This document shows positions 1 through 64,000 of a stretch of 64,000 nt of DNA, in pieces. The notes beneath the pieces are model-generated. The model had not been told where the DNA came from and did no database searches. It saw only the letters and a list, made by a program, of their open reading frames with translations. Made by a program: the position numbers and the translations under genes. Positions within the stretch are counted from its first letter, which is position 1; every line of letters starts with the position of its first letter. Source of the DNA: Alphaproteobacteria bacterium HGW-Alphaproteobacteria-7 (lineage in GTDB: Bacteria; Pseudomonadota; Alphaproteobacteria; Sphingomonadales; Sphingomonadaceae); contig PHEB01000001.1 of the NCBI GenBank assembly GCA_002842735.1, positions 62,001 through 126,000 on the forward strand. Reading direction: 5' to 3'.

Positions 1-540
1 GACGCGATGGCGGCGATTGACCGGGTGAACCGCATTCATGCGAAGGTCGGCGGCACCCTTCCCGATGGCTCGCCTTATGAAGCGACCAATCCGCGCACGC
101 TGGCGTGGGTGCACGTGACCGAAGCGCAGAGCTTCCTCGCCGGATACCTGAGGCACGTCCGCCCCGATATGCCCGGCGCAGAGCAGAACGAATATTACCG
201 CCAGTTCGCAATAATCGCACGCGCACTGGGGGCCGATCCGGTGCCCGAAACCCGTGCCGAGGCCGAGGCGATTTTCCGCGAATTGCGCCATGATCTCAGC
301 GCGTCTCCCGCCGCGCGCGAGGTGGCGCAGCTTGTCCTGACCCAGCGCCCCAAAGGCACGCCGCTCGCCGTGCAAACGGTGGTGACCGCCGATGCCGTGG
401 CGATGCTGCCCGATTGGGCGCGCACCATGTTGCGGCTGCAACGCCCGCTGCTGACCGCAATTCCGGCACGGGCCGCAACATGGGGCATGGGACGCACCTT
501 GCGCTGGGCATTCCGGCAAAACGCGCCGTCGCCGCCCTAA
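1..540 (+). CDS. MpaB/rubber-oxygenase-like protein (DUF2236), 3' part only
   Basis: The reading frame is open from the first base of the window, so the true start lies upstream. The visible 177-179 residues resemble the C-terminal half of the ER-bound oxygenase MpaB / latex-clearing protein family (DUF2236), including the 'AWVHVTEAQSF' segment and the later 'EYYRQFAIIARALGA' helix. Members of this family are haem-containing oxygenases or uncharacterised homologues. The residues that would prove a haem site are not assessable from this fragment. The stop (538-540) overlaps the stop region of the convergent DnaJ-domain gene by four bases. Family assignment is by recognition of the sequence pattern only; the substrate is unknown. 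Confidence 0.7.
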   Translation, partial: DAMAAIDRVNRIHAKVGGTLPDGSPYEATNPRTLAWVHVTEAQSFLAGYLRHVRPDMPGAEQNEYYRQFAIIARALGADPVPETRAEAEAIFRELRHDLSASPAAREVAQLVLTQRPKGTPLAVQTVVTADAVAMLPDWARTMLRLQRPLLTAIPARAATWGMGRTLRWAFRQNAPSPP

Positions 541-1145
541 GCCAACGCCGCGCTTTTCCTGAGCAGTTGATAGGCGTCAACCACCGCGCTCAGCCGCGCT
601 TCGTGCCGCCGGTCGCCGCCGTTGCGGTCGGGGTGATATCGCCGCACCAGTTCGGAATAGCGCCGCCTGAGCCGGGTGCGGTCAGTATCTGAACCCAGCC
701 CCATGGTTTCCAGCGCCTGCGCTTCCTCACGCGAAAACCGGCCTGACGCGGCCATCTGCCCTTCACGTTCAGCGCGGCTGCGGATGCCGCGTGCGCGCGC
801 CGCGATGGCATCGAGCGGATCGGCATAATCGGCCCAGCGCGGGACGCCGTCCACCCCCGCATCGGGGCGAAAGGTGCGCGATTCGGTGCGCCACCCGGCA
901 ATCGGTGATTGGGCGGCGATGATTTCTTCCGCGCTCATGCCGTCAAACCAGTCATATCCGGCGTTGAATTCGCGCACGTGATCAAGGCAGAACCAGCGCC
1001 ATTCGCCCGGCCCATCAAATCCATTGGGGCGGCGACCGGGTGCGCGAAATTCGCCCGCGTCGCGGCAACCCGGCGCTTCGCATTGTTCCTGCGCGCGCTC
1101 GACCCGGCCATGAAACCGCGATGAAGGTTTGGGGCGTGACGACAT
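537..1145 (-). CDS. DnaJ-domain protein with C-terminal J domain
   Basis: A 202-residue protein whose last ~55 residues form a J domain: helix II 'RRRYSELVRRYHPDRNGG' carries the HPD tripeptide needed to stimulate DnaK ATPase. The N-terminal part holds two Cys (in 'CEAPGC') and a 'WFCLDHVREFNAGYDWF' segment, typical of a short alphaproteobacterial DnaJ-like family that lacks the Gly/Phe and zinc-finger regions of DnaJ itself. The start at 1145 (MSSRPKPSS) is chosen over an in-frame upstream extension because the extension would run across the bolA ribosome-binding site and start. It is divergent from bolA and convergent with the MpaB-like gene. It probably acts as a specialised cytosolic co-chaperone. 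Confidence 0.82.
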   Translation of the reverse strand: MSSRPKPSSRFHGRVERAQEQCEAPGCRDAGEFRAPGRRPNGFDGPGEWRWFCLDHVREFNAGYDWFDGMSAEEIIAAQSPIAGWRTESRTFRPDAGVDGVPRWADYADPLDAIAARARGIRSRAEREGQMAASGRFSREEAQALETMGLGSDTDRTRLRRRYSELVRRYHPDRNGGDRRHEARLSAVVDAYQLLRKSAALA

Positions 1146-1224
1146 AGGACTTGAGAATGGCGATCCTGCCCCCAAGTTCCAAGCCATAATCGCGCCGCCA
1201 TGCTTGCGAAAAAGGAAAGCCTTG

Positions 1225-1497
1225 ATGACCGGAACCGTTGCCGACGAAATGCACGCCCTGCTGACCGAGGCGTTTGCCCCGACGCGGCTCGCCATCATCA
1301 ATGATAGCGCCAAGCATCACGGCCATAGCGGCGATGACGGATCGGGCGAATCGCATTTCACCATCGAAATCGAAGCGGCGGCATTTGCCCCGATGAACCG
1401 CCTCGCCCGCCAGCGCGCGGTAATTGCGGCGTTGGGCGATATCGTCGGTGGGCGGGTTCATGCGGTGGCGATCAAGGCGGGCGTGCCTGCCGAATGA
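1225..1497 (+). CDS. bolA: BolA family protein
   Basis: A 90-residue protein with the BolA fold signature: 'SAKHHGHSG', then 'ESHFTIEIEAAAF' and 'RLARQRAVIAALGDIVGGRVHAVAI'. BolA proteins bind monothiol glutaredoxins and [2Fe-2S] clusters and influence iron and stress responses. The conserved His residues after 'SAKHHGH' and the C-terminal 'HAV' are present. The start at 1225 is preceded by an AAAGGAAAG-type ribosome-binding site; a longer in-frame start at 1129 would overlap the divergent DnaJ gene. The stop overlaps the start of the Nudix gene (ATGA), so the two are probably co-transcribed. Confidence 0.88.
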   Translation: MTGTVADEMHALLTEAFAPTRLAIINDSAKHHGHSGDDGSGESHFTIEIEAAAFAPMNRLARQRAVIAALGDIVGGRVHAVAIKAGVPAE

Positions 1498-1946
1498 GCG
1501 CGGGCCCGGTATTGCGCCTGCGCCGCGCGGCGCGGCTGATCGTGCTCGACGCACAAGGCCGCGCGCTGATGTTCCGTTACGACGTGCCGGGCAGGCCGCC
1601 GTTCTGGGTGACAGCGGGCGGCGAATGCGAAGCGGATGAAACGTTCGAGGATGCAGCGCGGCGCGAATTGTTCGAGGAAACCGGCATCATTGCCGATCCG
1701 GGGCCGCAAATCGCACAGATGACACCGCAATTCATCACGGTTCAGGGCGAGCCTGTGCAAGCAGATGAACGCTTTTTCCTCGTCCGCGTGGCTGCAGCGC
1801 GGATCGACACCAGCCGCCACACCGCGACCGAACAGGCGATGATGACCCAGCACCGCTGGTTCACCCGCGAAGAGCTTGCCCACTGGCCCGAAGCGGTGTT
1901 TCCTGCCAATATCATCGCCATGATCGAGCAGGAGCAACACCCATGA
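1494..1946 (+). CDS. NUDIX hydrolase
   Basis: A 150-residue protein with a complete Nudix box, G43-x5-E49-x7-R57-E58-L59-x-E61-E62-x-G64-I65. These residues bind the divalent metal and hydrolyse a nucleoside diphosphate linked to another moiety. Substrate specificity cannot be read from the sequence; the C-terminal 'HRWFTREELAHWPEAVFP' segment is common in small cytosolic Nudix enzymes. It overlaps bolA upstream and the pirin gene downstream by four bases each (ATGA), so translation is probably coupled. Confidence 0.9.
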   Translation: MSAGPVLRLRRAARLIVLDAQGRALMFRYDVPGRPPFWVTAGGECEADETFEDAARRELFEETGIIADPGPQIAQMTPQFITVQGEPVQADERFFLVRVAAARIDTSRHTATEQAMMTQHRWFTREELAHWPEAVFPANIIAMIEQEQHP

Positions 1947-2833
1947 TCACGCCGATATTCACGCAGACCATCACCCCCGTCACCCATGATCTGGGCGCGT
2001 TTGAGGTGCGGCGCGTGCTGCCTTCGCGCGCGCGATCGATGGTGGGGCCGTTCATCTTTGTCGATCAGTTCGGCCCGGCCAATCTGACCGGCGACGGCAT
2101 GAATGTGCGCCCGCATCCGCATATCAACCTTGCCACAGTGACATGGCTGTTCGACGGCGCGATTGACCACCGTGACAGCCTTGGCAGCTTTGCAACGATC
2201 CGCCCCGGACAGGTCAACCTGATGACCGCAGGGCGCGGAATCGTGCATTCCGAACGCAGCCCCAAGGCGGAATTGGCGACCAATCCGGGGATGTTCGGAA
2301 TGCAGACATGGCTCGCCCTGCCGGACGGGCGCGAGGAAATCGACCCGGCGTTCGAGGCCGTGACCGATCTCCCCGTGGTTGCCGATAACGGCGCAAAGGC
2401 ATGGGTTATCATGGGCGAATTGTGGGGCGCGCGTGCCCCCACCACCACCCACGCCGCGACGATCTATGCCGAGATTGTGCTGGAGCCCGGCGGATCGATG
2501 CCGCTCGATTCCGATGCCGACGAACGCGCGGTGATGTTGGTGAGCGGCGATGCCAGTGTCGATGGCGTCGCGCTTGAACGATACCAGCTGGCCGTGCTCG
2601 CACCGGGCGCGGCGATGCGGTTGGCCAGCGATAACGGTGGGCGGGTGATGCTGCTCGGCGGTGAGGCTTTCGCCACCAAGCGTCACGTCTTCTGGAACTT
2701 CGTCAGCTCTGATCGCGAACGGATCAATCAGGCCAAGGACGATTGGCGCGCAGGCCGTTTTCCAAAGGTGCCGGGCGACGAAGACGAATTTATCCCCTTG
2801 CCCGAAAAGCCCAACACCGTCAGCTATCCCTGA
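1943..2833 (+). CDS. Pirin family protein
   Basis: A 296-residue bicupin of the pirin family. The metal-ligand set known from human pirin (two His, then His and Glu) is visible as H58 and H60 in 'VRPHPHINLAT' and H102/E104 in 'GRGIVHSE'. The C-terminal cupin half ends in the typical 'GPFVMN-like' region, here 'WNFVSSDRERINQAKDDW'. Bacterial pirins include quercetin 2,3-dioxygenases and redox-responsive modulators; the actual role here is unknown. It overlaps the Nudix stop by four bases. The whole run bolA-nudix-pirin-SDR-hydrolase is tightly spaced and likely one operon. Confidence 0.9.
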   Translation: MITPIFTQTITPVTHDLGAFEVRRVLPSRARSMVGPFIFVDQFGPANLTGDGMNVRPHPHINLATVTWLFDGAIDHRDSLGSFATIRPGQVNLMTAGRGIVHSERSPKAELATNPGMFGMQTWLALPDGREEIDPAFEAVTDLPVVADNGAKAWVIMGELWGARAPTTTHAATIYAEIVLEPGGSMPLDSDADERAVMLVSGDASVDGVALERYQLAVLAPGAAMRLASDNGGRVMLLGGEAFATKRHVFWNFVSSDRERINQAKDDWRAGRFPKVPGDEDEFIPLPEKPNTVSYP

Positions 2834-2857
2834 ACGCATATTCGGGAGAGAGCTGGC

Positions 2858-3667
2858 ATGGATTATTCGGGCAAGGTGGCGTGGATCACCGGGGCATCAT
2901 CGGGGATCGGCGCAGCATTGGCGCGCGAATTGGCGGCGCGCGGCGCGCACGTGGTGCTGTCAGGCCGCGATGAAGCACGGCTGGCCGAGGTTGCAGCGGA
3001 TTGCGGTGAAAGCCTGCTGCTGCCCTTCGATGTGCGCGACGATGCGGCGCTGGCCGATGCCACCGCAAAAGCCATCGCGTGGAAAGGCGGCGTGGATATC
3101 GCCTTTGCCAATGCCGGCGTTTCCCAACGCAGCCGCGCATTGAACACCGATATGCAGGTTTACCGCGATATCATCGCGATCGATCTGACCGCGCAGATTG
3201 CCTTTTCCCAAGGGTTGATCGGCCACATGGCAGAACGCGGCTCCGGCGCGCTGGGGTTCATCTCATCCATCGCGGGCAAGGTCGGTGTGCCGATGCGCAC
3301 CGCCTATTGCGCGGCGAAGTTCGGGCTTGCGGGCTATGCCGATGCGCTGCGGGCCGAACTGTCGCAGTCGGGCGTCTCCGTTCACACGATCTACCCCGGA
3401 TCGGTCGCCACCAATGTCTCGCGCAATGCGCTGACTGGCGCGGGCGAGGCGCGCGGGCGCAGCGACAAGGCGATCGACGAAGGCATCCCTGCTGAGGTCG
3501 CCGCGCGCCAAATGCTCGACGGGATCGCGGCTGGGCAGCGCGAAATCATCATCGCTGAGGGCGCGGAACAGGCGATGGGCGAATTGCGCCGCACGCCCGA
3601 TACGCTGTTCGATTCTATCGCAGGGATGGTCGCGGCTGGCTACATGGACAAGATGGAGCAAGGCTGA
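2858..3667 (+). CDS. SDR family NAD(P)-dependent oxidoreductase
   Basis: A 269-residue classical short-chain dehydrogenase/reductase. The N-terminal Rossmann motif TGASSGIG (residues 11-18) binds the cofactor, 'NAG' is at 85-87, the catalytic Ser lies in 'FISSIAG' (136-137) and Y150-x3-K154 is intact ('YCAAK'). R37 after the second strand ('LSGRDEA') favours NADP(H), which is inference. The substrate is unknown. A GGGAGAG ribosome-binding site precedes the ATG at 2858, and the TGA stop shares a base with the ATG of the following hydrolase (TGATG), suggesting translational coupling. Confidence 0.9.
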   Translation: MDYSGKVAWITGASSGIGAALARELAARGAHVVLSGRDEARLAEVAADCGESLLLPFDVRDDAALADATAKAIAWKGGVDIAFANAGVSQRSRALNTDMQVYRDIIAIDLTAQIAFSQGLIGHMAERGSGALGFISSIAGKVGVPMRTAYCAAKFGLAGYADALRAELSQSGVSVHTIYPGSVATNVSRNALTGAGEARGRSDKAIDEGIPAEVAARQMLDGIAAGQREIIIAEGAEQAMGELRRTPDTLFDSIAGMVAAGYMDKMEQG

Positions 3668-4560
3668 TGCATTTTGATCTCAAGCGCGTGGCCCTGCCCA
3701 ACGGCATTCACCTTAACGTGGTGGACGAAGGCCCCACGCACGCACCGGTGCTGATCTTCCTCCACGGCTTTCCCGAAAGCCACCGCACCTGGCGGCATCA
3801 GATCGCGCATTTCAAGGATCGGTTCCGCTGCATCGCCCCCGATCAACGCGGCTATCGCGGATCGTCAAAGCCGCAGGATGTGGCCGCCTACACGCCGGAC
3901 AAGCTGATCGGTGATGTGTTCCTGCTGGCGGACGCGCTGGGGATCGGCAGCTTCACGATTGTCGGGCATGATTGGGGCGGCGCGATTGCGTGGGGCGTGG
4001 CGCTGGGCGGCCAGCACGCACGGGTGAACAAGGCGGTGATCGCCAACGCCCCTCATCCCGTGACCTTCCAGAAACTGCTTTACACCCATCCCGGTCAGCG
4101 CGCGGCGAGCCAGTATATCCGCGGGTTTCGCGATCCGGCCAATGATGCGCTGGTCAAGGAACACGGCCTCACCGGGTTGCTGCTGAAAGAGGTCAAATGG
4201 GATCGCCCATCCGCGATGGAGCCGGAGGAACGCGAGGCTTTGTTGCGCGATTGGCAGAACCGCGACGCCGCGTTCGGGATGCTCAATTATTACCGCGCCA
4301 GCCCGATTGACGTGCCACTGATGGATGCGCCGTTTGAAGTTCCCGCAGGCTACACCCCGCCCGCCTTGCCCAAACTCACAATTCCGACTCTGGTGATCTG
4401 GGCCTTGGACGACCTCGCCCTGCCGCCGGAAAACCTTGAGGGGCTGGAGGATATCATCGACCCGCTTACCATCGTGCAGGTTCCTGATTGCGGGCATTTT
4501 GTTCCTTGGGAAGCCCCCGCTGCGGTGAACGCGGCGATGGAGGCGTTTCTGGCGGGTTAA
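3667..4560 (+). CDS. Alpha/beta hydrolase, epoxide hydrolase-like
   Basis: A 297-residue alpha/beta-hydrolase. The oxyanion motif HGFPES (33-38) and the nucleophile elbow G-H-D102-W-G-G carry an Asp nucleophile rather than Ser, as in soluble epoxide hydrolases and haloalkane dehalogenases. The HGxP motif favours epoxide hydrolase. The catalytic His lies in 'DCGHFVPWEAP' near the C-terminus, and an acidic residue is available in 'ALDDLALPP'. Its start is coupled to the preceding SDR (TGATG), and its stop overlaps the convergent DUF2332 gene by four bases. The substrate is not determinable. Confidence 0.85.
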   Translation: MHFDLKRVALPNGIHLNVVDEGPTHAPVLIFLHGFPESHRTWRHQIAHFKDRFRCIAPDQRGYRGSSKPQDVAAYTPDKLIGDVFLLADALGIGSFTIVGHDWGGAIAWGVALGGQHARVNKAVIANAPHPVTFQKLLYTHPGQRAASQYIRGFRDPANDALVKEHGLTGLLLKEVKWDRPSAMEPEEREALLRDWQNRDAAFGMLNYYRASPIDVPLMDAPFEVPAGYTPPALPKLTIPTLVIWALDDLALPPENLEGLEDIIDPLTIVQVPDCGHFVPWEAPAAVNAAMEAFLAG

Positions 4561-5663
4561 GCGCCCGCCAACCACTCCACATCCGCGCCGTGGGGATGTG
4601 ACCATGTCAGTTGCGTTTCCTCACCCCTGCCGGGCCAGAACTGCACCGTCAGCTTGTGGCGGTGAACGCTGCGATCAGCCTCAACCATGATCCACGCCAG
4701 CGGGCGCTCCATGGTCGCGCGCGCACCCGCTACAGCCATCGCCGCCGTTACCCGCGCCTGTTGATCGGCAGGCACATATTGCCACACGATCGAGTGCATC
4801 AACACCCGCGTTTCGCCGCTGGCTTGCGGCTTGGCCAGTTCGGCCTCGACGAAATCGGCGGCGTTCATTGGCACCAGATCGGGCTTGCGCTGGTGGGCGG
4901 CCCGGATCGCGGCATCCATGCGTTCAAACCGGATGGTGTGTTCCGGCCAGATATAGGCCTTTAATCGCAGCGCCTGCGCGGGATCGGTCAGATCGACCGG
5001 AGCGACGTCGCAGCCTTTGGTGGAGACAATGGCGATGTCGCGTTGCGGCGGCGGCGAACCATGCCACTGCGGGGCAAAGTGCATCACCGCATCATCCGGC
5101 CCCGCCATCACCCCGCCCAGATCATAGGAATAGCGATCCAGCATCAGGTTGATCCCGGCGCTCGATCCGATTTCAAGGCATTGGAAGCGCGGCGGCAGGC
5201 CTTGATCGGCGAGCCACAGCATCGCGGCGATGAAATTGGCTGATCGCCCGGCCTCATTGGTCTGCGGCGGGCCATCGAGCCACGGCAGCAACGCGGCTTC
5301 GTGCGCGCGCATCACCGCGTCGATAATCGCCGCGTCATCCATCGCTTCGCCGCGATAGATCGGGGCCAGTTCGGACGCAGCGCCGGACAGGTGCAGCGCG
5401 TGGAGGCCCCCTGCAACCCGCAATGACAGCGCATCAGCCAGCGGCGCACCCTGCCAACCCCGGATGCGGGTCAACAGCCCGCTTGCCGCGTCAGTTTCCA
5501 GAACGGCTGCGATCCCCGCCACCACCCGCGCAGTGATCGGCGCGCCCGCGTGCTGGCAATAGGCGACCTGATTGGAAAACGCGGTCGCCACCGCCCCCGG
5601 CCCGACGGTGTTCATATCGACGAATTCATACGTAGGACGTTCCGCCGAATTGCCCATTTCCAT
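4557..5663 (-). CDS. DUF2332 domain-containing protein
   Basis: A 368-residue protein matching the DUF2332 family pattern: the N-terminal '[23 protein letters not shown]', central '[25 protein letters not shown]' (a glycine-rich segment resembling an SAM- or nucleotide-binding loop), and a C-terminal 'VMVEA'-like strand ('IMVEADRS'). Function is uncharacterised; the 'EIGSSAG' segment suggests a methyltransferase-like fold, which is inference. It is transcribed away from hisG, with only 39 bp between its start and the hisG start, so the two probably share a divergent promoter region. Confidence 0.75.
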
Positions 5664-5702
5664 TGCCCTTTCGCCGCCTCGCCCTTAAGTGCGCCCACGA
5701 TC

Positions 5703-6392
5703 ATGAACACGAATGACATCCACGACAATCCCGGACAGCTCACCTTCGCTGTCCCCAAGGGCCGCATCCTTGACGAAGCGCTGCCCGTGATGGCACGCGC
5801 CGGGGTGGAGCCTGCGCCGGACTTCCACGATCCCAAAAACCGTGCGCTGGCGTTTGCCACCAACCGCGCGGATATGCGGCTGATCCGGGTGCGCGCATTC
5901 GATGTCGCGACCTTTGTGGCGCACGGTGCGGCGCAGGTCGGGATTGTCGGATCGGACGTGATCGAAGAATTCGACTATGCCGATCTTTATGCGCCGGTCG
6001 ATCTCGGCATCGGTCTGTGCCGCCTGTCGGTGGCGCGGCTGGCCAGCGACATGGATGAACCGGGCAGCATCAGCCACCTGCGCGTCGCCACCAAATACCC
6101 CAACCTTACCCGCCGCCATTTTGAGGCTGCGGGCGTGCAGGCTGAATGCGTCAAGCTGAACGGAGCGATGGAACTGGCCCCTTCGCTCGGGCTGACGCGG
6201 CAGATTGTTGATCTGGTGTCCACAGGCAAGACGCTGAAGGAAAACGGGTTGGTGGAAACCGACGTGATCATCGAAATTTCGGCCCGCCTGATCGTCAACC
6301 GCACCGCCTTGAAAACCGATCCGCGCGTTGCCGAACTGGTTGCCGCGTTTCGCCGTGACGCGGAACAGCGCAGTGCGAAGGCTGCCGCATGA
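5703..6392 (+). CDS. hisG: ATP phosphoribosyltransferase, short form
   Basis: HisG (229 residues) catalyses the first step of histidine biosynthesis, ATP + PRPP to phosphoribosyl-ATP. Visible signatures are '[16 protein letters not shown]', '[21 protein letters not shown]', '[12 protein letters not shown]', and the PRPP loop region '[22 protein letters not shown]'. The protein ends soon after this, lacking the C-terminal regulatory ACT-like domain of long-form HisG. Short-form enzymes need the HisZ subunit for activity and feedback inhibition, and no hisZ is in this window. The start at 5703 is used because an upstream in-frame start would lie in the divergent DUF2332 gene. It overlaps hisD by four bases. 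Confidence 0.95.
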
Positions 6393-7684
6393 CCGCGCTT
6401 CTTTCCACGCTCCAGCCTGATTTCACCGCGAGGTTCGACCGTATCGTCGATGCCCGGCGGGAATCCGACAGTGCGGTTGCAGGGCAAGTCACCGACATCC
6501 TGCGCACCGTGAAGCAGCGCGGCGATGCGGCCTTGGCTGAATTGACCCAACGGTTCGATGGCTATGCGCTGACCGATGATGCCGATTGGTCGATTTCGCG
6601 TGATCAGTGCGAGCAAGCCTATAACGATCTGGCCCCTGATCTGCGTGATGCGCTCGAACTCGCGGCGGCGCGCATCCGCAGCTATCACGAGGCTCAGTTG
6701 CCTGAAAACCGCGACTATGTGGACGCAGCGGGTGTCCGGCTGGGGGCGATCTGGCGGCCGGTGGATGCGGCTGGCCTATATGTGCCGGGTGGGCGCGCTG
6801 CCTATCCATCGTCGCTGTTGATGAATGCCATTCCTGCCCGCGTTGCCGGGGTGGAACGGCTGGTGGTGGTCACGCCCACGCCCAAAGGCAATGCCAACCC
6901 GCTGGTGCTTGCCGCGGCGCATATTGCAGGCGTGGACGAAATCTGGCGTATCGGCGGGGCGCAAGCCGTGGGCGCGCTGGCCTATGGCACCGACCGGATT
7001 CGCCCGGTCGATGTCATCACCGGCCCCGGCAATGCCTGGGTGGCTGAAGCCAAGCGTCAACTGTTCGGCGTGGTCGGGATCGATATGGTCGCTGGCCCGT
7101 CGGAAATCCTCGTCATTGCCGATGCCAAAAACGATCCCGACTGGATCGCCGCCGACCTGTTGAGTCAGGCCGAGCATGATCCGACCTCGCAATCGATCCT
7201 GATCACCGATGATGCCGGATATGCGCGCCAGGTCGAAGACCGCATTGACGTGCAGATTGCTGGCCTCGCCACCGGCAAAACCGCGCGCGCCAGCTGGGAC
7301 GCGCATGGAGTTATCATTGTCGTCAATGATCTGCTGGTCGAAGCCCCGGCGCTCGCCAACCGGCTGGCCGCCGAACACGTTGAACTCGCCGTCGATAATC
7401 CAGAGGCATTGATGCGCCAGATCCGCCATGCAGGCAGCATCTTCCTTGGCCGCATGACCCCCGAAGCGGTCGGCGATTATGTCGCCGGGCCGAACCACGT
7501 GCTCCCCACCGGGCGGCGCGCGCGCTTTTCGAGCGGGCTTTCGGTGCTCGATTTCATGAAGCGCACCAGCTTTCTCGGGCTGGATGATGCCTCCTTTGCC
7601 GCCATCGCCCCCGCCGCCGCCACGCTTGCCCATGCCGAAGGGCTGCCCGCCCATGCAAAGTCGGTGGAATTGAGGATCAAATGA
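6389..7684 (+). CDS. hisD: Histidinol dehydrogenase
   Basis: A 431-residue zinc enzyme that oxidises L-histidinol to L-histidine with two NAD+. Family landmarks are '[25 protein letters not shown]', '[18 protein letters not shown]', '[18 protein letters not shown]', '[13 protein letters not shown]', the zinc-region '[15 protein letters not shown]', and '[26 protein letters not shown]' with the second catalytic His. Length is normal for the family. ATGA overlaps link it to hisG before and nusB after, so hisG-hisD-nusB-thiL reads as one operon. Confidence 0.97.
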
Positions 7685-8151
7685 ACAGTCCCGCCCGATC
7701 CAAAGCCCGCTCCGCCGCACGGCTCGCCGCCGTGCAGGCGCTGTATCAACAGCATATGGAAGGCACCGCGCTCGCCAAGCTGCTCGATGAATTTCACCAG
7801 CACCGGCTGGGCCGCACGATTGACGATGACGCCTTCGACGATGCCGAATATGCCGATGCCGAGGTGCCGTTCTTCGACGATGTGGTGCGCGGCGTGGACG
7901 CAAGGCGCGACGAAATCGACACCGTGCTGAGCGGCAAACTCGCCGCCGGGTGGAGCCTTACGCGGCTCGACAAGGCCATGCTGCAAGTGCTGCGCGCAGG
8001 CACCTATGAACTGCTCGCCCGCGCTGATGTGCCGACCGCTGTGGCGATCAGCGAATATGTCGATGTCGCCAAGGCGTTCTTCGATGACGGGCAGGCGAAA
8101 TTTGTGAACGGTGTGCTCGATGCCGTGGCCAAGGATGCGCGCGCAGGCTAA
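7681..8151 (+). CDS. nusB: Transcription antitermination factor NusB
   Basis: A 156-residue all-helical RNA-binding protein that joins NusE (S10) on boxA RNA during rRNA antitermination. The N-terminus 'RSKARSAARLAAVQALYQQHMEG' is the arginine-rich first helix typical of NusB. The C-terminal 'RLDKAMLQVLRAGTYELLARADVPTAVAISEYVDVAKAF', followed by 'AKFVNGVLDAVAKD', is the diagnostic second half. It overlaps hisD by four bases (ATGA) and lies ten bases before thiL. The hisD-nusB-thiL order is usual in Sphingomonadales. Confidence 0.95.
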   Translation: MNSPARSKARSAARLAAVQALYQQHMEGTALAKLLDEFHQHRLGRTIDDDAFDDAEYADAEVPFFDDVVRGVDARRDEIDTVLSGKLAAGWSLTRLDKAMLQVLRAGTYELLARADVPTAVAISEYVDVAKAFFDDGQAKFVNGVLDAVAKDARAG

Positions 8152-8161
8152 TCCGCCGTTT

Positions 8162-9025
8162 ATGGCCATGGACGAACCCGAATTCATCGCCGCCTTGCGC
8201 AGCCTGCCGCTGCACCCCGGGGCGCGCAATCTGGAGGATGATTGCGCGCTCATCACCATCGGCAACGAAACGCTGGTCATCAATCACGAGATGATGGCCG
8301 AGGGCACCCATTTCCGGCCCGATGCCGATATGGCCGATGTCGCGTGGAAATTGGTCGCCTCCAACATCTCTGATCTCGCGGCGAAGGGCGCAGAGCCTGT
8401 GGGCGTGCTGCTTGGCCATTCGCTGGGGCGCGATGACGCGCGGTTTCTGCAAGGCCTCAAGGAAGCATTGCTCGCATTTAACGTGCCGCTGCTGGGCGGC
8501 GATACGGTGACAGCGACCGGGGCCAGCACCTTTGCCATGACCGCGATTGGCCGCGCGACCCACCATCCTGTGCCTGCGCGCCGCGGCGCAAAGCTGGGCG
8601 ATGCCGTCTACGTCACCGGCACCATCGGGCGTGCGATGTTGGGTTTCGAAGGCGCAGCGCATCACCGCGCCGCGTTTGACCGGCCAGAACCGCGACTTGC
8701 CGAAGGTCTGGCGCTCGCCCCGCTGGTCAGTGCGATAATGGATGTATCCGACGGGCTGCTGCTCGATTGCTGGCGGATGGCGAAACTCAACAATCAGACC
8801 TTCGCGATTGATCCTGACGCGGTGCCGGTGGCCGATAATGCACGGCGCGATGAATGTATGCGCTGGGGCGATGATTACGAACTGCTGTTCACCGCCGCGC
8901 CCGGCGCCGCAATTCCGGTCGCGGCGAGCCGGATCGGAAAAGTGGTTGCCGCTGGTTTTGCGCCTTTGGTGCTGGGAAAGAACGCGTTCCCCACCGCCGA
9001 TAACCTCGGTTACTCCCACGGTTAG
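8162..9025 (+). CDS. thiL: Thiamine-monophosphate kinase
   Basis: ThiL phosphorylates thiamine monophosphate to thiamine diphosphate, the last step of cofactor synthesis. The 287-residue protein shows the AIR-synthase/ThiL fold: 'LEDDCALITI' (metal-binding Asp pair), 'HEMMAEGTHF', 'VAWKLVASNISDLAAKGAEPVG', 'LLGGDTVTA', 'DVSDGLLLD' and 'WGDDYELLFTA'. The usual 'D' of the 'DMLVEGVHF' consensus is replaced by His in 'HEMMAEGTHF', which is worth noting. The start is either 8162 (MAMDEPEF) or 8168 (MDEPEF). It is the last gene of the his-nusB run. Confidence 0.93.
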   Translation: MAMDEPEFIAALRSLPLHPGARNLEDDCALITIGNETLVINHEMMAEGTHFRPDADMADVAWKLVASNISDLAAKGAEPVGVLLGHSLGRDDARFLQGLKEALLAFNVPLLGGDTVTATGASTFAMTAIGRATHHPVPARRGAKLGDAVYVTGTIGRAMLGFEGAAHHRAAFDRPEPRLAEGLALAPLVSAIMDVSDGLLLDCWRMAKLNNQTFAIDPDAVPVADNARRDECMRWGDDYELLFTAAPGAAIPVAASRIGKVVAAGFAPLVLGKNAFPTADNLGYSHG

Positions 9026-9195
9026 CGCGCGTTTCCCCGCGCAACGATGCTGAAAGCGGCGCAAAACCGTGCGTCCAGCGGCCTGAAGGCTTGCCAGCCA
9101 TCGCCGAGTGCCTATGAATACCGGCGCTGCGCCTACGGGATCAATCGCGGCGCACGTTTCCCGCGCGGAAATAATAAAACGAGAGGGGATTACTC

Positions 9196-11283
9196 GTGAA
9201 TTTATTGCTCATTTCAATTGGGCTGGGGCTGCTTGCCATTGTCTATGGCTTCATCACCAGCCGTCAGGTGCTCGGCGCAGATGCCGGCAACGCCAAAATG
9301 CAGGAAATTGCCGCCGCCATTCAGGAAGGCGCGCAAGCTTACCTGAAACGCCAATATACCGCGATTGCGGTGGTTGGCGTAATCGTGGCGGTAATCGTCG
9401 CTGTCACGCTGGGGACGATCCCGGCAGTCGGCTTTGTCATCGGCGCGGTATTGTCGGGCGTGGCGGGCTTCATCGGCATGAACGTGTCTGTGCGCTCCAA
9501 CGTGCGCACCGCTGCGGCGGCGATGACCGGGCTGCAACAAGGCCTGACGCTGGCGTTCCGCGCGGGCGCTATCACCGGGATGCTGGTGGCGGGTCTGGCG
9601 CTGCTCGCGATTGCGGTGTTCTTCTGGTATCTCACCGGCCCGGCGGGTCTGGCGGCGGATAGCCGTCCGGTCGTGATCGGCCTGACCGCATTGGCGCTGG
9701 GCGCATCGCTGGTGTCGATCTTCGCACGGCTTGGCGGGGGCATCTTCACCAAGGCGGCTGACGTCGGCGCCGATCTGGTCGGCAAGGTCGAAGCGGGCAT
9801 CCCCGAAGATGACCCACGCAACCCTGCCGTGATCGCCGATAATGTGGGCGACAATGTGGGTGATTGCGCCGGGATGGCGGCTGATCTGTTCGAAACCTAC
9901 GTGGTGACTGTGGGCGCCACCATGGTGCTGACGGCGCTGCTGATGAGCGGCGCTGAAAATCTCGCCCCCTTGATGGCGTTGCCGCTGCTGATCGGCGGTG
10001 TCTGCATCGTCACCTCGATCATCGGCACTTACTTTGTCCGTCTCGGCGGCGGCAAGAACATCATGGGGGCCATGTATAAGGGTTTCCTCGTTACTGCCGT
10101 CTTGTCCGTTCCCGCCATCTGGTGGGCAATCAGCTATGCGCTGGGCGATATGAAGGCCGTGATTGCCGGACAGGAATATACCGGCCGCACGCTGTTCTAT
10201 TGCGGTCTGCTGGGCCTCGTCATTACTGGCCTGATTATCTGGATCACCGAGTATTACACCGGCACCAATTACCGCCCGGTCCGATCCATCGCCAAGGCTT
10301 CGGAAACGGGCCACGGCACCAACGTGATCCAAGGTCTGGCGATCAGCATGGAATCGACCGCGCTGCCGACACTGGTGATCTGCGCAGGGATCGTCATCGC
10401 CTATCAGTTGGCTGGCCTGATGGGGATCGCCTATGCGGCCACATCGATGCTGGCGCTGGCGGGCATGGTCGTAGCGCTCGACGCCTATGGCCCCGTGACC
10501 GACAATGCCGGCGGCATCGCTGAAATGGCGGGGCTTGACGATAGCGTGCGCGAAAAGACCGATGCGCTGGATGCGGTGGGCAACACCACCAAGGCCGTGA
10601 CCAAGGGCTATGCCATCGGTTCGGCCGGGCTTGCCGCACTGGTATTGTTCGCCACCTACACCGCCGACCTGCGAGAGCTGTTCGAAGGGGTAACGGTCGA
10701 TTTCAGCCTCGAAAACCCCTACGTCATCGTCGGGCTGCTGCTCGGCGCGTTGCTGCCATATCTGTTCGGCGCAATGGGCATGACGGCGGTGGGCCGCGCG
10801 GCGGGCGAAGTGGTGAAGGATGTGCGCGATCAGTTCGCCAAGAACCCCGGCATCATGACCTTCGAAACCAAACCCGACTATGCTCGCACGGTCGATCTCG
10901 TCACCAAGGCGGCGATCAAGGAAATGATCATCCCGTCTCTGCTGCCTGTGGCGGCACCGATTGTGGTCTATTTCGTGATCACTGCGGTGGCCGGACAGGC
11001 CAACGGCTTTGCGGCGTTGGGCGCACTGCTCCTCGGCGTGATCGTGGGCGGCCTGTTTGTTGCCATCTCGATGACCTCGGGCGGCGGCGCGTGGGACAAT
11101 GCCAAGAAATACATCGAAGACGGCAACCACGGCGGCAAGGGTTCCGAAGCCCACAAGGCTGCCGTGACCGGCGATACGGTCGGTGATCCTTACAAGGACA
11201 CGGCTGGCCCGGCGGTCAACCCGATGATCAAGATCACCAACATCGTCGCGCTGCTGCTGCTCGCGGCGCTGGCGGCGGGCTGA
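9196..11283 (+). CDS. hppA: K+-independent proton-pumping membrane pyrophosphatase
   Basis: A 695-residue integral membrane enzyme with about 16 hydrophobic helices that couples PPi hydrolysis to proton export. The active-site signature is intact ('[19 protein letters not shown]', then '[22 protein letters not shown]'), as is the C-terminal '[12 protein letters not shown]' / '[19 protein letters not shown]' region. The potassium-dependence determinant reads [10 protein letters not shown], with Lys466 and Thr469 where K+-dependent enzymes have Ala; by family rule this is a K+-independent H+-PPase. It starts with GTG at 9196 behind a strong GAGAGGGGAT ribosome-binding site. A strong intrinsic terminator follows. 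Confidence 0.96.
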
Positions 11284-11301
11284 TCATGTCCCAGGCTGTG
11301 C

Positions 11302-11371
11302 GCTCCCGCGAAAGCGGGAGCCTCGTTCGGCGTGGCACTCGCGCCGAATGAGATCCCCGCCTTCGCGGGGA
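11302..11371. repeat. Two short GC hairpins of a CCCGC-N4-GCGGG type
   Basis: Two perfect hairpins sit between hppA and its terminator: GCTCCCGC-GAAA-GCGGGAGC (11302-11321) and TCCCCGC-CTTC-GCGGGGA (11354-11371). A third of the same design, TCCCCGC-GCAG-GCGGGGA, is at 43473-43490. They share a CCCGC/GCGGG stem with a four-base loop and neighbouring 'GAGATCCCC' or 'GTCCCC' text, which suggests a dispersed REP-like family rather than terminators, since none has a T-run. Confidence 0.55.
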
Positions 11372-11386
11372 ATCGCGAAAGAATAC

Positions 11387-11425
11387 AAACCCCGCCGGGA
11401 GCGATCCCGGCGGGGTTTATTTTTG
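11387..11425 (+). terminator. Rho-independent terminator after hppA
   Basis: A perfect 14-bp stem (11387-11400 paired with 11405-11418) closed by a GCGA tetraloop is followed directly by ATTTTTG. This is a textbook intrinsic terminator for hppA. A longer in-frame reading of the next gene would pass through this stem, supporting the later start at 11543 for that gene. Confidence 0.92.
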
Positions 11426-11542
11426 CCCTGCCCTATGTCCCCGCATCGGACAGCCCCCTGCGCCGCTGAGGCTTTGTTAATCGCCTTGTGGCATGACCCT
11501 GCCCAAAGCACGGATTGGCGCGCGCAAACGGGGTTAACGGCA

Positions 11543-12721
11543 ATGGACATGGCACGGGCGAGCGATTTTCGTATCCCTCCGCCAAGCGGCATCTCCGCGC
11601 CCCCGCGCGATGGCGAATTGCGCCTGCTGACCCTCACCGACATCGAACAGCCCGCCTTTCTCGCCGAGTGGGAAGATTTGGTCGCGCAGGCGCGCGAGCC
11701 AAACCCGTTTTTTGAACCGTGGTTCCTGCTGCCTTCGCTGCGGCAATGGGCAACGGCGGGGCAGGTCGTGGTCAAGGCGTGGTATCGCGATGGAGAGCTG
11801 CGCGGGTTGCTGCCGATCATGCGTAGCGCGAATTATTACAGCCACCGAATTCCTCATGCGGCTGGCTGGCTGCACGCCAATGCGTTCTGCGGAGCGCCGC
11901 TGATCGCAGCAGGCCACGAAGACGCATTCTGGCGCGTATTGCTAGCGCATTTTGACCGCTCGCCGCGCCGAACGCTGTTTCTGCATCTGCCCAAATTGCC
12001 TGCCGATGGCCCCGCCCACGCCGCGCTCGACCGGGTGCTTAAGACAAGCGGCCGCGCGCATTACATCGTCGCCGAGGAAAGCCGCGCCTTGCTGAGCGGT
12101 GACGCCAATGCCGAGGTCTATCTCGCGCAGGCCATGAGCACAAAGAAGCGCAAGGAATTGCGCCGCCAGCACAATCGGCTGGCCGAAGAAGGCGCGCTGA
12201 CGTTTGAGCGGATCGCGGGCGACGACGGCCTTGCCGAATGGATTGCAGAATTCCTGACGCTCGAAGCCGCCGGATGGAAGGGCGCAGCCGGATCAGCCCT
12301 CGCCAGCGCACCCGAAACCCGCGACTTCTTCACGCAGGCGCTCGAAGGCGCGGCTGCGGCGGGCCGGCTTGAACGACTGGCGCTCAGGCTAGATGGGCGC
12401 GCGATTGCGATGCTGGTGAACCTGGTCACGCCGCCGGGAGCCTACAGCTTCAAGACCGCGTTCGATGAAGATTACGCGCGCTTCTCGCCCGGAATGCTGG
12501 TGCAGCTCGAAAACCTCGCGCTGCTGGAACGTCCCGATATTCACTGGGCCGATAGCTGCGCGGTGGAAGGCCACCCGATGATCGAACGCCTGTGGCGCGA
12601 TAAACGTCGCATGGTCAGCCGCAATGTCGCCATCGGCGGGCCGCTATGCCGCGCGCTGTTCCGCCTGCTGATGGCCTACGAAACCCGCACCCGAACCGCC
12701 AACCAGACGAGCACCCGATGA
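11543..12721 (+). CDS. GNAT/BioF2-like acyltransferase (CelD/BcsL type)
   Basis: A 392-residue protein of the GNAT superfamily 'BioF2-like/CelD' group. Landmarks are 'LAEWEDLVAQAREPNPFFEPWFLLPSL', the charged 'STKKRKELRRQHNRLAEEG' helix that is nearly constant in this family, 'LTLEAAGWKGAAGSAL', and 'YSFKTAFDEDYARFSPGMLVQLENL', the acetyl-CoA-binding region. Family members are linked to polysaccharide or lipid acylation, but most are uncharacterised. The start at 11543 (MDMARAS) follows the hppA terminator. The stop overlaps the cupin gene's start (ATGA), so the two are almost certainly co-translated and may act on one pathway. Confidence 0.82.
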   Translation: MDMARASDFRIPPPSGISAPPRDGELRLLTLTDIEQPAFLAEWEDLVAQAREPNPFFEPWFLLPSLRQWATAGQVVVKAWYRDGELRGLLPIMRSANYYSHRIPHAAGWLHANAFCGAPLIAAGHEDAFWRVLLAHFDRSPRRTLFLHLPKLPADGPAHAALDRVLKTSGRAHYIVAEESRALLSGDANAEVYLAQAMSTKKRKELRRQHNRLAEEGALTFERIAGDDGLAEWIAEFLTLEAAGWKGAAGSALASAPETRDFFTQALEGAAAAGRLERLALRLDGRAIAMLVNLVTPPGAYSFKTAFDEDYARFSPGMLVQLENLALLERPDIHWADSCAVEGHPMIERLWRDKRRMVSRNVAIGGPLCRALFRLLMAYETRTRTANQTSTR

Positions 12722-13596
12722 ACGCCCCTGCCCACTTCACCGACGCGGCCACTGCCCCTGTGTTTGACGATGCCGCGCGCCAGCGGTTCGCTGCGCATTA
12801 TCCCGAAACGCCGCATATCCTGCGCCACGCGCTCACCGCCCACCCGCTGCTGGAAATCGAGGCACTGGCGCAGCTGGCCGAGCGCCTGCCGATCGCATCG
12901 GTCGAATATAATCGCGGCGACCTGCCGATCGGGGTGGATGGCAAGCCGGGTTCCAACGGCCTCACCATCGCCGAAACCATCCGCCGCGTGGCCGAGGCGG
13001 AAAGCTGGGCGGTGCTCAAGAATATCGAACAGGTTCCCACTTACCGCGACCTGCTGATCGGCCTGCTCGACGAAATCCGTCCCGAGATCGAGGCTGCGAC
13101 CGGCGCGATGTTGACCCCGCAGGGGTTCATCTTTGTTTCCAGCCCCAATTCGGTCACGCCCTATCACTTTGATCCCGAACACAACATCCTGCTGCAAATC
13201 CGGGGCAGCAAGGTAATGACGCAGTTCCCTGCGGGTGACACGCGGTTCGTGCCCGATGAAGCGCACGAAACCTATCACGCAGGCGGCCCGCGCGAATTGA
13301 AATGGGATGACAGCTTTCTTGGCCACGGGCGCGAATTCCCGCTCAGCCCCGGCGATGCGCTGTTCGTGCCGGTGATGGCCCCGCATTTCGTCAAGAACGG
13401 CCCCGCCCCGTCGGTCTCGCTATCAATCACCTGGCGCAGCGAATGGAGTTACCGTGAAAGCGACGCGCGCATCCTCAACGCGATGTTGCGCGCGCGCGGG
13501 TTTGCCCCGCAAGCGCCGGGCCGCTGGCCGCAGCAAAACTATGCGCGCGCCTATGCGTTCCGGATCATGCGCAAGCTGGGGTTGACCGGCACGTAA
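12718..13596 (+). CDS. Cupin-like (JmjC-type) Fe(II)/2-oxoglutarate oxygenase-like protein
   Basis: A 292-residue protein with a cupin_8/JmjC-like core. The iron triad can be read as H150-x-D152 in 'TPYHFDPEHN' and H223 in 'VMAPHFVKNG'. Between them lies 'LLQIRGSKVMTQFPAGD', the strand that usually bears a 2-oxoglutarate-contacting residue. The fold fits hydroxylases of proteins or small molecules; the substrate is unknown. Its start is inside the stop of the GNAT gene (ATGA at 12718), and tesB follows 22 bp later. The tight pairing with the acyltransferase is the main functional clue. Confidence 0.8.
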   Translation: MNAPAHFTDAATAPVFDDAARQRFAAHYPETPHILRHALTAHPLLEIEALAQLAERLPIASVEYNRGDLPIGVDGKPGSNGLTIAETIRRVAEAESWAVLKNIEQVPTYRDLLIGLLDEIRPEIEAATGAMLTPQGFIFVSSPNSVTPYHFDPEHNILLQIRGSKVMTQFPAGDTRFVPDEAHETYHAGGPRELKWDDSFLGHGREFPLSPGDALFVPVMAPHFVKNGPAPSVSLSITWRSEWSYRESDARILNAMLRARGFAPQAPGRWPQQNYARAYAFRIMRKLGLTGT

Positions 13597-13618
13597 GCGC
13601 CACGCATGGCCCCTTGCC

Positions 13619-14542
13619 ATGACCGACACGCCAACCAACGCCGAACTTGTTGCAGACCTGATCCGCCTGCTTACCGTCGAACAGCGCGCTGCCGATATCT
13701 ACACCGGGCCGCCGCAGACCGACGGGATTGGCCGGGTGTTCGGCGGGCAAGTGCTCGCACAGGCGTTGCAGGCGGCGCAGGCGAGCATCACCGATGGCAA
13801 GGCTGCGCATTCGTTGCACGCCTATTTCCTGCGCGGCGGGCGCGAGGGTGCGCCGATCGAATACCGGATCGAACGCGACTTCGACGGGCGCAGCTTTGCC
13901 AATCGCCGGGTGGTGGCATCGCAGCGGAACGATGACGGCACCTCGTCCCCGATCCTCAACCTCACCGCCAGTTTCCAACTGCCCGAAGATGGGTTGGAGC
14001 ACATCGATTCGCCCATGCCCGATGTCGCCCGGCCCGATGATCTGCGCCCCGATATCGAAATGCGCCGCGAAATCGCGGAAAGTTGGGGTGACAAGCTGAA
14101 CGAGGTTCAGCGCCGCCTGATGCTGCGCCCGCGTGCCATCGAAATGCGCACGATTGATCGGCTGCACTGGATGAGCAGCGAACCGCGCGCGCCGCGCGCG
14201 CACAGCTGGTTCCGGGTCGCCGCGCCGATTACCGGGGCCGTTGACACGCCCGAACTGCACCGTGCGATCATCACCTATGCCAGCGATTACACCCTGCTCG
14301 GCACCAGCGCGCTGCCGCATGGGTTAAGCTGGATGCGGGGCGAACTGGTCGGCGCGAGCCTTGACCATGCGATCTGGTTTCACCGGGATGCGCGCGCGGA
14401 CGAATGGCTGCTCTACGCCACCGACGCGCCGTGGTCAGGCAGCGGGCGCGGGTTCAACCGTGGGCGGATATTCAACCTCGCGGGCGAATTGGTGGCCAGC
14501 GTCGCGCAGGAAGGCATGATGCGGCGGAGAGTGAAGGACTAA
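13619..14542 (+). CDS. tesB: Acyl-CoA thioesterase II
   Basis: A 307-residue double-hotdog thioesterase. The first hotdog shows 'GIGRVFGGQVLAQALQAAQAS' and 'SLHAYFLRGGREGAPIEYRIERDFDGRSFANRRVVASQ'. The second has 'HRAIITYASDYTLLGTSALPHG' (catalytic Asp in 'YASDYTLL'), 'SLDHAIWFHRDARADEWLLYATDAPWSGSGRGFNRGRIFN' and a final 'LVASVAQEGMMR'. TesB hydrolyses medium- to long-chain acyl-CoAs. Length and order are normal. It probably follows the GNAT/cupin pair in the same transcript. Confidence 0.93.
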   Translation: MTDTPTNAELVADLIRLLTVEQRAADIYTGPPQTDGIGRVFGGQVLAQALQAAQASITDGKAAHSLHAYFLRGGREGAPIEYRIERDFDGRSFANRRVVASQRNDDGTSSPILNLTASFQLPEDGLEHIDSPMPDVARPDDLRPDIEMRREIAESWGDKLNEVQRRLMLRPRAIEMRTIDRLHWMSSEPRAPRAHSWFRVAAPITGAVDTPELHRAIITYASDYTLLGTSALPHGLSWMRGELVGASLDHAIWFHRDARADEWLLYATDAPWSGSGRGFNRGRIFNLAGELVASVAQEGMMRRRVKD

Positions 14543-14549
14543 GACTTCT

Positions 14550-14653
14550 CGTCATTGCGAGCCAAAGGCGAAGCAATCCATGGCCTGCCCTTTCCGCTTG
14601 GCGCAAGGTTTATCCATGGATTGCCACGTCGCCTCCGGCTCCTCGCAATGACG
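14550..14653. repeat. REP-type palindromic doublet
   Basis: A ~104-bp element between convergent tesB and the stress-protein gene. The ends are inverted copies CGTCATTGCGAG (14550-14561) and CTCGCAATGACG (14642-14653). Inside are a second inverted pair, GCAATCCATGG and CCATGGATTGC. The outer sequence matches a repeat type seen in many proteobacterial genomes, whose spurious translation begins 'MDCFVASLLAMT'. It could serve as a bidirectional terminator or be a non-autonomous mobile element. A related half-element lies at 63915-63990. Confidence 0.7.
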
Positions 14654-14699
14654 AAGCGTGGGACACCCTCGGCGGCGAAGCCACCGCAAGGGCGACCGC

Positions 14700-14762
14700 C
14701 CGCCCGCAGCGATGCTGGCGCAGCCAGCATGAGCGAGGATTTCGCACGCCGGACGGCGTGCG
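14700..14762. repeat. Dispersed repeat with hairpin, copy 1
   Basis: Bases 14700-14740 match 23643-23683 at 40 of 41 positions; the block includes the small palindrome GCTGGCGCAGCCAGC. It is followed by a perfect hairpin CGCACGCCG-GA-CGGCGTGCG (14743-14762). Copy 2 has a different stem with the same GA loop. It is non-coding and sits immediately downstream of the REP doublet, before the end of the stress-protein gene. Confidence 0.75.
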
Positions 14763-14768
14763 GAAAAC

Positions 14769-15578
14769 TTAATGCGCCAACAAAATCGGCATTTGCGGTT
14801 CGCTGATCATCCGCCGCGTCACCCCGCCCAGCAGCATTTCCGCCAGCCGCGAATGGCCATAGGCACCCATTACCATCAGCCCGCATTCGCGCAGTTGCGC
14901 CGCCGAAAACAGCGTGTCGGAAATCTTCGCATCCCCGCGCGGGATTTCCACGATCTCGCAATCAATCCCGTGGCGGCTGAGATATTTCGCGCCTTCCGTG
15001 GATGGGAAATCAAACCGCGTCTTTTCCGAAGGTTCGGCAACGCTGACGAGCGTTACTTTGGACGAACAGGCAAGCAGCGGCACCGCCGCACGCAGCGCGT
15101 GGCAGGCTTCGGATGACCCGTTCCACGCGACCAGCATAGGCGCGGTCACATCGAAGCTTTTGGTGCCTTCGGGAACCACCAGCACCGGTAACGATGCCTT
15201 GAGCACCAAGTCTCCGATCAATGCCGAAGGGCCATGATCACCGCCATCGGACGGGCCGACAATCACCAGATCGGCCAGCGGCGAATGTTCAAGCAAGCGG
15301 TGCTGGGCAATGCCGTAAAGGAACCGCCAATCCCACGCCACGCCTTCATTTTCGAGCTCCGCCTCGATTTGCTTTCTCAGCTTTTCGGCGTTTTCCTTGA
15401 TTACCGGCATCGCCGCCGCGATTGCCGACCCGTAGAAGTCGCCGGGCGCGAACACTTCATAGCTGACCGCTTGCAAACAGGTGATGTGGGCATCGGTCGC
15501 CCGCGCGATATCGAGCGCCACCTGCAACCGCGCTTGCATCGCGCTGTCGTGATCGATGTGCAGCAAAATCGATTTCAT
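14769..15578 (-). CDS. Universal stress protein, two tandem Usp domains
   Basis: A 269-residue protein with two Usp domains in tandem. Domain 1 begins 'MKSILLHIDHDSAMQARLQVALDIARATDAHITCLQAV'; domain 2 begins 'PMLVAWNGSSEACHALRAAVPLL' and ends 'GLMVMGAYGHSRLAEMLLGGVTRRMI', the G-2x-G-9x-G-S/T-type nucleotide-binding loop in near-canonical form. Such proteins are cytosolic, bind ATP or AMP in some cases, and are induced by starvation or stress. The start at 15578 follows GGGAGACACGCC, a good ribosome-binding site, and is preferred to an upstream in-frame start. It is divergent from the carotenoid oxygenase. Confidence 0.88.
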   Translation of the reverse strand: MKSILLHIDHDSAMQARLQVALDIARATDAHITCLQAVSYEVFAPGDFYGSAIAAAMPVIKENAEKLRKQIEAELENEGVAWDWRFLYGIAQHRLLEHSPLADLVIVGPSDGGDHGPSALIGDLVLKASLPVLVVPEGTKSFDVTAPMLVAWNGSSEACHALRAAVPLLACSSKVTLVSVAEPSEKTRFDFPSTEGAKYLSRHGIDCEIVEIPRGDAKISDTLFSAAQLRECGLMVMGAYGHSRLAEMLLGGVTRRMISEPQMPILLAH

Positions 15579-15724
15579 GGCGTGTCTCCCACTGATGCGT
15601 TCACTATCGCCCCGATGCGCGTTCCTGACATTGATCGGAATCAAATTTGGGGCTGCATGAAAATGTATCATACCAGCTTGCCAGCGCACCGCCCATCGTT
15701 AGTCTTGGCACAGGGAGAATTGCC

Positions 15725-17296
15725 ATGCAGATCACGCGCCACCCGCCGGTAAAAACGTCGCTGGAACCGTCGAACCACCCCTATCTGACAGGGCCGTGGA
15801 CGCCCTTGCACGAAGAGGTCGACGTGGCGCAGCTGCCGGTAATCGAAGGCACGATTCCGCCGGATATTGACGGGATTTACCTGCGCAACACCGAAAATCA
15901 GGTGCATCAACCGCTGGGCCGCCACCATCCGTTTGATGGCGATTCGATGATCCATCAGGTCAATATCTCCGGCGGAAAGGCAAGTTACCGCAACCGCTTC
16001 GTGCGCACCCATTGTTTTGAGGCAGAGCAGATCGCGGGCCAATCGCTGTGGGGCGGGTTGATGGACCCGGCGGGCACATCCAAACGCCCCGGCTTTGGCG
16101 CGCATGGCGGGCTGAAGGATACTGGCAGCACCGATATTATCGTCCACGCCGGGATCGCCTATGCCACGCTCTATCAATGCGGGGAGGCATGGATGCTTGA
16201 CCCGGTGACGCTGGCCAACCGGGGCAAGGCACCGTGGGTGCCGCTCGACGGGATTTCAGCCCATCCCAAGGTGGACGAGGCGACCGGCGAGATGATGTTC
16301 TTCAACTATTCGAAATACGCACCCTTCATGCATTACGGCGTGGTCGACCGCACTGGGCAGCTGGCGCATTATGTGCCGATCCCGCTGCCCGGCCCGCGCC
16401 TGCCGCATGACATGGCGATCACCCCGAACTGGTCGATCCTCAACGATATGCCGCTGTTCTGGGACGAAGACCTGCTGCGCCGCGATATCCATGCCGCGCG
16501 CCTGCACGAAGGCATCCCCACCCGCTTCGCGCTGATCCCGCGTCATGGCCAACCGCAAGATATCCGCTGGTTCGAAGCCGCGCCGACCTATGTGCTGCAC
16601 TGGACCAACGCCTATGAAGATGGCGATGAAGTCATCCTCGAAGGGTATCATCAAGCCAAACCCATGCCCGATCCGCTGGAGGAAATGGGCCGTTACAGCC
16701 ACATGATGGCCTATGTCGACGAACATTCGTTCCAAAGCCGCTTGCACCGCTGGCGGTTCAACCTGAAAACTGGCGAGACACGCGAAGAACGTCTGACCGA
16801 CCGGATCGTCGAATTCGGGATGATCAATCCGCGCTATGCCATGCACAAAAGCCGCTATGTCTGGTCAACCACCACGCGGCCGGGATGGTTCCTGTTCAAC
16901 GGCTATGTCCGCCACGACACCGAAATGGGTCAAGAACAGGTCTATCGCCTGCCTGAAGGCGCCTACGCCAGCGAAAGCCCGATGATCCCCAAAAAGGGGG
17001 CGACCCCGGCCTCAAGTAGCGAAGCGGTAGGCCGAAAAAAGACTCCCTCAAGTAGCGAAGCGGTAGGCCAACAAGAACGTGAGGAGGATGGCTATCTGGT
17101 CACCTTCCTGATCGACGAGAATACCGGCACCTCCGAATGCGCGATCCTCGATGCATCGGATGTGACGAAGGGTCCGATCTGCCGCCTCGCGTTGCCGCAC
17201 AAGATTTGTTCGGGAACGCATTCGGTGTGGGTTGAACATGACCAATTGCGAGCCGATGTGGCGTTTCATGCGGAGCGTCTTGCCATCGCGTCATGA
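15725..17296 (+). CDS. Carotenoid oxygenase family protein
   Basis: A 523-residue member of the RPE65/carotenoid-cleavage/lignostilbene dioxygenase family, which splits a conjugated double bond using Fe(II) held by four His. Landmarks are 'IYLRNTENQVHQPLGRHHPFDGDSM', the His-bearing 'GISAHPKVDEATGEMMFF', 'RLPHDMAITPNWSILNDMPLFWD', 'YVLHWTNAYEDGDEVILEGYHQ' and the final 'GTHSVWVEHDQL'. The start at 15725 has a CAGGGAGAA ribosome-binding site. Residues ~429-449 contain a twice-repeated SSSEAVG encoded by a 24-bp direct repeat, an apparent in-frame insertion in a loop before 'DGYLVTFLIDENTG'. The substrate could be a carotenoid or a stilbene. Confidence 0.93.
   Translation: MQITRHPPVKTSLEPSNHPYLTGPWTPLHEEVDVAQLPVIEGTIPPDIDGIYLRNTENQVHQPLGRHHPFDGDSMIHQVNISGGKASYRNRFVRTHCFEAEQIAGQSLWGGLMDPAGTSKRPGFGAHGGLKDTGSTDIIVHAGIAYATLYQCGEAWMLDPVTLANRGKAPWVPLDGISAHPKVDEATGEMMFFNYSKYAPFMHYGVVDRTGQLAHYVPIPLPGPRLPHDMAITPNWSILNDMPLFWDEDLLRRDIHAARLHEGIPTRFALIPRHGQPQDIRWFEAAPTYVLHWTNAYEDGDEVILEGYHQAKPMPDPLEEMGRYSHMMAYVDEHSFQSRLHRWRFNLKTGETREERLTDRIVEFGMINPRYAMHKSRYVWSTTTRPGWFLFNGYVRHDTEMGQEQVYRLPEGAYASESPMIPKKGATPASSSEAVGRKKTPSSSEAVGQQEREEDGYLVTFLIDENTGTSECAILDASDVTKGPICRLALPHKICSGTHSVWVEHDQLRADVAFHAERLAIAS
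17010..17069 (+). repeat. Two in-frame 24-bp direct repeats inside the carotenoid oxygenase gene
   Basis: Identical 24-bp copies at 17010-17033 and 17046-17069 are spaced 36 bp apart, so the frame is kept. The core AGCGAAGCGGTAG recurs exactly at 28727-28739 inside yacG, with a similar continuation (…ACAAGAA). The encoded SSSEAVG…SSSEAVG is low-complexity and is not part of the family's usual sequence. Confidence 0.85.
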
Positions 17297-17401
17297 CACC
17301 GGTCGAAGCGCCTGCGTCGCTGGTCGCAGGCGCGCTTGCCGCGATTGATCCCGCATTCTAGCGGGGCCCCAACTGAACTTTGACCTTTGGGGGCTTCTTC
17401 C

Positions 17402-19222
17402 ATGAAATTCCGCCTTGCTCTTGCCGCTTCTACCGCAGTGCTGCTGGCCACCACTCCGGCACTCGCGCAAACCGCTGCCGATCCTGCCGCAGCGACCGCG
17501 ACCGCGCAGAGCGAGCATGACAAGCTGTTCGCATTGTTCGAGGATGCAGACGCACGCGAACTGGCGCTCAATCCTCTCAATCGCCTGTTTCGCGGCGAGG
17601 ATGAAGGCGTTGACCGGCTCGGCGACTTGCTGACCGATTCCAGCTTTCTGGCCAGCCGCACCGATATCAAACTGAACCTCGCGCTGCTGGCGCAGATTGA
17701 CCGTGCGCAACTGTCTGAAACCGATGCGCTTGCCTATGACGTGTTCCAATACACGCAGGAACGGGCGTTGGCCGGTGTGAGTGATGAAATGCGCAGCCTT
17801 ACCGAAGTGCGTCCGGTCAACCACTTCTACGGGCTGCACACTTTCTACCCCACCTTCGCCAGCGGCAAGGGAGTCGCCCCGTTCAAGACGCTGGCGAATT
17901 ACGAAGACAACCTGTCTCGCCACAATGACTACATCGCCTTCATCGACCGTGCGATCGAGCGGTCCCGCGAAGGCATGAAAAGCGGCGTGCTCGAGACGAA
18001 ATTGACCATCGGCATCACCGTCACCCAGCTTGATACGCAGATCAACACCCCGCTGGCAGATTCGCCTTTCATGGCACCGACCAAGACATTCCCCGAAGGG
18101 TTCACAGACGCTGACAAGGCGCGCCTTGTTGCCGCATACGAAGCCAAAACCCGCGAAATCTACGCCGCCAACATCCGTTTGCGTGATTTCCTGCGCGATG
18201 AATACCTGCCCGCCGCGCGCGACAGCGTGGGCCTGTCACAGATGAAGGACGGGGCGCAGCTTTACGCGTTGCTGGTGGAAAATTCGACCACGCTGCCGCT
18301 TGATCCCGAAACCATCCACCAACTGGGCCTGTCTGAAGTTGCGCGGGTCAAGTCTGACCTCGAAAAGGTCAAGGCCGAGGTCGGCTTTACCGGCACGCTC
18401 AACGAATTTTTCGATCACGTCCGCAACGACACGCGTTTCCACCCAGAAAGCCGTGAGGCGCTGACCGAATCCTATTATGACATCGGGCGCGCGGTAGACG
18501 AAAAGATCGGCGATTATTTCTCGCTGCTGCCCAAGTCGGCATTGAAGATCGAACCCTACGACCCTTCGATCGAACAGTTTCAGGCAGGCGGTTCCTACCA
18601 ATCGGGTTCGCCCGATGGGGAACGCGCTGGGGTGTTCTATTTCAACGCCTATGACCTGCCGAGCCGCCTGACGACCGGCAATGTCACGCTGTATCTGCAC
18701 GAAGGCGCACCGGGGCATCACTTCCAGATCAGCCTGGCGCAGGAAAATGAAGACCTGCCCGCCTTCATGCGGTTCGGCGGCACGACCGCCTATGTCGAAG
18801 GCTGGGCGCTTTACGCCGAAACGCTCGGTTACGAGATGGGTTTTTACGAAGATCCGTGGAACCGCTATGGCACGCTGCAGGACGAACAACTGCGCGCAAT
18901 GCGGCTGGTGGTCGATACCGGCATCCACGCCAAGGGCTGGAGCCGCGAACAGGCGATTGATTTCATGATGCAGAATTCGGGCATGACCAACACCGAAGTG
19001 GTGGCCGAAGTCGAACGCTATATCGCCATCCCCAGTCAGGCTCTGGCCTACAAGATCGGCGCGCTCAAGATCCAGGAACTGCGCAAGCAGGCCGAAACCC
19101 GGCTGGGCGCGCGGTTCGATATCAAGGCGTTTCACGAACAGGTTCTGAACACCGGCGGCCTGCCGCTGGCGGTGCTCGAAACCAAGATTGACCGGTGGAT
19201 CGAAGGCGAAGCGAGCCAGTAA
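17402..19222 (+). CDS. DUF885 family putative metallopeptidase, exported
   Basis: A 606-residue protein with a clear signal peptide ('MKFRLALAASTAVLLATTPALAQ'). The DUF885 zinc motif is HEGAPGHH (H433-E434-x4-H439-H440), followed by 'TTAYVEGWALYAETLGYEMGFY' with the third-ligand Glu region, and a C-terminal 'IPSQALAYKIGALKIQELR' typical of the family. These proteins resemble M2/M32 carboxypeptidases and are expected in the periplasm. The start at 17402 is preferred because it gives a compact signal peptide. It lies about 100 bp after the carotenoid oxygenase on the same strand. Confidence 0.88.
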   Translation: MKFRLALAASTAVLLATTPALAQTAADPAAATATAQSEHDKLFALFEDADARELALNPLNRLFRGEDEGVDRLGDLLTDSSFLASRTDIKLNLALLAQIDRAQLSETDALAYDVFQYTQERALAGVSDEMRSLTEVRPVNHFYGLHTFYPTFASGKGVAPFKTLANYEDNLSRHNDYIAFIDRAIERSREGMKSGVLETKLTIGITVTQLDTQINTPLADSPFMAPTKTFPEGFTDADKARLVAAYEAKTREIYAANIRLRDFLRDEYLPAARDSVGLSQMKDGAQLYALLVENSTTLPLDPETIHQLGLSEVARVKSDLEKVKAEVGFTGTLNEFFDHVRNDTRFHPESREALTESYYDIGRAVDEKIGDYFSLLPKSALKIEPYDPSIEQFQAGGSYQSGSPDGERAGVFYFNAYDLPSRLTTGNVTLYLHEGAPGHHFQISLAQENEDLPAFMRFGGTTAYVEGWALYAETLGYEMGFYEDPWNRYGTLQDEQLRAMRLVVDTGIHAKGWSREQAIDFMMQNSGMTNTEVVAEVERYIAIPSQALAYKIGALKIQELRKQAETRLGARFDIKAFHEQVLNTGGLPLAVLETKIDRWIEGEASQ

Positions 19223-19414
19223 TTCACCCAAGCCGTTGCGGCTCTGACGCTCAACTCATCGCGTAACTTGCCCCTGTTGCCCGCTCCTGTGGCAACCGGG
19301 GTGAAGTTGTTCATCTGGCAGCAAGGTATTGCTGAACACGGAGCGCGGGCGCATATTCACCATAAGGGCTGACCCATAGGGATCGCCAGCCCAAACCACA
19401 GGAGCAACCCCGCC

Positions 19415-20338
19415 GTGACAACCAAATTCCGTGCCCCGCGCACATTTGCGATCATCGCCCTGCTTGGCGCCACCGCCGCAACCAGTCTTTCCGCTCAAAC
19501 CACGCGCCCGGCTGACGGCAGCGAAGTGCTGACCACGGTTTACGGCAATCTGCCGCCGATGGCCGCAATGAACGAAGGCCCCCGGATCACCGGGATCATT
19601 TCCGCGCGCCAAGGTCAGCGCCTGCAGGTCACCTCCGATGACGGCAGCAACACCATCGTGACACTTCATCCTGAAACCGAAATCCGCACTCGTGGCGGGT
19701 TCCTGGGGATCGGCAACAAGACCTTCGATCAAAGCGCGCTGATCAACGGGCTGCCCGTGATCGTGAAGACCGCGCAATATGGCGATGGTCTGGTCGCCAG
19801 CGAAGTGCGCTTCAACAGCGATGATCGCCAGATCGCAGCGATGATCCGTGGCGGCACATCGCAACGTTTCGCTGAGCACGGTGCCGCGATCGAGCAGAAC
19901 ACCGTCGGGATCACACAAAACGCCGCCGCGACCGAGGCCCTGCGCGGGCGGCTCGGCGATATCGACAAATACAACCTCAAAAGCACCACCAATGTCTATT
20001 TCGACACTGGCAAATCAGCGCTGACCCCCGGCGCGCGGGCTGAGCTTTGCGCAGCAGCGCAAGAGGCCAACGCTAACGAAAATTCGCTGATGCTGGTGTT
20101 GGGCTACACCGATTCCACCGGCTCGCAGGAGGTCAACCAGACGCTCAGCGAAAAGCGCGCTTCCGCCGTGGTCAATCACCTGCAACAGGTGTGCAAGTGG
20201 AAGCCGTACCGGATGCTGACCCCGACCGGGATGGCGACCGCAGACCCGGCTGCGGACAACACCACCGCCGCCGGACGTGCGCAGAACCGCCGTGTTTCGG
20301 TCAATGTGCTGGTGAGCAAGGCGCTCGACGAGCAGTAA
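19415..20338 (+). CDS. OmpA family protein
   Basis: A 307-residue exported protein. A signal peptide (residues ~1-28, ending 'SLSAQ') is followed by a ~150-residue N-terminal domain rich in beta-strand patterns ('ITGIISARQGQRLQVTSDDGSNTIVTL'). The C-terminal OmpA peptidoglycan-binding domain is clear: 'NVYFDTGKSALTPGARAEL', 'VLGYTDSTGSQEVNQTLSEKRASAVVNHL' and 'RAQNRRVSVNV'. It starts with GTG at 19415 behind an AGGAG site. It probably anchors to peptidoglycan in the periplasm. The first domain resembles DUF5666-like beta domains, but I am not certain of that. Confidence 0.85.
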   Translation: MTTKFRAPRTFAIIALLGATAATSLSAQTTRPADGSEVLTTVYGNLPPMAAMNEGPRITGIISARQGQRLQVTSDDGSNTIVTLHPETEIRTRGGFLGIGNKTFDQSALINGLPVIVKTAQYGDGLVASEVRFNSDDRQIAAMIRGGTSQRFAEHGAAIEQNTVGITQNAAATEALRGRLGDIDKYNLKSTTNVYFDTGKSALTPGARAELCAAAQEANANENSLMLVLGYTDSTGSQEVNQTLSEKRASAVVNHLQQVCKWKPYRMLTPTGMATADPAADNTTAAGRAQNRRVSVNVLVSKALDEQ

Positions 20339-20353
20339 GCACAAACAGGGCTG

Positions 20354-20377
20354 GGGCGGGCCTTCCGGGGCCTGCCC
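20354..20377. terminator. Hairpin between convergent ompA-like gene and uvrC
   Basis: A 9-bp stem with one G-T pair (20354-20362 with 20369-20377) and a six-base TTCCGG loop lies just past the OmpA-like stop and abuts the uvrC stop. It lacks a T-run, so it may be a weak or bidirectional terminator. Confidence 0.4.
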
Positions 20378-22338
20378 TACCCGCCCGCGTGATAAAAATC
20401 ATAGACCTTGCGCGCCACCGCCGCGCTGACGCCGGGGGCGCGTTGCAGGTCTTCCAATGCGGCGGCGCGCACCTTGCTCGCCGTGCCGAAATGCAGCAGC
20501 AACGCGCGTTTGCGCGCCGGGCCGATGCCGGGAATTTCATCGAGCGGCGACGCCGTGATCGCCTTCGACCTTTTGGCGCGGTGCGCGCCGATGACATAGC
20601 GGTGCACTTCGTCGCGCAGGTTGTGCAAATGGAATAGCAGCAGCGAATTCACGGGAAGCATTTTCTCGCGCCCGTCGGGGAAGTGGAACACCTCGCGCCC
20701 GTCGCGTCCGTGGTGCGGCCCCTTGGCGACGCCGATCACAGCGATGTCATCAGCGATACCAATCTCCTCCAGCACCCGCATGACGCTGGACAGCTGCCCC
20801 TTGCCGCCGTCGATCAGGATCAGGTCGGGGAGAGTCGCCTCGTGCCCCCCCGGCTTTTGCCCAGCCTCTGCCTCGCCCTCACCAAAGCTGCGGAACCGCC
20901 GCGCCATCACTTCGCGCATCATCGCAAAGTCATCATTAGTCTGCGCCTCGCGGATGTTGAACTTGCGGTATTGGCCTTTTTCGAAGCCTTCCGGCCCGGC
21001 CACCACCATCGCGCCGACGGCCTTTGCGCCCTGAATATGGCTGTTGTCATAGACCTCGATCCGCTGCGGCGGGGTGTCGAGTTCCAGAAACTCGGCCAGC
21101 TCGCGGTTGATCTTCGCCTTGGTGCCCGTCTCTGCCAACCGCCGTTCGAGCGCTTCGACCGCATTGCGCTGCGCCTGCGCCATCAACTTGCGCCGGTCGC
21201 CGCGTTCGGGAATGGTGATGCGCACTTTGCGGTCTGCGACTTCGGACAAAGCCGCCTCGATCAATTCGCGTTCGGGCAGATCGCGATCGACAAGGATGGT
21301 CGGCGGCGGCGGCACTTCTTCGTAGAATTGCAGCATCACGCTGGCGAGCACCTGCGCTTCATCGACATCATTGGTGTGGCGCGGGAAGAAGGCGCGGTGG
21401 CCCCAGTTCTGCCCGCCGCGAATGAAGAAGGCCTGCACCCCCATCACCCCGCCCTTGGCCGCGAGCGCAAACACGTCGGCATCGCCCAGCCCCGCCGCGT
21501 TGATCGCCTGCGACCCTTGGATAAAGGTCGCCGCGCGCAGCCGGTCGCGCAGCATCGCCGCAGTTTCGAATTGCAGGTTCTCGGCTGCCTCGGCCATCTG
21601 CCGTTCCAGATCAGCCTGCACCGCGCCCGATTTGCCCGACAGGAAGTCCTTCGCCTGCCGCACCAGCGCGTCGTAATCAGTTTCATTGATCCGCCCCACA
21701 CAGGGCGCAGAACACCGCTTGATCTGATAGAGCAGGCAGGGCCGGTCGCGGTTGTTAAAGAAACTGTCGGTGCAACTGCGCAGCAGAAACAGCTTTTGCA
21801 GCGCGTTGAGCGTGGCGTTGACGCTGCCCGCGCTGGCGAACGGGCCGTAGTAATTGCCCTTTGCCCGCCGCGCGCCGCGATGTTTCTGGATGCGCGGAAA
21901 GGGGTGATCGGCGCGCAGCAGGATGAAGGGGAAGCTCTTGTCATCGCGCAGCAGCACGTTGAACGGCGGGCGGAACCGCTTGATCAACTGCGCTTCCAAA
22001 AGCAGCGCCTCAGCCTCGGAATTGGTGGTGATGATCTCCATGGCGCGGGTCTGGCTGACCATGCGCTGAAGCCGCCCGGATAACCCCGCGATCTGGGTAT
22101 AATTCGCCACCCGCGCCTTCAGACTGCGCGCCTTGCCCACATACAGCACCTCGCCGCGCGTATCGAGCATCCGGTACACGCCGGGAACGGGCTTCAACAC
22201 CTTCACCATATCGCGGATCGCCTGCACCCCGCCTTCCAGATCGGGCTGGGCGCTGGCGACAGTATAGGCGGCGCGTTCCTCGTTGAAACGCTCCGCTCCG
22301 CGTGGGTCGTGAGGCGTGCCTGCGGGAGTATGGGCCAT
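20377..22338 (-). CDS. uvrC: Excinuclease ABC subunit UvrC
   Basis: UvrC makes the dual incisions in nucleotide excision repair. The 653-residue protein has the N-terminal GIY-YIG nuclease ('PGVYRMLDTRGEVLYVGKARSLKARVANY'), the Cys-rich region 'LYQIKRCSAPCVGRI', a UVR helix pair ('QMAEAAENLQFETAAMLRDRL'), the RNase H-like second nuclease ('RIEVYDNSHIQGAKAVGAMVV', 'DLILIDGGKGQL') and two C-terminal HhH motifs ('DEIPGIGPARKRALLLHFG', 'APGVSAAVARKVYDFY'). ATG at 22338 is chosen; an in-frame TTG at 22383 would add 15 residues. It is divergent from the flavoprotein gene at 22404. Confidence 0.96.
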   Translation of the reverse strand: MAHTPAGTPHDPRGAERFNEERAAYTVASAQPDLEGGVQAIRDMVKVLKPVPGVYRMLDTRGEVLYVGKARSLKARVANYTQIAGLSGRLQRMVSQTRAMEIITTNSEAEALLLEAQLIKRFRPPFNVLLRDDKSFPFILLRADHPFPRIQKHRGARRAKGNYYGPFASAGSVNATLNALQKLFLLRSCTDSFFNNRDRPCLLYQIKRCSAPCVGRINETDYDALVRQAKDFLSGKSGAVQADLERQMAEAAENLQFETAAMLRDRLRAATFIQGSQAINAAGLGDADVFALAAKGGVMGVQAFFIRGGQNWGHRAFFPRHTNDVDEAQVLASVMLQFYEEVPPPPTILVDRDLPERELIEAALSEVADRKVRITIPERGDRRKLMAQAQRNAVEALERRLAETGTKAKINRELAEFLELDTPPQRIEVYDNSHIQGAKAVGAMVVAGPEGFEKGQYRKFNIREAQTNDDFAMMREVMARRFRSFGEGEAEAGQKPGGHEATLPDLILIDGGKGQLSSVMRVLEEIGIADDIAVIGVAKGPHHGRDGREVFHFPDGREKMLPVNSLLLFHLHNLRDEVHRYVIGAHRAKRSKAITASPLDEIPGIGPARKRALLLHFGTASKVRAAALEDLQRAPGVSAAVARKVYDFYHAGG

Positions 22339-22403
22339 GTTGTGCAGATAGGGACTGCGGGGGGCGATTGGCAATTCCCGCAAGCGCGCCTATCCGCGCC
22401 TCA

Positions 22404-23606
22404 ATGGATCAACATGATGTCATCATCCTTGGCGCGGGCGCTGCCGGACTGTTCGCAGCCGGGCAGGCCGGGCAGCGGGGCTTGCGCGTCGCGCTGCTCG
22501 AAAAGGCCGACGCTCCTGGCAAGAAGATCCTGATCTCGGGCGGCGGGCGCTGCAATTTCACCAATCTGGGCGCGGGGCCAGCCAATTACCTCTCGGCCAA
22601 CCCGCATTTCGCCAAGAGCGCCCTCGCCCGCTACACCCCCGCCGATTTCATCTCGTTGGTCGATCGGCACGGAATCGCATGGCATGAAAAGACACTGGGG
22701 CAATTGTTCTGCGATGGTTCGGCCAAACAGATCGTGGCGATGCTGCTGGACGAATGCCCGGCTGACCGCGTGACGCTGACCTGCGGCGTCGATGTGGCGA
22801 GCGTCGCGCGCGGGGATGACGGCACCTTCACCGTCACCGCCGCCGATGGCCGCTTGTGGCACGCACCCGCGTTGGTGATCGCCACGGGCGGGCCTTCGAT
22901 CCCAAAAATGGGCGCGAGTGATTTTGCCTATCGATTGGCGCGGCAATTCGGGCTGAAGGTGGTGGAACCCCGCCCTGCCCTAGTCCCGCTGACGCTGGGG
23001 GGAGAGAACGCCTTGTTTCGCGAATTGTCAGGCGTCGCCGCCCCGGTGCGGGCGCGCGCCGGAAAAGCCGAATTTGCCGAGGCCGCGCTGTTCACTCACA
23101 AGGGCCTGTCCGGCCCGGCGATCCTGCAAGTCTCCAGCTATTGGCGGCGTGGCGAGCAGGTGGCGATCACCTTCCTGCCCGATGCCGAGGCCGACTGGCT
23201 GATCGCGGCCAAACGTGATCGCCCGCGCACGCATCTGCGCACCGCCCTGCGCGAAGCCCTGCCTGCGCGACTGGCCGATGCGCTGGCTGACCGGCTGGCG
23301 CTGGATGGTGAATTGGGCAACATCACCGACAAGGCCTTGCGCAGCGCGCAGGGGCGGCTGGCCGACTGGCGCTTTGCCCCTAATGGCACCGAAGGCCTCG
23401 CCAAAGCCGAAGTCACCGCAGGCGGCATCGCCACCGCCGAACTTTCCAGCCGCACAATGGAGGCCGCCAAAGTCCCCGGCCTTTACGCCATTGGCGAAGC
23501 GGTGGACGTCACCGGCTGGCTCGGCGGGTATAACTTCCAATGGGCCTGGGCGAGCGCCTATGCCTGCGCCGAGGCCTTGGCTGCGGCGAACACCCCGTCA
23601 ACATAA
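22404..23606 (+). CDS. BaiN/RdsA family FAD-dependent oxidoreductase (HI0933-like)
   Basis: A 400-residue flavoprotein of the HI0933/YhiN family. The N-terminal dinucleotide fold 'DVIILGAGAAGLFAAGQAGQRGLRVALLEK' binds FAD, and 'KKILISGGGRCNFTN' is the family signature. A mid-protein 'ALVIATGGPSIPKMGASDFAY' and a C-terminal 'GLYAIGEAVDVTGWLGGYNFQWAWASA' complete the FAD site. Characterised relatives reduce C=C or other bonds, but the function of most is unknown. The start at 22404 lies 65 bp from the uvrC start, so the intergenic region probably holds divergent promoters. Confidence 0.88.
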   Translation: MDQHDVIILGAGAAGLFAAGQAGQRGLRVALLEKADAPGKKILISGGGRCNFTNLGAGPANYLSANPHFAKSALARYTPADFISLVDRHGIAWHEKTLGQLFCDGSAKQIVAMLLDECPADRVTLTCGVDVASVARGDDGTFTVTAADGRLWHAPALVIATGGPSIPKMGASDFAYRLARQFGLKVVEPRPALVPLTLGGENALFRELSGVAAPVRARAGKAEFAEAALFTHKGLSGPAILQVSSYWRRGEQVAITFLPDAEADWLIAAKRDRPRTHLRTALREALPARLADALADRLALDGELGNITDKALRSAQGRLADWRFAPNGTEGLAKAEVTAGGIATAELSSRTMEAAKVPGLYAIGEAVDVTGWLGGYNFQWAWASAYACAEALAAANTPST

Positions 23607-23642
23607 CTCACCATCGGGACGCAGTCCCGCAAGGCCGACTGG

Positions 23643-23709
23643 CCGCCCGCAGCGATGCTGGCGCAGCCAGCGTGAGCGAGGATAGCGCCCGCCCGGACGG
23701 GCGGGCGCT
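23643..23709. repeat. Dispersed repeat with hairpin, copy 2
   Basis: Bases 23643-23683 match copy 1 (14700-14740) at 40 of 41 positions, including GCTGGCGCAGCCAGC. Directly after comes a perfect 12-bp stem with a GA loop (23684-23709, AGCGCCCGCCCG-GA-CGGGCGGGCGCT). It lies between convergent genes, so it could also stop transcription, but it has no T-run on either side. Confidence 0.75.
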
Positions 23710-23714
23710 CGCAA

Positions 23715-26642
23715 TTAAAAAAGCTTCCGCAGATCAATCCCCAGATACAGGCCCAGTGGATCGATCACGAATGGCTGATAATTGATCGGCGTATCACCAT
23801 TGGCATCGCGCACCTTGCGCTGTGCATCGAAAACATTGTTGGCGATCAGTGACACCCGGAAATCCTTGAAGACACCATCATTCTTGCCTGTGATTTCGCC
23901 CATATTGGCGAACACCCGCAGGTTGAAGGTGGCGATGTCGTCAAAGAACAAGTCCCTGCTGCCCGGCAGGCCCGATCCATCAAGCCGGGTCTTACCGGTG
24001 TAAATCCCCGAAAGGCGGAACCCCATGCCCTTGCCGAACAATCCGGCTTCCAAGCGGCTCGACTGGCGCGGCAACCCGAACGCTCCGGTCGCCTGCCCGT
24101 CCAACTGATTGAGCGGATCAAGACCGGGAGCGATCAGGATTTCGTTGTCGAGCTCGATCGCGTGGGTCAGGTTGAAGAAATAGCGGAAGCCCGAAGAATT
24201 GCGCTGCGCCAAGGGATTGAACGCCGGTGCCCCGCCGCCCGCTGGCGCGCCACTACCGCCCGCTGCCGCTTGCTGCCCCGCCCCGCCCGGTGCCCCACCC
24301 GGAGCGCCTCCCGGAGCGCCACCACGCATCGTCGCAGGGTCAAAACTGCAAATACGGGTGCGGAGTTCCGCGAGCCGCGCCGGGTCGACGGTTCCGTCCG
24401 TGCCGCGCAGCTGCGCCAGCATCGGTTGAAGTCGTGCCGGATCAATCCCCGGAAACTCCGCTGAAATATCCGCGCCGCTGTCAATCGCAGCAGCCAACCT
24501 TTGCAGGAATTCAAGCCCGTCATCGGCGCACAGTCGTGTGCGGAATGCCATGAACTGTTCGCGCTGATCGGCCGAAGGCGCAGCCCCGCCGCCAAATCGG
24601 GCAGCACCCGCAGGCGGCGTGCCAACACCCGGTTGCGGCGGCGCTGGTTGTGCGGCGCCCGCAGATGCACCGCCGCCGCCAAAGCCGCCCCGCCCACCGC
24701 CGCCAGCAGGCGCTCCGATGCTGCCATTGGTCGACAGGGTGAACTGCAACCGGTTGGCGCGGGTTTCGGCAAAGCTGACCGAACGCCGGTCAACCGCGAT
24801 CAGACGCCCATCAACATCGCGCGTTACCCGGCCGGGGAAGGCAGCCTCGATCTCGGGCGTGATCTGCGGAAACGCGCTGACGACATTGTCCGAACGGTTG
24901 CGGACATATTCAACCGTTACGCGCGTATTATCCCAGAACGGCAATTGCCAGTTGGCCGCGAATTTCCAGTCACGCTGGGTTTCAGCCGGGAGATCAGGAT
25001 TGCCGCCCGTGGTGACATCCGCCAGCACTGTCTCGCCTCGGGTGAAATCGAACACCGGCACATTGAAATTAACGATGCTGGGGTTGCCCAGCGCGCCAAG
25101 GCTGGGCGCAACCTCACGCCAGATATAGGTCGCTGACAGCGCCAGCCCGTTGAACGGTTCCCAATTGAGCCCCGCGTTCCAATCGCCCAGCGTGCCGAAA
25201 TCGCTGAGATCCTCAGCCCCGACCTGCAGGTTGAGCGTAAAGGTGCCCAGCGCATCGGCTACACCAGCGCGGCGGCTGGTGATTGGCACCACCAGATTGG
25301 CCCCGGTCGACAGTTGACGCCGGGTGAGCGTTACATCCTGCAAGCTGCGCGTGTCAGCGCTTTCAATCCGTTGCCAGTCCAGCCCGACATCAAAGGTTGC
25401 CAGCACTTCGCCAGCGGGAAGCTCTCCCAACGGGCCTTCGAGCGTGGTCAGCGATTGGCCGTTGATCACGCGGTTGCGGGCAATATCGAACCCGGCGCTG
25501 GCATTGGTCGGCAACGGCCCATCAAGCGCTAATGTCCCCGCCAGCGCCGCATCGCGTAACGGTTGGGTGTCAAACCGCTTGTCAATCTCGGTCTCGGTCT
25601 CTGCCAGCGAGCCGTCAAAGGTGCTGGTCAGGCGAAAGGAGTTGAGGGGCTTGGTCACAGAACCCGCGGTCGAGAAGGTGTCTGTGGTTGACCGCCGTGC
25701 CAGCGGAGTATCTGCCCCGAAGGTGCGCACAATCCCCGGAACCTGGTCGTCATCGGTCAGCACGACGGTATTGAGTCCGTCGAGGCTGCGGCTTTCGTTG
25801 CGTTCGTAATTGATGTTCGCGCTCAATGACGTGCCACTGTCGATGATCGCCTTGGCCCACGACAAGTTGGCTTCAAGACTGAAGGAATCGGCAACAAGGC
25901 TGCGGAAAGGCGCCTGATCCGGATCGCCGTCGACTGCCGAAACCGAACCGGGGGTCTGGATGATGTCGCGCGCCGCCTCTGTGAGAAGCGAGGTATCCTG
26001 CACCTCGATATTGGCGTTGATCCGCCCGCCATCGGCTATCTTGAGCAGCCCGAACTGCTGTTCGTTGCGGGTGAATCCCCCGCGCGACGGCGTTTCCAAT
26101 TCAAAATCGGCCCGGCGATTGGAGAAATCGTCTTTGAGGATCAGGTTGATCACCCGGCGATCAGGCGGAAAGCCGAACCGCTGAGCAACCTCTTCGGGAA
26201 ACACCTCAACCCGGGCGAGCGCTTCGGGTGGGTAATTGGCGAATTCGCGGAACGACCCGATGCGGATGCCGTTGACCAGCAACACGGGCTGCCCGCCGCC
26301 TCCGCGACCGCGCGCCGACCCGGTCTGTGCGCTGATCTGCGCGACAAGATCGGTGATCGACGTTACGCCTTCGGCTGCAATCGCCTGCTCATCCAATTGC
26401 AGCAGCGGCGCCTGATCGACCACCAGCTGCCCCTTTAACCGTTGCCCGCTGACGATAATCTCCCCGCTTGAAACAGCATTACCGCTGGCGCTTTCGATCT
26501 CATCATCATCGGCCTGCGGAACGGCGGCAGGCTGCGGCTGGGCAGCAGTAGTGCTGTTCGCCAGCAGCGGCATCGCCACGGCAAGACTGGCAGCACACGT
26601 GCCAGCGCGAAGCAAAGCACGAGAAAGCGGGGAGAGGTTCAT
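23715..26642 (-). CDS. TonB-dependent receptor with an inserted Gly-rich/Cys domain
   Basis: A 975-residue outer-membrane receptor with a signal peptide ('ALLRAGTCAASLAVAMPLLANSTTA'), a divergent plug ('VLLVNGIRIGSFREFANYPPEALARVEVF', 'VINLILKDDFSNR') and a barrel ending in a final aromatic-type strand 'LYLGIDLRKLF'. It lacks the usual 'RGPQGTLYG' plug motif and instead has the 'YPPEALARVEVFPEEVAQRFGFPPDRRVINL' variant. Residues ~650-820 carry an insertion: Gly/Pro-rich linkers (several GAPGG repeats) flank a ~75-residue helical segment containing two similar Cys motifs, RTRLC and RTRIC. The ligand is unknown. Confidence 0.87.
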   Translation of the reverse strand: MNLSPLSRALLRAGTCAASLAVAMPLLANSTTAAQPQPAAVPQADDDEIESASGNAVSSGEIIVSGQRLKGQLVVDQAPLLQLDEQAIAAEGVTSITDLVAQISAQTGSARGRGGGGQPVLLVNGIRIGSFREFANYPPEALARVEVFPEEVAQRFGFPPDRRVINLILKDDFSNRRADFELETPSRGGFTRNEQQFGLLKIADGGRINANIEVQDTSLLTEAARDIIQTPGSVSAVDGDPDQAPFRSLVADSFSLEANLSWAKAIIDSGTSLSANINYERNESRSLDGLNTVVLTDDDQVPGIVRTFGADTPLARRSTTDTFSTAGSVTKPLNSFRLTSTFDGSLAETETEIDKRFDTQPLRDAALAGTLALDGPLPTNASAGFDIARNRVINGQSLTTLEGPLGELPAGEVLATFDVGLDWQRIESADTRSLQDVTLTRRQLSTGANLVVPITSRRAGVADALGTFTLNLQVGAEDLSDFGTLGDWNAGLNWEPFNGLALSATYIWREVAPSLGALGNPSIVNFNVPVFDFTRGETVLADVTTGGNPDLPAETQRDWKFAANWQLPFWDNTRVTVEYVRNRSDNVVSAFPQITPEIEAAFPGRVTRDVDGRLIAVDRRSVSFAETRANRLQFTLSTNGSIGAPAGGGGRGGFGGGGASAGAAQPAPPQPGVGTPPAGAARFGGGAAPSADQREQFMAFRTRLCADDGLEFLQRLAAAIDSGADISAEFPGIDPARLQPMLAQLRGTDGTVDPARLAELRTRICSFDPATMRGGAPGGAPGGAPGGAGQQAAAGGSGAPAGGGAPAFNPLAQRNSSGFRYFFNLTHAIELDNEILIAPGLDPLNQLDGQATGAFGLPRQSSRLEAGLFGKGMGFRLSGIYTGKTRLDGSGLPGSRDLFFDDIATFNLRVFANMGEITGKNDGVFKDFRVSLIANNVFDAQRKVRDANGDTPINYQPFVIDPLGLYLGIDLRKLF

Positions 26643-26862
26643 TATGTCCCTTTACGTCAATGGTTTTGGCGATTTGCCCAACGGCGGGCTTCGGTATGCT
26701 GCTTTGTTACGATTCCCGCCGGTTTGTGGATGCGTTGCCCTGCCTGAACAAACCTGTGCGATCGCTTAACGCAGGAGCCTTCCCTTTTGGCTTCTGCATC
26801 GCTAAAGCGCGCTACCGCATCGACGGGCGTATTGTGCGCCGCAACACCAAAGAAGGAATTAC

Positions 26863-27108
26863 ATGGCCAAGGAAGAACTCCTCGAAATGCGCGGGCGCGT
26901 GGTTGAATTGCTGCCCAATGCGATGTTCCGGGTGGAGCTTGAAAACGGCCATGAGGTGCTCGGCCACACGGCGGGCAAGATGCGCAAAAACCGCATCCGT
27001 GTGCTGGTGGGTGACGAAGTACTGTGCGAGCTGACGCCGTATGACCTGACCAAGGCGCGCATCACCTATCGTTTCATGCCGGGTCGCGGCGGCCCCGGCC
27101 CGCAGTAA
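26863..27108 (+). CDS. infA: Translation initiation factor IF-1
   Basis: IF-1 is an OB-fold protein that binds the ribosomal A site during initiation. The sequence '[53 protein letters not shown]' (positions 26863-27021) is canonical, with '[22 protein letters not shown]' completing the fold. At 81 residues it is slightly longer than the usual 72, with a Gly/Pro-rich tail (PGRGGPGPQ) common in Sphingomonadales. It heads a run infA-maf-RNase E/G-like-yacG on one strand. Confidence 0.97.
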
Positions 27109-27123
27109 GGGCTGGCAGCCCGG

Positions 27124-27696
27124 ATGGGCTCGCCTCATCTCACCCTGGCGTCCGCATCACCCCGACGGCGCGAGCTGCTCGGGCGGCTTGGCCTTATGCC
27201 GGACGCAGTGTCGCCTGCCGATATCGACGAAACGCCGCTTCCCGGCGAACTCCCGCGCGCCTATGCCTTGCGCATGGGGCGCGAAAAGGCGTTGGCCGTT
27301 GACGCGCCCGGCCATGTGCTGGCGGGCGATACCGTGGTCGCAGTCGGGCGGCGGATCCTGCCCAAGACCGAAACCCAGACGCAAGCGCGCGTCTGTCTTG
27401 CGCTGATGAGCGGGCGGCGGCATCAGGTGCTCTCCAGCGTGGTGCTGCGCGCGCCTGATGGTGACTTGCGGACACGGCTTTCGGAAACCGTGGTGCATTT
27501 CAAGCGGCTCTCGCACGAGGAAATCGCCGCCTACCTCGCCAGCGACGAATGGCGCGGCAAGGCGGGCGGATACGCCATTCAGGGCGCAGCCGAGGGGCTG
27601 ATCGAATGGATCAGGGGCAGCCATTCGGGCGTGATGGGCCTGCCGCTGTATGAAACCCGCGCACTGCTGAAGGCGGCAGGTTTTTCCATTGGCTGA
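27124..27696 (+). CDS. maf: Maf family nucleoside triphosphate pyrophosphatase
   Basis: A 190-residue Maf/HAM1-superfamily protein that hydrolyses non-canonical or specific NTPs (dTTP/UTP in many members). The N-terminus 'LTLASASPRRRELLGRLGL' is the family hallmark. 'REKALAV…VLAGDTVVAVGRRILPKTET' holds the catalytic Asp/Lys, and 'GGYAIQGAAEGLIEWIRGSHSGVMGLPLYET' the C-terminal signature with 'IQG' in place of the usual 'IQG/L'. It lies 15 bp after infA. Its last codons overlap the TTG start of the next gene. Confidence 0.94.
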   Translation: MGSPHLTLASASPRRRELLGRLGLMPDAVSPADIDETPLPGELPRAYALRMGREKALAVDAPGHVLAGDTVVAVGRRILPKTETQTQARVCLALMSGRRHQVLSSVVLRAPDGDLRTRLSETVVHFKRLSHEEIAAYLASDEWRGKAGGYAIQGAAEGLIEWIRGSHSGVMGLPLYETRALLKAAGFSIG

Positions 27697-28666
27697 ACGA
27701 ACAGCACCAGAATGGCTGATCGAAGACGGCATTGGTGAACGGCGCGCGCTGCTGATTGCAGGCGAGCACGTGCTGGCGGCGCGGGTGGAATGGCCGGGTG
27801 AACTGCGCGCGGGCGACCGCTCCAGTGCCAAACTGATCACCAAACTTGCCGGAACACGGCGCGGGGTGGCGTTGCTGACCAATGGCGGTGAGGCATTGGT
27901 CGATCACCTGCCCCCGCGCGTGACCGAAGGGCAAATGCTGGAGGTCATCATCACCCGCGCCGCCTTGGCCGAACGTGGACGGTTGAAACGCGCGCAGGCA
28001 CGCGTGGTGGCCGCAGACATGCCCGCCCCGCCTGCGTCGCATAGCGAAGGCCGCGTGGTGCACCGCTTTCCCGCCGGGTTGTGGGAGGATGTGTGGCACG
28101 CTGCATCATCGGCCAGCCTCGATTTTCCAGGCGGCGAAATCCTCGTCAGCGTGACCCCGGCGATGACCGTGATCGACGTTGACGGCATCGGATCTGCGCG
28201 CGATGTGGCGCTGGCGGCGGTGCCAGCGATTGCCCGCGCGCTTCGCTGGTTCGATCTTGGCGGCAATATCGGGATCGATTTTCCCACGCTGGCAGCCAAG
28301 GCGGAACGCCGCTTGGTGGACGAAGCGCTGGATACAGCGCTGGCCGATTGGCCGCATGAACGCACGGCGATGAACGGGTTCGGGTTTGTCCAACTGGTCG
28401 CGCGGCTCGAAGTGCCATCGCTGCTGCACCGATTCGCCACGGCGCGGCTGGGCGCATCGGCGCGCATGGCGCTGCGCCACGCAGAATTGGCGGCGGAGGG
28501 CGGCACAGGGCGCGCCGTGCTGTTGACGGTTCACCCGGCGCTTGAGGTCAAGCTGAAGGGCGACTGGATCGACGAGCTGGCCCGGCGCACCGGGCGCGAA
28601 GTGCGGATCGCGACCGATCCCGGGCTTGCCATCGAGGCCGCCCATGCCCAATTACTTAACGCATGA
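27689..28666 (+). CDS. Short ribonuclease E/G-like protein
   Basis: A 325-residue relative of the RNase E/G catalytic region. 'GGEILVSVTPAMTVIDVDGIGSARD' and 'RWFDLGGNIGIDFPTLAAKAERR' correspond to the two catalytic Asp segments of RNase E/G ('EALTVIDVNS' and 'GGIIVIDFIDM'), and both Asp are present. The zinc-link Cys pair and a clear S1 domain of canonical RNase G are absent, and the protein is ~100-150 residues short of RNase G. It starts with TTG at 27689, overlapping maf by eight bases, and overlaps yacG by four. This placement is standard in Sphingomonadales. RNA cleavage is likely but unproven. Confidence 0.8.
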   Translation: MAERTAPEWLIEDGIGERRALLIAGEHVLAARVEWPGELRAGDRSSAKLITKLAGTRRGVALLTNGGEALVDHLPPRVTEGQMLEVIITRAALAERGRLKRAQARVVAADMPAPPASHSEGRVVHRFPAGLWEDVWHAASSASLDFPGGEILVSVTPAMTVIDVDGIGSARDVALAAVPAIARALRWFDLGGNIGIDFPTLAAKAERRLVDEALDTALADWPHERTAMNGFGFVQLVARLEVPSLLHRFATARLGASARMALRHAELAAEGGTGRAVLLTVHPALEVKLKGDWIDELARRTGREVRIATDPGLAIEAAHAQLLNA

Positions 28667-28887
28667 GCACGTCCGCATCCAAACCCTGCCCGATCTGCCG
28701 CAAACCGCGCAACCACGCGCTCACGCAGCGAAGCGGTAGCGCACAAGAAAACCCATTCCACCCCTTCTGCTCGCAGCGCTGCAAGGATCGTGATCTGGCG
28801 CGCTGGTTCTCCGATTCCTATACCGTCGCTGGCCCGCCAGCCGACCCGGAAGCAGTTGCCTCCAACGACTGGCGCGAACAGGATTGA
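28663..28887 (+). CDS. yacG: DNA gyrase inhibitor YacG, zinc protein with small insertion
   Basis: YacG is a small Cys4 zinc protein that binds GyrB and blocks DNA binding. Here (74 residues) the four ligands are C9 and C12 ('CPIC') and C36 and C40 ('FCSQRC'), followed by 'DRDLARWFSDSYTVAGPPADPE', the normal C-terminal signature. The spacer between the Cys pairs is 23 residues, compared with about 11 in typical alphaproteobacterial homologues. The extra residues (around ALTQRSGSAQEN) are encoded by a repeat sharing AGCGAAGCGGTAG with the carotenoid oxygenase insert. It overlaps the RNase E/G-like gene (ATGA). Confidence 0.92.
   Translation: MSTSASKPCPICRKPRNHALTQRSGSAQENPFHPFCSQRCKDRDLARWFSDSYTVAGPPADPEAVASNDWREQD
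28727..28739 (+). repeat. Repeat core inside yacG
   Basis: AGCGAAGCGGTAG here is identical to the core at 17018-17030 and 17054-17066 in the carotenoid oxygenase gene, and the following bases (GCGCACAAGAA against GCCAACAAGAA) are also similar. It is translated here in a different reading frame from the other gene, as QRSGSA. Confidence 0.75.
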
Positions 28888-29014
28888 TGCGGGGAGATAA
28901 TCCCGCAGGCTGGGGAGAAATCCCTCTTGCCAAGCCAGCCAGCCTTCGTCATAGGGCCGCTCTCATTTGCTCGCCGGGTAAGCAATGCTTGCAAAACCCG
29001 TCGCTGCAGCGAAT

Positions 29015-29089
29015 GCCCGGGTAGCTCAGGGGTAGAGCAGCGGATTGAAAATCCGCGTGTCGGTGGTTCAAATCCGCCCCCGGGCACCA
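29015..29089 (+). tRNA. tRNA-Phe (GAA)
   Basis: A complete cloverleaf is visible: acceptor GCCCGGG pairs with CCCGGGC, D-stem GCTC/GAGC, anticodon stem GCGGA/TCCGC around TTGAAAA (anticodon GAA), and T-stem GGTGG/CCGCC with TTCAAAT. The CCA end is encoded at 29087-29089. It sits between yacG and purC on the plus strand, 39 bp before purC. Confidence 0.98.
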
Positions 29090-29128
29090 TTCGCTGGCTG
29101 CAAGAGCCGAGCTGGGAGTTTCATTATC

Positions 29129-29932
29129 ATGTCCCGCCGCACCAAAATATACGAAGGCAAAGCCAAAATCCTTTACGAAGGGCCAGAGCCGGGCACGCTG
29201 ATCCAGTATTTCAAGGATGATGCGACCGCCTTCAATGCCGAGAAAAAAGGCACGATCAACGGCAAGGGCGTGATCAACAACCGCATCAGCGAACACGTGT
29301 TCACGCGGCTGGCGCATATCGGCATTCCCACCCACTTCATCCGCCGCCTCAACATGCGCGAACAGTTGATCCGGCAGGTCGACATCATCCCGATCGAAGT
29401 GGTGGTGCGCAATGTCGCCGCAGGGTCGATCTGCAAACGGCTCGGGATTGAAGAAGGCGAACCGCTGCCGCACACGCTGATCGAATATTATTACAAGGAC
29501 GATGCGCTTGGCGATCCGTTGATCGCCGAAGAACACATTGCCTGCTTCAACTGGGCCAGCATTGAAGAGATGCACGACATTTCGTCGATGGCAATTCGCG
29601 TGAATGATTTCATGTGCGGGATGTTTGCCGCGATCGACATTCGTCTGGTCGATTTCAAGCTCGAATTCGGGCGGCTTTATGATGGCGATTACAGCCGCGT
29701 CATTCTGGCGGATGAAATCAGCCCCGATGGTTGCCGCTTGTGGGACATGGCAACCGGCGAAAAGCTCGACAAGGATCGCTTCCGCCGCGATCTGGGCGGC
29801 GAGGAAGAGGCTTACCGCGAAGTCGCGCGGCGGCTCGGCTTGCTGAACGGTGAAGATACCGGGCCGGGCGAGGTGTTCGACCTGTCACACGCCCGCAGCC
29901 GGTTGCGCGGTACGCCGCCCCTGAAGAAATAG
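29129..29932 (+). CDS. purC: Phosphoribosylaminoimidazole-succinocarboxamide synthase
   Basis: PurC (SAICAR synthetase, 267 residues) joins CAIR and aspartate with ATP in purine synthesis. Signatures are '[38 protein letters not shown]', '[10 protein letters not shown]', '[19 protein letters not shown]', '[10 protein letters not shown]' and '[15 protein letters not shown]'. The start at 29129 is preferred because an upstream in-frame start would run through the tRNA-Phe gene. purS and purQ are on the same strand about 5.5 kb further on. Confidence 0.97.
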
Positions 29933-30016
29933 GTCGCAGAAATAAGCTGACAGAAGCGTTTCAGGCCCTAGTCTCTCGATACCCCTTATGATCGACGTGA
30001 GAGACACCTGAAATTG

Positions 30017-32875
30017 ATGCGAATTCGCACCCTTGCTGCCAGCGCGATGCTGGCGCTGTCGCCGTTTGCCTTCACCACCCCGCTCGCCGCGCGGGATGCG
30101 CCCACAGCAGAAGCAACGGCTCAAAAACCCACCTCCACCTGGGCATTCGAGCAAAGCGATGTGCCGGTCGATCCCGACTATACATTCGGGCGGCTGGATA
30201 ACGGGATGCGCTACGTCATCAGGCGCAATGCCACGCCCGAAGGCACCGCACTGGTGCGGATGCGGATTGCGTCAGGATCGCTGGAAGAAACCGAAAGCGA
30301 GCGCGGGCTTTCGCATTTTCTCGAACACATGGCCTTCAACGGATCAACCAACATTGCCGAAGGCGAGATGGTCAAGCTGCTGGAACGCGAAGGTCTGGCG
30401 TTCGGCGCGGATACCAATGCATCGACCGGGTTCGAGAACATCACCTATATGCTCAACCTGCCGCGCAATGATGCGGTGCTGCTGGACACTGCGTTGATGC
30501 TGATGCGTGAAACCGCGAGCGAACTTACCATCGCACCCGACGCGGTCGAGCGCGAGCGCGGGGTGATCCTCGCCGAGCGCCGCGACCGGGCCGGGTTTCA
30601 GGAACGCAATTACGAAGACTACACCGCCTTCATCGCCCCCGGCGCGCGCTATGCCGAACGCTTGCCGATTGGCACAGGTGCAGTGCTGGAAAACGCCGCC
30701 GCTGACCAGCTCCGCGCGCTGTATCAACGCACCTACACGCCTGCGAATACCGTCGTGGTGGTGGTTGGCGATTATGCGGTCGCCGATGTCGAAGCTGCGA
30801 TCCGCGCGCGCTTTGCCGATTGGCGGCCAGCGCCTTCTCCCACCGCCCCAGCCGCAGGCCCGGTTGACCCTGCCCGCGCGGGCCTCACCGATATTCACCT
30901 TGACCCTGCCCTGTCCGAAAGCGTCACCATCAGCCGTCTTGGCCCGTGGCGCGACCAGCCCGATACGATTGCCAACCGCCGCGAACGGAGCCTGCGCTCG
31001 GTCGGTTACGCGATCATCAACCGCCGCCTCGCCCGGCTGGCGCGGGGCGAGGATGCACCTTTTCGCGGCGCCAGCTTTGGCACGGGCGACATTTTCGAAG
31101 CCGCGCGGGTCACCAACCTCAGGGTGTCCAGCGTCGACGGCGAATGGCGCAAAGGCGTGCTGGCAGCGGTGCGTGAGGTCAATCAGGCGCTGGCCTATGG
31201 CTTTACCCAGGCCGAGGTTGACGAACAGACCGCCAATTACCGCGCCGCGCTGGAAAATGCGGTGAAGGCCGCTTCGACACGCGGGCACAATGCGTTTGCG
31301 GGCGCTGCTCTCGCGCTGGTGAGTGACGAGCAGGTGCCGACCACGCCAACCTGGCAATTGGCTGAGTTTGAGCGATTGCTGCCCGACATCACGCCGCAGG
31401 CCGTGTGGCAGGCCGTGCTCGACGATGCAGCAGCGCTGGAACAGCCGCTGATCCGGTTTGAAGGCCGCACCGCGCCCGATGGCGGTGAACAGGCGCTGCG
31501 CGCCGCGTTTGATGACGCCATGGCGCTGCCGATTTCGCCCCCGGCGGATAACGGCCCGCTGGCGTTTGATTACAGCGATTTCGGGACGCCGGGAACGGTG
31601 GAGGCCGATATGCTGGAACCCCGGCTTGGCATGCGTTTCATCCGCTTTGCCAATGGCGTGCGGCTGACGCTGAAACACACCGATGTGCGCAAAGACCGGA
31701 TCGGCTTTGCGCTGGCGGTCGATGGCGGCGATCTGATGAATACCAGGGATGCGCCGCTGCGCACCTATCTCACCGGTTCGCTGGCATCGGGGGGACTTGG
31801 CAAGCTTAGTCAGGACGAAATGAACAGCGTGCTGGCCGGGCGCAGCGTGTCTTTCAACCTGTCGAGCGAAACCGATGCCTTCGCCGCATCCGGCGGCACC
31901 ACTCCGCGCGATTTGCTGCTGCAACTGCAGTTGCTGGCGGCCGGGTTGACCGACCCCGGCTATCGCCGCGAAGGCGAGGAGCGCTTTCGCAAAAGCATCG
32001 AAAATTATTTTGCGACAATCGATTCCACTGCCGGCCGCGCGCTTTCCACGGCGATCGGCGGGATATTGTCGGATAATGACCCGCGCTTCACTCTCCAATC
32101 GAAAGACGCATTTTTCGCGCTCGATTACGCGCAGTTGAAGGCCGCAATCGGCGACCGGCTGGCCAACGGCGCGATCGAGTTGGCGCTGGTCGGCGATTTT
32201 GACGAGGAACAGGCAATCGCAGCGGTTGCCACCACGCTTGGCGCGTTGCCCGTGCGCGAGCCTGCGTTCAACCCGCGTAGCGAAGCCCGCACCCGCGGCT
32301 TTACCGAGCAGCGCGGCCAACGCATCCTGACCCACAGGGGTGAGGCCGATCAGGCGGTGCTGCAATGGATCTGGCCCACGACGGACGACAGCGACCTTGC
32401 CGAAACCCTGCGGCTTGATCTGCTGTCGCGAGTAGTAGGGCTCGAACTGACCGACCGACTGCGTGAGGAGCTGGGGCAGGCCTATTCGCCCTCAGCCGGG
32501 TCCAATCCCAGCCATTTTTATCCCGGTTATGGCACCTTTACGATCAGCGCCTCTGTCGCCGTTGATCAGGTCGAACCGAGCCGCGCGGCGCTCCGGCAGC
32601 TCATCGCCGACCTCAGGGATCGCCCCCTCGATGCGGACATATTGGAACGCGCCCGCAAGCCATTCCTTGAAGATTATAACAACGTTCTAAAAGACTTAAA
32701 CGGATGGCTCAGCCTTGCCGCGCGCGCGCAGAGTGAGCCGGATCGGCTGGATCGCTATCTTGCGGTGCCGCAGGTGGTCGCGGCGATCACGCCGGAAGAC
32801 CTGCATCAGGCGGCGCGCCAATGGCTTACCCCCGATGGTGCGGTTGAATTGCTGGTGGTTCCTGCTGCTGAATAG
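30017..32875 (+). CDS. M16 family zinc metallopeptidase, exported, two-domain
   Basis: A 952-residue pitrilysin/insulinase-family protease with a signal peptide (~residues 1-26, ending 'PLAA'). The inverted zinc motif HxxEH is H100-F-L-E103-H104, and the third ligand Glu lies ~75 residues later in 'AVERERGVILAERRDR'. A second pair of M16 domains without a zinc site follows, ending 'GLELTDRLREELGQAYSP'. This tandem arrangement is typical of large periplasmic M16 peptidases. ATG 30017 is preferred over an in-frame TTG at 30014. A terminator is shared with the convergent TonB receptor. Confidence 0.93.
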   Translation: MRIRTLAASAMLALSPFAFTTPLAARDAPTAEATAQKPTSTWAFEQSDVPVDPDYTFGRLDNGMRYVIRRNATPEGTALVRMRIASGSLEETESERGLSHFLEHMAFNGSTNIAEGEMVKLLEREGLAFGADTNASTGFENITYMLNLPRNDAVLLDTALMLMRETASELTIAPDAVERERGVILAERRDRAGFQERNYEDYTAFIAPGARYAERLPIGTGAVLENAAADQLRALYQRTYTPANTVVVVVGDYAVADVEAAIRARFADWRPAPSPTAPAAGPVDPARAGLTDIHLDPALSESVTISRLGPWRDQPDTIANRRERSLRSVGYAIINRRLARLARGEDAPFRGASFGTGDIFEAARVTNLRVSSVDGEWRKGVLAAVREVNQALAYGFTQAEVDEQTANYRAALENAVKAASTRGHNAFAGAALALVSDEQVPTTPTWQLAEFERLLPDITPQAVWQAVLDDAAALEQPLIRFEGRTAPDGGEQALRAAFDDAMALPISPPADNGPLAFDYSDFGTPGTVEADMLEPRLGMRFIRFANGVRLTLKHTDVRKDRIGFALAVDGGDLMNTRDAPLRTYLTGSLASGGLGKLSQDEMNSVLAGRSVSFNLSSETDAFAASGGTTPRDLLLQLQLLAAGLTDPGYRREGEERFRKSIENYFATIDSTAGRALSTAIGGILSDNDPRFTLQSKDAFFALDYAQLKAAIGDRLANGAIELALVGDFDEEQAIAAVATTLGALPVREPAFNPRSEARTRGFTEQRGQRILTHRGEADQAVLQWIWPTTDDSDLAETLRLDLLSRVVGLELTDRLREELGQAYSPSAGSNPSHFYPGYGTFTISASVAVDQVEPSRAALRQLIADLRDRPLDADILERARKPFLEDYNNVLKDLNGWLSLAARAQSEPDRLDRYLAVPQVVAAITPEDLHQAARQWLTPDGAVELLVVPAAE

Positions 32876-32891
32876 ACGGCAGATACGAAAA

Positions 32892-32920
32892 AACCGGCAG
32901 GTCGCCCCTGCCGGTTCTTT
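32892..32920. terminator. Bidirectional intrinsic terminator
   Basis: A perfect 10-bp stem AACCGGCAGG (32892-32901) with CCTGCCGGTT (32907-32916) encloses TCGCC. It is flanked by A-rich sequence on the left (GAAAAAACC) and CTTTCG on the right, so it can terminate both the M16 gene and the convergent TonB receptor. Confidence 0.88.
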
Positions 32921-32949
32921 CGTTGCTTGCGCCGTTCAGGCCTGCGCGA

Positions 32950-35175
32950 TCAGTACTTCACCCCCAACGACACGCCGATGACGCGCGGTTCGTTGACGAA
33001 GGCGGTGTTGTTGTTGAAGTCGATCACGCCCTGAACATTTGCCTCGCCAGTAATGTTGCGCGCAAACGCGGCGACTTCCCACTGCCCATTGCCGCCCGAA
33101 TAGCCGACCTTCAGGCCGCCCTCGATCCGGCTCTTGGCATTGAATTCAAGGCTTTGGTAAAGCAGGAAGTTGGTATCACCCAGATAGACCCAATCGGTGA
33201 AGACGAAGAACTCTCCGCTGTTGCCCACCGGCAGGCTGTAACGCGCGGTCAGGTCTCCGCTCCATTCGGGCGCATTGGGAAACGGGTTGCCATCAACCAG
33301 CGCGCGAGTGTCCGCTCCGATTACCACGGTCGGGTTAGTCACCGTGCATTGCGCACAGATTCCGACCGCCAGATTTTCGTCCTTAATCTCGGTATTGTTA
33401 TAGGCCACGCCCAGCGTCACCAGAAATTCGGGGGTGATTTGAAACGCACTTTCAAGTTCCAAGCCCCAGGCTTCGCCCTTGTTGGCGTTGACCAGTTGGA
33501 CAAGGTTCCCCGCCCCGCCAACGGCGGTGAATTGCGGATCATCAACGGTATAGTAGAATACCGCCCCGTTAAGGCGCACCCGGCGGTCAGCCAATTCGCT
33601 TTTGAAGCCGACTTCGTACGATGTGATATTTTCCGACTGCGCCACCGAAGGCGCAGCGAAGAACGCGACGTCGCGGCCCTGAATGGTCGGGCCGCGAAAC
33701 GAATTGGCGACCTTGGCATAGATGCTCGCATCGTCAGACACATCAGCGAACAGGCTGATATCCCAGTCAAACTGGCTATCCCCCACGCTGACCGGCTGCG
33801 GCGGAGCGCCTGCACGGACGAAGAAATCCTTTTCATCGTCGGTATAGCGCACACCGCCAGTAACGCGCAGGGTTTCGGTCAGTTGATAAGACAGTTGGCC
33901 GAACAGCGCCCAGGCTTCGTTGGTGTGGTTGACGGTGACCGGCGGCGGGAAATCAAACCCGATGGTGGTAACATCGAAATCACTGTCGAAATAAAACCCG
34001 CCGAACTGCCAGCTAAGCGGCCCGCCGCCATTCGACGCCAGACGAATTTCCTGCGTGGTCTGTTCAAGATCGAGCGAATCCTGCGTGTCTGAAGGGAACG
34101 GGATGAAGCCCGGCCCCATAACCGGCAGGAACGAAGCACCGAACCCGCCGTCAACATCGCCCCGGCTTGAACCTTCGCTGGTCCAATGGCTGGTAATCGA
34201 GGTCAGCGTTGCGCCGTCAAATTCATAGGACGCAGTCAGCGTCGCACCGAATTGTTCGTATTTGGCAATATTGCCGCCGCCCGCGTCGAAATACACGGTG
34301 TCACGATCGAAATTCTCGTTGAGTTTGTTATTGCCCGGGCCAACCACATTGGCGCGGAAGATGGTCGACGAACCATCCATATCGCGGAAGTTGATCGCCG
34401 CCAGCACACGCAGGCGCTCAGTCGGCGTGAACAGCAGCTGCCCGCGCACCGCGAAATCGTGGTAGCCGCCGAGCGCGTTGTCTTCACCCGTAAAGCCATT
34501 GTCGATCCAATCGTTGCGGCTTTGCGATTGCAGCGAGACGCGGAAAGCCAGCACATCATCCACCAATGCCCCGCCAAGCGCGGCATTGACTGAGAGCGTG
34601 TCAAACGAACCGTAGCTGATCGAACCCCGAATATCGCGATCGAATGAAGGCTTGATCGAATCGATCTTCACGATCCCCGCCGGGGTATTGCGACCAAACA
34701 GCGTGCCTTGCGGCCCGCGCAGCACTTCGACCCGTTCAACATCGAACACCGGGAAGCTTTTGAGCGTCACGTTTTCGAGAACGACGTCATCAAGCAGCAC
34801 CGAAACCGGCTGCGACGCGGCAAGATCGAAATCAGTGTTGCCAAGCCCGCGAATATAGAACCGCGGGGCCACCCGGCCATTCGAGCTTTCGACGTTGAGG
34901 CCCGGCGCAGTGCCAGCCAGCGCGGTAATGTCTCCCGTCCCGCTGAAAATCGCAGCAATGCGCCCCTGATCAAGGATCGCGGCCGAAACGGGCACGTCCT
35001 GCAGGTTTTCTTCACGGCGGTTGGCGGTCACGATAATGGTGGCGAGTTGACCATCAGTGTCCGATGCGGCCTCACCATCCTGCGCGGCAGCAGGTGCTGC
35101 AAGGCCGAAAGCTGCGACAGCAAGCACGGTCGAACCGGCCCACGCGGCACGGAAAGCGGAGAAACGGTGAGACAT
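32950..35175 (-). CDS. TonB-dependent receptor
   Basis: A 741-residue outer-membrane receptor. A signal peptide (ending 'GLAAPAAAQ') precedes a TonB-box-like 'TIIVTANRREENLQDVPVSAAIL', the plug with 'FYIRGLGNTDFDLAASQPVSVLLDDVVLE', 'DVERVEVLRGPQGTLFGRNTPAGIVKI', and a barrel ending 'RVIGVSLGVKY' with a C-terminal aromatic residue. This class in Sphingomonadales is often near catabolic genes, but the ligand is unknown. The start at 35175 gives a normal signal peptide. It shares a terminator with the M16 gene and is divergent from purS. Confidence 0.9.
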   Translation of the reverse strand: MSHRFSAFRAAWAGSTVLAVAAFGLAAPAAAQDGEAASDTDGQLATIIVTANRREENLQDVPVSAAILDQGRIAAIFSGTGDITALAGTAPGLNVESSNGRVAPRFYIRGLGNTDFDLAASQPVSVLLDDVVLENVTLKSFPVFDVERVEVLRGPQGTLFGRNTPAGIVKIDSIKPSFDRDIRGSISYGSFDTLSVNAALGGALVDDVLAFRVSLQSQSRNDWIDNGFTGEDNALGGYHDFAVRGQLLFTPTERLRVLAAINFRDMDGSSTIFRANVVGPGNNKLNENFDRDTVYFDAGGGNIAKYEQFGATLTASYEFDGATLTSITSHWTSEGSSRGDVDGGFGASFLPVMGPGFIPFPSDTQDSLDLEQTTQEIRLASNGGGPLSWQFGGFYFDSDFDVTTIGFDFPPPVTVNHTNEAWALFGQLSYQLTETLRVTGGVRYTDDEKDFFVRAGAPPQPVSVGDSQFDWDISLFADVSDDASIYAKVANSFRGPTIQGRDVAFFAAPSVAQSENITSYEVGFKSELADRRVRLNGAVFYYTVDDPQFTAVGGAGNLVQLVNANKGEAWGLELESAFQITPEFLVTLGVAYNNTEIKDENLAVGICAQCTVTNPTVVIGADTRALVDGNPFPNAPEWSGDLTARYSLPVGNSGEFFVFTDWVYLGDTNFLLYQSLEFNAKSRIEGGLKVGYSGGNGQWEVAAFARNITGEANVQGVIDFNNNTAFVNEPRVIGVSLGVKY

Positions 35176-35481
35176 CAAACAACCCCTATGTTTGATTGGA
35201 TGGATATTGGGTGCGCCGGACGAGGTGGCAGTTTCGGGCGATTCGCGCGAGGCCGGGCAAGAAGAACGCCGCGCAGAACTACCAATCTGAAAGCAATCTA
35301 TCACCAGTTGTTGCATCAAAGTTACAATTATGCAGCTTTCTCGACCGCTTTATGACAAACGCGACCACAATTCCTGTGGTGCAGAAGTCCGATCAGCGCG
35401 ATTGCACGCGCAGGCGGGCGCGCTATAGCGGCGGCATCTCGTTCCCCCGGCTCATCGCCCGTGAAGATGGAGTAAGCATCC
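35176..35481. other. 306-bp intergenic region between TonB receptor and purS
   Basis: This spacer between divergent genes should hold promoters for both. It is AT-richer around 35280-35380 ('CAAAGTTACAATTATGCAGC'). I see no RNA gene, repeat or clear riboswitch. The purS ribosome-binding site GGAGTAAGC is at its right end. Confidence 0.5.
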
Positions 35482-35733
35482 ATGCAAGTGCGCGTTCTTG
35501 TCCGATTGAAGCCCGGCGTCCTCGATCCGCAGGGCCGCGCGGTGAATCATGCCCTTGAAGGACTGGGCTTTGCCGGGGTCGAGGATGTGCGGATCGGCCG
35601 GTTGATCGAACTCGATGTGGCAGACGGCACCGACCACGCGGCGCTGACCGCGATGTGCGAAAAACTGCTCGCCAACACGGTGATCGAAGACTTCACGATT
35701 GAGGGCCTGGGCGAGCCCGAAGGGACGCGCTGA
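35482..35733 (+). CDS. purS: Phosphoribosylformylglycinamidine synthase, PurS subunit
   Basis: PurS is the small bridging subunit of the three-part FGAM synthase (PurS-PurQ-PurL). The 83-residue sequence has '[28 protein letters not shown]' and '[12 protein letters not shown]', diagnostic of the family, and a final 'VIEDFTI'. The TGA stop shares its last base with the purQ ATG (TGATG). No purL is next to it; purL is expected elsewhere in the genome. Confidence 0.95.
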
Positions 35734-36422
35734 TGACGTTCCGGGCTGCCGTAATCACCTTCCCCGGCTCCAACTGCGATCGTGACATGGCAGTGGCGCT
35801 GGAACAGATATCGGGCGCGCCGGCCATTCGCGTCTGGCATGGCGACGCCGAACTGCCCGAACGGCTTGATCTGATCGCCCTGCCCGGCGGCTTTTCCTAT
35901 GGCGATTACCTGCGATCGGGCGCGATGGCCGCGACCAGCCCGATCATGCGCGCAGTCATCGCCGCTGCGTCACGCGGGGTGCCGGTGCTGGGCGTGTGCA
36001 ACGGCTTTCAGGTCTTGACCGAGGCGCGGCTGCTGCCCGGTGCGCTGCTGCGCAATGCCGGTCAGCGGTTCATCTGCCGCAGCGTGGCGTTGACGGTCGA
36101 GAACACCGATTCGCTGTTCACCTCAGCCTATGTTCGGGGCGAGCAAATCCGCATCCCGGTTGCCCATCACGATGGCAATTACTTCGCCGATGCCGAAACG
36201 CTTGACCGGCTGGAAGGCGAAGGCCGCGTCGCGTTCCGCTATGCCGAACCTTGCAACGGATCAGCGCGCAACATCGCCGGGGTGCTGAGCGCCAATGGCC
36301 GGGTGCTGGGCATGATGCCGCATCCCGAACGCGCGATTGAGCCAGCGGCGGTTTCGGCGCTGGGTGGATCAGATGGTCGGCGGCTGTTCGAAAGTGTTTT
36401 TGCAGCGCTAGCCAGCGCCTGA
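35733..36422 (+). CDS. purQ: Phosphoribosylformylglycinamidine synthase, PurQ subunit
   Basis: PurQ (229 residues) is the class I glutamine amidotransferase of FGAM synthase, supplying ammonia to PurL. '[18 protein letters not shown]' begins the domain. The nucleophile Cys is in '[27 protein letters not shown]', and the catalytic His and Glu are in '[14 protein letters not shown]'. Length and motifs are normal. It is coupled to purS through a one-base overlap. Confidence 0.96.
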
Positions 36423-36435
36423 TAGCGGGCCGGTT

Positions 36436-38808
36436 TCAGGCGCGTTCGGCGCGGGCGAGGTCGAACAACTTGCGCGCGTCATTGGCTGCCATGGGGCGTC
36501 CAAAATAATATCCCTGAATCTTGTCGCAACCAAGGTTGCGGATCAATTCCGCTTCTTCGGCAGTCTCCACCCCTTCGGCGGTGGTCGTCATGTCAAGGCT
36601 TCTGGCCATGGCCACCACGGCGTTGATGATCGCCAGGCTTTCGGCGCTTCCCTGCGCTGCACCTTGAACAAATGTCCGATCAACCTTGATCGTCGAAAAC
36701 CGCAACTTGCGCAGATAGCCGAGCGAGGAATAGCCCGTCCCGAAATCGTCGAGCGCCACCGAACAGCCCAGCGCCATCACCTGTTCAAGCGCATTACGCG
36801 CAACGCTGGCATCGCGCAGGAAAATGCTCTCGGTCACTTCTACCTCCAGCCGCTCGGGCCTGAGACCGCTCGCCGCCAGCGCCTCGACCACCTCGGCGTG
36901 GAAACCGGGCTCCAGCAGCTGCTCAGGCGAAACGTTGACATTGACCTTGATATGATCGGGCCAGCTGCGCGCCTCCTCGCAGGCCTTGCGCATCACCCAT
37001 TTGCCGATCGGCAGGATCAGGCGGGTGTCTTCGGCCAGCGGGATAAATTTTCCTGGGCTGACAAATCCGTGATCGGCGCTGTTCCAACGCACCAACGCCT
37101 CGAAACTCACAATGCCTTCGCTGCGGGCATCGACGACGGGTTGATAATGCAACTCCAGTTCGTTGCCGCCCAGTGCGCCGCGCAGCGAGGCTTCCAATTG
37201 GCGGCGCTCTTCCGCAGACGCATGGAATATCGGTTCGAAGCCGCAATGCTCACCGCCGCCCACGTCCTTTGCACGATAGAGCGCAAGGTCAGCATTACGC
37301 ATCAGGTCTTCGACGCTGCGACCATCGCGCGGCCCTTCAGCCGAACCGATGCTGGCGCCGATATAAAGCGTGTGATGGTCAACCTGGTAGGGTTCGCTAA
37401 GCCTGTCGATCACGCGGCGGGCAAGATCGCGCGCAGCGCCTGAAGCCGCGATATCGCGCACCACCACTGCGAATTCATCGCCGCCCAGCCGCCCGCACAT
37501 TTCGTTTTCGTTCATCAGCGATTGCAGCCGCGCGGACACCTGAGCCAGCAGTTTGTCACCGATGAGGTGGCCAAGCGAATCATTGACCGCCTTGAACCGG
37601 TCAAGGTCGATCATCAGTAGCGCGCAGCGCGAACGCCACTGGTCGGAATAACGCAGTGCCTCGTCCAACGCCTCGGTCAATTGCAAGCGGTTGGGCAGCT
37701 GCGTCAGCGTGTCATAGCGCGCAAGATAGGCGATCTTCTCGGACGACTTGCGCTGCTCGGTCACGTCAGAGCCGACGCCGCGAAAGCCGGTGAAGTGACC
37801 ATGTTCGTCACGCATCGGCGTGCCGGAAAGTTCCCACCACCGCTCTTCGCCCATAATCGAGACCTGAACGATGAGGTTCGAAAAATATTCGCGATTCTTC
37901 AGGTGTTCGGCAAGATCATGCAGGCTTGCAGGAAACTGGCCGCTTTGCCACTTGTTGCCAGCGATCATTTCCAGCAACGGTCGGCCTTCGATATCAGCCT
38001 GTGGCCGCCCCAAGGCAAAGGCAAACCGCGGACTGACCGAGCGCAGACGCCTGGCGGGGTCGACTTCCCACAGCCAATCAGCCTCGTTCTCTTCGAACTC
38101 GCGCAGCAGCAGCGAAACGACTTCTTCCTTTTCGGCCACCATCGCCTCGGCCAAGCGCGCGGCAAGGTAGGTTCGGCCCACCTCAACGGTGCCAAGGATT
38201 GCCGCCACCGTGAACAACAGCACCGCCACCATCGCCAGCCAGTATCCGGCCATCCCAAGGTGGAGCACCGCCCCCAAGCCGACAATCGCGATAAAGCCAA
38301 CGATACCAATCGGCGCGGCGGTGTAGAAAAACACCGATACCGCCATCATCAATGCGATCACCATCAGCATCGCCATCCGGTCACCATCGGAACCGAAGAA
38401 CGGAAAGACCACCATAGCGACCGCCCAGAGCAAACCCGACATGATCGGCGTGGTCGCCTGACGCGACAATTCGGAGCGGGTAATCCGCCGCTTTTGAGTA
38501 TCGACCAGTGTCCGATCGATCCTGTATCCACGGATATGGACCACCGCGAGCATCATCATCCAGATACACAGACCCAGCGCGCCAACCGATTGCGCATAAA
38601 TCTGGAACACGAACAGGGCGAGCACCCCTTGGGCAATGATCCGGTAAAAGGCCAGCTTTGCCAGCGCCGAATATTGCAGACCGCGCAAACGCGCCCAATC
38701 CACATCGCCCTTGTCCGACAGGCCGAGCACAGTCGAAATCGACATTTGGGCCGGATGCACCGGGGCAGAAGATGGGGAAGGTTCGATCACAGCCCCGCCC
38801 ATAACCAT
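36436..38808 (-). CDS. Membrane PAS-GGDEF-EAL cyclic-di-GMP protein
   Basis: A ~790-residue integral membrane signalling protein. The N-terminal ~220 residues contain about six hydrophobic segments. A PAS domain follows ('LWEVDPARRLRSVSPRFAFALGRPQADIEG'), then GGDEF ('CGRLGGDEFAVVV', active-site motif intact, but no RxxD inhibitory site just upstream) and EAL ('SFEALVRW', 'VNVNVSPEQLL', 'EVTESIF', 'LDDFGTGYSSLGYL', 'AEGVE', 'IQGYYFGRP', catalytic residues intact). It could both make and degrade c-di-GMP; which activity dominates is not visible. ATG at 38808 or 38802 could be the start. Confidence 0.93.
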   Translation of the reverse strand: MVMGGAVIEPSPSSAPVHPAQMSISTVLGLSDKGDVDWARLRGLQYSALAKLAFYRIIAQGVLALFVFQIYAQSVGALGLCIWMMMLAVVHIRGYRIDRTLVDTQKRRITRSELSRQATTPIMSGLLWAVAMVVFPFFGSDGDRMAMLMVIALMMAVSVFFYTAAPIGIVGFIAIVGLGAVLHLGMAGYWLAMVAVLLFTVAAILGTVEVGRTYLAARLAEAMVAEKEEVVSLLLREFEENEADWLWEVDPARRLRSVSPRFAFALGRPQADIEGRPLLEMIAGNKWQSGQFPASLHDLAEHLKNREYFSNLIVQVSIMGEERWWELSGTPMRDEHGHFTGFRGVGSDVTEQRKSSEKIAYLARYDTLTQLPNRLQLTEALDEALRYSDQWRSRCALLMIDLDRFKAVNDSLGHLIGDKLLAQVSARLQSLMNENEMCGRLGGDEFAVVVRDIAASGAARDLARRVIDRLSEPYQVDHHTLYIGASIGSAEGPRDGRSVEDLMRNADLALYRAKDVGGGEHCGFEPIFHASAEERRQLEASLRGALGGNELELHYQPVVDARSEGIVSFEALVRWNSADHGFVSPGKFIPLAEDTRLILPIGKWVMRKACEEARSWPDHIKVNVNVSPEQLLEPGFHAEVVEALAASGLRPERLEVEVTESIFLRDASVARNALEQVMALGCSVALDDFGTGYSSLGYLRKLRFSTIKVDRTFVQGAAQGSAESLAIINAVVAMARSLDMTTTAEGVETAEEAELIRNLGCDKIQGYYFGRPMAANDARKLFDLARAERA

Positions 38809-38866
38809 CAAAGGTTAGAGTGCGGTAAAGCCTGATGGAACTTAATGATTAAGGTGAGGGCGACGT

Positions 38867-40702
38867 TTACTCGACCGTCACCGATTTGGCGAGGTTGCGC
38901 GGCTGATCGACATCGGTGCCTTTGACCACGGCGACGTGATAGGCCAGCAATTGCACCGGAATGGCATAAACCAACGGCGCAATCAGCGGGTGGACCACCG
39001 GCATTTCGATGGTCGCGATACAGCCCTCGCCCGCCGCTTCAAGGCCTTGCGCGTCGGAAATCAGCACCACCTGCCCGCCGCGCGCGCGCACTTCTTCCAT
39101 GTTCGACACGGTCTTTTCGAACAGCGGGCCCGATGGCGCGATCACCACCACTGGCACGGCATCGTCGATCAGCGCGATCGGCCCATGCTTCATCTCGCCT
39201 GCGGCATAGCCTTCGGCGTGGATATAGCTGATTTCCTTCAATTTCAGCGCGCCTTCCAGCGCCAGCGGATAATCCTGCCCGCGCCCCAGATACAGCACAT
39301 CACGCGCCGGCGCGATCAAGTGTGCCATTGATGCGATGTCATCATCATGGTCGAGCGCAGCGTTGAGCGCAGCGGGGGCTTCAAGCAGGTGGCGAACGAT
39401 CTCGGCCTCTTCGTCGCGGGACAAGCGCCCCTTCCTTACCGCCATATGCGCTGCCAGCGCGGCCAGCACGGCAAGCTGACAGGTGAACGCCTTGGTCGAA
39501 GCCACCCCGATTTCCGGCCCGGCATGGGTTGGCAGCAGCAGATCAGCCTCGCGCGCCATGGTGCTGGTCGGCACGTTGACCACCACCGCGATGGTCTGCC
39601 CGGCGGCCTTGCAATGACGCAGCGCGGCGAGCGTGTCGGCGGTTTCCCCGCTCTGCGAGATAAACAGCGCGAGGCCGCCTTCCTCCAACACCGGCTGGCG
39701 GTAGCGGAACTCTGACGCGACATCGATATCGACCGGCACGCGGGCGAATTGTTCGAACCAGTATTTCGCCACCATCCCGGCGTAAAACGATGTGCCGCAA
39801 GCAACAATGGTGAGGCGGCGGATGCTCGACAGGTCGAAATCGATCTGCGGCAATGCCACCGAATTATCCGAGCGGCGCAGATAGGAAGCCAGCGTTTGCG
39901 CCACCACGGTGGGCTGTTCGTAAATCTCTTTCTGCATGAAGTGGCGATAATTGCCCTTCTCCACCGCCGCTGCCGATGCGCCCGATGCGCGGATTTCGCG
40001 GGTGACGGGGTTGTTCTCCAGATCGTAGATTTGCGCGGCGTCACGCCGCAGCACCACCCAATCGCCTTCTTCAAGATAGGTGATGCGCTGGGTCAGCGGT
40101 GCGAGCGCCAGCGCGTCCGATCCCAGATACATCTCCGCCTCCGCGCCTTCGGGGCCATAGCCCAGCACCAGCGGCGAACCGAGCCGCGCGCCGATCAGCA
40201 GATCGGGATGCGAACGGAACGCAATCGCCAGTGCGAACGCACCGCGCAGGCGCGGCAATACCTCGCGCACCGCCTCTTCCGGATCGGCCCCGCGTTCAAT
40301 CTCGGCAGAAATCAGGTGAGCGACCACCTCGCTATCGGTCTCGCTTTCGAACACCCGACCATTGGCCACGAGTTCGACGCGCAGTTCCTTGAAATTTTCG
40401 ATGATGCCATTGTGGACGATCGCAACTTCGCCGGTGGCGTGCGGGTGAGCGTTGGTGGCATTGGGCGCGCCGTGCGTGGCCCAGCGGGTGTGGGCAATGC
40501 CGACATTGCCCGGTGCAGGATCGCCCGCCAGCACCGTGACCAGATTGGCCAGCCGCCCTTCTGCACGACGGCGCACCAGCGCGCCATCGTGCAGCGTGCA
40601 GATACCCGCGCTGTCATAGCCGCGATATTCCATCCGCTTGAGGCCATCAACCAGCCGGTCAGCAACGGCTGCCTTGCCCACGATCCCGATAATGCCGCAC
40701 AT
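38867..40702 (-). CDS. glmS: Glutamine-fructose-6-phosphate aminotransferase (isomerizing)
   Basis: GlmS makes glucosamine-6-phosphate, the entry to peptidoglycan and LPS sugars. The 611-residue protein begins MCGIIGIVG, giving an N-terminal Cys nucleophile after Met removal. 'RMEYRGYDSAGI' and 'HTRWATHGAPNATNAHPH' complete the glutaminase domain. Two SIS domains follow with 'CGTSFYAGMVAKYWFE', 'SQSGETADTLAAL' and 'LGRGQDYPLALEGALKLKEISYIHAEGYAAGEMKHGP', ending 'DVDQPRNLAKSVTVE'. The start at 40702 is set by the catalytic Cys. No glmS ribozyme is expected in this phylum and none is seen. Confidence 0.98.
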   Translation of the reverse strand: MCGIIGIVGKAAVADRLVDGLKRMEYRGYDSAGICTLHDGALVRRRAEGRLANLVTVLAGDPAPGNVGIAHTRWATHGAPNATNAHPHATGEVAIVHNGIIENFKELRVELVANGRVFESETDSEVVAHLISAEIERGADPEEAVREVLPRLRGAFALAIAFRSHPDLLIGARLGSPLVLGYGPEGAEAEMYLGSDALALAPLTQRITYLEEGDWVVLRRDAAQIYDLENNPVTREIRASGASAAAVEKGNYRHFMQKEIYEQPTVVAQTLASYLRRSDNSVALPQIDFDLSSIRRLTIVACGTSFYAGMVAKYWFEQFARVPVDIDVASEFRYRQPVLEEGGLALFISQSGETADTLAALRHCKAAGQTIAVVVNVPTSTMAREADLLLPTHAGPEIGVASTKAFTCQLAVLAALAAHMAVRKGRLSRDEEAEIVRHLLEAPAALNAALDHDDDIASMAHLIAPARDVLYLGRGQDYPLALEGALKLKEISYIHAEGYAAGEMKHGPIALIDDAVPVVVIAPSGPLFEKTVSNMEEVRARGGQVVLISDAQGLEAAGEGCIATIEMPVVHPLIAPLVYAIPVQLLAYHVAVVKGTDVDQPRNLAKSVTVE

Positions 40703-40771
40703 TGCCTGAAAGTCCCTGATATTTGCCGCGTTACGCTCTAACCGCTCGTGCTTTAACAGCAAGTCCGCTGA

Positions 40772-41662
40772 TCATGCGCCCCGAGGCGATTTTCCGGCTT
40801 GCCACAAGTATAACCCCGAACCGACGATCAGTGCGGCCCCGCTCAGTGTCACAAGGTCGGGCTGGTCGCCAAACCACCACCATCCAAGCGTAATTGCCAC
40901 CAGAATCTGGACATAGATCGCCGGTGCAATCGCCGCTGCACCCGCCCTCGATGCGCCGATATAGGCGAGCCAATGCGCAGTGCTGGCCGTGACAGCCACA
41001 AACGCGCAGCGCAGCACGATATCCCATGTCGGCCAGCCGAAATCGACCGCCGGAACGCCCGAAAACTTGGCCGCCGCCGCCCCGATTATCAGGATCGGCG
41101 CGCATACGCCTGCCACAAACACCTGCATCGACAATGCACTGCCCTGCCCTGCGCTGGCCCGGTTGGCGATCATCAAAAGCGCGAAAAACAGCGCCGAATT
41201 CAATGGCAATAACGCCGCCACGCCCAGTTCGGCCAGATTCGGGCGCAGCACGATCACCACGCCCGCAAACGCCGCCAGTGACGCAAACCACACGCGGCGA
41301 TGCACTGCTTCACGCAGCAACACCCCCGCCAAAAGCTGGGTCAGAACAGGCGAGAGAAAGCTGATCGCCATCGCCTCGGCCAGCGGCATCAGATAGATTG
41401 CGGAAAAGAAGCTGACCGTGGCGACCGAAAGGCAAAGTCCCCGTGCCGCCTGCAACCACGGGTGGGTCGGGATGAAGGCGCGCGGCCCTTCACTGCGGAG
41501 CAGCAACAGCGATAGCCCCACCGCGCCAAAGGTAAACCGCAGCGCCGCCACTGCAAAGGCAGGCCACGCTCCGGCCATCGATTTGACCACCGCATCACCG
41601 ACCGAAAGGGTCGCGAATCCGGCCACGGCATAAATCAGCCCGCTGCGTTGGTTATCATTCAT
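40772..41662 (-). CDS. EamA/DMT family transporter
   Basis: A 296-residue inner-membrane protein with about ten hydrophobic helices and two EamA repeats: the first ends 'PLAEAMAISFLSPVLTQLLAGVLLREAVHRRVWFASLAAFAGVVIVLRP', the second near 'APAIYVQILVAITLGWWWFGDQPDLVTLSGAALIVGSGLYL'. Family members export or import small metabolites; no substrate can be assigned. It lies 69 bp upstream of glmS on the same strand and may or may not be co-transcribed with it. Confidence 0.88.
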   Translation of the reverse strand: MNDNQRSGLIYAVAGFATLSVGDAVVKSMAGAWPAFAVAALRFTFGAVGLSLLLLRSEGPRAFIPTHPWLQAARGLCLSVATVSFFSAIYLMPLAEAMAISFLSPVLTQLLAGVLLREAVHRRVWFASLAAFAGVVIVLRPNLAELGVAALLPLNSALFFALLMIANRASAGQGSALSMQVFVAGVCAPILIIGAAAAKFSGVPAVDFGWPTWDIVLRCAFVAVTASTAHWLAYIGASRAGAAAIAPAIYVQILVAITLGWWWFGDQPDLVTLSGAALIVGSGLYLWQAGKSPRGA

Positions 41663-41842
41663 GGGCTGCGCCTTTGCGGCGGCGGCGGCGCAATGGCAAG
41701 CGCTGACCCCAACCGTTCACATTCAAGCGCCCATCTTTAGGAAAAAAACAACCTTTCCCATTTATTCACCATGCTTCGAGACGCCGCTTTCGCACGATCG
41801 AGGCGAGAGACCTGTAGTATTAGCGAGCCTTGGGGGCTGAGA

Positions 41843-43381
41843 ATGAGCGCATTCGGCAAAAAGGGCAATGTGGGCGGGGTAACACCCGGCGGACGGCCTG
41901 CCTTTGGTGTGGCGCGCCCGATGAAGGGCGCTGGCGGCCCCAGTGCAGCCGCGCGCGGCGGCGAACAATTCCCCCCGATTCCGGGCGAAGGCGGCGGTGC
42001 CAGCCCCGCTCCCGCCCAGTCGCCCAACCCAAGCCGTCCGGCCACTACCGCCGAAGCGATGGACCGCCTGAACGAGCGCATGACGTCGGTCAACGACGGC
42101 AATTCCGAAGTCGGCGGGTTTGAAGCAAGCGTCCACAAGATCAAGGAACAGGTGCTGCCGCGCCTGCTCGAACGCGTCGACCCGGAAGCAGCGGCGACGC
42201 TTTCGAAGGAGGAACTCTCCGAAGAATTCCGTCCGATCATCATGGAGGTGCTGGCCGAACTGAAGGTCACGCTGAACCGGCGCGAACAATTCGCGCTGGA
42301 AAAGGTGCTGATCGACGAATTGCTCGGTTTCGGCCCGCTCGAAGAATTGCTCAATGATCCGGATATTTCCGATATCATGGTCAACGGCCCCGATCAGACC
42401 TACATCGAAAAGAAGGGCAAGCTGGTGCTCGCCCCGATCCGGTTCCGCGATGAACAGCACCTGTTCCAGATCGCCCAGCGGATCGTGAACCAGGTCGGCC
42501 GCCGCGTTGACCAGACCACCCCGTTGGCCGACGCCCGCCTGAAAGACGGCAGCCGCGTCAACGTGATCGTGCCGCCGCTTTCGCTGCGCGGAACCGCGAT
42601 TTCGATTCGTAAGTTTTCCGAAAAGCCGATTACGCTGGATATGCTGCGCGATTTCGGTTCGATGTCGGACAAGATGTGCACCGCGCTGAAAATTGCCGGT
42701 GCCTGCCGGATGAATGTGGTCATCTCGGGCGGCACGGGTTCGGGTAAAACCACCATGCTCAACGCCCTGTCAAAGATGATCGATCCGGGCGAGCGCGTGC
42801 TGACGATCGAAGATGCGGCGGAGCTTCGCCTGCAACAACCGCACTGGCTGCCGCTGGAAACCCGCCCGCCCAACCTCGAAGGCCAGGGTGCGATCACCAT
42901 TGGCGATCTTGTGAAGAACGCCCTGCGTATGCGTCCTGACCGCATCATCCTCGGCGAAATTCGCGGCGCGGAGTGTTTCGATTTGCTCGCGGCGATGAAC
43001 ACCGGTCACGATGGGTCGATGTGCACGCTCCACGCCAACTCCCCGCGCGAATGCCTTGGCCGTATGGAAAACATGATCCTGATGGGCGACATCAAGATCC
43101 CCAAGGAAGCGATCAGCCGCCAGATCGCGGAAAGCGTCGATCTGATCGTGCAGGTCAAACGTCTGCGCGATGGTTCGCGCCGCACCACCAACATCACCGA
43201 GGTAATCGGGATGGAAGGCGACGTGATCGTGACGCAGGAACTGTTCAAGTTCGAATATCTCGACGAAACCGACGACGGGAAGATCCTCGGCGAATTCCGT
43301 GCGTCCGGCCTGCGCCCTTACACGTTAGAAAAGGCGCGGCAATTCGGGTTCGATCAGGCTTATTTGGAGGCCTGCCTGTAA
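41843..43381 (+). CDS. cpaF: CpaF-type secretion/pilus ATPase, isolated
   Basis: A 512-residue type II/IV secretion ATPase of the CpaF/TadA subfamily. The first ~75 residues are Gly/Pro/Ala-rich and probably disordered. The N-terminal domain ('ELLGFGPLEELLNDPDISDIMVNGPDQTYIEKKGKL') is followed by Walker A GGTGSGKT (residues 296-303), Asp box/Walker B 'RMRPDRIILGEIRGAECFDLLAAMNTGHDG' and 'LHANSPRECLGRMENMI'. CpaF powers Flp/Tad pilus assembly, but no other tad/cpa gene is nearby. The start at 41843 (MSAFGKKGN) is the best-supported one. The 3' end is partly duplicated just downstream. Confidence 0.93.
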   Translation: MSAFGKKGNVGGVTPGGRPAFGVARPMKGAGGPSAAARGGEQFPPIPGEGGGASPAPAQSPNPSRPATTAEAMDRLNERMTSVNDGNSEVGGFEASVHKIKEQVLPRLLERVDPEAAATLSKEELSEEFRPIIMEVLAELKVTLNRREQFALEKVLIDELLGFGPLEELLNDPDISDIMVNGPDQTYIEKKGKLVLAPIRFRDEQHLFQIAQRIVNQVGRRVDQTTPLADARLKDGSRVNVIVPPLSLRGTAISIRKFSEKPITLDMLRDFGSMSDKMCTALKIAGACRMNVVISGGTGSGKTTMLNALSKMIDPGERVLTIEDAAELRLQQPHWLPLETRPPNLEGQGAITIGDLVKNALRMRPDRIILGEIRGAECFDLLAAMNTGHDGSMCTLHANSPRECLGRMENMILMGDIKIPKEAISRQIAESVDLIVQVKRLRDGSRRTTNITEVIGMEGDVIVTQELFKFEYLDETDDGKILGEFRASGLRPYTLEKARQFGFDQAYLEACL

Positions 43382-43462
43382 GGCAGGCGGTGCGGCCTAA
43401 CCGGCCGGCGGCCGGTCGGCCTTGCGAACCCTGCGGGTTCGATTTTGGAGGCGTGCCTGTAA
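43363..43462 (+). repeat. Partial duplication of the cpaF 3' end around a hairpin-rich spacer
   Basis: The last 19 bases of cpaF (TTTGGAGGCCTGCCTGTAA, 43363-43381) recur at 43444-43462 with one change. The preceding CGGGTTCGAT (43345-43354) also recurs at 43434-43443, with ten bases missing between the two matches in the second copy. The spacer carries a GGCC-rich palindromic stretch and the hairpin CGAACCC-TGC-GGGTTCG. A further CCCGC hairpin follows at 43473-43490. Confidence 0.65.
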
Positions 43463-43554
43463 ACTGAGTGCGTCCCCGCGCAGGCGGGGACCTCAGGCGG
43501 CGACGCCAACCTGCGGCATCTGCCTCACGCCTGCCCGGCGAGCGCGCGACGGCG

Positions 43555-43797
43555 TTACAAACTCCCGATCACCACCGGCAGGCTCATCGCAAGGCACCCG
43601 CCGCCGATCATCGCCGCGCCCACGAACAATCCCGTCCACGGCATCCAGCCAACCTGTTCCAGCCGCCCCACATCACGACGCTTGCTCCGCCGCCGCTCCA
43701 TCACCGCAGCAAAGCCTGCAAACACCCAGAACAACCCGCCAATAATGGCCAGCTGTCCAGCATCGCTCAGCAGCTCGAATTGGGCGATTATATTCAT
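43555..43797 (-). CDS. Small putative membrane protein (hypothetical)
   Basis: An 80-residue protein with two hydrophobic segments, 'LAIIGGLFWVFAGFAAVM' (~16-33) and 'WTGLFVGAAMIGGGCLAMSLPVVI' (~54-77), separated by a strongly basic loop (ERRRSKRRD). This pattern fits a two-helix membrane protein with a cytosolic basic loop. I do not recognise a named family. It lies divergent from the next transporter gene; coding status is supported by the orderly hydrophobic pattern but not by any homologue I can name. Confidence 0.5.
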   Translation of the reverse strand: MNIIAQFELLSDAGQLAIIGGLFWVFAGFAAVMERRRSKRRDVGRLEQVGWMPWTGLFVGAAMIGGGCLAMSLPVVIGSL

Positions 43798-43862
43798 GGC
43801 TCACGCATATGGGGCGCGGGCGCGCTTGCGCAATCCCTGCGGCTCGGCCAAGCGGGCCAGCG

Positions 43863-44789
43863 ATGGATGGCTCAATCGCTCGCCCCCGCCCACTGCTGGC
43901 GCTTGGAATCCGGCTGCTCGCAGCGGCTGCGCTGGCGACGATGGCGATGCTGGTGAAACTCGCCGGGGAGCGCGGCGTGCATCTGATCGAACTGATATTC
44001 TGGCGGCAGGTGCTCGCCGCAGTGCTGCTGGGCGCGGGGCTGACGCTGGCGGGCCGGCTGGCGCTGCTGAAGACGAACCGTTTGCGCGCCCACACAGCAC
44101 GATCGGCCACCGGATTGTTCGGAATGATCTTTACCTATGGCGCGGTGCTGCTGCTGCCGCTGGCCGAAGCGACCACGCTCAGCTTTACCGCGCCGGTGTT
44201 TGCCGTGCTGATTGCGATGGTGTTGTTCCGCGAAAAGATCGGCCGCTACCGCTGGGCAGCGGTGGCGATGGGGTTTGCCGGGGTCATCGTGGTGATGCAG
44301 CCGGGCGGCGGCGGATTGGCTGAGGGGGTAACGCTTGCCGGAATTGCCGTTGGCCTGATGGCACCATTGATGGTGTCGCTCATCAGTTTCCAGATTCAGG
44401 ATCTCAACAAAACCGAAAACCCGTGGAGCATCGTATTCTGGTTCGCCACACTCAGCATCCCGGTCGCGGCAATTGGCCTTCCGTTCGTGATCGGCCCGCA
44501 CGATGCGGCAACCTGGGGGATAATTCTGGCGATGGCGTTGATGGGGGTGTTGGCGCAGATCCTGCTGACCACATCGCTCCGGTTTGGATCAGCGGCGGTT
44601 ATTCTGCTGATGGATTATACCGCGCTACTATGGGCGAGTTTTTACGGCTATACCGTGTTTGACCGCGCCGCGCCCGCCAGCCTGTGGCTGGGCGCGCCGT
44701 TGATTATCGGGGCGGGGCTGCTGATCGCATGGCGCGAACGTCAGCTTGCCAAGGCAAGGCGTGTCGCATCTGCGGCGAGTCAGGAATAA
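43863..44789 (+). CDS. EamA/DMT family transporter
   Basis: A ~308-residue inner-membrane protein with about ten hydrophobic helices and two EamA repeats: 'LPLAEATTLSFTAPVFAVLIAMVLFREKIGRYRWAAVAMGFAGVIVVMQP' closes the first, 'LLMDYTALLWASFYGYTVFDRAAPASLWLGAPLIIGAGLLIAWRER' the second. It is only distantly similar to the transporter at 40772. The start is uncertain: 43863 (MDGSIARP) is preferred, but an in-frame ATG at 43809 would add 18 residues that do not look membrane-like. The substrate is unknown. Confidence 0.85.
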   Translation: MDGSIARPRPLLALGIRLLAAAALATMAMLVKLAGERGVHLIELIFWRQVLAAVLLGAGLTLAGRLALLKTNRLRAHTARSATGLFGMIFTYGAVLLLPLAEATTLSFTAPVFAVLIAMVLFREKIGRYRWAAVAMGFAGVIVVMQPGGGGLAEGVTLAGIAVGLMAPLMVSLISFQIQDLNKTENPWSIVFWFATLSIPVAAIGLPFVIGPHDAATWGIILAMALMGVLAQILLTTSLRFGSAAVILLMDYTALLWASFYGYTVFDRAAPASLWLGAPLIIGAGLLIAWRERQLAKARRVASAASQE

Positions 44790-44837
44790 GTAATCATCTT
44801 TGTGCGTTATAGAACCAGACAAGAAGGAAACCGGAAC

Positions 44838-44969
44838 ATGATTCGCAAGACCATCATCGCCGCCGCACTCGCCGCCATCACGCTGACGGCCAGCGCCTGC
44901 AACACGGTGAAGGGCGTGGGTGAAGATATCCAGTCGGTCGGCCGCGCGGGCGAACGCGCGATCGATTAA
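44838..44969 (+). CDS. Entericidin A/B family lipoprotein
   Basis: A 43-residue lipoprotein. The start at 44838 follows GAAGGAAACC. The N-terminal signal 'MIRKTIIAAALAAITLTASAC' ends in a lipobox with Cys21, and the mature part 'NTVKGVGEDIQSVGRAGERAID' contains the 'NTV-G-G-D-QS-G' pattern shared with entericidin A/B. Entericidins are small membrane lipoproteins of an antidote/toxin type in enterobacteria; in alphaproteobacteria they are common single genes of unclear role. It is easily missed because of its length. It lies 48 bp after the EamA gene on the same strand. Confidence 0.9.
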   Translation: MIRKTIIAAALAAITLTASACNTVKGVGEDIQSVGRAGERAID

Positions 44970-45125
44970 ACGCGATATTGTCGCGAAGGTCGGCTTTCAG
45001 GCCCCCGAGGCAAGGGTTCGCGTGGCGGGACGTGGGTGGATTGCCTGCCCATCCGCGTTCATAGGCACACCAGCGGAAGCTGAGGCCTAGGGCTGCAAGT
45101 GGCCTCGCTTCGCAATCAGGGCGGT

Positions 45126-45150
45126 CCGGAATGGTCTGAAAGTGCTCTAA
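45126..45150. repeat. 25-bp dispersed repeat spanning a stop codon, copy 1
   Basis: This block matches 48751-48775 at 20 of 25 positions. In both places it covers the TAG stop of a minus-strand gene (here the LuxR-type regulator, there the TauE-family gene) and the bases beyond it. It may be a small terminator or repeat element. Confidence 0.45.
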
Positions 45151-45641
45151 TCCGGGAGCGCGACCAATTCATCTAGGAACAGCGCTATAAGCCCCGATTG
45201 GGATTCGACTCCGGCCTTCGCGTAGATCCGGGCCAGCTGGGCGCGGACTGTGCCAGAGGCCGATCCACGCAAGCCCGCAATTTCGCCCACATCGCATCCT
45301 TTAAGCGCAAACAGGGCGACATCGGCCTCAGCAGGCGTGAGTCGCCACTCTTTAAATCGCAGCCTGATCAGATCGCCCAAGGCCCCGCTGGCCGCGGCCA
45401 CCGCAGTTTCATCGCGGCGCGCTGCTGCAATGAGATCGCGGACCTGAATAGCACCCAGCACGACTGCGATGAGCAGGGCAATAGCCGCCAACCCTTCGAT
45501 CAGCAGATGGGTGCCGCCGCCTTCCGAAGACACGTCGCCAGCGAGGTCGACGAGGAAGAACGTCGCAGCCAGCGCCTGCAAGGAAACAAGGATGGTCATC
45601 CCCATGGCTTTGCGTTCGAGCCTGCATGCACGTCTTTCCAT
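45147..45641 (-). CDS. Membrane-anchored LuxR-type HTH regulator
   Basis: A 164-residue protein with two N-terminal hydrophobic segments (~residues 14-35 and 46-67, 'LIEGLAAIALLIAVVLGAIQV') and a C-terminal LuxR/GerE-like helix-turn-helix, 'LTPAEADVALFALKGCDVGEIAGLRGSASGTVRAQLARIYAKAGV'. There is no receiver or ligand-binding domain, so signal sensing may be through the membrane part. It starts nine bases after the end of the upstream cytochrome b gene on the same strand, so the two are almost certainly co-transcribed; a redox or membrane-state sensor is a fair inference. Confidence 0.78.
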   Translation of the reverse strand: MERRACRLERKAMGMTILVSLQALAATFFLVDLAGDVSSEGGGTHLLIEGLAAIALLIAVVLGAIQVRDLIAAARRDETAVAAASGALGDLIRLRFKEWRLTPAEADVALFALKGCDVGEIAGLRGSASGTVRAQLARIYAKAGVESQSGLIALFLDELVALPD

Positions 45642-45650
45642 AGCATGTGC

Positions 45651-46271
45651 TTACCGGCGCAGCGGCGACATCGCCACCAGAACCTGTCGACCACTGCGGC
45701 GGGTTTCGAACAATACGCCGGCAATGTGCAGCAGGATCAACAGGTAAAGCAGATTGGCAGCCACTTCGTGGGTCTCCTCAAGGATTTCATCCGCCTCACC
45801 TGATGCTTCTTCGCCCGCGTGCTCTGCTTCGTGGTCGGTTCGTTCCTCATCTTGGTAGGCGACCCGCTGTTCGCCCCCGCTGGCGGCGTCGGTGAGCGGC
45901 GGCACTCCGGCCATCGCGATGCCGGTGGCGATGATCATCAACAGGCAGCTCCAAATGGTAAAGACCATCAGTGCGCCAAGCGGATTATGGGAAGAATGTT
46001 GGGTCACCGTGCCACTGCGGATTTCCCGCACATGCGCGATTGCCTTGCGCGGACTCGGCCAGAAAGCCGCAAAGCGCACCTCGGCGGGGCCAACCAGCCC
46101 CCACAGCAGCCGAAGAGCGAGGATCGCAGCCAAGCCGTAGCCGACCCAGATATGCGGGGCGGAACCTTCTTCGGTGACGATCGCATTGGCCAGCACGGCT
46201 AGCGCGATGGTCCAGTGCGTGATCCTGACCACCGGATCCCAGCGGCGTTGTTGTGCAGCAGCTTCGGTCAT
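45651..46271 (-). CDS. Cytochrome b/b561-type membrane protein
   Basis: A 206-residue inner-membrane protein with four hydrophobic helices. The first contains 'RWDPVVRITHWTIALAVLANAIV', with the axial His typical of B-type cytochromes; 'APHIWVGYGLAAILALRLLWG' carries a second His in helix 2, and the last helix has 'LLYLLILLHIAGVLFE'. A Glu/His-rich stretch (DEERTDHEAEHAGEEASGEAD) lies before the final helix. Such proteins pass electrons between quinol or periplasmic partners. No partner cytochrome c is adjacent. It precedes the LuxR-type regulator. Confidence 0.87.
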   Translation of the reverse strand: MTEAAAQQRRWDPVVRITHWTIALAVLANAIVTEEGSAPHIWVGYGLAAILALRLLWGLVGPAEVRFAAFWPSPRKAIAHVREIRSGTVTQHSSHNPLGALMVFTIWSCLLMIIATGIAMAGVPPLTDAASGGEQRVAYQDEERTDHEAEHAGEEASGEADEILEETHEVAANLLYLLILLHIAGVLFETRRSGRQVLVAMSPLRR

Positions 46272-46446
46272 GGTGCGTTCCTTTGGTTTGGGATGCCAGC
46301 GTCAGCACAAAGGGGAATTTGCACTGATCATCGCCCCGCAGGACATGGCGAAGCGGACGCATGGCGGCCATTGGCGCGGCGCTTATAAAGAGCCTTGTAA
46401 GCCTGCGCTTATGGGCGGGATTGAGTGCAATAGCCTTGACAGAAAG

Positions 46447-46469
46447 CCTATTGTCAATCGTTTCAATTG
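46447..46469 (+). promoter_or_regulatory. Conserved operator/promoter block upstream of the RBBP9-like hydrolase
   Basis: A 23-bp block starting CCTATTGTCAAT and ending TTG matches, on the opposite strand, the block upstream of yezD (52339-52361) at 19 of 23 positions. It includes TTGTCA (46451-46456), which with TATGTT 16 bp later forms a plausible sigma-70 promoter. A TTGACA at 46436-46441 forms an inverted repeat with TGTCAA. This is likely a binding site for a shared regulator, perhaps the Rrf2 protein at 52433. Confidence 0.6.
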
Positions 46470-46535
46470 AGTTATGTTCTGGATGTCGGGACGTATACCG
46501 AGTCGACCGGCTTATCCTCAGCTTGGAGCGAGACG

Positions 46536-47207
46536 ATGGCCAAATACGAACGCATCCCCCCTTTTGAACAATCCCAATTACCCCAAGTTCTGCTGGTGCC
46601 CGGCCTCAACAACAGCGGCCCCGATCACTGGCAGTCGCGCTGGGAGGGAGAACTGCCCGATGCCAAGCGGGTTCAGCTTGGTCAATGGGACGATCCGGCC
46701 CGCAACCACTGGGTCAATCAGCTCAACCTTGCGATCCACAAGGTGGGCAGGCCAGTCATATTGGTCGCCCATAGTCTGGGTTGCCACGCTGTTGCCTGGT
46801 GGGCTGAGTTTGAACAAACCGTCCGCAGTTTTCCGGTTGTCGGAGCGCTGTTGGTCGCTCCGCCGGACGTCGAAGCGGCAGAGATCGATCACCGCTTGCG
46901 GCGGTTTGGCCCGGTGATTCAGGCGCGGCTCCCGTTCAACAGCCTTCTCGTGGCCAGTGAGGATGACCCCTATGCCGCGTGGGGCCAATCCAAACGTATG
47001 GCACGCAAATGGGGCAGCCAGCTCATCAACGCTGGGCCATTGGGACATATCAACGCCGATTCAGATATCGGCAGCTGGCCTTATGGCAAATTCCTGCTCC
47101 GCCAGCTGCTGCGGACCGCCGCTCCGGATATCGAGGCTGCATCGCATGACCCCATCACCTTTCACCAGCAACGCTGGGTCGACAGCGTAATGGCCGCGGC
47201 GAGTTGA
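46536..47207 (+). CDS. RBBP9/YdeN family alpha/beta hydrolase
   Basis: A 223-residue serine hydrolase. 'QVLLVPGLNNSGPDHWQSRWE' is the RBBP9/YdeN opening; the nucleophile is S80 in 'VILVAHSLGCHAVAWW'. The acid lies in 'SEDDPYAAWGQ' and the His in 'GPLGHINADS'. Substrates of this family are generally unknown, some being serine-hydrolase probes only. The start at 46536 has a GGAGCGAG ribosome-binding site. Its promoter region shares a 23-bp block with yezD, tying it to the rrf2-yezD-TonB receptor cluster. A long hairpin follows the gene. Confidence 0.85.
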   Translation: MAKYERIPPFEQSQLPQVLLVPGLNNSGPDHWQSRWEGELPDAKRVQLGQWDDPARNHWVNQLNLAIHKVGRPVILVAHSLGCHAVAWWAEFEQTVRSFPVVGALLVAPPDVEAAEIDHRLRRFGPVIQARLPFNSLLVASEDDPYAAWGQSKRMARKWGSQLINAGPLGHINADSDIGSWPYGKFLLRQLLRTAAPDIEAASHDPITFHQQRWVDSVMAAAS

Positions 47208-47230
47208 CGATCACCAACAACGCCAGCGCC

Positions 47231-47260
47231 GCCGGGGCAGGAGCGCCATCCTGCCCCGGC
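47231..47260 (+). terminator. Strong hairpin after the RBBP9-like hydrolase
   Basis: A perfect 12-bp stem, GCCGGGGCAGGA (47231-47242) with TCCTGCCCCGGC (47249-47260), encloses GCGCCA. It lies 23 bp past the stop. There is no T-run, so it may terminate weakly or protect the 3' end of the transcript. Confidence 0.6.
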
Positions 47261-47422
47261 CAATGCGTTTGATCCGCCTGTTCATCAACGCCGCTTGAAC
47301 GGCGCATTCCTTTTGACTATCCAATCGTCACGGGGCCAAGCAACCCCCCGTCCAGGCTACAACCAGCCCAAGTGTTGCCTCGTCCCCTTGCTCTGGCAGC
47401 AGGGCTTTTTTGCGAGGTAAGT

Positions 47423-48742
47423 ATGGCTGTGACTGGCATGATCCCACCCGTTGCGTTTTCCGATCTTGTGCGGGTGTTCGCCCGCATCGGCTTCCTCAGC
47501 TTTGGCGGGCCTGCCGGGCAGATCGCGCTGATGCACCGCGAATTGGTGGACGAACGCAAATGGATCGCTGAAGAAGATTTCCTCCACGCGCTCAATTTCT
47601 GCCACCTGCTCCCCGGCCCTGAAGCGCAGCAACTGGCGACTTGGACTGGCTGGCGGCTGCATGGCTGGCGCGGGGGCCTTGCGGGGGGATTGCTGTTCGT
47701 CATCCCCGGCGCGGTGATCATTCTGGCTTTGTCGATGCTTTATGCAGTCGCCGCCAATCTGGCTTGGGTCGAGGCGCTGTTTCTCGGCGTCAAGGCGGCC
47801 GTGCTGGCGATTGTGGTGCAGGCCTTGTTGCGCATCGCCGGCCGGGCGCTCGACACCGGGCTGAAACGCGCGCTGGCGGTTGCGGCATTTGTGGGGCTGT
47901 TTCTGCTCGATCTGCCATTCCCGCTGATCGTGCTGGGCGCAGGCGTGATCGGCATTGCGGTGGCAGCGGTTCGGCCCGACCTGCTGGCGCTCAAGCCTTC
48001 GAACAGCGATGCCGCAGTGACGGCGCGGCCGTGGCGCAGCACGTTCTTGTCGATTGCCCTGTGGGGCACGGTATGGGTCGCGCCGATGGTGGCGATTGCG
48101 CTGACATTGGGGCGCGATCATGTGCTGTGGGAAATCGGCGCGTTCTTCTCGCAGCTGGCGATTGTCACCTTTGGCGGGGCCTACGCGGTGCTCGCCTATA
48201 TGGCGCAGGAAGCCGTGCAGGGGTTCGGCTGGCTGCGTCCGGGCGAAATGGCCGATGGACTGGGCCTTGCCGAAACGACCCCCGGCCCGCTGATCCTGGT
48301 TACCCAATTTGTCGGCTACCTCGCGGCCTTCCGCGCGCCTGAGCCGTTTTCACCGATGGTCGCCGGACTGATCGGTGCGGCATTGACGACGTGGGTAACC
48401 TTTGCGCCGTGCTTCCTGTGGATTTTCGCCTTCGCGCCGTGGATTGACCGGCTGGGCAATGCTGTGCGGCTGAAAGGCGGGCTGGCGGCGGTGACGGCGG
48501 CTGTGGTGGGCGTGATCGCCAATCTCACCGCATGGTTCGCGCTTCACGTGCTGTTCGCCGCAGTGGGTGAGCAGCGGTTCGGCGCGCTGCGGCTCTACTG
48601 GCCCCACCTTGCCAGTTTCGATTGGCGCGCAGGCGTGCTGGCTTTGGTCGCCTGCCTGCTGGCATTCCGGTTCGGGTGGTCAGTGCTGCGCATTCTCGCC
48701 GTGTGTGCCGCAGGCGGCCTCGCCCTGAGCGTGCAATTCTAA
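47423..48742 (+). CDS. chrA: Chromate efflux transporter, two-domain CHR protein
   Basis: A 439-residue inner-membrane transporter with two homologous CHR halves. Half 1 shows 'FARIGFLSFGGPAGQIALMHRELVDERKWIAEEDFLHALNFCHLLPGPEAQQLATW'; half 2 shows 'FSQLAIVTFGGAYAVLAYMAQEAVQ' and 'MADGLGLAETTPGPLILVTQFVGYLA'. Family members export chromate and may also handle sulfate analogues. The start at 47423 follows GCGAGGTAAG. It lies between the hydrolase and the convergent TauE-family gene; the latter also relates to sulfur anions, which is suggestive but not proof of linkage. Confidence 0.93.
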   Translation: MAVTGMIPPVAFSDLVRVFARIGFLSFGGPAGQIALMHRELVDERKWIAEEDFLHALNFCHLLPGPEAQQLATWTGWRLHGWRGGLAGGLLFVIPGAVIILALSMLYAVAANLAWVEALFLGVKAAVLAIVVQALLRIAGRALDTGLKRALAVAAFVGLFLLDLPFPLIVLGAGVIGIAVAAVRPDLLALKPSNSDAAVTARPWRSTFLSIALWGTVWVAPMVAIALTLGRDHVLWEIGAFFSQLAIVTFGGAYAVLAYMAQEAVQGFGWLRPGEMADGLGLAETTPGPLILVTQFVGYLAAFRAPEPFSPMVAGLIGAALTTWVTFAPCFLWIFAFAPWIDRLGNAVRLKGGLAAVTAAVVGVIANLTAWFALHVLFAAVGEQRFGALRLYWPHLASFDWRAGVLALVACLLAFRFGWSVLRILAVCAAGGLALSVQF

Positions 48743-48750
48743 AGCACTTG

Positions 48751-48775
48751 CCGGAACGGTCGGAAAGCGATCTAG
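48751..48775. repeat. 25-bp dispersed repeat spanning a stop codon, copy 2
   Basis: Matches 45126-45150 at 20 of 25 positions and, like it, runs over the TAG stop of a minus-strand gene (the TauE-family gene ends at 48772). It sits in the 29-bp gap between chrA and that gene. Confidence 0.45.
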
Positions 48776-49545
48776 CCGAGCAGCCATGCCCTGTAGATGC
48801 TGTAACCGCTGGTCACGATCAGCACCACGGCGACCGCAATCAGCAAGGCGCGCGGCTGCACGCGGCTGGCAAGGATCGCTCCGAACGGCGCGGCGATCAC
48901 CCCGCCGATGATCAGCCCGACGGTTATCAGCGTGAAGGCAGCAAAGCCGAGTGACGCGATAAATGCGATCGAGATCGCCAGCGTGAGCAGGAATTCGGCC
49001 GAATTAACCGTGCCAATCACCTTGCGTGGATCACCGCCCTGAATCAGCAGGTTGGAGGTGACCACCGGCCCCCACCCTCCGCCGCCTGCTGCGTCGAGAA
49101 ATCCGCCTGCCGCCGCCAGCGGGCGGGTATAACGCGGGTCTTCGAACCGGGGCTTCGACAGGCGTATGGCCCGCCACAGCAAGTAGAACCCGGTGCCGGT
49201 GAGGTAGAGCATCACGAATGGCCGCGCAGCCGCGGCATCAATGCTCGACAGCAGATAAGCCCCGGCGACCCCGCCCAGCACGCCAAACGGCACCAGCCGC
49301 CAGAACAGCCCCCAATCGACATTGCGATGCCAGATATGGCTCGCCCCCGATGCCCCCGTGGTGAACAGTTCGACCAGATGCACGCTAGCCGAAGCGGCGG
49401 CGGGCGGCACGCCGAGCGCGCTCACCAACAGGGTCTGGGTAATCACGCCGAACGCCATGCCCAGCGCCCCATCGATCATCTGCGCGGCCATGCCGATGGC
49501 TATGAACGGCGCGATGGTGATGAGCAGCTCGGTGAAATCAGGCAT
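48772..49545 (-). CDS. TSUP family transporter (TauE/SafE)
   Basis: A 257-residue inner-membrane protein with about eight hydrophobic helices. 'GMAAQMIDGALGMAFGVITQTLLVSALGVPPAAASASVHLVE' is the family's first repeat; 'GGFLDAAGGGGWGPVVTSNLLIQG' and 'VIGTVNSAEFLLTLAISIAF' belong to the second. TauE/SafE proteins move sulfonates, sulfite or related organosulfur anions. It is the last gene of the rrf2-yezD-TonB receptor run, 33 bp downstream of the receptor. An AGAGAGGACC ribosome-binding site precedes the start. Confidence 0.9.
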   Translation of the reverse strand: MPDFTELLITIAPFIAIGMAAQMIDGALGMAFGVITQTLLVSALGVPPAAASASVHLVELFTTGASGASHIWHRNVDWGLFWRLVPFGVLGGVAGAYLLSSIDAAAARPFVMLYLTGTGFYLLWRAIRLSKPRFEDPRYTRPLAAAGGFLDAAGGGGWGPVVTSNLLIQGGDPRKVIGTVNSAEFLLTLAISIAFIASLGFAAFTLITVGLIIGGVIAAPFGAILASRVQPRALLIAVAVVLIVTSGYSIYRAWLLG

Positions 49546-49578
49546 GAGGTGGTCCTCTCTGTGAAGCGAACGGAACGA

Positions 49579-52017
49579 TCAGAAACGCGTGCTGATCGTT
49601 CCGCCCCAAGTGCGCGGATCGCCCGGCAGCCCTGCGATCAGACCGGTCTGGCCAGGCCCGACAAACAATTGCTGGAAGAAGTTCTTGTCGAATGCATTTC
49701 TGACCCAACCAAAGATGTTGAGCCCGGAATCGGTGCGGAAGCCAAAGCGGAAATTGGATAGGTGGTACCCTTCGATCCGCGTTGCCTCGGACGGTGAGGC
49801 ATTGGAGAAAAAGTCTGACCGGGTGCTGCCATCATAGCCAAGGTAGACCTCACCATCGCGGTCAAGCAGGCGCACCGGGACATTGCCCTCGGCTCCGAAT
49901 GAGAAAGCCACCTTGGACACGCCCGGCAGGCGCTGGCCGGAAATGTCGCAATTGGCCGGGCTGATCCCGCCCGGCGTGCCGGGGGCGGATGGGGTCTGGC
50001 CCGGCGCGGCAGTGGTGCCGCCGCGCAATTCGACCGGGCATGGCGCATCGACGAAGCGGATATATTTCGCATCGGTGTAAGCACCGCTGATGTAAGCGTT
50101 GAACCGTTCGCTGGGCCTGATGGTGAAATCTGCCTCAAGCCCCTGCGAACGGACTTTGTCGGCATTGGCCAGGAAGCCGCGCAGCACGCCGAACTGGCCG
50201 TTGGTCACGGTCGCCTGAAAATCGCTAATGTCGGTGCGGAATGCCGCGAGATTGAGCGTGGCCCGACGATCCCAGAACTGCGTTTTCAGCCCCAGTTCGA
50301 AGTGATCGACTTTTTCCGGCAGGATCGATCCCGCTTCTTCGATCGGCACACCATTGGCATCGGTGGGCAGGCCATTTTGGTTGATCCCGATGGTCTTGAA
50401 GCTGCGCGCATAGGTGCCGTAGGCCCGCACATCGGGCGCAAGTTCATAGCTCAGCGTCAGATCATATGTCAGGTTCCAGTCGGTATCTTTGGGCCCGCTG
50501 AGTTGCGGGGTAAACACCGCCAACTGCGCCCGGCTGCGAGCGTCGGTTTCGGTTCCGAGCAGTTCGGTGCCATCCCCGGTGAACACGCACCGCTGGAAGA
50601 AGCCTTCCTTCTCATCATAATTGAGCCGCGCACCGGGCTGGATCGTGAGAGCGTCGGTCACCTGCCAGCTCAACTGCCCGAACAGTGCAAGGCTGGTGCT
50701 TTCCAGAAATTGCGTGTTGCGCGCAGTGAGCAAGTCAAGCACGGTGGGATCGTTCGATAGCGGGTTGGTCGGGTTTATCGTCCAACGGCTCGATGCGGGG
50801 CCGTGTCCTTCCAGGCCCTGCGTGTCGATCCGCTGGTCGAACGCGAAAGCGCCAAGAACGAAATCGATTTTGTCGCCATCATAAGCGTAGCGGAATTCCT
50901 GCGTGTATTGATCCTGCTGCGACGGGTTCTGCGACAGAGTCACGATCGGCAGGCCCGTAAAGTCACGGTCGTTCTCCGGCTGCCAGTCCCACGTCCGCCA
51001 TGCGGTGATTGATGTGAAGGTGCCCGGCCCCACGTCCCAGTTGATGCGCAAAGCAAGCCCGCCGATCGTGTTGCCCGCGTTGAGGCTGGCATCGAGATCG
51101 CTCAGCCGGTCAAATGGGTTTGTGCTGGGCGGCGCATAATTTTGCGCGGCGGCAAGCGAAGCAAACTGCCGATTGAGCGGGCGCTGGGTAGATACGGTGC
51201 GCACGAATACCGACCCGCAGCAATTGGCATCCTGCTTGTTATAATCCCCCGCCAGCGTCACCCGCAGATTATCATTGGCCTGCCACAGCAACTGGGCGCG
51301 CAGACCGACATTATCGAGGCTCTGGATATCCTGACCGGTCGTCACATTGAATATCGTCCCGGTTCGGTCGGTCGTGGACACCGCAACGCGCGCGGCCAGT
51401 GTATCCGACAGCGGACCGGAAATAGCGGCACGCGCCTGCTTGAAGCTGAAATTGCCGACGCTCACTTCGGCGCTGCCTTCCAGATTGAAGGTTGGCTGTT
51501 TGGTCTTGATGTTGATCGCGCCCGCTGTGGTGTTTTTGCCATAAAGCGTGCCTTGCGGGCCGCGCAGCACCTCAACCTGATCAATATCGACAAAATCGAA
51601 CGTGGCTGAGGCGACGCGGGCGTAATAGACATCGTCGATATAGATGCCGACGCCCTGTTCGAACCCGTCACTGGTAAGCCCGAACGGCACACCAAGCCCG
51701 CGGATATTGACGGCGGTGTTGCGCGGGTTGGATGAAAACAGCTGAAGCGTCGGGGCGAGCTGCTGAACGCGGTCGATATTGAACGCCCCGGTCGATTCGA
51801 TCTGCGGGCCGCCGATGACCGATATGGCGAGCGGGATTTCCTGCGCGGTTTCGGAACGGCGCCGCGCGGTAACGATGATGTCGTTTCCTGATGAGGCCTG
51901 TGCTTCTGTGCCGGCATCATCGGACGCCACCTCGTCCTGCGCGAAGGCCGCAGCAGGAGTAATCGCGGCCAACGCCGCGCCAAGCAGCAGCGTGCTGCGG
52001 AGAGAATTCGGATACAT
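49579..52017 (-). CDS. TonB-dependent receptor in a putative sulfur-linked cluster
   Basis: An 812-residue outer-membrane receptor. A signal peptide (ending 'AITPAAAFAQ') is followed by 'DIIVTARRRSETAQEIPLAISVIGG' (TonB-box-like), the plug 'VNIRGLGVPFGLTSDGFEQGVGIYIDDVYYARV', 'DIDQVEVLRGPQGTLYGKNTTAGAINIKT', and a barrel ending 'WGGTISTRF' with terminal Phe. It lies between yezD and the TauE-family gene on the same strand, so an organosulfur or sulfate-ester ligand is plausible inference. The start at 52017 (MYPNSLRSTLL) gives a compact signal peptide. Confidence 0.9.
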   Translation of the reverse strand: MYPNSLRSTLLLGAALAAITPAAAFAQDEVASDDAGTEAQASSGNDIIVTARRRSETAQEIPLAISVIGGPQIESTGAFNIDRVQQLAPTLQLFSSNPRNTAVNIRGLGVPFGLTSDGFEQGVGIYIDDVYYARVASATFDFVDIDQVEVLRGPQGTLYGKNTTAGAINIKTKQPTFNLEGSAEVSVGNFSFKQARAAISGPLSDTLAARVAVSTTDRTGTIFNVTTGQDIQSLDNVGLRAQLLWQANDNLRVTLAGDYNKQDANCCGSVFVRTVSTQRPLNRQFASLAAAQNYAPPSTNPFDRLSDLDASLNAGNTIGGLALRINWDVGPGTFTSITAWRTWDWQPENDRDFTGLPIVTLSQNPSQQDQYTQEFRYAYDGDKIDFVLGAFAFDQRIDTQGLEGHGPASSRWTINPTNPLSNDPTVLDLLTARNTQFLESTSLALFGQLSWQVTDALTIQPGARLNYDEKEGFFQRCVFTGDGTELLGTETDARSRAQLAVFTPQLSGPKDTDWNLTYDLTLSYELAPDVRAYGTYARSFKTIGINQNGLPTDANGVPIEEAGSILPEKVDHFELGLKTQFWDRRATLNLAAFRTDISDFQATVTNGQFGVLRGFLANADKVRSQGLEADFTIRPSERFNAYISGAYTDAKYIRFVDAPCPVELRGGTTAAPGQTPSAPGTPGGISPANCDISGQRLPGVSKVAFSFGAEGNVPVRLLDRDGEVYLGYDGSTRSDFFSNASPSEATRIEGYHLSNFRFGFRTDSGLNIFGWVRNAFDKNFFQQLFVGPGQTGLIAGLPGDPRTWGGTISTRF

Positions 52018-52120
52018 GGTTTCGCCTTTGCAAGCGGGCATGCATCCGGTGGTCCGGTCTGCGGGTCCCTGTTTGTGTTAAGTTCATGGTGTTGGTGATG
52101 ATCGGCTGCGGCTGGAGCCG

Positions 52121-52291
52121 TCAGTCGTTCAGACGCTTTCTTTCGGTCACGTCGATCTGCATCACCCGGCCGTCATGGACGGTAAGCTGGATTGCGCCAT
52201 AGCGCAGGCGCGACAACGCATCGCTGACCAAGGCCAGCGCCTCGGGCAAAACCCCCTCGCGATCACCGTGTTTCTTGTCATGGTCCATCAT
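52121..52291 (-). CDS. yezD: YezD family small protein (DUF2292)
   Basis: A 56-residue protein, 'MMDHDKKHG…EALALVSDALSRLRYGAIQLTVHDGRVMQIDVTERKRL', with the DUF2292/YezD core 'LRYGAIQLTVHDGRVMQIDVTER'. YezD-type proteins are small, uncharacterised, and in several bacteria sit beside sulfur-assimilation genes. The start at 52291 follows AAGGAAAGG, an excellent ribosome-binding site; a longer in-frame start lacks one. The promoter region carries the 23-bp block shared with the hydrolase at 46536. It is followed by the TonB receptor after a 103-bp gap. Confidence 0.88.
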   Translation of the reverse strand: MMDHDKKHGDREGVLPEALALVSDALSRLRYGAIQLTVHDGRVMQIDVTERKRLND

Positions 52292-52338
52292 CGGGCCTTT
52301 CCTTGCGCGAATTGCGTTTGCAGCGCAGGAATTAAACC

Positions 52339-52361
52339 CAAGTGAATTAATTGACAATAGG
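52339..52361 (-). promoter_or_regulatory. Conserved operator/promoter block upstream of yezD
   Basis: Read on the minus strand, this 23-bp block begins CCTATTGTCAAT and ends CACTTG; it equals the hydrolase block (46447-46469) at 19 of 23 positions. TTGTCA followed after 17 bp by TAATTC gives a plausible promoter 48 bp before the yezD start. The block contains TCAATTAATTCA, close to a perfect palindrome, as expected for a dimeric regulator such as Rrf2. Confidence 0.62.
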
Positions 52362-52432
52362 GCAAGGCAAAAGATTTTCTGTCCGGCGGTGAAAGGTTGG
52401 GTTTGCGCGGCCGGAGCGATTGAAAGCTCGGC

Positions 52433-52873
52433 TCAGGTGTCGTCCTGGGAAAAGGGCGCCACCGGCACAATCGGATCAGACAACCGAATGGCGTCAAGGA
52501 TCTGGGCGGTCCGGTCGCGCACATCGAGCAGCAAGGCGCGCGTCCGGCATTCGCCTTCCTCTAGGCAATTCTTGCACTTTTCATGGGCATAACGACTCGC
52601 GCAGGGCACCAGCGCGAGCGATCCGCGCATATGGCGGATCAAATCGCCATAGGTGATGTCCACTGGAGCAATCGCCAACCAATATCCCCCATCACGTCCA
52701 CGGCGCGAAGCAACGAGGCCATAACGGGTAAGTTCGGACAGGATAACGGTCAGGAATTTGGCCGGGATGTTCTGCTTTTCGGCGATGGCGGCGAGCTGAA
52801 TCGGGCCCTCGCCGTAGTGGTCGGCAAGATGTTGCATTGCGCGAATGGCATATCGGGTTTTTTGCGACAGCAT
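52433..52873 (-). CDS. Rrf2 family transcriptional regulator
   Basis: A 146-residue winged-helix regulator. 'MLSQKTRYAIRAMQHLADHYGEGPIQLAAIAEKQNIPAKFLTVILSELTRYGLVASRRGRDGGYWLA' is the Rrf2 DNA-binding domain, with 'RGRDGGYWL' the wing. C-terminal Cys91, Cys100, Cys103 and Cys109 form a four-Cys set, one more than the three Cys of IscR-type cluster ligands; they could bind an Fe-S cluster or another metal, or be redox-active. It heads the yezD-TonB receptor-TauE run. Upstream of its start, CAAGTAGGCAATAAGG (52891-52906) resembles part of the conserved block, suggesting autoregulation. Confidence 0.9.
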   Translation of the reverse strand: MLSQKTRYAIRAMQHLADHYGEGPIQLAAIAEKQNIPAKFLTVILSELTRYGLVASRRGRDGGYWLAIAPVDITYGDLIRHMRGSLALVPCASRYAHEKCKNCLEEGECRTRALLLDVRDRTAQILDAIRLSDPIVPVAPFSQDDT

Positions 52874-53034
52874 GGCCTTTGTCTATCTGCCAAGTAGGCA
52901 ATAAGGTCAAGTCATCCAGCGATCAAACATCGCATATTACGGCCAATGACGAGCAAGGGGTCGCTTCCCGAAGAGCCGTTTTTTGCCGCTTCCGTCAAAA
53001 ACTGCCCTGCCCAGCAGGCGAAGCCACACAGGCG

Positions 53035-53643
53035 CTATGCCAATCTTTTCCGGTAAACCAGTGTGAGATTATTGGCAGGCATGGCATAACGGTTGGATCT
53101 GGCAAAGCCGTGTTCCGCCGCCACCCGATCAACATCCGATATGTTGCGCAGCCCCCATGCCGGGTTTCGCGCTTTCAGCGATTGATCGAAGGCCAGATTG
53201 GATTCCGCTGCCTCCACCCCATCCTCCCAATACGGCCCATAGAGGATTACGGGGGCCTCAGTCCCAAGCACTTGCGCGCCGCCGCTGAACAATCCGATTG
53301 TCGCGTCCCACACGCTGATGTGGACCATGTTGATGCACACAAGGGCGTCTGCGGCGCTAACCGGCCAGGTTGCGGGAGCCGCCGCATCCAGCATGACCGG
53401 CGTGGCGAGATTATCGCCCGCGTAGTCTGCACGATAGGCCGCAATCGACGCCAGCGCCTCTGCCGATGGGTCAGTCGGCTGCCAGCGCAGGGCGGGGAAG
53501 CGGCTGGCAAAGAACACCGCGTGTTCGCCCGTGCCGCTGGCGATTTCCAGCACCGTGCCCGACGCAGGCAGTTCCTGCGCCAGCATCTCGGCAATCGGTT
53601 CGCGGTTGCGCAGGGCTGCGGGGGCGTGCTGTTTAACACTCAT
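53035..53643 (-). CDS. DUF938 family SAM-dependent methyltransferase-like protein
   Basis: A 202-residue protein of the DUF938 family. 'HAPAALRNREPIAEMLAQELPASGTVLEIASGTGEHAVFFASRFPALRWQPTDPS' contains the SAM-binding glycine motif (E-x-A-S-G-T-G) and the acidic end of strand 2; 'CINMVHISVWDATIGLFSGGAQVL' and 'LYGPYWEDG' are constant in DUF938. The natural substrate is not known to me. The start at 53643 overlaps the stop of the upstream ligase (ATGA). Confidence 0.87.
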   Translation of the reverse strand: MSVKQHAPAALRNREPIAEMLAQELPASGTVLEIASGTGEHAVFFASRFPALRWQPTDPSAEALASIAAYRADYAGDNLATPVMLDAAAPATWPVSAADALVCINMVHISVWDATIGLFSGGAQVLGTEAPVILYGPYWEDGVEAAESNLAFDQSLKARNPAWGLRNISDVDRVAAEHGFARSNRYAMPANNLTLVYRKRLA

Positions 53644-55202
53644 GAAACCTGCCGCTCCTGCCCTTCCCAATAGGGTGCGCGCAGTTCGCGCCGCAGGATC
53701 TTGCCGCTGGCGTTGCGCGGCATCAGCGGGATCACGTCGACGCTTTTGGGTGCCTTGAACGCCGCGATGCGTTCACGCGCCCAGGTGATCACGTCGGCTG
53801 CGTCAATTTCATGGCCCGGTTTGGCGACGACGCAGGCCTTGACCTCCTCACCCCAGCGCGCGCTTGGCACGCCGATCACCGCGACCTCGGCAATGGCGGG
53901 GTGGCCGTAGATCGCGCTTTCGACCTCGGCAGGATAGACGTTTTCGCCGCCGGAGATGATCATGTCCTTGATGCGGTCTTGAATATAGACATAGCCATCA
54001 TCGTCCATCACCGCCGCATCGCCGGTATGGAGCCAACCATCGGGGTCGATGGTTTTGGCGGTGGCTTCGGGCAGGTTCCAGTATCCGGCGGTGTTTGAAG
54101 GTGAGCGGACGCAGACCTCGCCAATTTCGCCCCGCGGGACTTCGGCATTGTCAGGCCCGCGCACTTCGATCTCCACTCCCGGACAGGCCTTGCCCGCGGA
54201 ACGCATCCGCTGGTTGCCTTCAAGGCTGTGATCATCGGGCGGCAGGATCGAAATCGTGCCGCTGGTTTCGGTCATGCCGTAAGCTTGCAGGAGCCGGGTG
54301 CTCGGCATTGTCCGCACCGATTCCTTCAGCAATTCCAGCGGCATCGGCGCAGCGCCATACATCAGATATTTGAAGCCGCTGAAATCGGTGGTGGCGGCGT
54401 GCGGGTGCTGCACCACCATCTGCAAGGCGGCGGGCACGATAAACATATGCGTCGCCCCCGCCTCGATCGCATCGAGCACACCAACCGGGGTGAATTCCGC
54501 CTGCACAAGGCTGCGCACCCCGTTGGCGACGGCGACATTGATGAGACCCGTCCCGCCAATATGGGCGCATGGCATGGCGACGAGCATACAGTCGGTCGGC
54601 TCGTAGAATTGCCATTCCAACCCGGCAGCCAGCGCTGGATTGCGAAGGCCCAGCAGGTTGGCGTTTGACAGCATTGCCCCCTTGGGATTGCCGGTCGTTC
54701 CCGAAGTATAAAGCTGCAACACCGGATCATGCAGTGCTGGCGGGGTGTAATCCGCCGGTTCAAACCCGCTCGCCGCCAGACGCGCCGCTTCGCCCTCGAT
54801 CACTTCGGGATTGGCCGGAACATCGGCGGCGGCGGCATGGGCCGCATCCACGAATTCGGCATCGGCAAACAGCAGCTTGGCCTCGGTGTCCGACAAGATA
54901 TAGGCGATTTCACGCGGGGCCAGCCGCCAGCCGATCGGCACCATCACCACGCCCATGCGGGCCGCCGCGATATAGAGCAGGAAATAGGTATCGCGGTTCT
55001 TGCCCAGCCACGCGATCCGGTCACCCTTGGCGATATCGCGCGATTGCAACAACGCGATCAACTGCCGTGTCAACCGGTCAGCCTCGGCATATGAAGTTAT
55101 CCGCCCGTCCTGATCGAAAGCAGGCCCATCGAGACGCTCCTTCGCCCAGAAGTTCAGGATCGCATCAAAGGTCGAATGATCGTGATAGGCGTTGTTCGCC
55201 AT
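53640..55202 (-). CDS. Acyl-CoA synthetase (AMP-forming, long-chain type)
   Basis: A 520-residue ANL-superfamily ligase that activates a carboxylate to acyl-AMP and then acyl-CoA. The P-loop 'LQLYTSGTTGNPKGAMLSN', the A5 motif 'QAYGMTETSG', the hinge region 'GWLHTGDAAVMDDDGYVYIQDRIKDMIISGGENVYPAEVE' and the catalytic Lys motif 'PRNASGKILRREL' are all present. The start at 55202 follows GGGAGAGAG. It overlaps the DUF938 gene by four bases. The acyl substrate cannot be stated; fatty acid is most likely. Confidence 0.92.
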   Translation of the reverse strand: MANNAYHDHSTFDAILNFWAKERLDGPAFDQDGRITSYAEADRLTRQLIALLQSRDIAKGDRIAWLGKNRDTYFLLYIAAARMGVVMVPIGWRLAPREIAYILSDTEAKLLFADAEFVDAAHAAAADVPANPEVIEGEAARLAASGFEPADYTPPALHDPVLQLYTSGTTGNPKGAMLSNANLLGLRNPALAAGLEWQFYEPTDCMLVAMPCAHIGGTGLINVAVANGVRSLVQAEFTPVGVLDAIEAGATHMFIVPAALQMVVQHPHAATTDFSGFKYLMYGAAPMPLELLKESVRTMPSTRLLQAYGMTETSGTISILPPDDHSLEGNQRMRSAGKACPGVEIEVRGPDNAEVPRGEIGEVCVRSPSNTAGYWNLPEATAKTIDPDGWLHTGDAAVMDDDGYVYIQDRIKDMIISGGENVYPAEVESAIYGHPAIAEVAVIGVPSARWGEEVKACVVAKPGHEIDAADVITWARERIAAFKAPKSVDVIPLMPRNASGKILRRELRAPYWEGQERQVS

Positions 55203-55284
55203 AATCGTGCTCTCTCCCAAAAGCTGTTTGGGCAAAGGTTAGGCGAAGTTGGGCGAAGCGGTCCAGCAGCGATTGGGTTTGGCC

Positions 55285-55737
55285 CTAACGAAACCGCCCC
55301 TGACGGCGCGCCGCCGGTTCTCTCAGCAGCAACCAGACGATCAGACCCAGCGGCCCGGCGATAAAGGTCGCCAGCAGGATCGGGGCCTGCACCCAGCGCG
55401 ACAGGCCCTTGGCATCGGCATCGCGCACGATCCAAAGCCCAACGAACAGATCAAACGCAAGGTAATGCGTCCAGCCGATCACAACCCCGGCATCGCTCGC
55501 AAAAATCGCGCGCACCCCGGCAATGGTGGTGAAATCCGCGCCGCCGCCATCGGGCTTGGGGATCACCCCGGTCAGCACCCCGATCAGTCCGGTGGCGTAG
55601 ATCAGGCACAAGAGGCCGACGCCCAGATACAGCACGCCCGAAAGCAACGCTGGCCAGCGCGGCAGCAGGATCAATGCGATCCACCCGAGCAGCGCCAAGG
55701 TGTTGACCGATGCAAACACAAAGCCCCAATCGATCAC
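55285..55737 (-). CDS. ABA4-like family membrane protein (DUF4281)
   Basis: A ~150-residue inner-membrane protein with about four hydrophobic helices. 'WGFVFASVNTLALLGWIALILLPRWP', 'GVRAIFASDAGVVIGWTHYLAFDLFVGLWIVRDADAKGLSRWVQAPILLATFIAGPLGLIVWLLLR' contain the ABA4 family pattern (His/Asp in 'GWTHYLAFDLFVGLW'). Plant ABA4 is needed for neoxanthin formation; bacterial members may act on carotenoids or other lipids. A GTG start at 55737 overlaps the stop of the upstream NAD(P)-binding gene (GTGA) and is preferred to an earlier in-frame ATG. Confidence 0.85.
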   Translation of the reverse strand: MIDWGFVFASVNTLALLGWIALILLPRWPALLSGVLYLGVGLLCLIYATGLIGVLTGVIPKPDGGGADFTTIAGVRAIFASDAGVVIGWTHYLAFDLFVGLWIVRDADAKGLSRWVQAPILLATFIAGPLGLIVWLLLREPAARRQGRFR

Positions 55738-56450
55738 GCGACCTCTCCCAGATCGCGCATCCGCCGCCATTCGCGTGCGGCGCGGCGCATCGCGTCATTA
55801 TCATGGGTAAAGCGCCCGCCTGCCCGGCGCATGGCAAGGCCCAACGCGGCCTCTGCCACCAATGCGGCGTCAATCGACCGGAACCGTTCCCACGATCCTG
55901 ACAGCAGCGGATCGATCAGCGGCGCGACAAGAATGCCGAGCCGTTCGCCGATCCGCCGGTCGTTGCTACGCTCACCGCGCAGCAGCCCCGGGCGCAGAAT
56001 ATCAAGCCGTTTGAAGCCGATCCGCGATAACGCATTCTCGGTTTCGCCCTTGACCCGGAAGTAGACGCTCTTGCCGTGCGCATTGGCCCCCGCCGCGCTC
56101 ACCAGCACCATGTTGGGCACGCCCGCACGTTTGGCGGCCTCAGCCGTCGCCAGCACCAGATCGTGATCCACGCTCCGAAACGCCGCTTCGTCGCGCCCGG
56201 CTTTTTTCCAGGTGGTTCCCAGCGCGCAGATCAACGCGCGCGGGCGCACCGCCTCTAATACCTCGCCCCACTTGGCTGGCTGCGCGACGAACATTTCCAT
56301 CCGCGCCCCCGGCGGTAGCGGAGCCTCTCGCCGGGCAATGCCGACAATCCGAGCTTCATCCCCAGCGCTGGCAACGTCGATCACATGGCGGCCGATCAGC
56401 CCTGTCGCGCCGACCAGCGCAATCCGAACCGCGCCGCGCGTTTCAGACAT
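55734..56450 (-). CDS. NAD(P)H-binding SDR-like protein (TIP30-type)
   Basis: A 238-residue Rossmann protein. 'VRIALVGATGLIGRHVIDVA' is the N-terminal GxxGxxG nucleotide site, and 'CALGTTWKKAGRDEAAFRSVDHDLVLATAEAAKRAGVPNMVLVSAAGANAHGKSVYFRVKGETE' includes the Tyr-x3-Lys (YFRVK) typical of the HTATIP2/TIP30 and related atypical SDR group. 'RLDILRPGLLRGER' is the usual next motif. Function is unknown. It overlaps dgt upstream by eight bases and the ABA4-like gene downstream by four. Confidence 0.85.
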   Translation of the reverse strand: MSETRGAVRIALVGATGLIGRHVIDVASAGDEARIVGIARREAPLPPGARMEMFVAQPAKWGEVLEAVRPRALICALGTTWKKAGRDEAAFRSVDHDLVLATAEAAKRAGVPNMVLVSAAGANAHGKSVYFRVKGETENALSRIGFKRLDILRPGLLRGERSNDRRIGERLGILVAPLIDPLLSGSWERFRSIDAALVAEAALGLAMRRAGGRFTHDNDAMRRAAREWRRMRDLGEVA

Positions 56451-57606
56451 TGATCAGCCCTGCCGGATGCGTCCCGTAAATCGCCGCGCACGCCTGCATC
56501 GCGAACCGGTCGCTCATCCCCGCGATGAAATCAGCGATCATCCGGCTGCGTTGGGGTTCGTGTGCGGGCAGGCGTTCATGCCAGTCAGATGGCATCAGCT
56601 TGGCATCCTGCGAATAGGCGGCGAACAGCCGGGCAACAGCATCGCGCGCGCGCGTCGCCGCAGCAATCTGTTCGGGGTGAAAATACAGCCGGTCATACAT
56701 GAACGTCTTGAGCCGCCGTTCGCGTGACGTCATTTGGGGAGAGAACCCGGCCAGCTGCCGCCCGGCATTGCGCACTTCGGCAACCGATCCGATGCCATGT
56801 GCCTGCGCGCGGGTGTGCTCGATCACGTCCTTTACCATCACGCCAATCTGATCGCGGATCATCTCGCGCAGCAGACGGTCTTTCGGCGCGTGGGGAAAGC
56901 GTTTTTCGACCACCCGCCACTGGTCTGCGAGGAAATCGAGCGTCAGAAGATCATCCAGCGCCAAAAATCCCGCGCGCAGCCCATCGTCGATATCGTGATT
57001 ATCATAGGCGATATCGTCCGCCACCGCTGCGACCTGCGCTTCCAGCGATGGCCAGGTGCCGAGCATCAACGGAAAGGCTGCATCCAGTTCAGCCAGCGCC
57101 CAGTTCGGGGCTGTGACCGGGCCATTATGCTTGGCCAGCCCTTCAAGCAGATCCCACGTCAGGTTCAGCCCATCGTGCTGGGGATAGGGAGATTCGATCC
57201 GCATCACCGTGCGCAGCGTCTGCGCATTGTGGCAGAACCCTCCGTGCCGCTCCATCGCCTCGGACAAGGCGGCTTCGCCTGCGTGGCCAAACGGCGGGTG
57301 CCCCACATCATGCGCCAGGCACAGGGCCTCGGTCAGATCCTCGTCCAGCCCCAGCGCGCGGGCAATCACCCGGCCAATCTGCGCGACTTCAAGACTGTGG
57401 GTCAGGCGGGTGCGGTAATGGTCGCCATCGGGCGCGATGAACACCTGCGTCTTGGATTTGAGGCGGCGAAAGCTCATCGAATGGATGATGCGATCACGGT
57501 CGCGCTGAAACGCGCTGCGCGGGCCGCGCTGTTCGCCTGCCGCGCCGCCGCACCATTCGCGCCCGCCATGGGCATCAGGGTCAGCGGCATAGGGGGCGCG
57601 GGACAT
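56443..57606 (-). CDS. dgt: dGTP triphosphohydrolase-like HD-domain protein
   Basis: A 387-residue HD-superfamily enzyme of the deoxyguanosinetriphosphate triphosphohydrolase-like group, which converts dNTP to deoxynucleoside and triphosphate. 'SAFQRDRDRIIHSMSFRRLKSKTQVF' begins the domain; 'HYRTRLTHSLEVAQIGRVIARAL', 'CLAHDVGHPPFGHAGE' (HD pair) and 'VADDIAYDNHDIDDG' supply the metal ligands. It lies upstream of and overlaps the NAD(P)-binding gene. ATG at 57606 is preferred over a GTG one codon earlier. Confidence 0.93.
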   Translation of the reverse strand: MSRAPYAADPDAHGGREWCGGAAGEQRGPRSAFQRDRDRIIHSMSFRRLKSKTQVFIAPDGDHYRTRLTHSLEVAQIGRVIARALGLDEDLTEALCLAHDVGHPPFGHAGEAALSEAMERHGGFCHNAQTLRTVMRIESPYPQHDGLNLTWDLLEGLAKHNGPVTAPNWALAELDAAFPLMLGTWPSLEAQVAAVADDIAYDNHDIDDGLRAGFLALDDLLTLDFLADQWRVVEKRFPHAPKDRLLREMIRDQIGVMVKDVIEHTRAQAHGIGSVAEVRNAGRQLAGFSPQMTSRERRLKTFMYDRLYFHPEQIAAATRARDAVARLFAAYSQDAKLMPSDWHERLPAHEPQRSRMIADFIAGMSDRFAMQACAAIYGTHPAGLINV

Positions 57607-57903
57607 CACGGCTTTGGCGATTAGGCTAGCCAGCCCGGCTTCTCAACCGGAACAGGACGGGAACCTGTCACAAAAGGCGCAAATCGCCGGATTTGACACG
57701 GCGGGTTATGGGGCCACCCTCCGGTGGTTGGGGGGAAGGAGAGCGGCCCCAAGGGCCTGTCGGTGCGACCCGAAGACCCGGATAATGCCTGTTGCGTTTC
57801 CGCGACAAAATCCGAGCGAGCGCGTAGCCGACAGGTTAAATTGTTGCACCCCACGCAACCCGGCAATTCGACAGACCGCCCGCTATGCCCGACGAGCGGT
57901 AGG
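57607..57903. other. Structured intergenic region upstream of dgt
   Basis: This ~297-bp gap between the racemase stop and the dgt start (both minus strand) carries several hairpins: CAAATC-GCCG-GATTTG (57680-57695), CCACC-CTCC-GGTGG (57714-57727) and the 8-bp inverted pair CCTGTCGG (57756-57763) with CCGACAGG (57828-57835). It also has two TATGCC repeats near the right end. It could be an RNA leader for dgt or an independent small RNA on either strand. No known RNA family was recognised. Confidence 0.4.
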
Positions 57904-58635
57904 CTATGCCACTTCCTGTTCGAGAATCCAGTCCGCCGCCGCTTCGCAGTGGATGCGGGTGCTATCGAACACCGGCAGCACATTCGCGTCAACATCGACC
58001 ACCAGATCAAGCTCGGTGCAGGCCAGCACGATTGCCTCTGCGCCTTCCTGCGCCTTGTTGGTGATGATGGTTTTCAATGTGCGCTGCGCTTCACGCGTGA
58101 CCTTGCCGACCATCAATTCATCATAGATGATCCGGTCGAGCGCTTCGACATATTTCATATTGGGCGGCAGAAGGTTGATGCCATGCGCGACCAGCCGTTT
58201 GCGATAAAAGCTTTCGGTCATCACGTTGCGCGTGCCCAGCAGCGCCGCGTTGGTTTTTCCCGCCCGTTTCATCGCCAGCCCGACATAATCGGCAATGTGC
58301 AGAATCGGGATGTCCACCGAAGCGGCAACATCATCATACAGGCGGTGCATCGAATTGGCGCCGATGATCAGCGCCTGCGCCCCCGCGCCTTCCAGCCGCC
58401 GCGCACTGTCGATCAGCACGCTCGCCGCGCGCTGCCAATCGCGCTCTTCGTGCAGGGCGTAAAGCTGGCAGAAATCAAGGCTTTCGATCAGCAGCGGGGC
58501 ACTCGCCATCGGGGCCGCACGCCGTTGCACGATGCGATTGATGTGTTCGTAGTATGTCGCAGTCGACACCCAGCTCATGCCGCCAATGATCCCGAGTTTG
58601 CGCAAAGCCGGCTTTTCCTTCGATTCTGTGTGCAC
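57904..58635 (-). CDS. Aspartate/glutamate racemase-family protein, one catalytic Cys missing
   Basis: A 243-residue protein of the Asp/Glu racemase superfamily. 'LGIIGGMSWVSTATYYEHINRIVQ' is the standard start. The second catalytic region 'IVLACTELDLVV' has C206. The first position, usually Cys or Thr in a CNT/TNT-type motif, is Ala93 in 'IIGANSMHRLY', so the usual two-base racemisation pair is incomplete. It may be an isomerase/decarboxylase variant or have another base; this is inference. It starts with GTG at 58635. Its terminator and the dgt promoter must lie in the following gap. Confidence 0.85.
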   Translation of the reverse strand: MHTESKEKPALRKLGIIGGMSWVSTATYYEHINRIVQRRAAPMASAPLLIESLDFCQLYALHEERDWQRAASVLIDSARRLEGAGAQALIIGANSMHRLYDDVAASVDIPILHIADYVGLAMKRAGKTNAALLGTRNVMTESFYRKRLVAHGINLLPPNMKYVEALDRIIYDELMVGKVTREAQRTLKTIITNKAQEGAEAIVLACTELDLVVDVDANVLPVFDSTRIHCEAAADWILEQEVA

Positions 58636-58698
58636 GTGCGAGACGGTGTAAAGCGCAAGCGTTGCGCGCGTCCAGTGCGCAACAAAGCCAGCGCGCGA

Positions 58699-59682
58699 TT
58701 ATCGCAGGTTTGGCGTCGGAACGTGCTCAGCAAGCCACGGCAGAAGATCGCCAAGCGTTGCGGCGGGTGCCTCTTCCTGCGGCAGGTGGCCGATGTTCGG
58801 ATAGATGGTGATCTGCGCGGTCGGCATCACCTTGGCAAGCCATTGCCCGGCGGCGACCGGGATCAGCCGGTCTTCTTCGCCCCACAGGATCAGCGTCGGC
58901 GCGGTCACTCCTGCAATCTCGGCCTCGGTCAGTGATTCGTAAGGATAGCCAAACCGCTTCAAGGTAGCGCGGCGATTGCCGGGATAGCGCAGCAGTTCCC
59001 AATAGCGATCGATCATCGGCTCGGTAATGATCGATTTGACCGAGACGGATTGTTCCAGGCTCTGCGCGATCAGACTGCGCGGAGTGATCTGTTCGACCAG
59101 CCGATTGACTCCCGGCATCCGCGCAATTGTGAAGCCGACATTGCCGCCGCCGCTGTTCTTTTTGGCGGCCTTGTCCTGCGGCATCGGCCCGCCGCTGGCA
59201 TCGACCAGCACCAGCCCGGAAACGCGATCCGGGTGCGCAATCGCAAAGGCCAGCGCGTGCTTTCCCCCCATCGAATTGCCGCCGATGATGAAGCGTTCCA
59301 GCCCCAAATTGTCCGCCACCGCAAGCACATCCGCGACATAATTCGCGCGGCTGTAATCATGCTTCGGATCGGGCCCGGTCAGCCCGTGGCCGACCTGATC
59401 GAAACGGATCACCCGGTATTGCGATTTCAGTGCAGTGACCCACGGTTCCCACGTATGCAGATCGGCGTTCGATCCGTGGAGCAGCATGATCGCAGGCGCA
59501 CCTTTGGGCCCTTCATCGCGCAGGTGCACGGTGACGCCATCGCCAATATCGACGAATTGTGAAGGCGCCCCACCATATTTGGCGCGCATTTCCGCCGCAT
59601 CGGTATCCGGCGTGCGGAAAATCAGGAAGGCGATCACCAGCAGCGCAATGAGCGCCAGACCCCCGCGAACGAACCATTTCAT
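58699..59682 (-). CDS. Membrane-anchored alpha/beta hydrolase
   Basis: A 327-residue serine hydrolase with an N-terminal hydrophobic segment (~residues 8-22) that is probably an uncleaved anchor or signal. The oxyanion region 'IMLLHGSNADLHTWEPW', the nucleophile S137 in 'FIIGGNSMGGKHAL', acid in 'LILWGEEDRLIP' and His in 'NIGHLPQEE' are present. The ATG shares a base with the TAA stop of the cytochrome gene (TAATG). It is the third gene of the beta-helix/diheme cytochrome operon, so a periplasmic role with those proteins is inferred. Confidence 0.87.
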   Translation of the reverse strand: MKWFVRGGLALIALLVIAFLIFRTPDTDAAEMRAKYGGAPSQFVDIGDGVTVHLRDEGPKGAPAIMLLHGSNADLHTWEPWVTALKSQYRVIRFDQVGHGLTGPDPKHDYSRANYVADVLAVADNLGLERFIIGGNSMGGKHALAFAIAHPDRVSGLVLVDASGGPMPQDKAAKKNSGGGNVGFTIARMPGVNRLVEQITPRSLIAQSLEQSVSVKSIITEPMIDRYWELLRYPGNRRATLKRFGYPYESLTEAEIAGVTAPTLILWGEEDRLIPVAAGQWLAKVMPTAQITIYPNIGHLPQEEAPAATLGDLLPWLAEHVPTPNLR

Positions 59683-60698
59683 TATTGCTGCATCTCCAAA
59701 ATCCAGCGCCGCACCACAGCCCCGCCTTCGCGGTCAACGCTGGACTTTCCGATTTCGGGCATGGCGATGCCCGGCTCGGCTGAGTCCATACGATACAGCA
59801 GGATTGATTGGTCGGGCGCGCCGGGCAGGATCGAAAACTCATGCCCCCCTGCCCCGCGCCCGGCGGCGACCGGGCGTTTCATGATGCCGATAGCGTGGGG
59901 ATCATCCTGTTCCCAGCGCAGATCAAGCCCCGAATTGGACGCGCCGCCGCCCGGTTGGTGGCAATGCGCGCAGTTCACATCAAGATAGGCGCGCGCCAGC
60001 GGCGCGGCGGGGCCAGTAGCATGATTGCGCCAATCGGGCAGGCTGTCAGCACCCGCAGGCACCGTGTCGAGCACGCCGCGCTTCGCCATCTGCCCCAGCC
60101 ATTCAGCCGACAGATTGCGCGCCTTCGGCCCAATCGGGATCACCACGCCGTCCTTCGAATGGCAGGCCTTGCACTGGTTCTTGTTGGGAATGGCGTAGGA
60201 AATCGCCTCCCCCGCAGGCGTGGTAAGGTCGATCCTGCCCCCTGCCAGCGCCAACGTCGCCTCGGTCTGCTCCGCATTCCAGCGATAGGGCAGCGCCGTC
60301 CAGCCATCCTTGCGGTGGAGCAGCAGGCGGGTTTCGATCAAGCGGCGCGCCTTGCCTTCGCCAAAGGCAAAGGTCTTGATAATCGCCGCGCCCACCGGAA
60401 ATTGCAGCAGGCCATCTGCGTCCGCCACCAGCTGCGTGCCCTGCGGCAGGTAGATAAACCGCAGCTTCTCCGCCCCATCCGACCATAGCGGGGTGTTGAG
60501 CGCATAGGGCGTTACCCCCGCACCCGGCAGCTGCTGCGCGCCATTGGCGAAGAAGCCGTATTCGGACAGTGCGCGCGCGAAGCCCTCCTCCAGAATGACC
60601 GCATCATTGACCGCTGGCGCTTGCGTCACCCCGGCATGGGACAAAGCCGCGCCCAGCGTGGCGCACGCGACTGCCAGCAAGCCCAGCCCCCGCCTCAC
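59682..60698 (-). CDS. SO2930-family diheme c-type cytochrome
   Basis: A 338-residue exported protein. The signal peptide ends near 'GAALSHA'. Two CxxCH heme sites are present: C176-KA-C179-H180 and C243-AH-C246-H247. 'YALNTPLWSDGAEKLRFIYLP', 'YAIPNKNQCKACH' and 'YLDVNCAHCHQPGG' are typical of the SO2930/TIGR03806 family, which is known to co-occur with a beta-helix gene. It starts with GTG at 60698, overlapping that gene's TGA stop (GTGA). It probably receives or donates electrons in the periplasm; the partner reaction is unknown. Confidence 0.88.
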   Translation of the reverse strand: MRRGLGLLAVACATLGAALSHAGVTQAPAVNDAVILEEGFARALSEYGFFANGAQQLPGAGVTPYALNTPLWSDGAEKLRFIYLPQGTQLVADADGLLQFPVGAAIIKTFAFGEGKARRLIETRLLLHRKDGWTALPYRWNAEQTEATLALAGGRIDLTTPAGEAISYAIPNKNQCKACHSKDGVVIPIGPKARNLSAEWLGQMAKRGVLDTVPAGADSLPDWRNHATGPAAPLARAYLDVNCAHCHQPGGGASNSGLDLRWEQDDPHAIGIMKRPVAAGRGAGGHEFSILPGAPDQSILLYRMDSAEPGIAMPEIGKSSVDREGGAVVRRWILEMQQ

Positions 60699-61900
60699 TT
60701 CAGCCGCGCCTCCAGTTCAGCAGGGGCGCCGATCCCGTCCATCATCCACGGCTGGCCGTAAGCTGGAACATCAAGCGGGCCGGGCTGCGCCTCAGCCAAA
60801 GATTGCCCCTGACGGCTGAGATTGAGCGACCAGCCGGGGTTGCCCGGTATGGTCAGCAATGCCGGCGTATCGGCATCCTGTTGCAACCCATCCCACATGA
60901 TCGGCGGCAGCGTGCCGCCAAACGCGGCGAGCAGCATCGCGCCACCGGGGAGATCAGGATCGGTCGCGCCAGCATCAACGACATTATCCGCAATCACCAC
61001 TTCGCGCGCGAAGGGATTGTAACGCGCATCATCAAACTGTTGCGTATAGGCGACCACCATGAACGGCGCGGTCGGGTTGTCCTGCACGACGTTGTCTTCG
61101 ATCCACACCTGTTCATTCGCCATCACCATGATCCCCGTGCCGCGCGGCACGCCTGCAACAATATTGCCGGGCGGCGCGAAATTGGGGGTGTTGTTGCCTG
61201 CGACCAAGTTGTTGGTGATCAGCACATTGCCCCCGCCCATCACCGGCAGGCCGGGCAGATCGAACACCAGAATGCCCCCGGTATTGCGCGTGACATAGTT
61301 CTGGGTGACGATTGCATCGCGGCTGTTTTCAATCTCGATCCCGGCGACATTGTCGGTCGCAATCGAATTGCGCACGGTGATTTTTGACGATTGGCCAACG
61401 TAAATCCCGGCATCCGAAGCGCCGGAGACTTCCGAATGGCTCACCAGCACCCCGGTGCTTTCGACCGGGTAGATGCCGTATGCGCCGTTTTCCGCCTTCG
61501 GCCCGCCGGTCCACGTCACGCGGATGCGGTGATAGACGATATTATCGGCACCTTTCGACTTGATCCCGTCACCCTTGGGATTCTCGACCGCGAAATCGCG
61601 CAAGGTGACATTGTCGGACGTCACCAAAAGCCCCTCACCCGCGCCGGCCTGCGCGGTGAAATCGAGGATGGAGAGCGCCGGCCCGGCCCCGCGCACCGTC
61701 ACCCCTTCAACATCCAGGCTCAGCCCATCGGTCAGCACGAACCGGCCCGCTTCGAGCACGACTTCGTCCCCCGGCGCGGCAAGGATCAGCGCCTCCTGCA
61801 AGCGTTCGGCAGAGCCTTCGCCCGGCGCGATGGTGTGGATTTCGGCGGCCAGCGGCGCGGCGGAAGCCAGCAGCGCGGCGGCCATGATCAAACGTTTCAT
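60695..61900 (-). CDS. Parallel beta-helix protein paired with the diheme cytochrome
   Basis: A 401-residue exported protein. The signal peptide is 'MKRLIMAAALLASAAPLAAE'. Many 'N/D-x-I/V-x-x-N' turns ('VTSDNVTLRDFAVENPKGDGIKSKGADNIVYHRIRVTWTGG', 'ITVRNSIATDNVAGIEIENSRDAIVTQNYVTRNTGGILVFDL') show a right-handed parallel beta-helix, the TIGR03805 type. Such folds often bind polysaccharides. It heads an operon with the diheme cytochrome (GTGA overlap) and an alpha/beta hydrolase. The joint function is not described to my knowledge. The start at 61900 is the signal-peptide start. Confidence 0.88.
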   Translation of the reverse strand: MKRLIMAAALLASAAPLAAEIHTIAPGEGSAERLQEALILAAPGDEVVLEAGRFVLTDGLSLDVEGVTVRGAGPALSILDFTAQAGAGEGLLVTSDNVTLRDFAVENPKGDGIKSKGADNIVYHRIRVTWTGGPKAENGAYGIYPVESTGVLVSHSEVSGASDAGIYVGQSSKITVRNSIATDNVAGIEIENSRDAIVTQNYVTRNTGGILVFDLPGLPVMGGGNVLITNNLVAGNNTPNFAPPGNIVAGVPRGTGIMVMANEQVWIEDNVVQDNPTAPFMVVAYTQQFDDARYNPFAREVVIADNVVDAGATDPDLPGGAMLLAAFGGTLPPIMWDGLQQDADTPALLTIPGNPGWSLNLSRQGQSLAEAQPGPLDVPAYGQPWMMDGIGAPAELEARLK

Positions 61901-61977
61901 TATGCTCTCCCTCTTCGCCCGGCAGTGTGGCGCAAGCGGAAGGGAAATTGCAAGGGCCGCGTAATCGGGTTGCTGCG

Positions 61978-62319
61978 TCAGCCGATCCCCAGCGTGCACA
62001 GCCCCGCACTGGTGGTCAGCACAGCAACCACCTCACTATCGTCCACTCGGCGAAGGCGCTTGATCAATTCACCAAGGCCATAGCCCGATGTTGGTTCGCC
62101 CTCCTGCGGGGCCATGCCTTGGCGCAGCTTCCACAATTGCACCACATTCAGCCGGTCAACCATGCGGCCCGCCATGCAATCGGCGCGCTGTTCATTGACG
62201 CCTGCCTGCACCAATGCGCCCGCAACCTGCCGTTCGATCAGCGGGTTGGCGAGGCCGCTATACACCGCCCCGCCCACGAGCACGGCGAGCAGCAGAAAAA
62301 GGATGATCAGCTTGCGCAT
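61978..62319 (-). CDS. Hypothetical protein with N-terminal membrane anchor
   Basis: A 113-residue protein with an N-terminal hydrophobic segment ('LIILFLLLAVLVGGAVYSGLA', ~4-24) and a soluble remainder with two Cys (C in 'ADCMAGRMVDRLNVVQLWKL' and 'GLCTLGIG'). A disulfide or periplasmic placement is plausible. I do not recognise a named family. The start at 62319 is supported by the hydrophobic segment directly after it. It lies between pntB and the beta-helix gene on the same strand, with tandem repeats upstream. Confidence 0.6.
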   Translation of the reverse strand: MRKLIILFLLLAVLVGGAVYSGLANPLIERQVAGALVQAGVNEQRADCMAGRMVDRLNVVQLWKLRQGMAPQEGEPTSGYGLGELIKRLRRVDDSEVVAVLTTSAGLCTLGIG

Positions 62320-62339
62320 CAGCGGCTTGCCTTCATTTG

Positions 62340-62451
62340 TTGTCGCATCGCCGAGAAGCCGAAAACCGGTTCCCACTTTTCGGCGCGATGCTCAGTTATT
62401 GTCGCATCGCCGAGAAGCCGAAAACCGGTTCCCACTTTTCGGCGCGATGCT
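62340..62451. repeat. Two tandem copies of a 53-bp palindromic repeat
   Basis: Copies at 62340-62392 and 62399-62451 are identical over 53 bp with a 59-bp period. Each can fold into a hairpin: outer GCATCGC/GCGATGC and inner CCGAAAA/TTTTCGG around ACCGGTTCCCACT-type text. The sequence matches a palindromic repeat type common in alphaproteobacterial genomes. The second copy ends on the first base of the pntB stop triplet as read on the plus strand. Confidence 0.85.
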
Positions 62452-63950
62452 TAATCGAGCGATTTGACGATTTCCTCGACCATCTTCTTGGCGTCGGCCA
62501 GCAGCATCACGGTCTGGTTCATGTAGAACACGTCGTTATCGACCCCGGCATAGCCGACACCGCCCATCGACCGCTTGATGAAGAACACCTGCTTGGCCTT
62601 GTCGACATCAAACACCGGCATTCCGTAGATCGGTGAGGATTTGTCGGTCTTGGCCGCAGGGTTCACCACGTCGTTCGCGCCGATGATGAAGGCAACATCG
62701 GCCTGCGCGAATTCGGAGTTGATGTCTTCGAGTTCAAACACCTCGTCATAAGGCACGGATGCTTCGGCGAGCAGCACGTTCATGTGCCCCGGCATCCGCC
62801 CTGCGACGGGGTGGATGGCGTATTTCACGTCCACACCCTTTTCCTTGAGCTTGTCGCCCATTTCGCGCAGCGCGTGCTGGGCCTGCGCCACCGCCATGCC
62901 GTAACCGGGGATGATGATGACGCTTTCGGCCTGTTCGAGCATATAGGCCGCGTCTTCGGCGCTGCCCTGTTTATAGGGCCTCTGTTCGCGCGCGCCGCCT
63001 GCGCCGCCTGCATCGGGCGCTGCGCCGAACCCGCCTGCGATCACCGAAATGAAGCTGCGGTTCATCGCGCGACACATGATGTAACTGAGGATCGCGCCAG
63101 AACTGCCGACCAGCGCGCCGGTGATAATCATCGCGCTGTTGCCGAGCGTAAAGCCCATCGCCGCTGCGGCCCAGCCCGAATAGGAGTTGAGCATCGACAC
63201 CACCACGGGCATATCCGCCCCGCCGATCGGGATGATCAGCAGGAAACCGATGATGAAGGCCAGCACCGCAATGGCGATCACCAGATAGCCTTCACCCGCG
63301 CCGCCTTCGGGCGAGATGGTGTAAATCCCGATCAGCGCCAGAATCGCGATCAGCGTGCCGAGGTTGATGACGTGCCGCCCCGGCAGCATGATCGGTGAAC
63401 CGCTCATCCGGCCCGACAATTTCAGGAACGCGATGACGCTCCCCGAGAAAGTGATCGCCCCGATGGCTATGCCAAGGCCGAGTTCCACGCGGCTGACCGC
63501 TAGAATCTGATCCGCCGCATCGGTAATCCCGAACGCCGCCGGGTTCAGCCACGCGGCAAAGCCCACCACCACCGCGGCAAGGCCGACGAGACTGTGGAAG
63601 CCTGCAACCAGTTCGGGCATCTGGGTCATCGCAATGCGGCGAGCGACGGTGACGCCAATGATCCCGCCAAGGAAAATCGCGATGCCGATCTCGGCAATGT
63701 TGGCAATGTCGTGGGTGACAAGCGTCGTCACCACCGCGATTCCCATGCCGATCATGCCATTGCGGTTGCCCGCCTGGCTGGTCGCCGGGCTGGAAAGCCC
63801 GCGCAGCGCGAGGATGAAGAACACGCCCGCGATCAGGTAAGCGAGCATCGCCCAGGCAGGCGTGCCGCCTTCGCCGCCACCTGCCGCATAGGCGGGGGTC
63901 GCAAACAAAAACATCGTCATCGCGAGAAGCGAAGCGACGAAGCGATCCAT
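62451..63950 (-). CDS. pntB: NAD(P) transhydrogenase subunit beta
   Basis: PntB is the membrane and NADP(H)-binding subunit of the proton-translocating transhydrogenase. About nine hydrophobic helices are followed by the dIII domain with 'VIIIPGYGMAVAQAQHALREM', 'YAIHPVAGRMPGHMNVLLAEASVPYDEVFELEDINSEF', 'DVAFIIGANDVVNPAA' and 'KRSMGGVGYAGVDN'. The first ~28 residues (MDRFVASLLAMTM…) are not typical of PntB; they are encoded by a dispersed repeat (63915-63952). An in-frame ATG at 63920 could be the true start. The partner pntA is expected just outside the window. Confidence 0.95.
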   Translation of the reverse strand: MDRFVASLLAMTMFLFATPAYAAGGGEGGTPAWAMLAYLIAGVFFILALRGLSSPATSQAGNRNGMIGMGIAVVTTLVTHDIANIAEIGIAIFLGGIIGVTVARRIAMTQMPELVAGFHSLVGLAAVVVGFAAWLNPAAFGITDAADQILAVSRVELGLGIAIGAITFSGSVIAFLKLSGRMSGSPIMLPGRHVINLGTLIAILALIGIYTISPEGGAGEGYLVIAIAVLAFIIGFLLIIPIGGADMPVVVSMLNSYSGWAAAAMGFTLGNSAMIITGALVGSSGAILSYIMCRAMNRSFISVIAGGFGAAPDAGGAGGAREQRPYKQGSAEDAAYMLEQAESVIIIPGYGMAVAQAQHALREMGDKLKEKGVDVKYAIHPVAGRMPGHMNVLLAEASVPYDEVFELEDINSEFAQADVAFIIGANDVVNPAAKTDKSSPIYGMPVFDVDKAKQVFFIKRSMGGVGYAGVDNDVFYMNQTVMLLADAKKMVEEIVKSLD

Positions 63951-63990
63951 GGCCGAACCGCGCGTGGCGAGCGCCGGTCCATGGATTGCC
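63915..63990. repeat. REP-type element overlapping the pntB start
   Basis: CGTCATCGCGAG (63915-63926) through GCGATCCATGGCC and, further on, TCCATGGATTGCC (63978-63990) have the same parts, in the same order, as the first half of the doublet at 14550-14653. The element covers the annotated start codon and first codons of pntB. Confidence 0.7.
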
Positions 63991-64000
63991 GCAGCGACTA

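Follow-up and report, generated by a model that had tools for sequence, protein, structure and literature searches.

The locus comprises, in this order, the genes for an RBBP9/YdeN-type serine hydrolase, a CHR-family transporter, a TauE/SafE permease, a TonB-dependent receptor, YezD and an Rrf2 regulator (Table 1). Positions refer to the window, i.e., the whole stretch of 64,000 nucleotides that was analysed. The yezD product passed the DUF2292 model and failed the OscA model. Judging by gene order, the TonB-dependent receptor gene and tauE probably share the yezD transcript. A terminator-like hairpin with a T run was detected between the hydrolase gene and chrA (47386-47405), so chrA may be outside the hydrolase transcript, and its membership in a common regulon is uncertain. 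A 164-aa ORF on the minus strand (45147-45641) gave no Pfam match at E 0.001.

Table 1. Genes, possible promoter and candidate operators of the locus.
Feature	Positions	Strand	Basis
Candidate operator 1, over the hydrolase promoter; holds the first 23-bp block from its second base	46448..46476	+	matrix scan, 28.3 (yezD-trained); conserved at hydrolase homologs
Possible hydrolase promoter (TTGTCA, 16 bp, TATGTT)	46451..46478	+	consensus scan only
Serine hydrolase, RBBP9/YdeN type	46536..47207	+	PF06821
CHR-family (chromate) transporter, chrA, 3' of the hydrolase gene	47423..48742	+	TIGR00937
TauE/SafE-type permease, tauE	48772..49545	-	PF01925; gene order
TonB-dependent receptor	49579..52020	-	gene order
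yezD, DUF2292 protein, weak OscA match	52121..52291	-	PF10055, 52.9 bits (cut-off 22); NF033785, 32.9 bits (cut-off 85)
Candidate operator 2, over the yezD promoter; holds the second 23-bp block	52332..52360	-	24.8 (hydrolase-trained matrix); conserved at yezD homologs
Rrf2-family regulator, four cysteines (91, 100, 103, 109); proposed to bind all three operators	52433..52873	-	
Candidate operator 3, rrf2 promoter, stopping two bases short of the start codon; weaker copy	52876..52904	-	14.9 and 21.6 (two gene-specific matrices); genome-wide pattern; rrf2 upstream regions of named loci

A preliminary description of this DNA had pointed to two similar 23-bp blocks, one upstream of the hydrolase gene (46447-46469) and one upstream of yezD (52339-52361, minus strand). 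Their positions and their identity at 19 of 23 bases were confirmed. The pattern proposed for them, searched with up to three mismatches, occurred at two places in the window, which were the two blocks, and nowhere in 100 shuffles. The genome search suggested at that time returned, with the same tolerance, only these two places in 2,659,576 bases, and pattern scans of the own genome did not reveal many unrelated copies. Both blocks had also been described as containing TTGTCA 16-17 bp before a -10-like sequence. For the hydrolase promoter this spacing was found as described (16 bp before TATGTT), whereas for yezD it is only loosely true, because the -10 sequences at 16-17 bp are weak (TTAATT or TAATTC) and a better one (TTTAAT) lies at 15 bp. 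In shuffles of the 6.65-kb region, 1.7 promoter-like matches of the quality of the hydrolase promoter are expected, so the assignment of -35 and -10 is itself not significant there.

Extent and rarity of the candidate operator

The 23-bp match is real, but it had been delimited too narrowly, since the block is only the left-hand portion of a candidate operator that spans 29 bp as an inverted repeat, roughly YTATTGTCWAY-N7-RTWGACAATAR. Between rrf2 and yezD in ten genomes, including the own one, the block extends rightward as an inverted repeat, with the clearest example being CTATTGTCAACCATATCACTTGACAATAG. The general form derived from the sites of relatives consists of two 11-bp arms flanking a 7-bp centre. 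The dyad is clear in relatives and weak (5-6 of 11 arm positions) in the own genome; a possible reason is that the right arm doubles there as the -10 region.

When the whole window was scanned with the matrix, the top three matches, scoring between 15 and 34, were the three candidate operators listed in Table 1, with the next best match reaching at most 8.2. The generalised pattern with up to two mismatches matched four places in the genome, i.e., the same three sites, which all lie at rrf2 or genes near it in a stretch of 6.5 kb, and one unrelated element. The genes between the two blocks had been said to lack the motif. This holds for the chrA, tauE and TonB receptor promoters, but the copy preceding rrf2 had been overlooked. 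It is very improbable that the likeness of the blocks is no more than that of common sigma-70 promoters, with TTGTCA as -35 and an AT-rich -10, and that no operator is involved. TTGTCA can act as -35 in both promoters, and on the right side of the hydrolase sites some of the conserved bases fall on the -10 region, but relatives have an inverted repeat with a constant 7-bp centre, the motif is gene-specific with few copies in the genome, and the rrf2 copy lies directly behind a -35-like TTGACC, in a promoter register differing from that of the hydrolase and yezD sites, which argues against mere promoter resemblance.

The fourth genomic match (G000:C39:175126-175153, outside the window) was set aside, as a near-identical element is present also in genomes lacking the Rrf2 (G041, G121, G002). 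This element, TTAT[TC]GTCAATCAATAATATTGA[AT]AAAC, was found in many genomes of Erythrobacter, whether they have the Rrf2 or not. It lies near a gene reading by eye as an XRE-type regulator (also in L157, L171, L172 and L174) and is probably the operator of a different regulator.

Conservation of the site and its linkage to rrf2

The sites were scored across loci with two gene-specific matrices, one trained on 23 yezD sites with the own genome excluded and the other on 37 hydrolase sites. At a score of at least 15, the yezD-trained matrix detected sites in 32 of the 57 regions upstream of hydrolase genes relative to 10 of 1135 control windows, and the hydrolase-trained matrix in 24 of 27 yezD regions relative to 13 of 1135; the training sites of both had been chosen with a full matrix, and training and test genomes have species in common. 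The full matrix, trained and scored on the same set, left eight of the 57 hydrolase upstream regions below the shuffled 95% level. Several of the matches in control windows sit before sulfate-binding-protein or serine-acetyltransferase genes, which means that the controls hold some real sites and overstate the background. The proposal of an operator overlapping the promoter is supported by this conservation of the site at the same genes in other genera.

Sites were also detected around rrf2 itself. Among the 76 named Rrf2 loci, 74 were scored (one was too short and one had an identical promoter). At a score of at least 12, the hydrolase-trained matrix found a site upstream of rrf2 in 43 loci versus 1 of 1525 control windows and downstream of it in 56 versus 4 of 1525 controls; the remaining 31 rrf2 promoters scored below 12. 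The upstream sites were mostly placed at few set distances from the start codon, ending near -3, -25, -58 or +4. In the family set, 9 of 72 rrf2 upstream regions scored at least 15 with the yezD-trained matrix and 17 of 72 with the hydrolase-trained one. Such sites before rrf2 strengthen the case for the adjacent Rrf2, named as the candidate factor in the preliminary description, and, at the level of sequence, an operator in its own promoter (52876-52904 here) points to autoregulation.

In the host genus, 61 genomes were examined. The Rrf2 was present in 17 and the hydrolase in 12, all of them among the 17 (Fisher 3.6e-9, a value which takes no account of kinship; as the genomes share ancestry, the counts cannot be treated as independent). 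A site scoring at least 22 with the yezD-trained matrix is present at each of the 13 hydrolase genes in the genus set. The yezD gene was found in 7 of 37 genus genomes searched, and all seven have the Rrf2, as do three others. The generalised pattern with up to two mismatches gave a site within 600 bp of rrf2 in 14 of the 17 Rrf2-positive genomes. A further ten sites in these genomes, counted with the own genome and the unrelated element excluded, were located away from rrf2, seven of them before the hydrolase gene, one before a second yezD and two before other genes. Around five sites fetched from Rrf2-negative genus genomes (besides the unrelated element), neither the hydrolase nor yezD was found nearby.

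In the family, a first scan of 199 genomes with a shortened pattern and up to two mismatches gave 23 places, reduced to 20 after the removal of two own sites and a palindrome duplicate. Three of these lay between the rrf2 and yezD genes, two before hydrolase homologs (47% and 60% identity) and one before a TonB receptor, while 14 had no link to yezD, the hydrolase or a TonB receptor. A close Rrf2 was present in 66 of the 199 genomes, the hydrolase in 67 and both in 44. Among the 23 hydrolase genomes without a close Rrf2, 16 contained only a 42-50% relative and seven had none at E 1e-25. A clean switch of the motif with the Rrf2 clade, looked for by eye, was dropped; CCTAY/RTAGG variants exist, but a close-clade type of site is present in G057, where the only Rrf2 relatives are 42-50% identical.

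This site in G057 and another good one in G143, where no Rrf2 was found (assembly of 320 contigs, 90% complete), would fit an operator belonging to another regulator, e.g., a LysR-type CysB relative or another Rrf2, with rrf2 being just one more target. Such an explanation is, nevertheless, quite unlikely in view of the confinement of the genus hydrolase to Rrf2 genomes and of the way in which sites track rrf2 genes. In 50 chosen family genomes, the generalised pattern with one mismatch gave a site in 18 of 26 with a close Rrf2 and in only 4 of 22 without it, three of the four being the unrelated element; of the two genomes with the hydrolase but without an Rrf2 match (G143, G061), one had a site. 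Moreover, rrf2 and the hydrolase gene are directly adjacent in eight family genomes (G021, G035, G075, G088, G101, G163, G177 and G189). The adjacent Rrf2 is favoured by these relations as the factor acting on the shared sites.

Putative targets in relatives and the nature of the signal

The named Rrf2 relatives, 84-99% identical, come mostly from Erythrobacter and Porphyrobacter, with some MAGs otherwise labelled. Among the 76 named loci, tauE was present in 61, a TonB receptor (at least 45% identity) in 46, yezD in 45 and chrA (at least 45%) in 24. In other genera, sbp was preceded by a site in 7 of the 13 upstream regions scored (one site accounts for two of the rows), the EpsC-type serine acetyltransferase gene in 3 of 3 and a glutamine amidotransferase gene in 2 of 9; three short rows, one of cysK and two of the amidotransferase, were left out of the counts, and since many loci were fetched because they bear the motif, the sbp and epsC proportions lean upward. 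Sites also preceded further TonB receptor genes. No site was found in the two tauE upstream regions. For chrA, two of four regions matched, but these are common to divergent hydrolase genes. In one genome (L199:285-1634), a site was noticed before the gene of a sodium:dicarboxylate-family symporter, for which a role as a cystine transporter is possible.

The hydrolase gene is directly followed by cysK, as an operon, in six genomes (L067, L069, L071, L105, L153 and L194), which hints at a role of the hydrolase in cysteine/sulfur metabolism. The cysK upstream regions had no site of their own (0 of 6). The small regulon envisaged in the preliminary description is supported by the comparison of genomes, but the putative set is larger, including rrf2 here and sbp, serine acetyltransferase and TonB receptor genes in relatives. 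An Sbp query against the own genome gave an empty result, which, without a positive control there, shows little. The own regulon may be narrower than that of relatives, and the uptake route may consist of the TonB receptor and TauE.

More distant Rrf2 relatives (about 41-50% identity) were inspected at 25 loci, 24 of them outside the family. In seven, all from other Alphaproteobacteria (L351, L354, L362, L364, L365, L366 and L371), sbp was present within the 1.5-kb flanks, and the sulfur role may therefore be class-wide. A search for dyads upstream of rrf2 in 25 distant alphaproteobacterial or paralog loci performed no better than in shuffles; besides the sbp adjacency, some matrix scores in distant loci remain as leads.

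The nature of the targets bears also on the signal. The Rrf2 could be the right regulator and sense chromate, oxidative or Fe-S stress instead of the sulfur supply, with sulfur genes merely following. Four invariant cysteines in the protein (135 of 135 sequences), chrA beside the cluster here and in the 24 named loci mentioned above, and the reported tie of OscA to chromate resistance (PMC2996968) would all agree with such a sensor. The targets in other genera are, however, genes of sulfate import and cysteine synthesis, and the Rrf2 gene of distant relatives has sbp beside it in 7 of 25 loci, which makes a signal other than sulfur supply unlikely.

The Rrf2 protein, the proposed regulation and known systems

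The protein belongs to the Rrf2 superfamily (PF02082, 113.2 bits versus 30; TIGR00738, 103 versus a cut-off of 73.3). It remained below the cut-offs of the CymR equivalog NF047409 (72 bits versus 195; 54.6 bits for the G088 relative) and the IscR equivalog TIGR02010 (77.7 versus 207.55), and is placed under neither. Scores against the RirA and NsrR models were 46 bits (cut-off 193) and 39.6 bits (cut-off 182), respectively. The nearest solved relatives by sequence are the Rrf2 regulators 4cic and CymR 2y75. Cysteines 91, 100, 103 and 109, with the spacing x8-x2-x5, are invariant in all aligned close-clade sequences, and an Fe-S cluster, a metal site or thiol chemistry is likely. The protein would carry a sensor built on the four cysteines. 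Near other hydrolase copies (L086, L130, L139), a second paralog (about 46%) of the Rrf2 was noticed, in which the four-Cys pattern recurs.

What can be read directly from the genomes is that the three sites exist and are conserved, that they co-occur with rrf2 and are linked to it, and that such sites precede sulfur genes in relatives. On this basis, the shared block is most probably the operator of the adjacent Rrf2, which would act as a repressor rather than an activator and be released on sulfur or cysteine shortage. A dimer of Rrf2 would bind the 29-bp inverted repeat covering the promoter region of each of the three genes and, when bound, repress the hydrolase gene, yezD with the TonB receptor and tauE genes behind it, and rrf2 itself. 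The position of the sites suggests that repression would consist in blocking RNA polymerase. When sulfur or cysteine is short, Rrf2 would leave the DNA, and the genes for alternative sulfur acquisition, as the targets appear to be, would be expressed. The best reading is an Rrf2 repressor with four cysteines that controls its own gene and sulfur acquisition in Erythrobacter and may be called CymR-like by its putative target list.

A wider proposal is plausible, though tentative. Sphingomonadaceae and, in a diverged form, other Alphaproteobacteria might use an undescribed four-Cys Rrf2 repressor as the master switch of sulfur acquisition, a proteobacterial counterpart of CymR sensing sulfur via a metal site or an Fe-S cluster. 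The core of the regulon would include the orphan DUF2292 protein and the RBBP9-like hydrolase, the latter working with cysteine synthase to free or salvage sulfur. A literature search, with subscription papers mostly outside its reach, found no description of this Rrf2 regulator or motif. In model Proteobacteria, the textbook control of sulfur metabolism is exerted by the LysR-type CysB, and a switch based on Rrf2 would mean that the CymR strategy has evolved or been retained in a second lineage. For a large group of environmental Alphaproteobacteria, the analysis provides candidates for the regulator, the operator and the targets involved in sulfur limitation. The genes of DUF2292/YezD, the RBBP9-like hydrolase and a TonB receptor, all three poorly understood, would be linked to one function. 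The operator could be used for reading sulfur regulons from genomes.

Among known systems, IscR, RirA and NsrR share with the protein described here the membership in the Rrf2 family and a cysteine-rich loop. They differ in that the scores obtained here are below their cut-offs, that the cysteines number four in the x8-x2-x5 arrangement and that the putative targets are sulfur genes. IscR has three ligand cysteines. The same number is reported for RirA and NsrR. The NsrR site of hmpA1 is reported to have a 7-bp operator centre (PMC9338935), as do the sites described here.

The oscA-sbp sulfur-starvation unit of Pseudomonas resembles the present locus in tying a DUF2292-type small protein to sulfur import and in its chromate link (PMC2996968). 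OscA, of a family related to YezD, is linked in Pseudomonas to sulfur starvation and the chromate response (PMC2996968, PMC10433965, PMC12892942). The present unit differs in that yezD is below the OscA cut-off, its partners are the TonB receptor and tauE genes, and the proposed regulator is an Rrf2 protein.

CymR, the cysteine regulator of Bacillus subtilis and Staphylococcus aureus, has the same Rrf2 fold by sequence (PDB 2y75, 61.2 bits) and a regulon of genes for sulfur/cysteine uptake and synthesis, as is proposed here. A link with CysK may be common to both systems. Here, the hydrolase-cysK operon of six relatives hints at such a partnership, while in Bacillus CymR is reported to act together with CysK in a protein complex (PMC2869319, PMC9338935). 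Unlike CymR, the Rrf2 described here is below the 195-bit cut-off, has four invariant cysteines, occurs in other taxa and has yezD, tauE and the genes of the RBBP9-like hydrolase and a TonB receptor among its putative targets.
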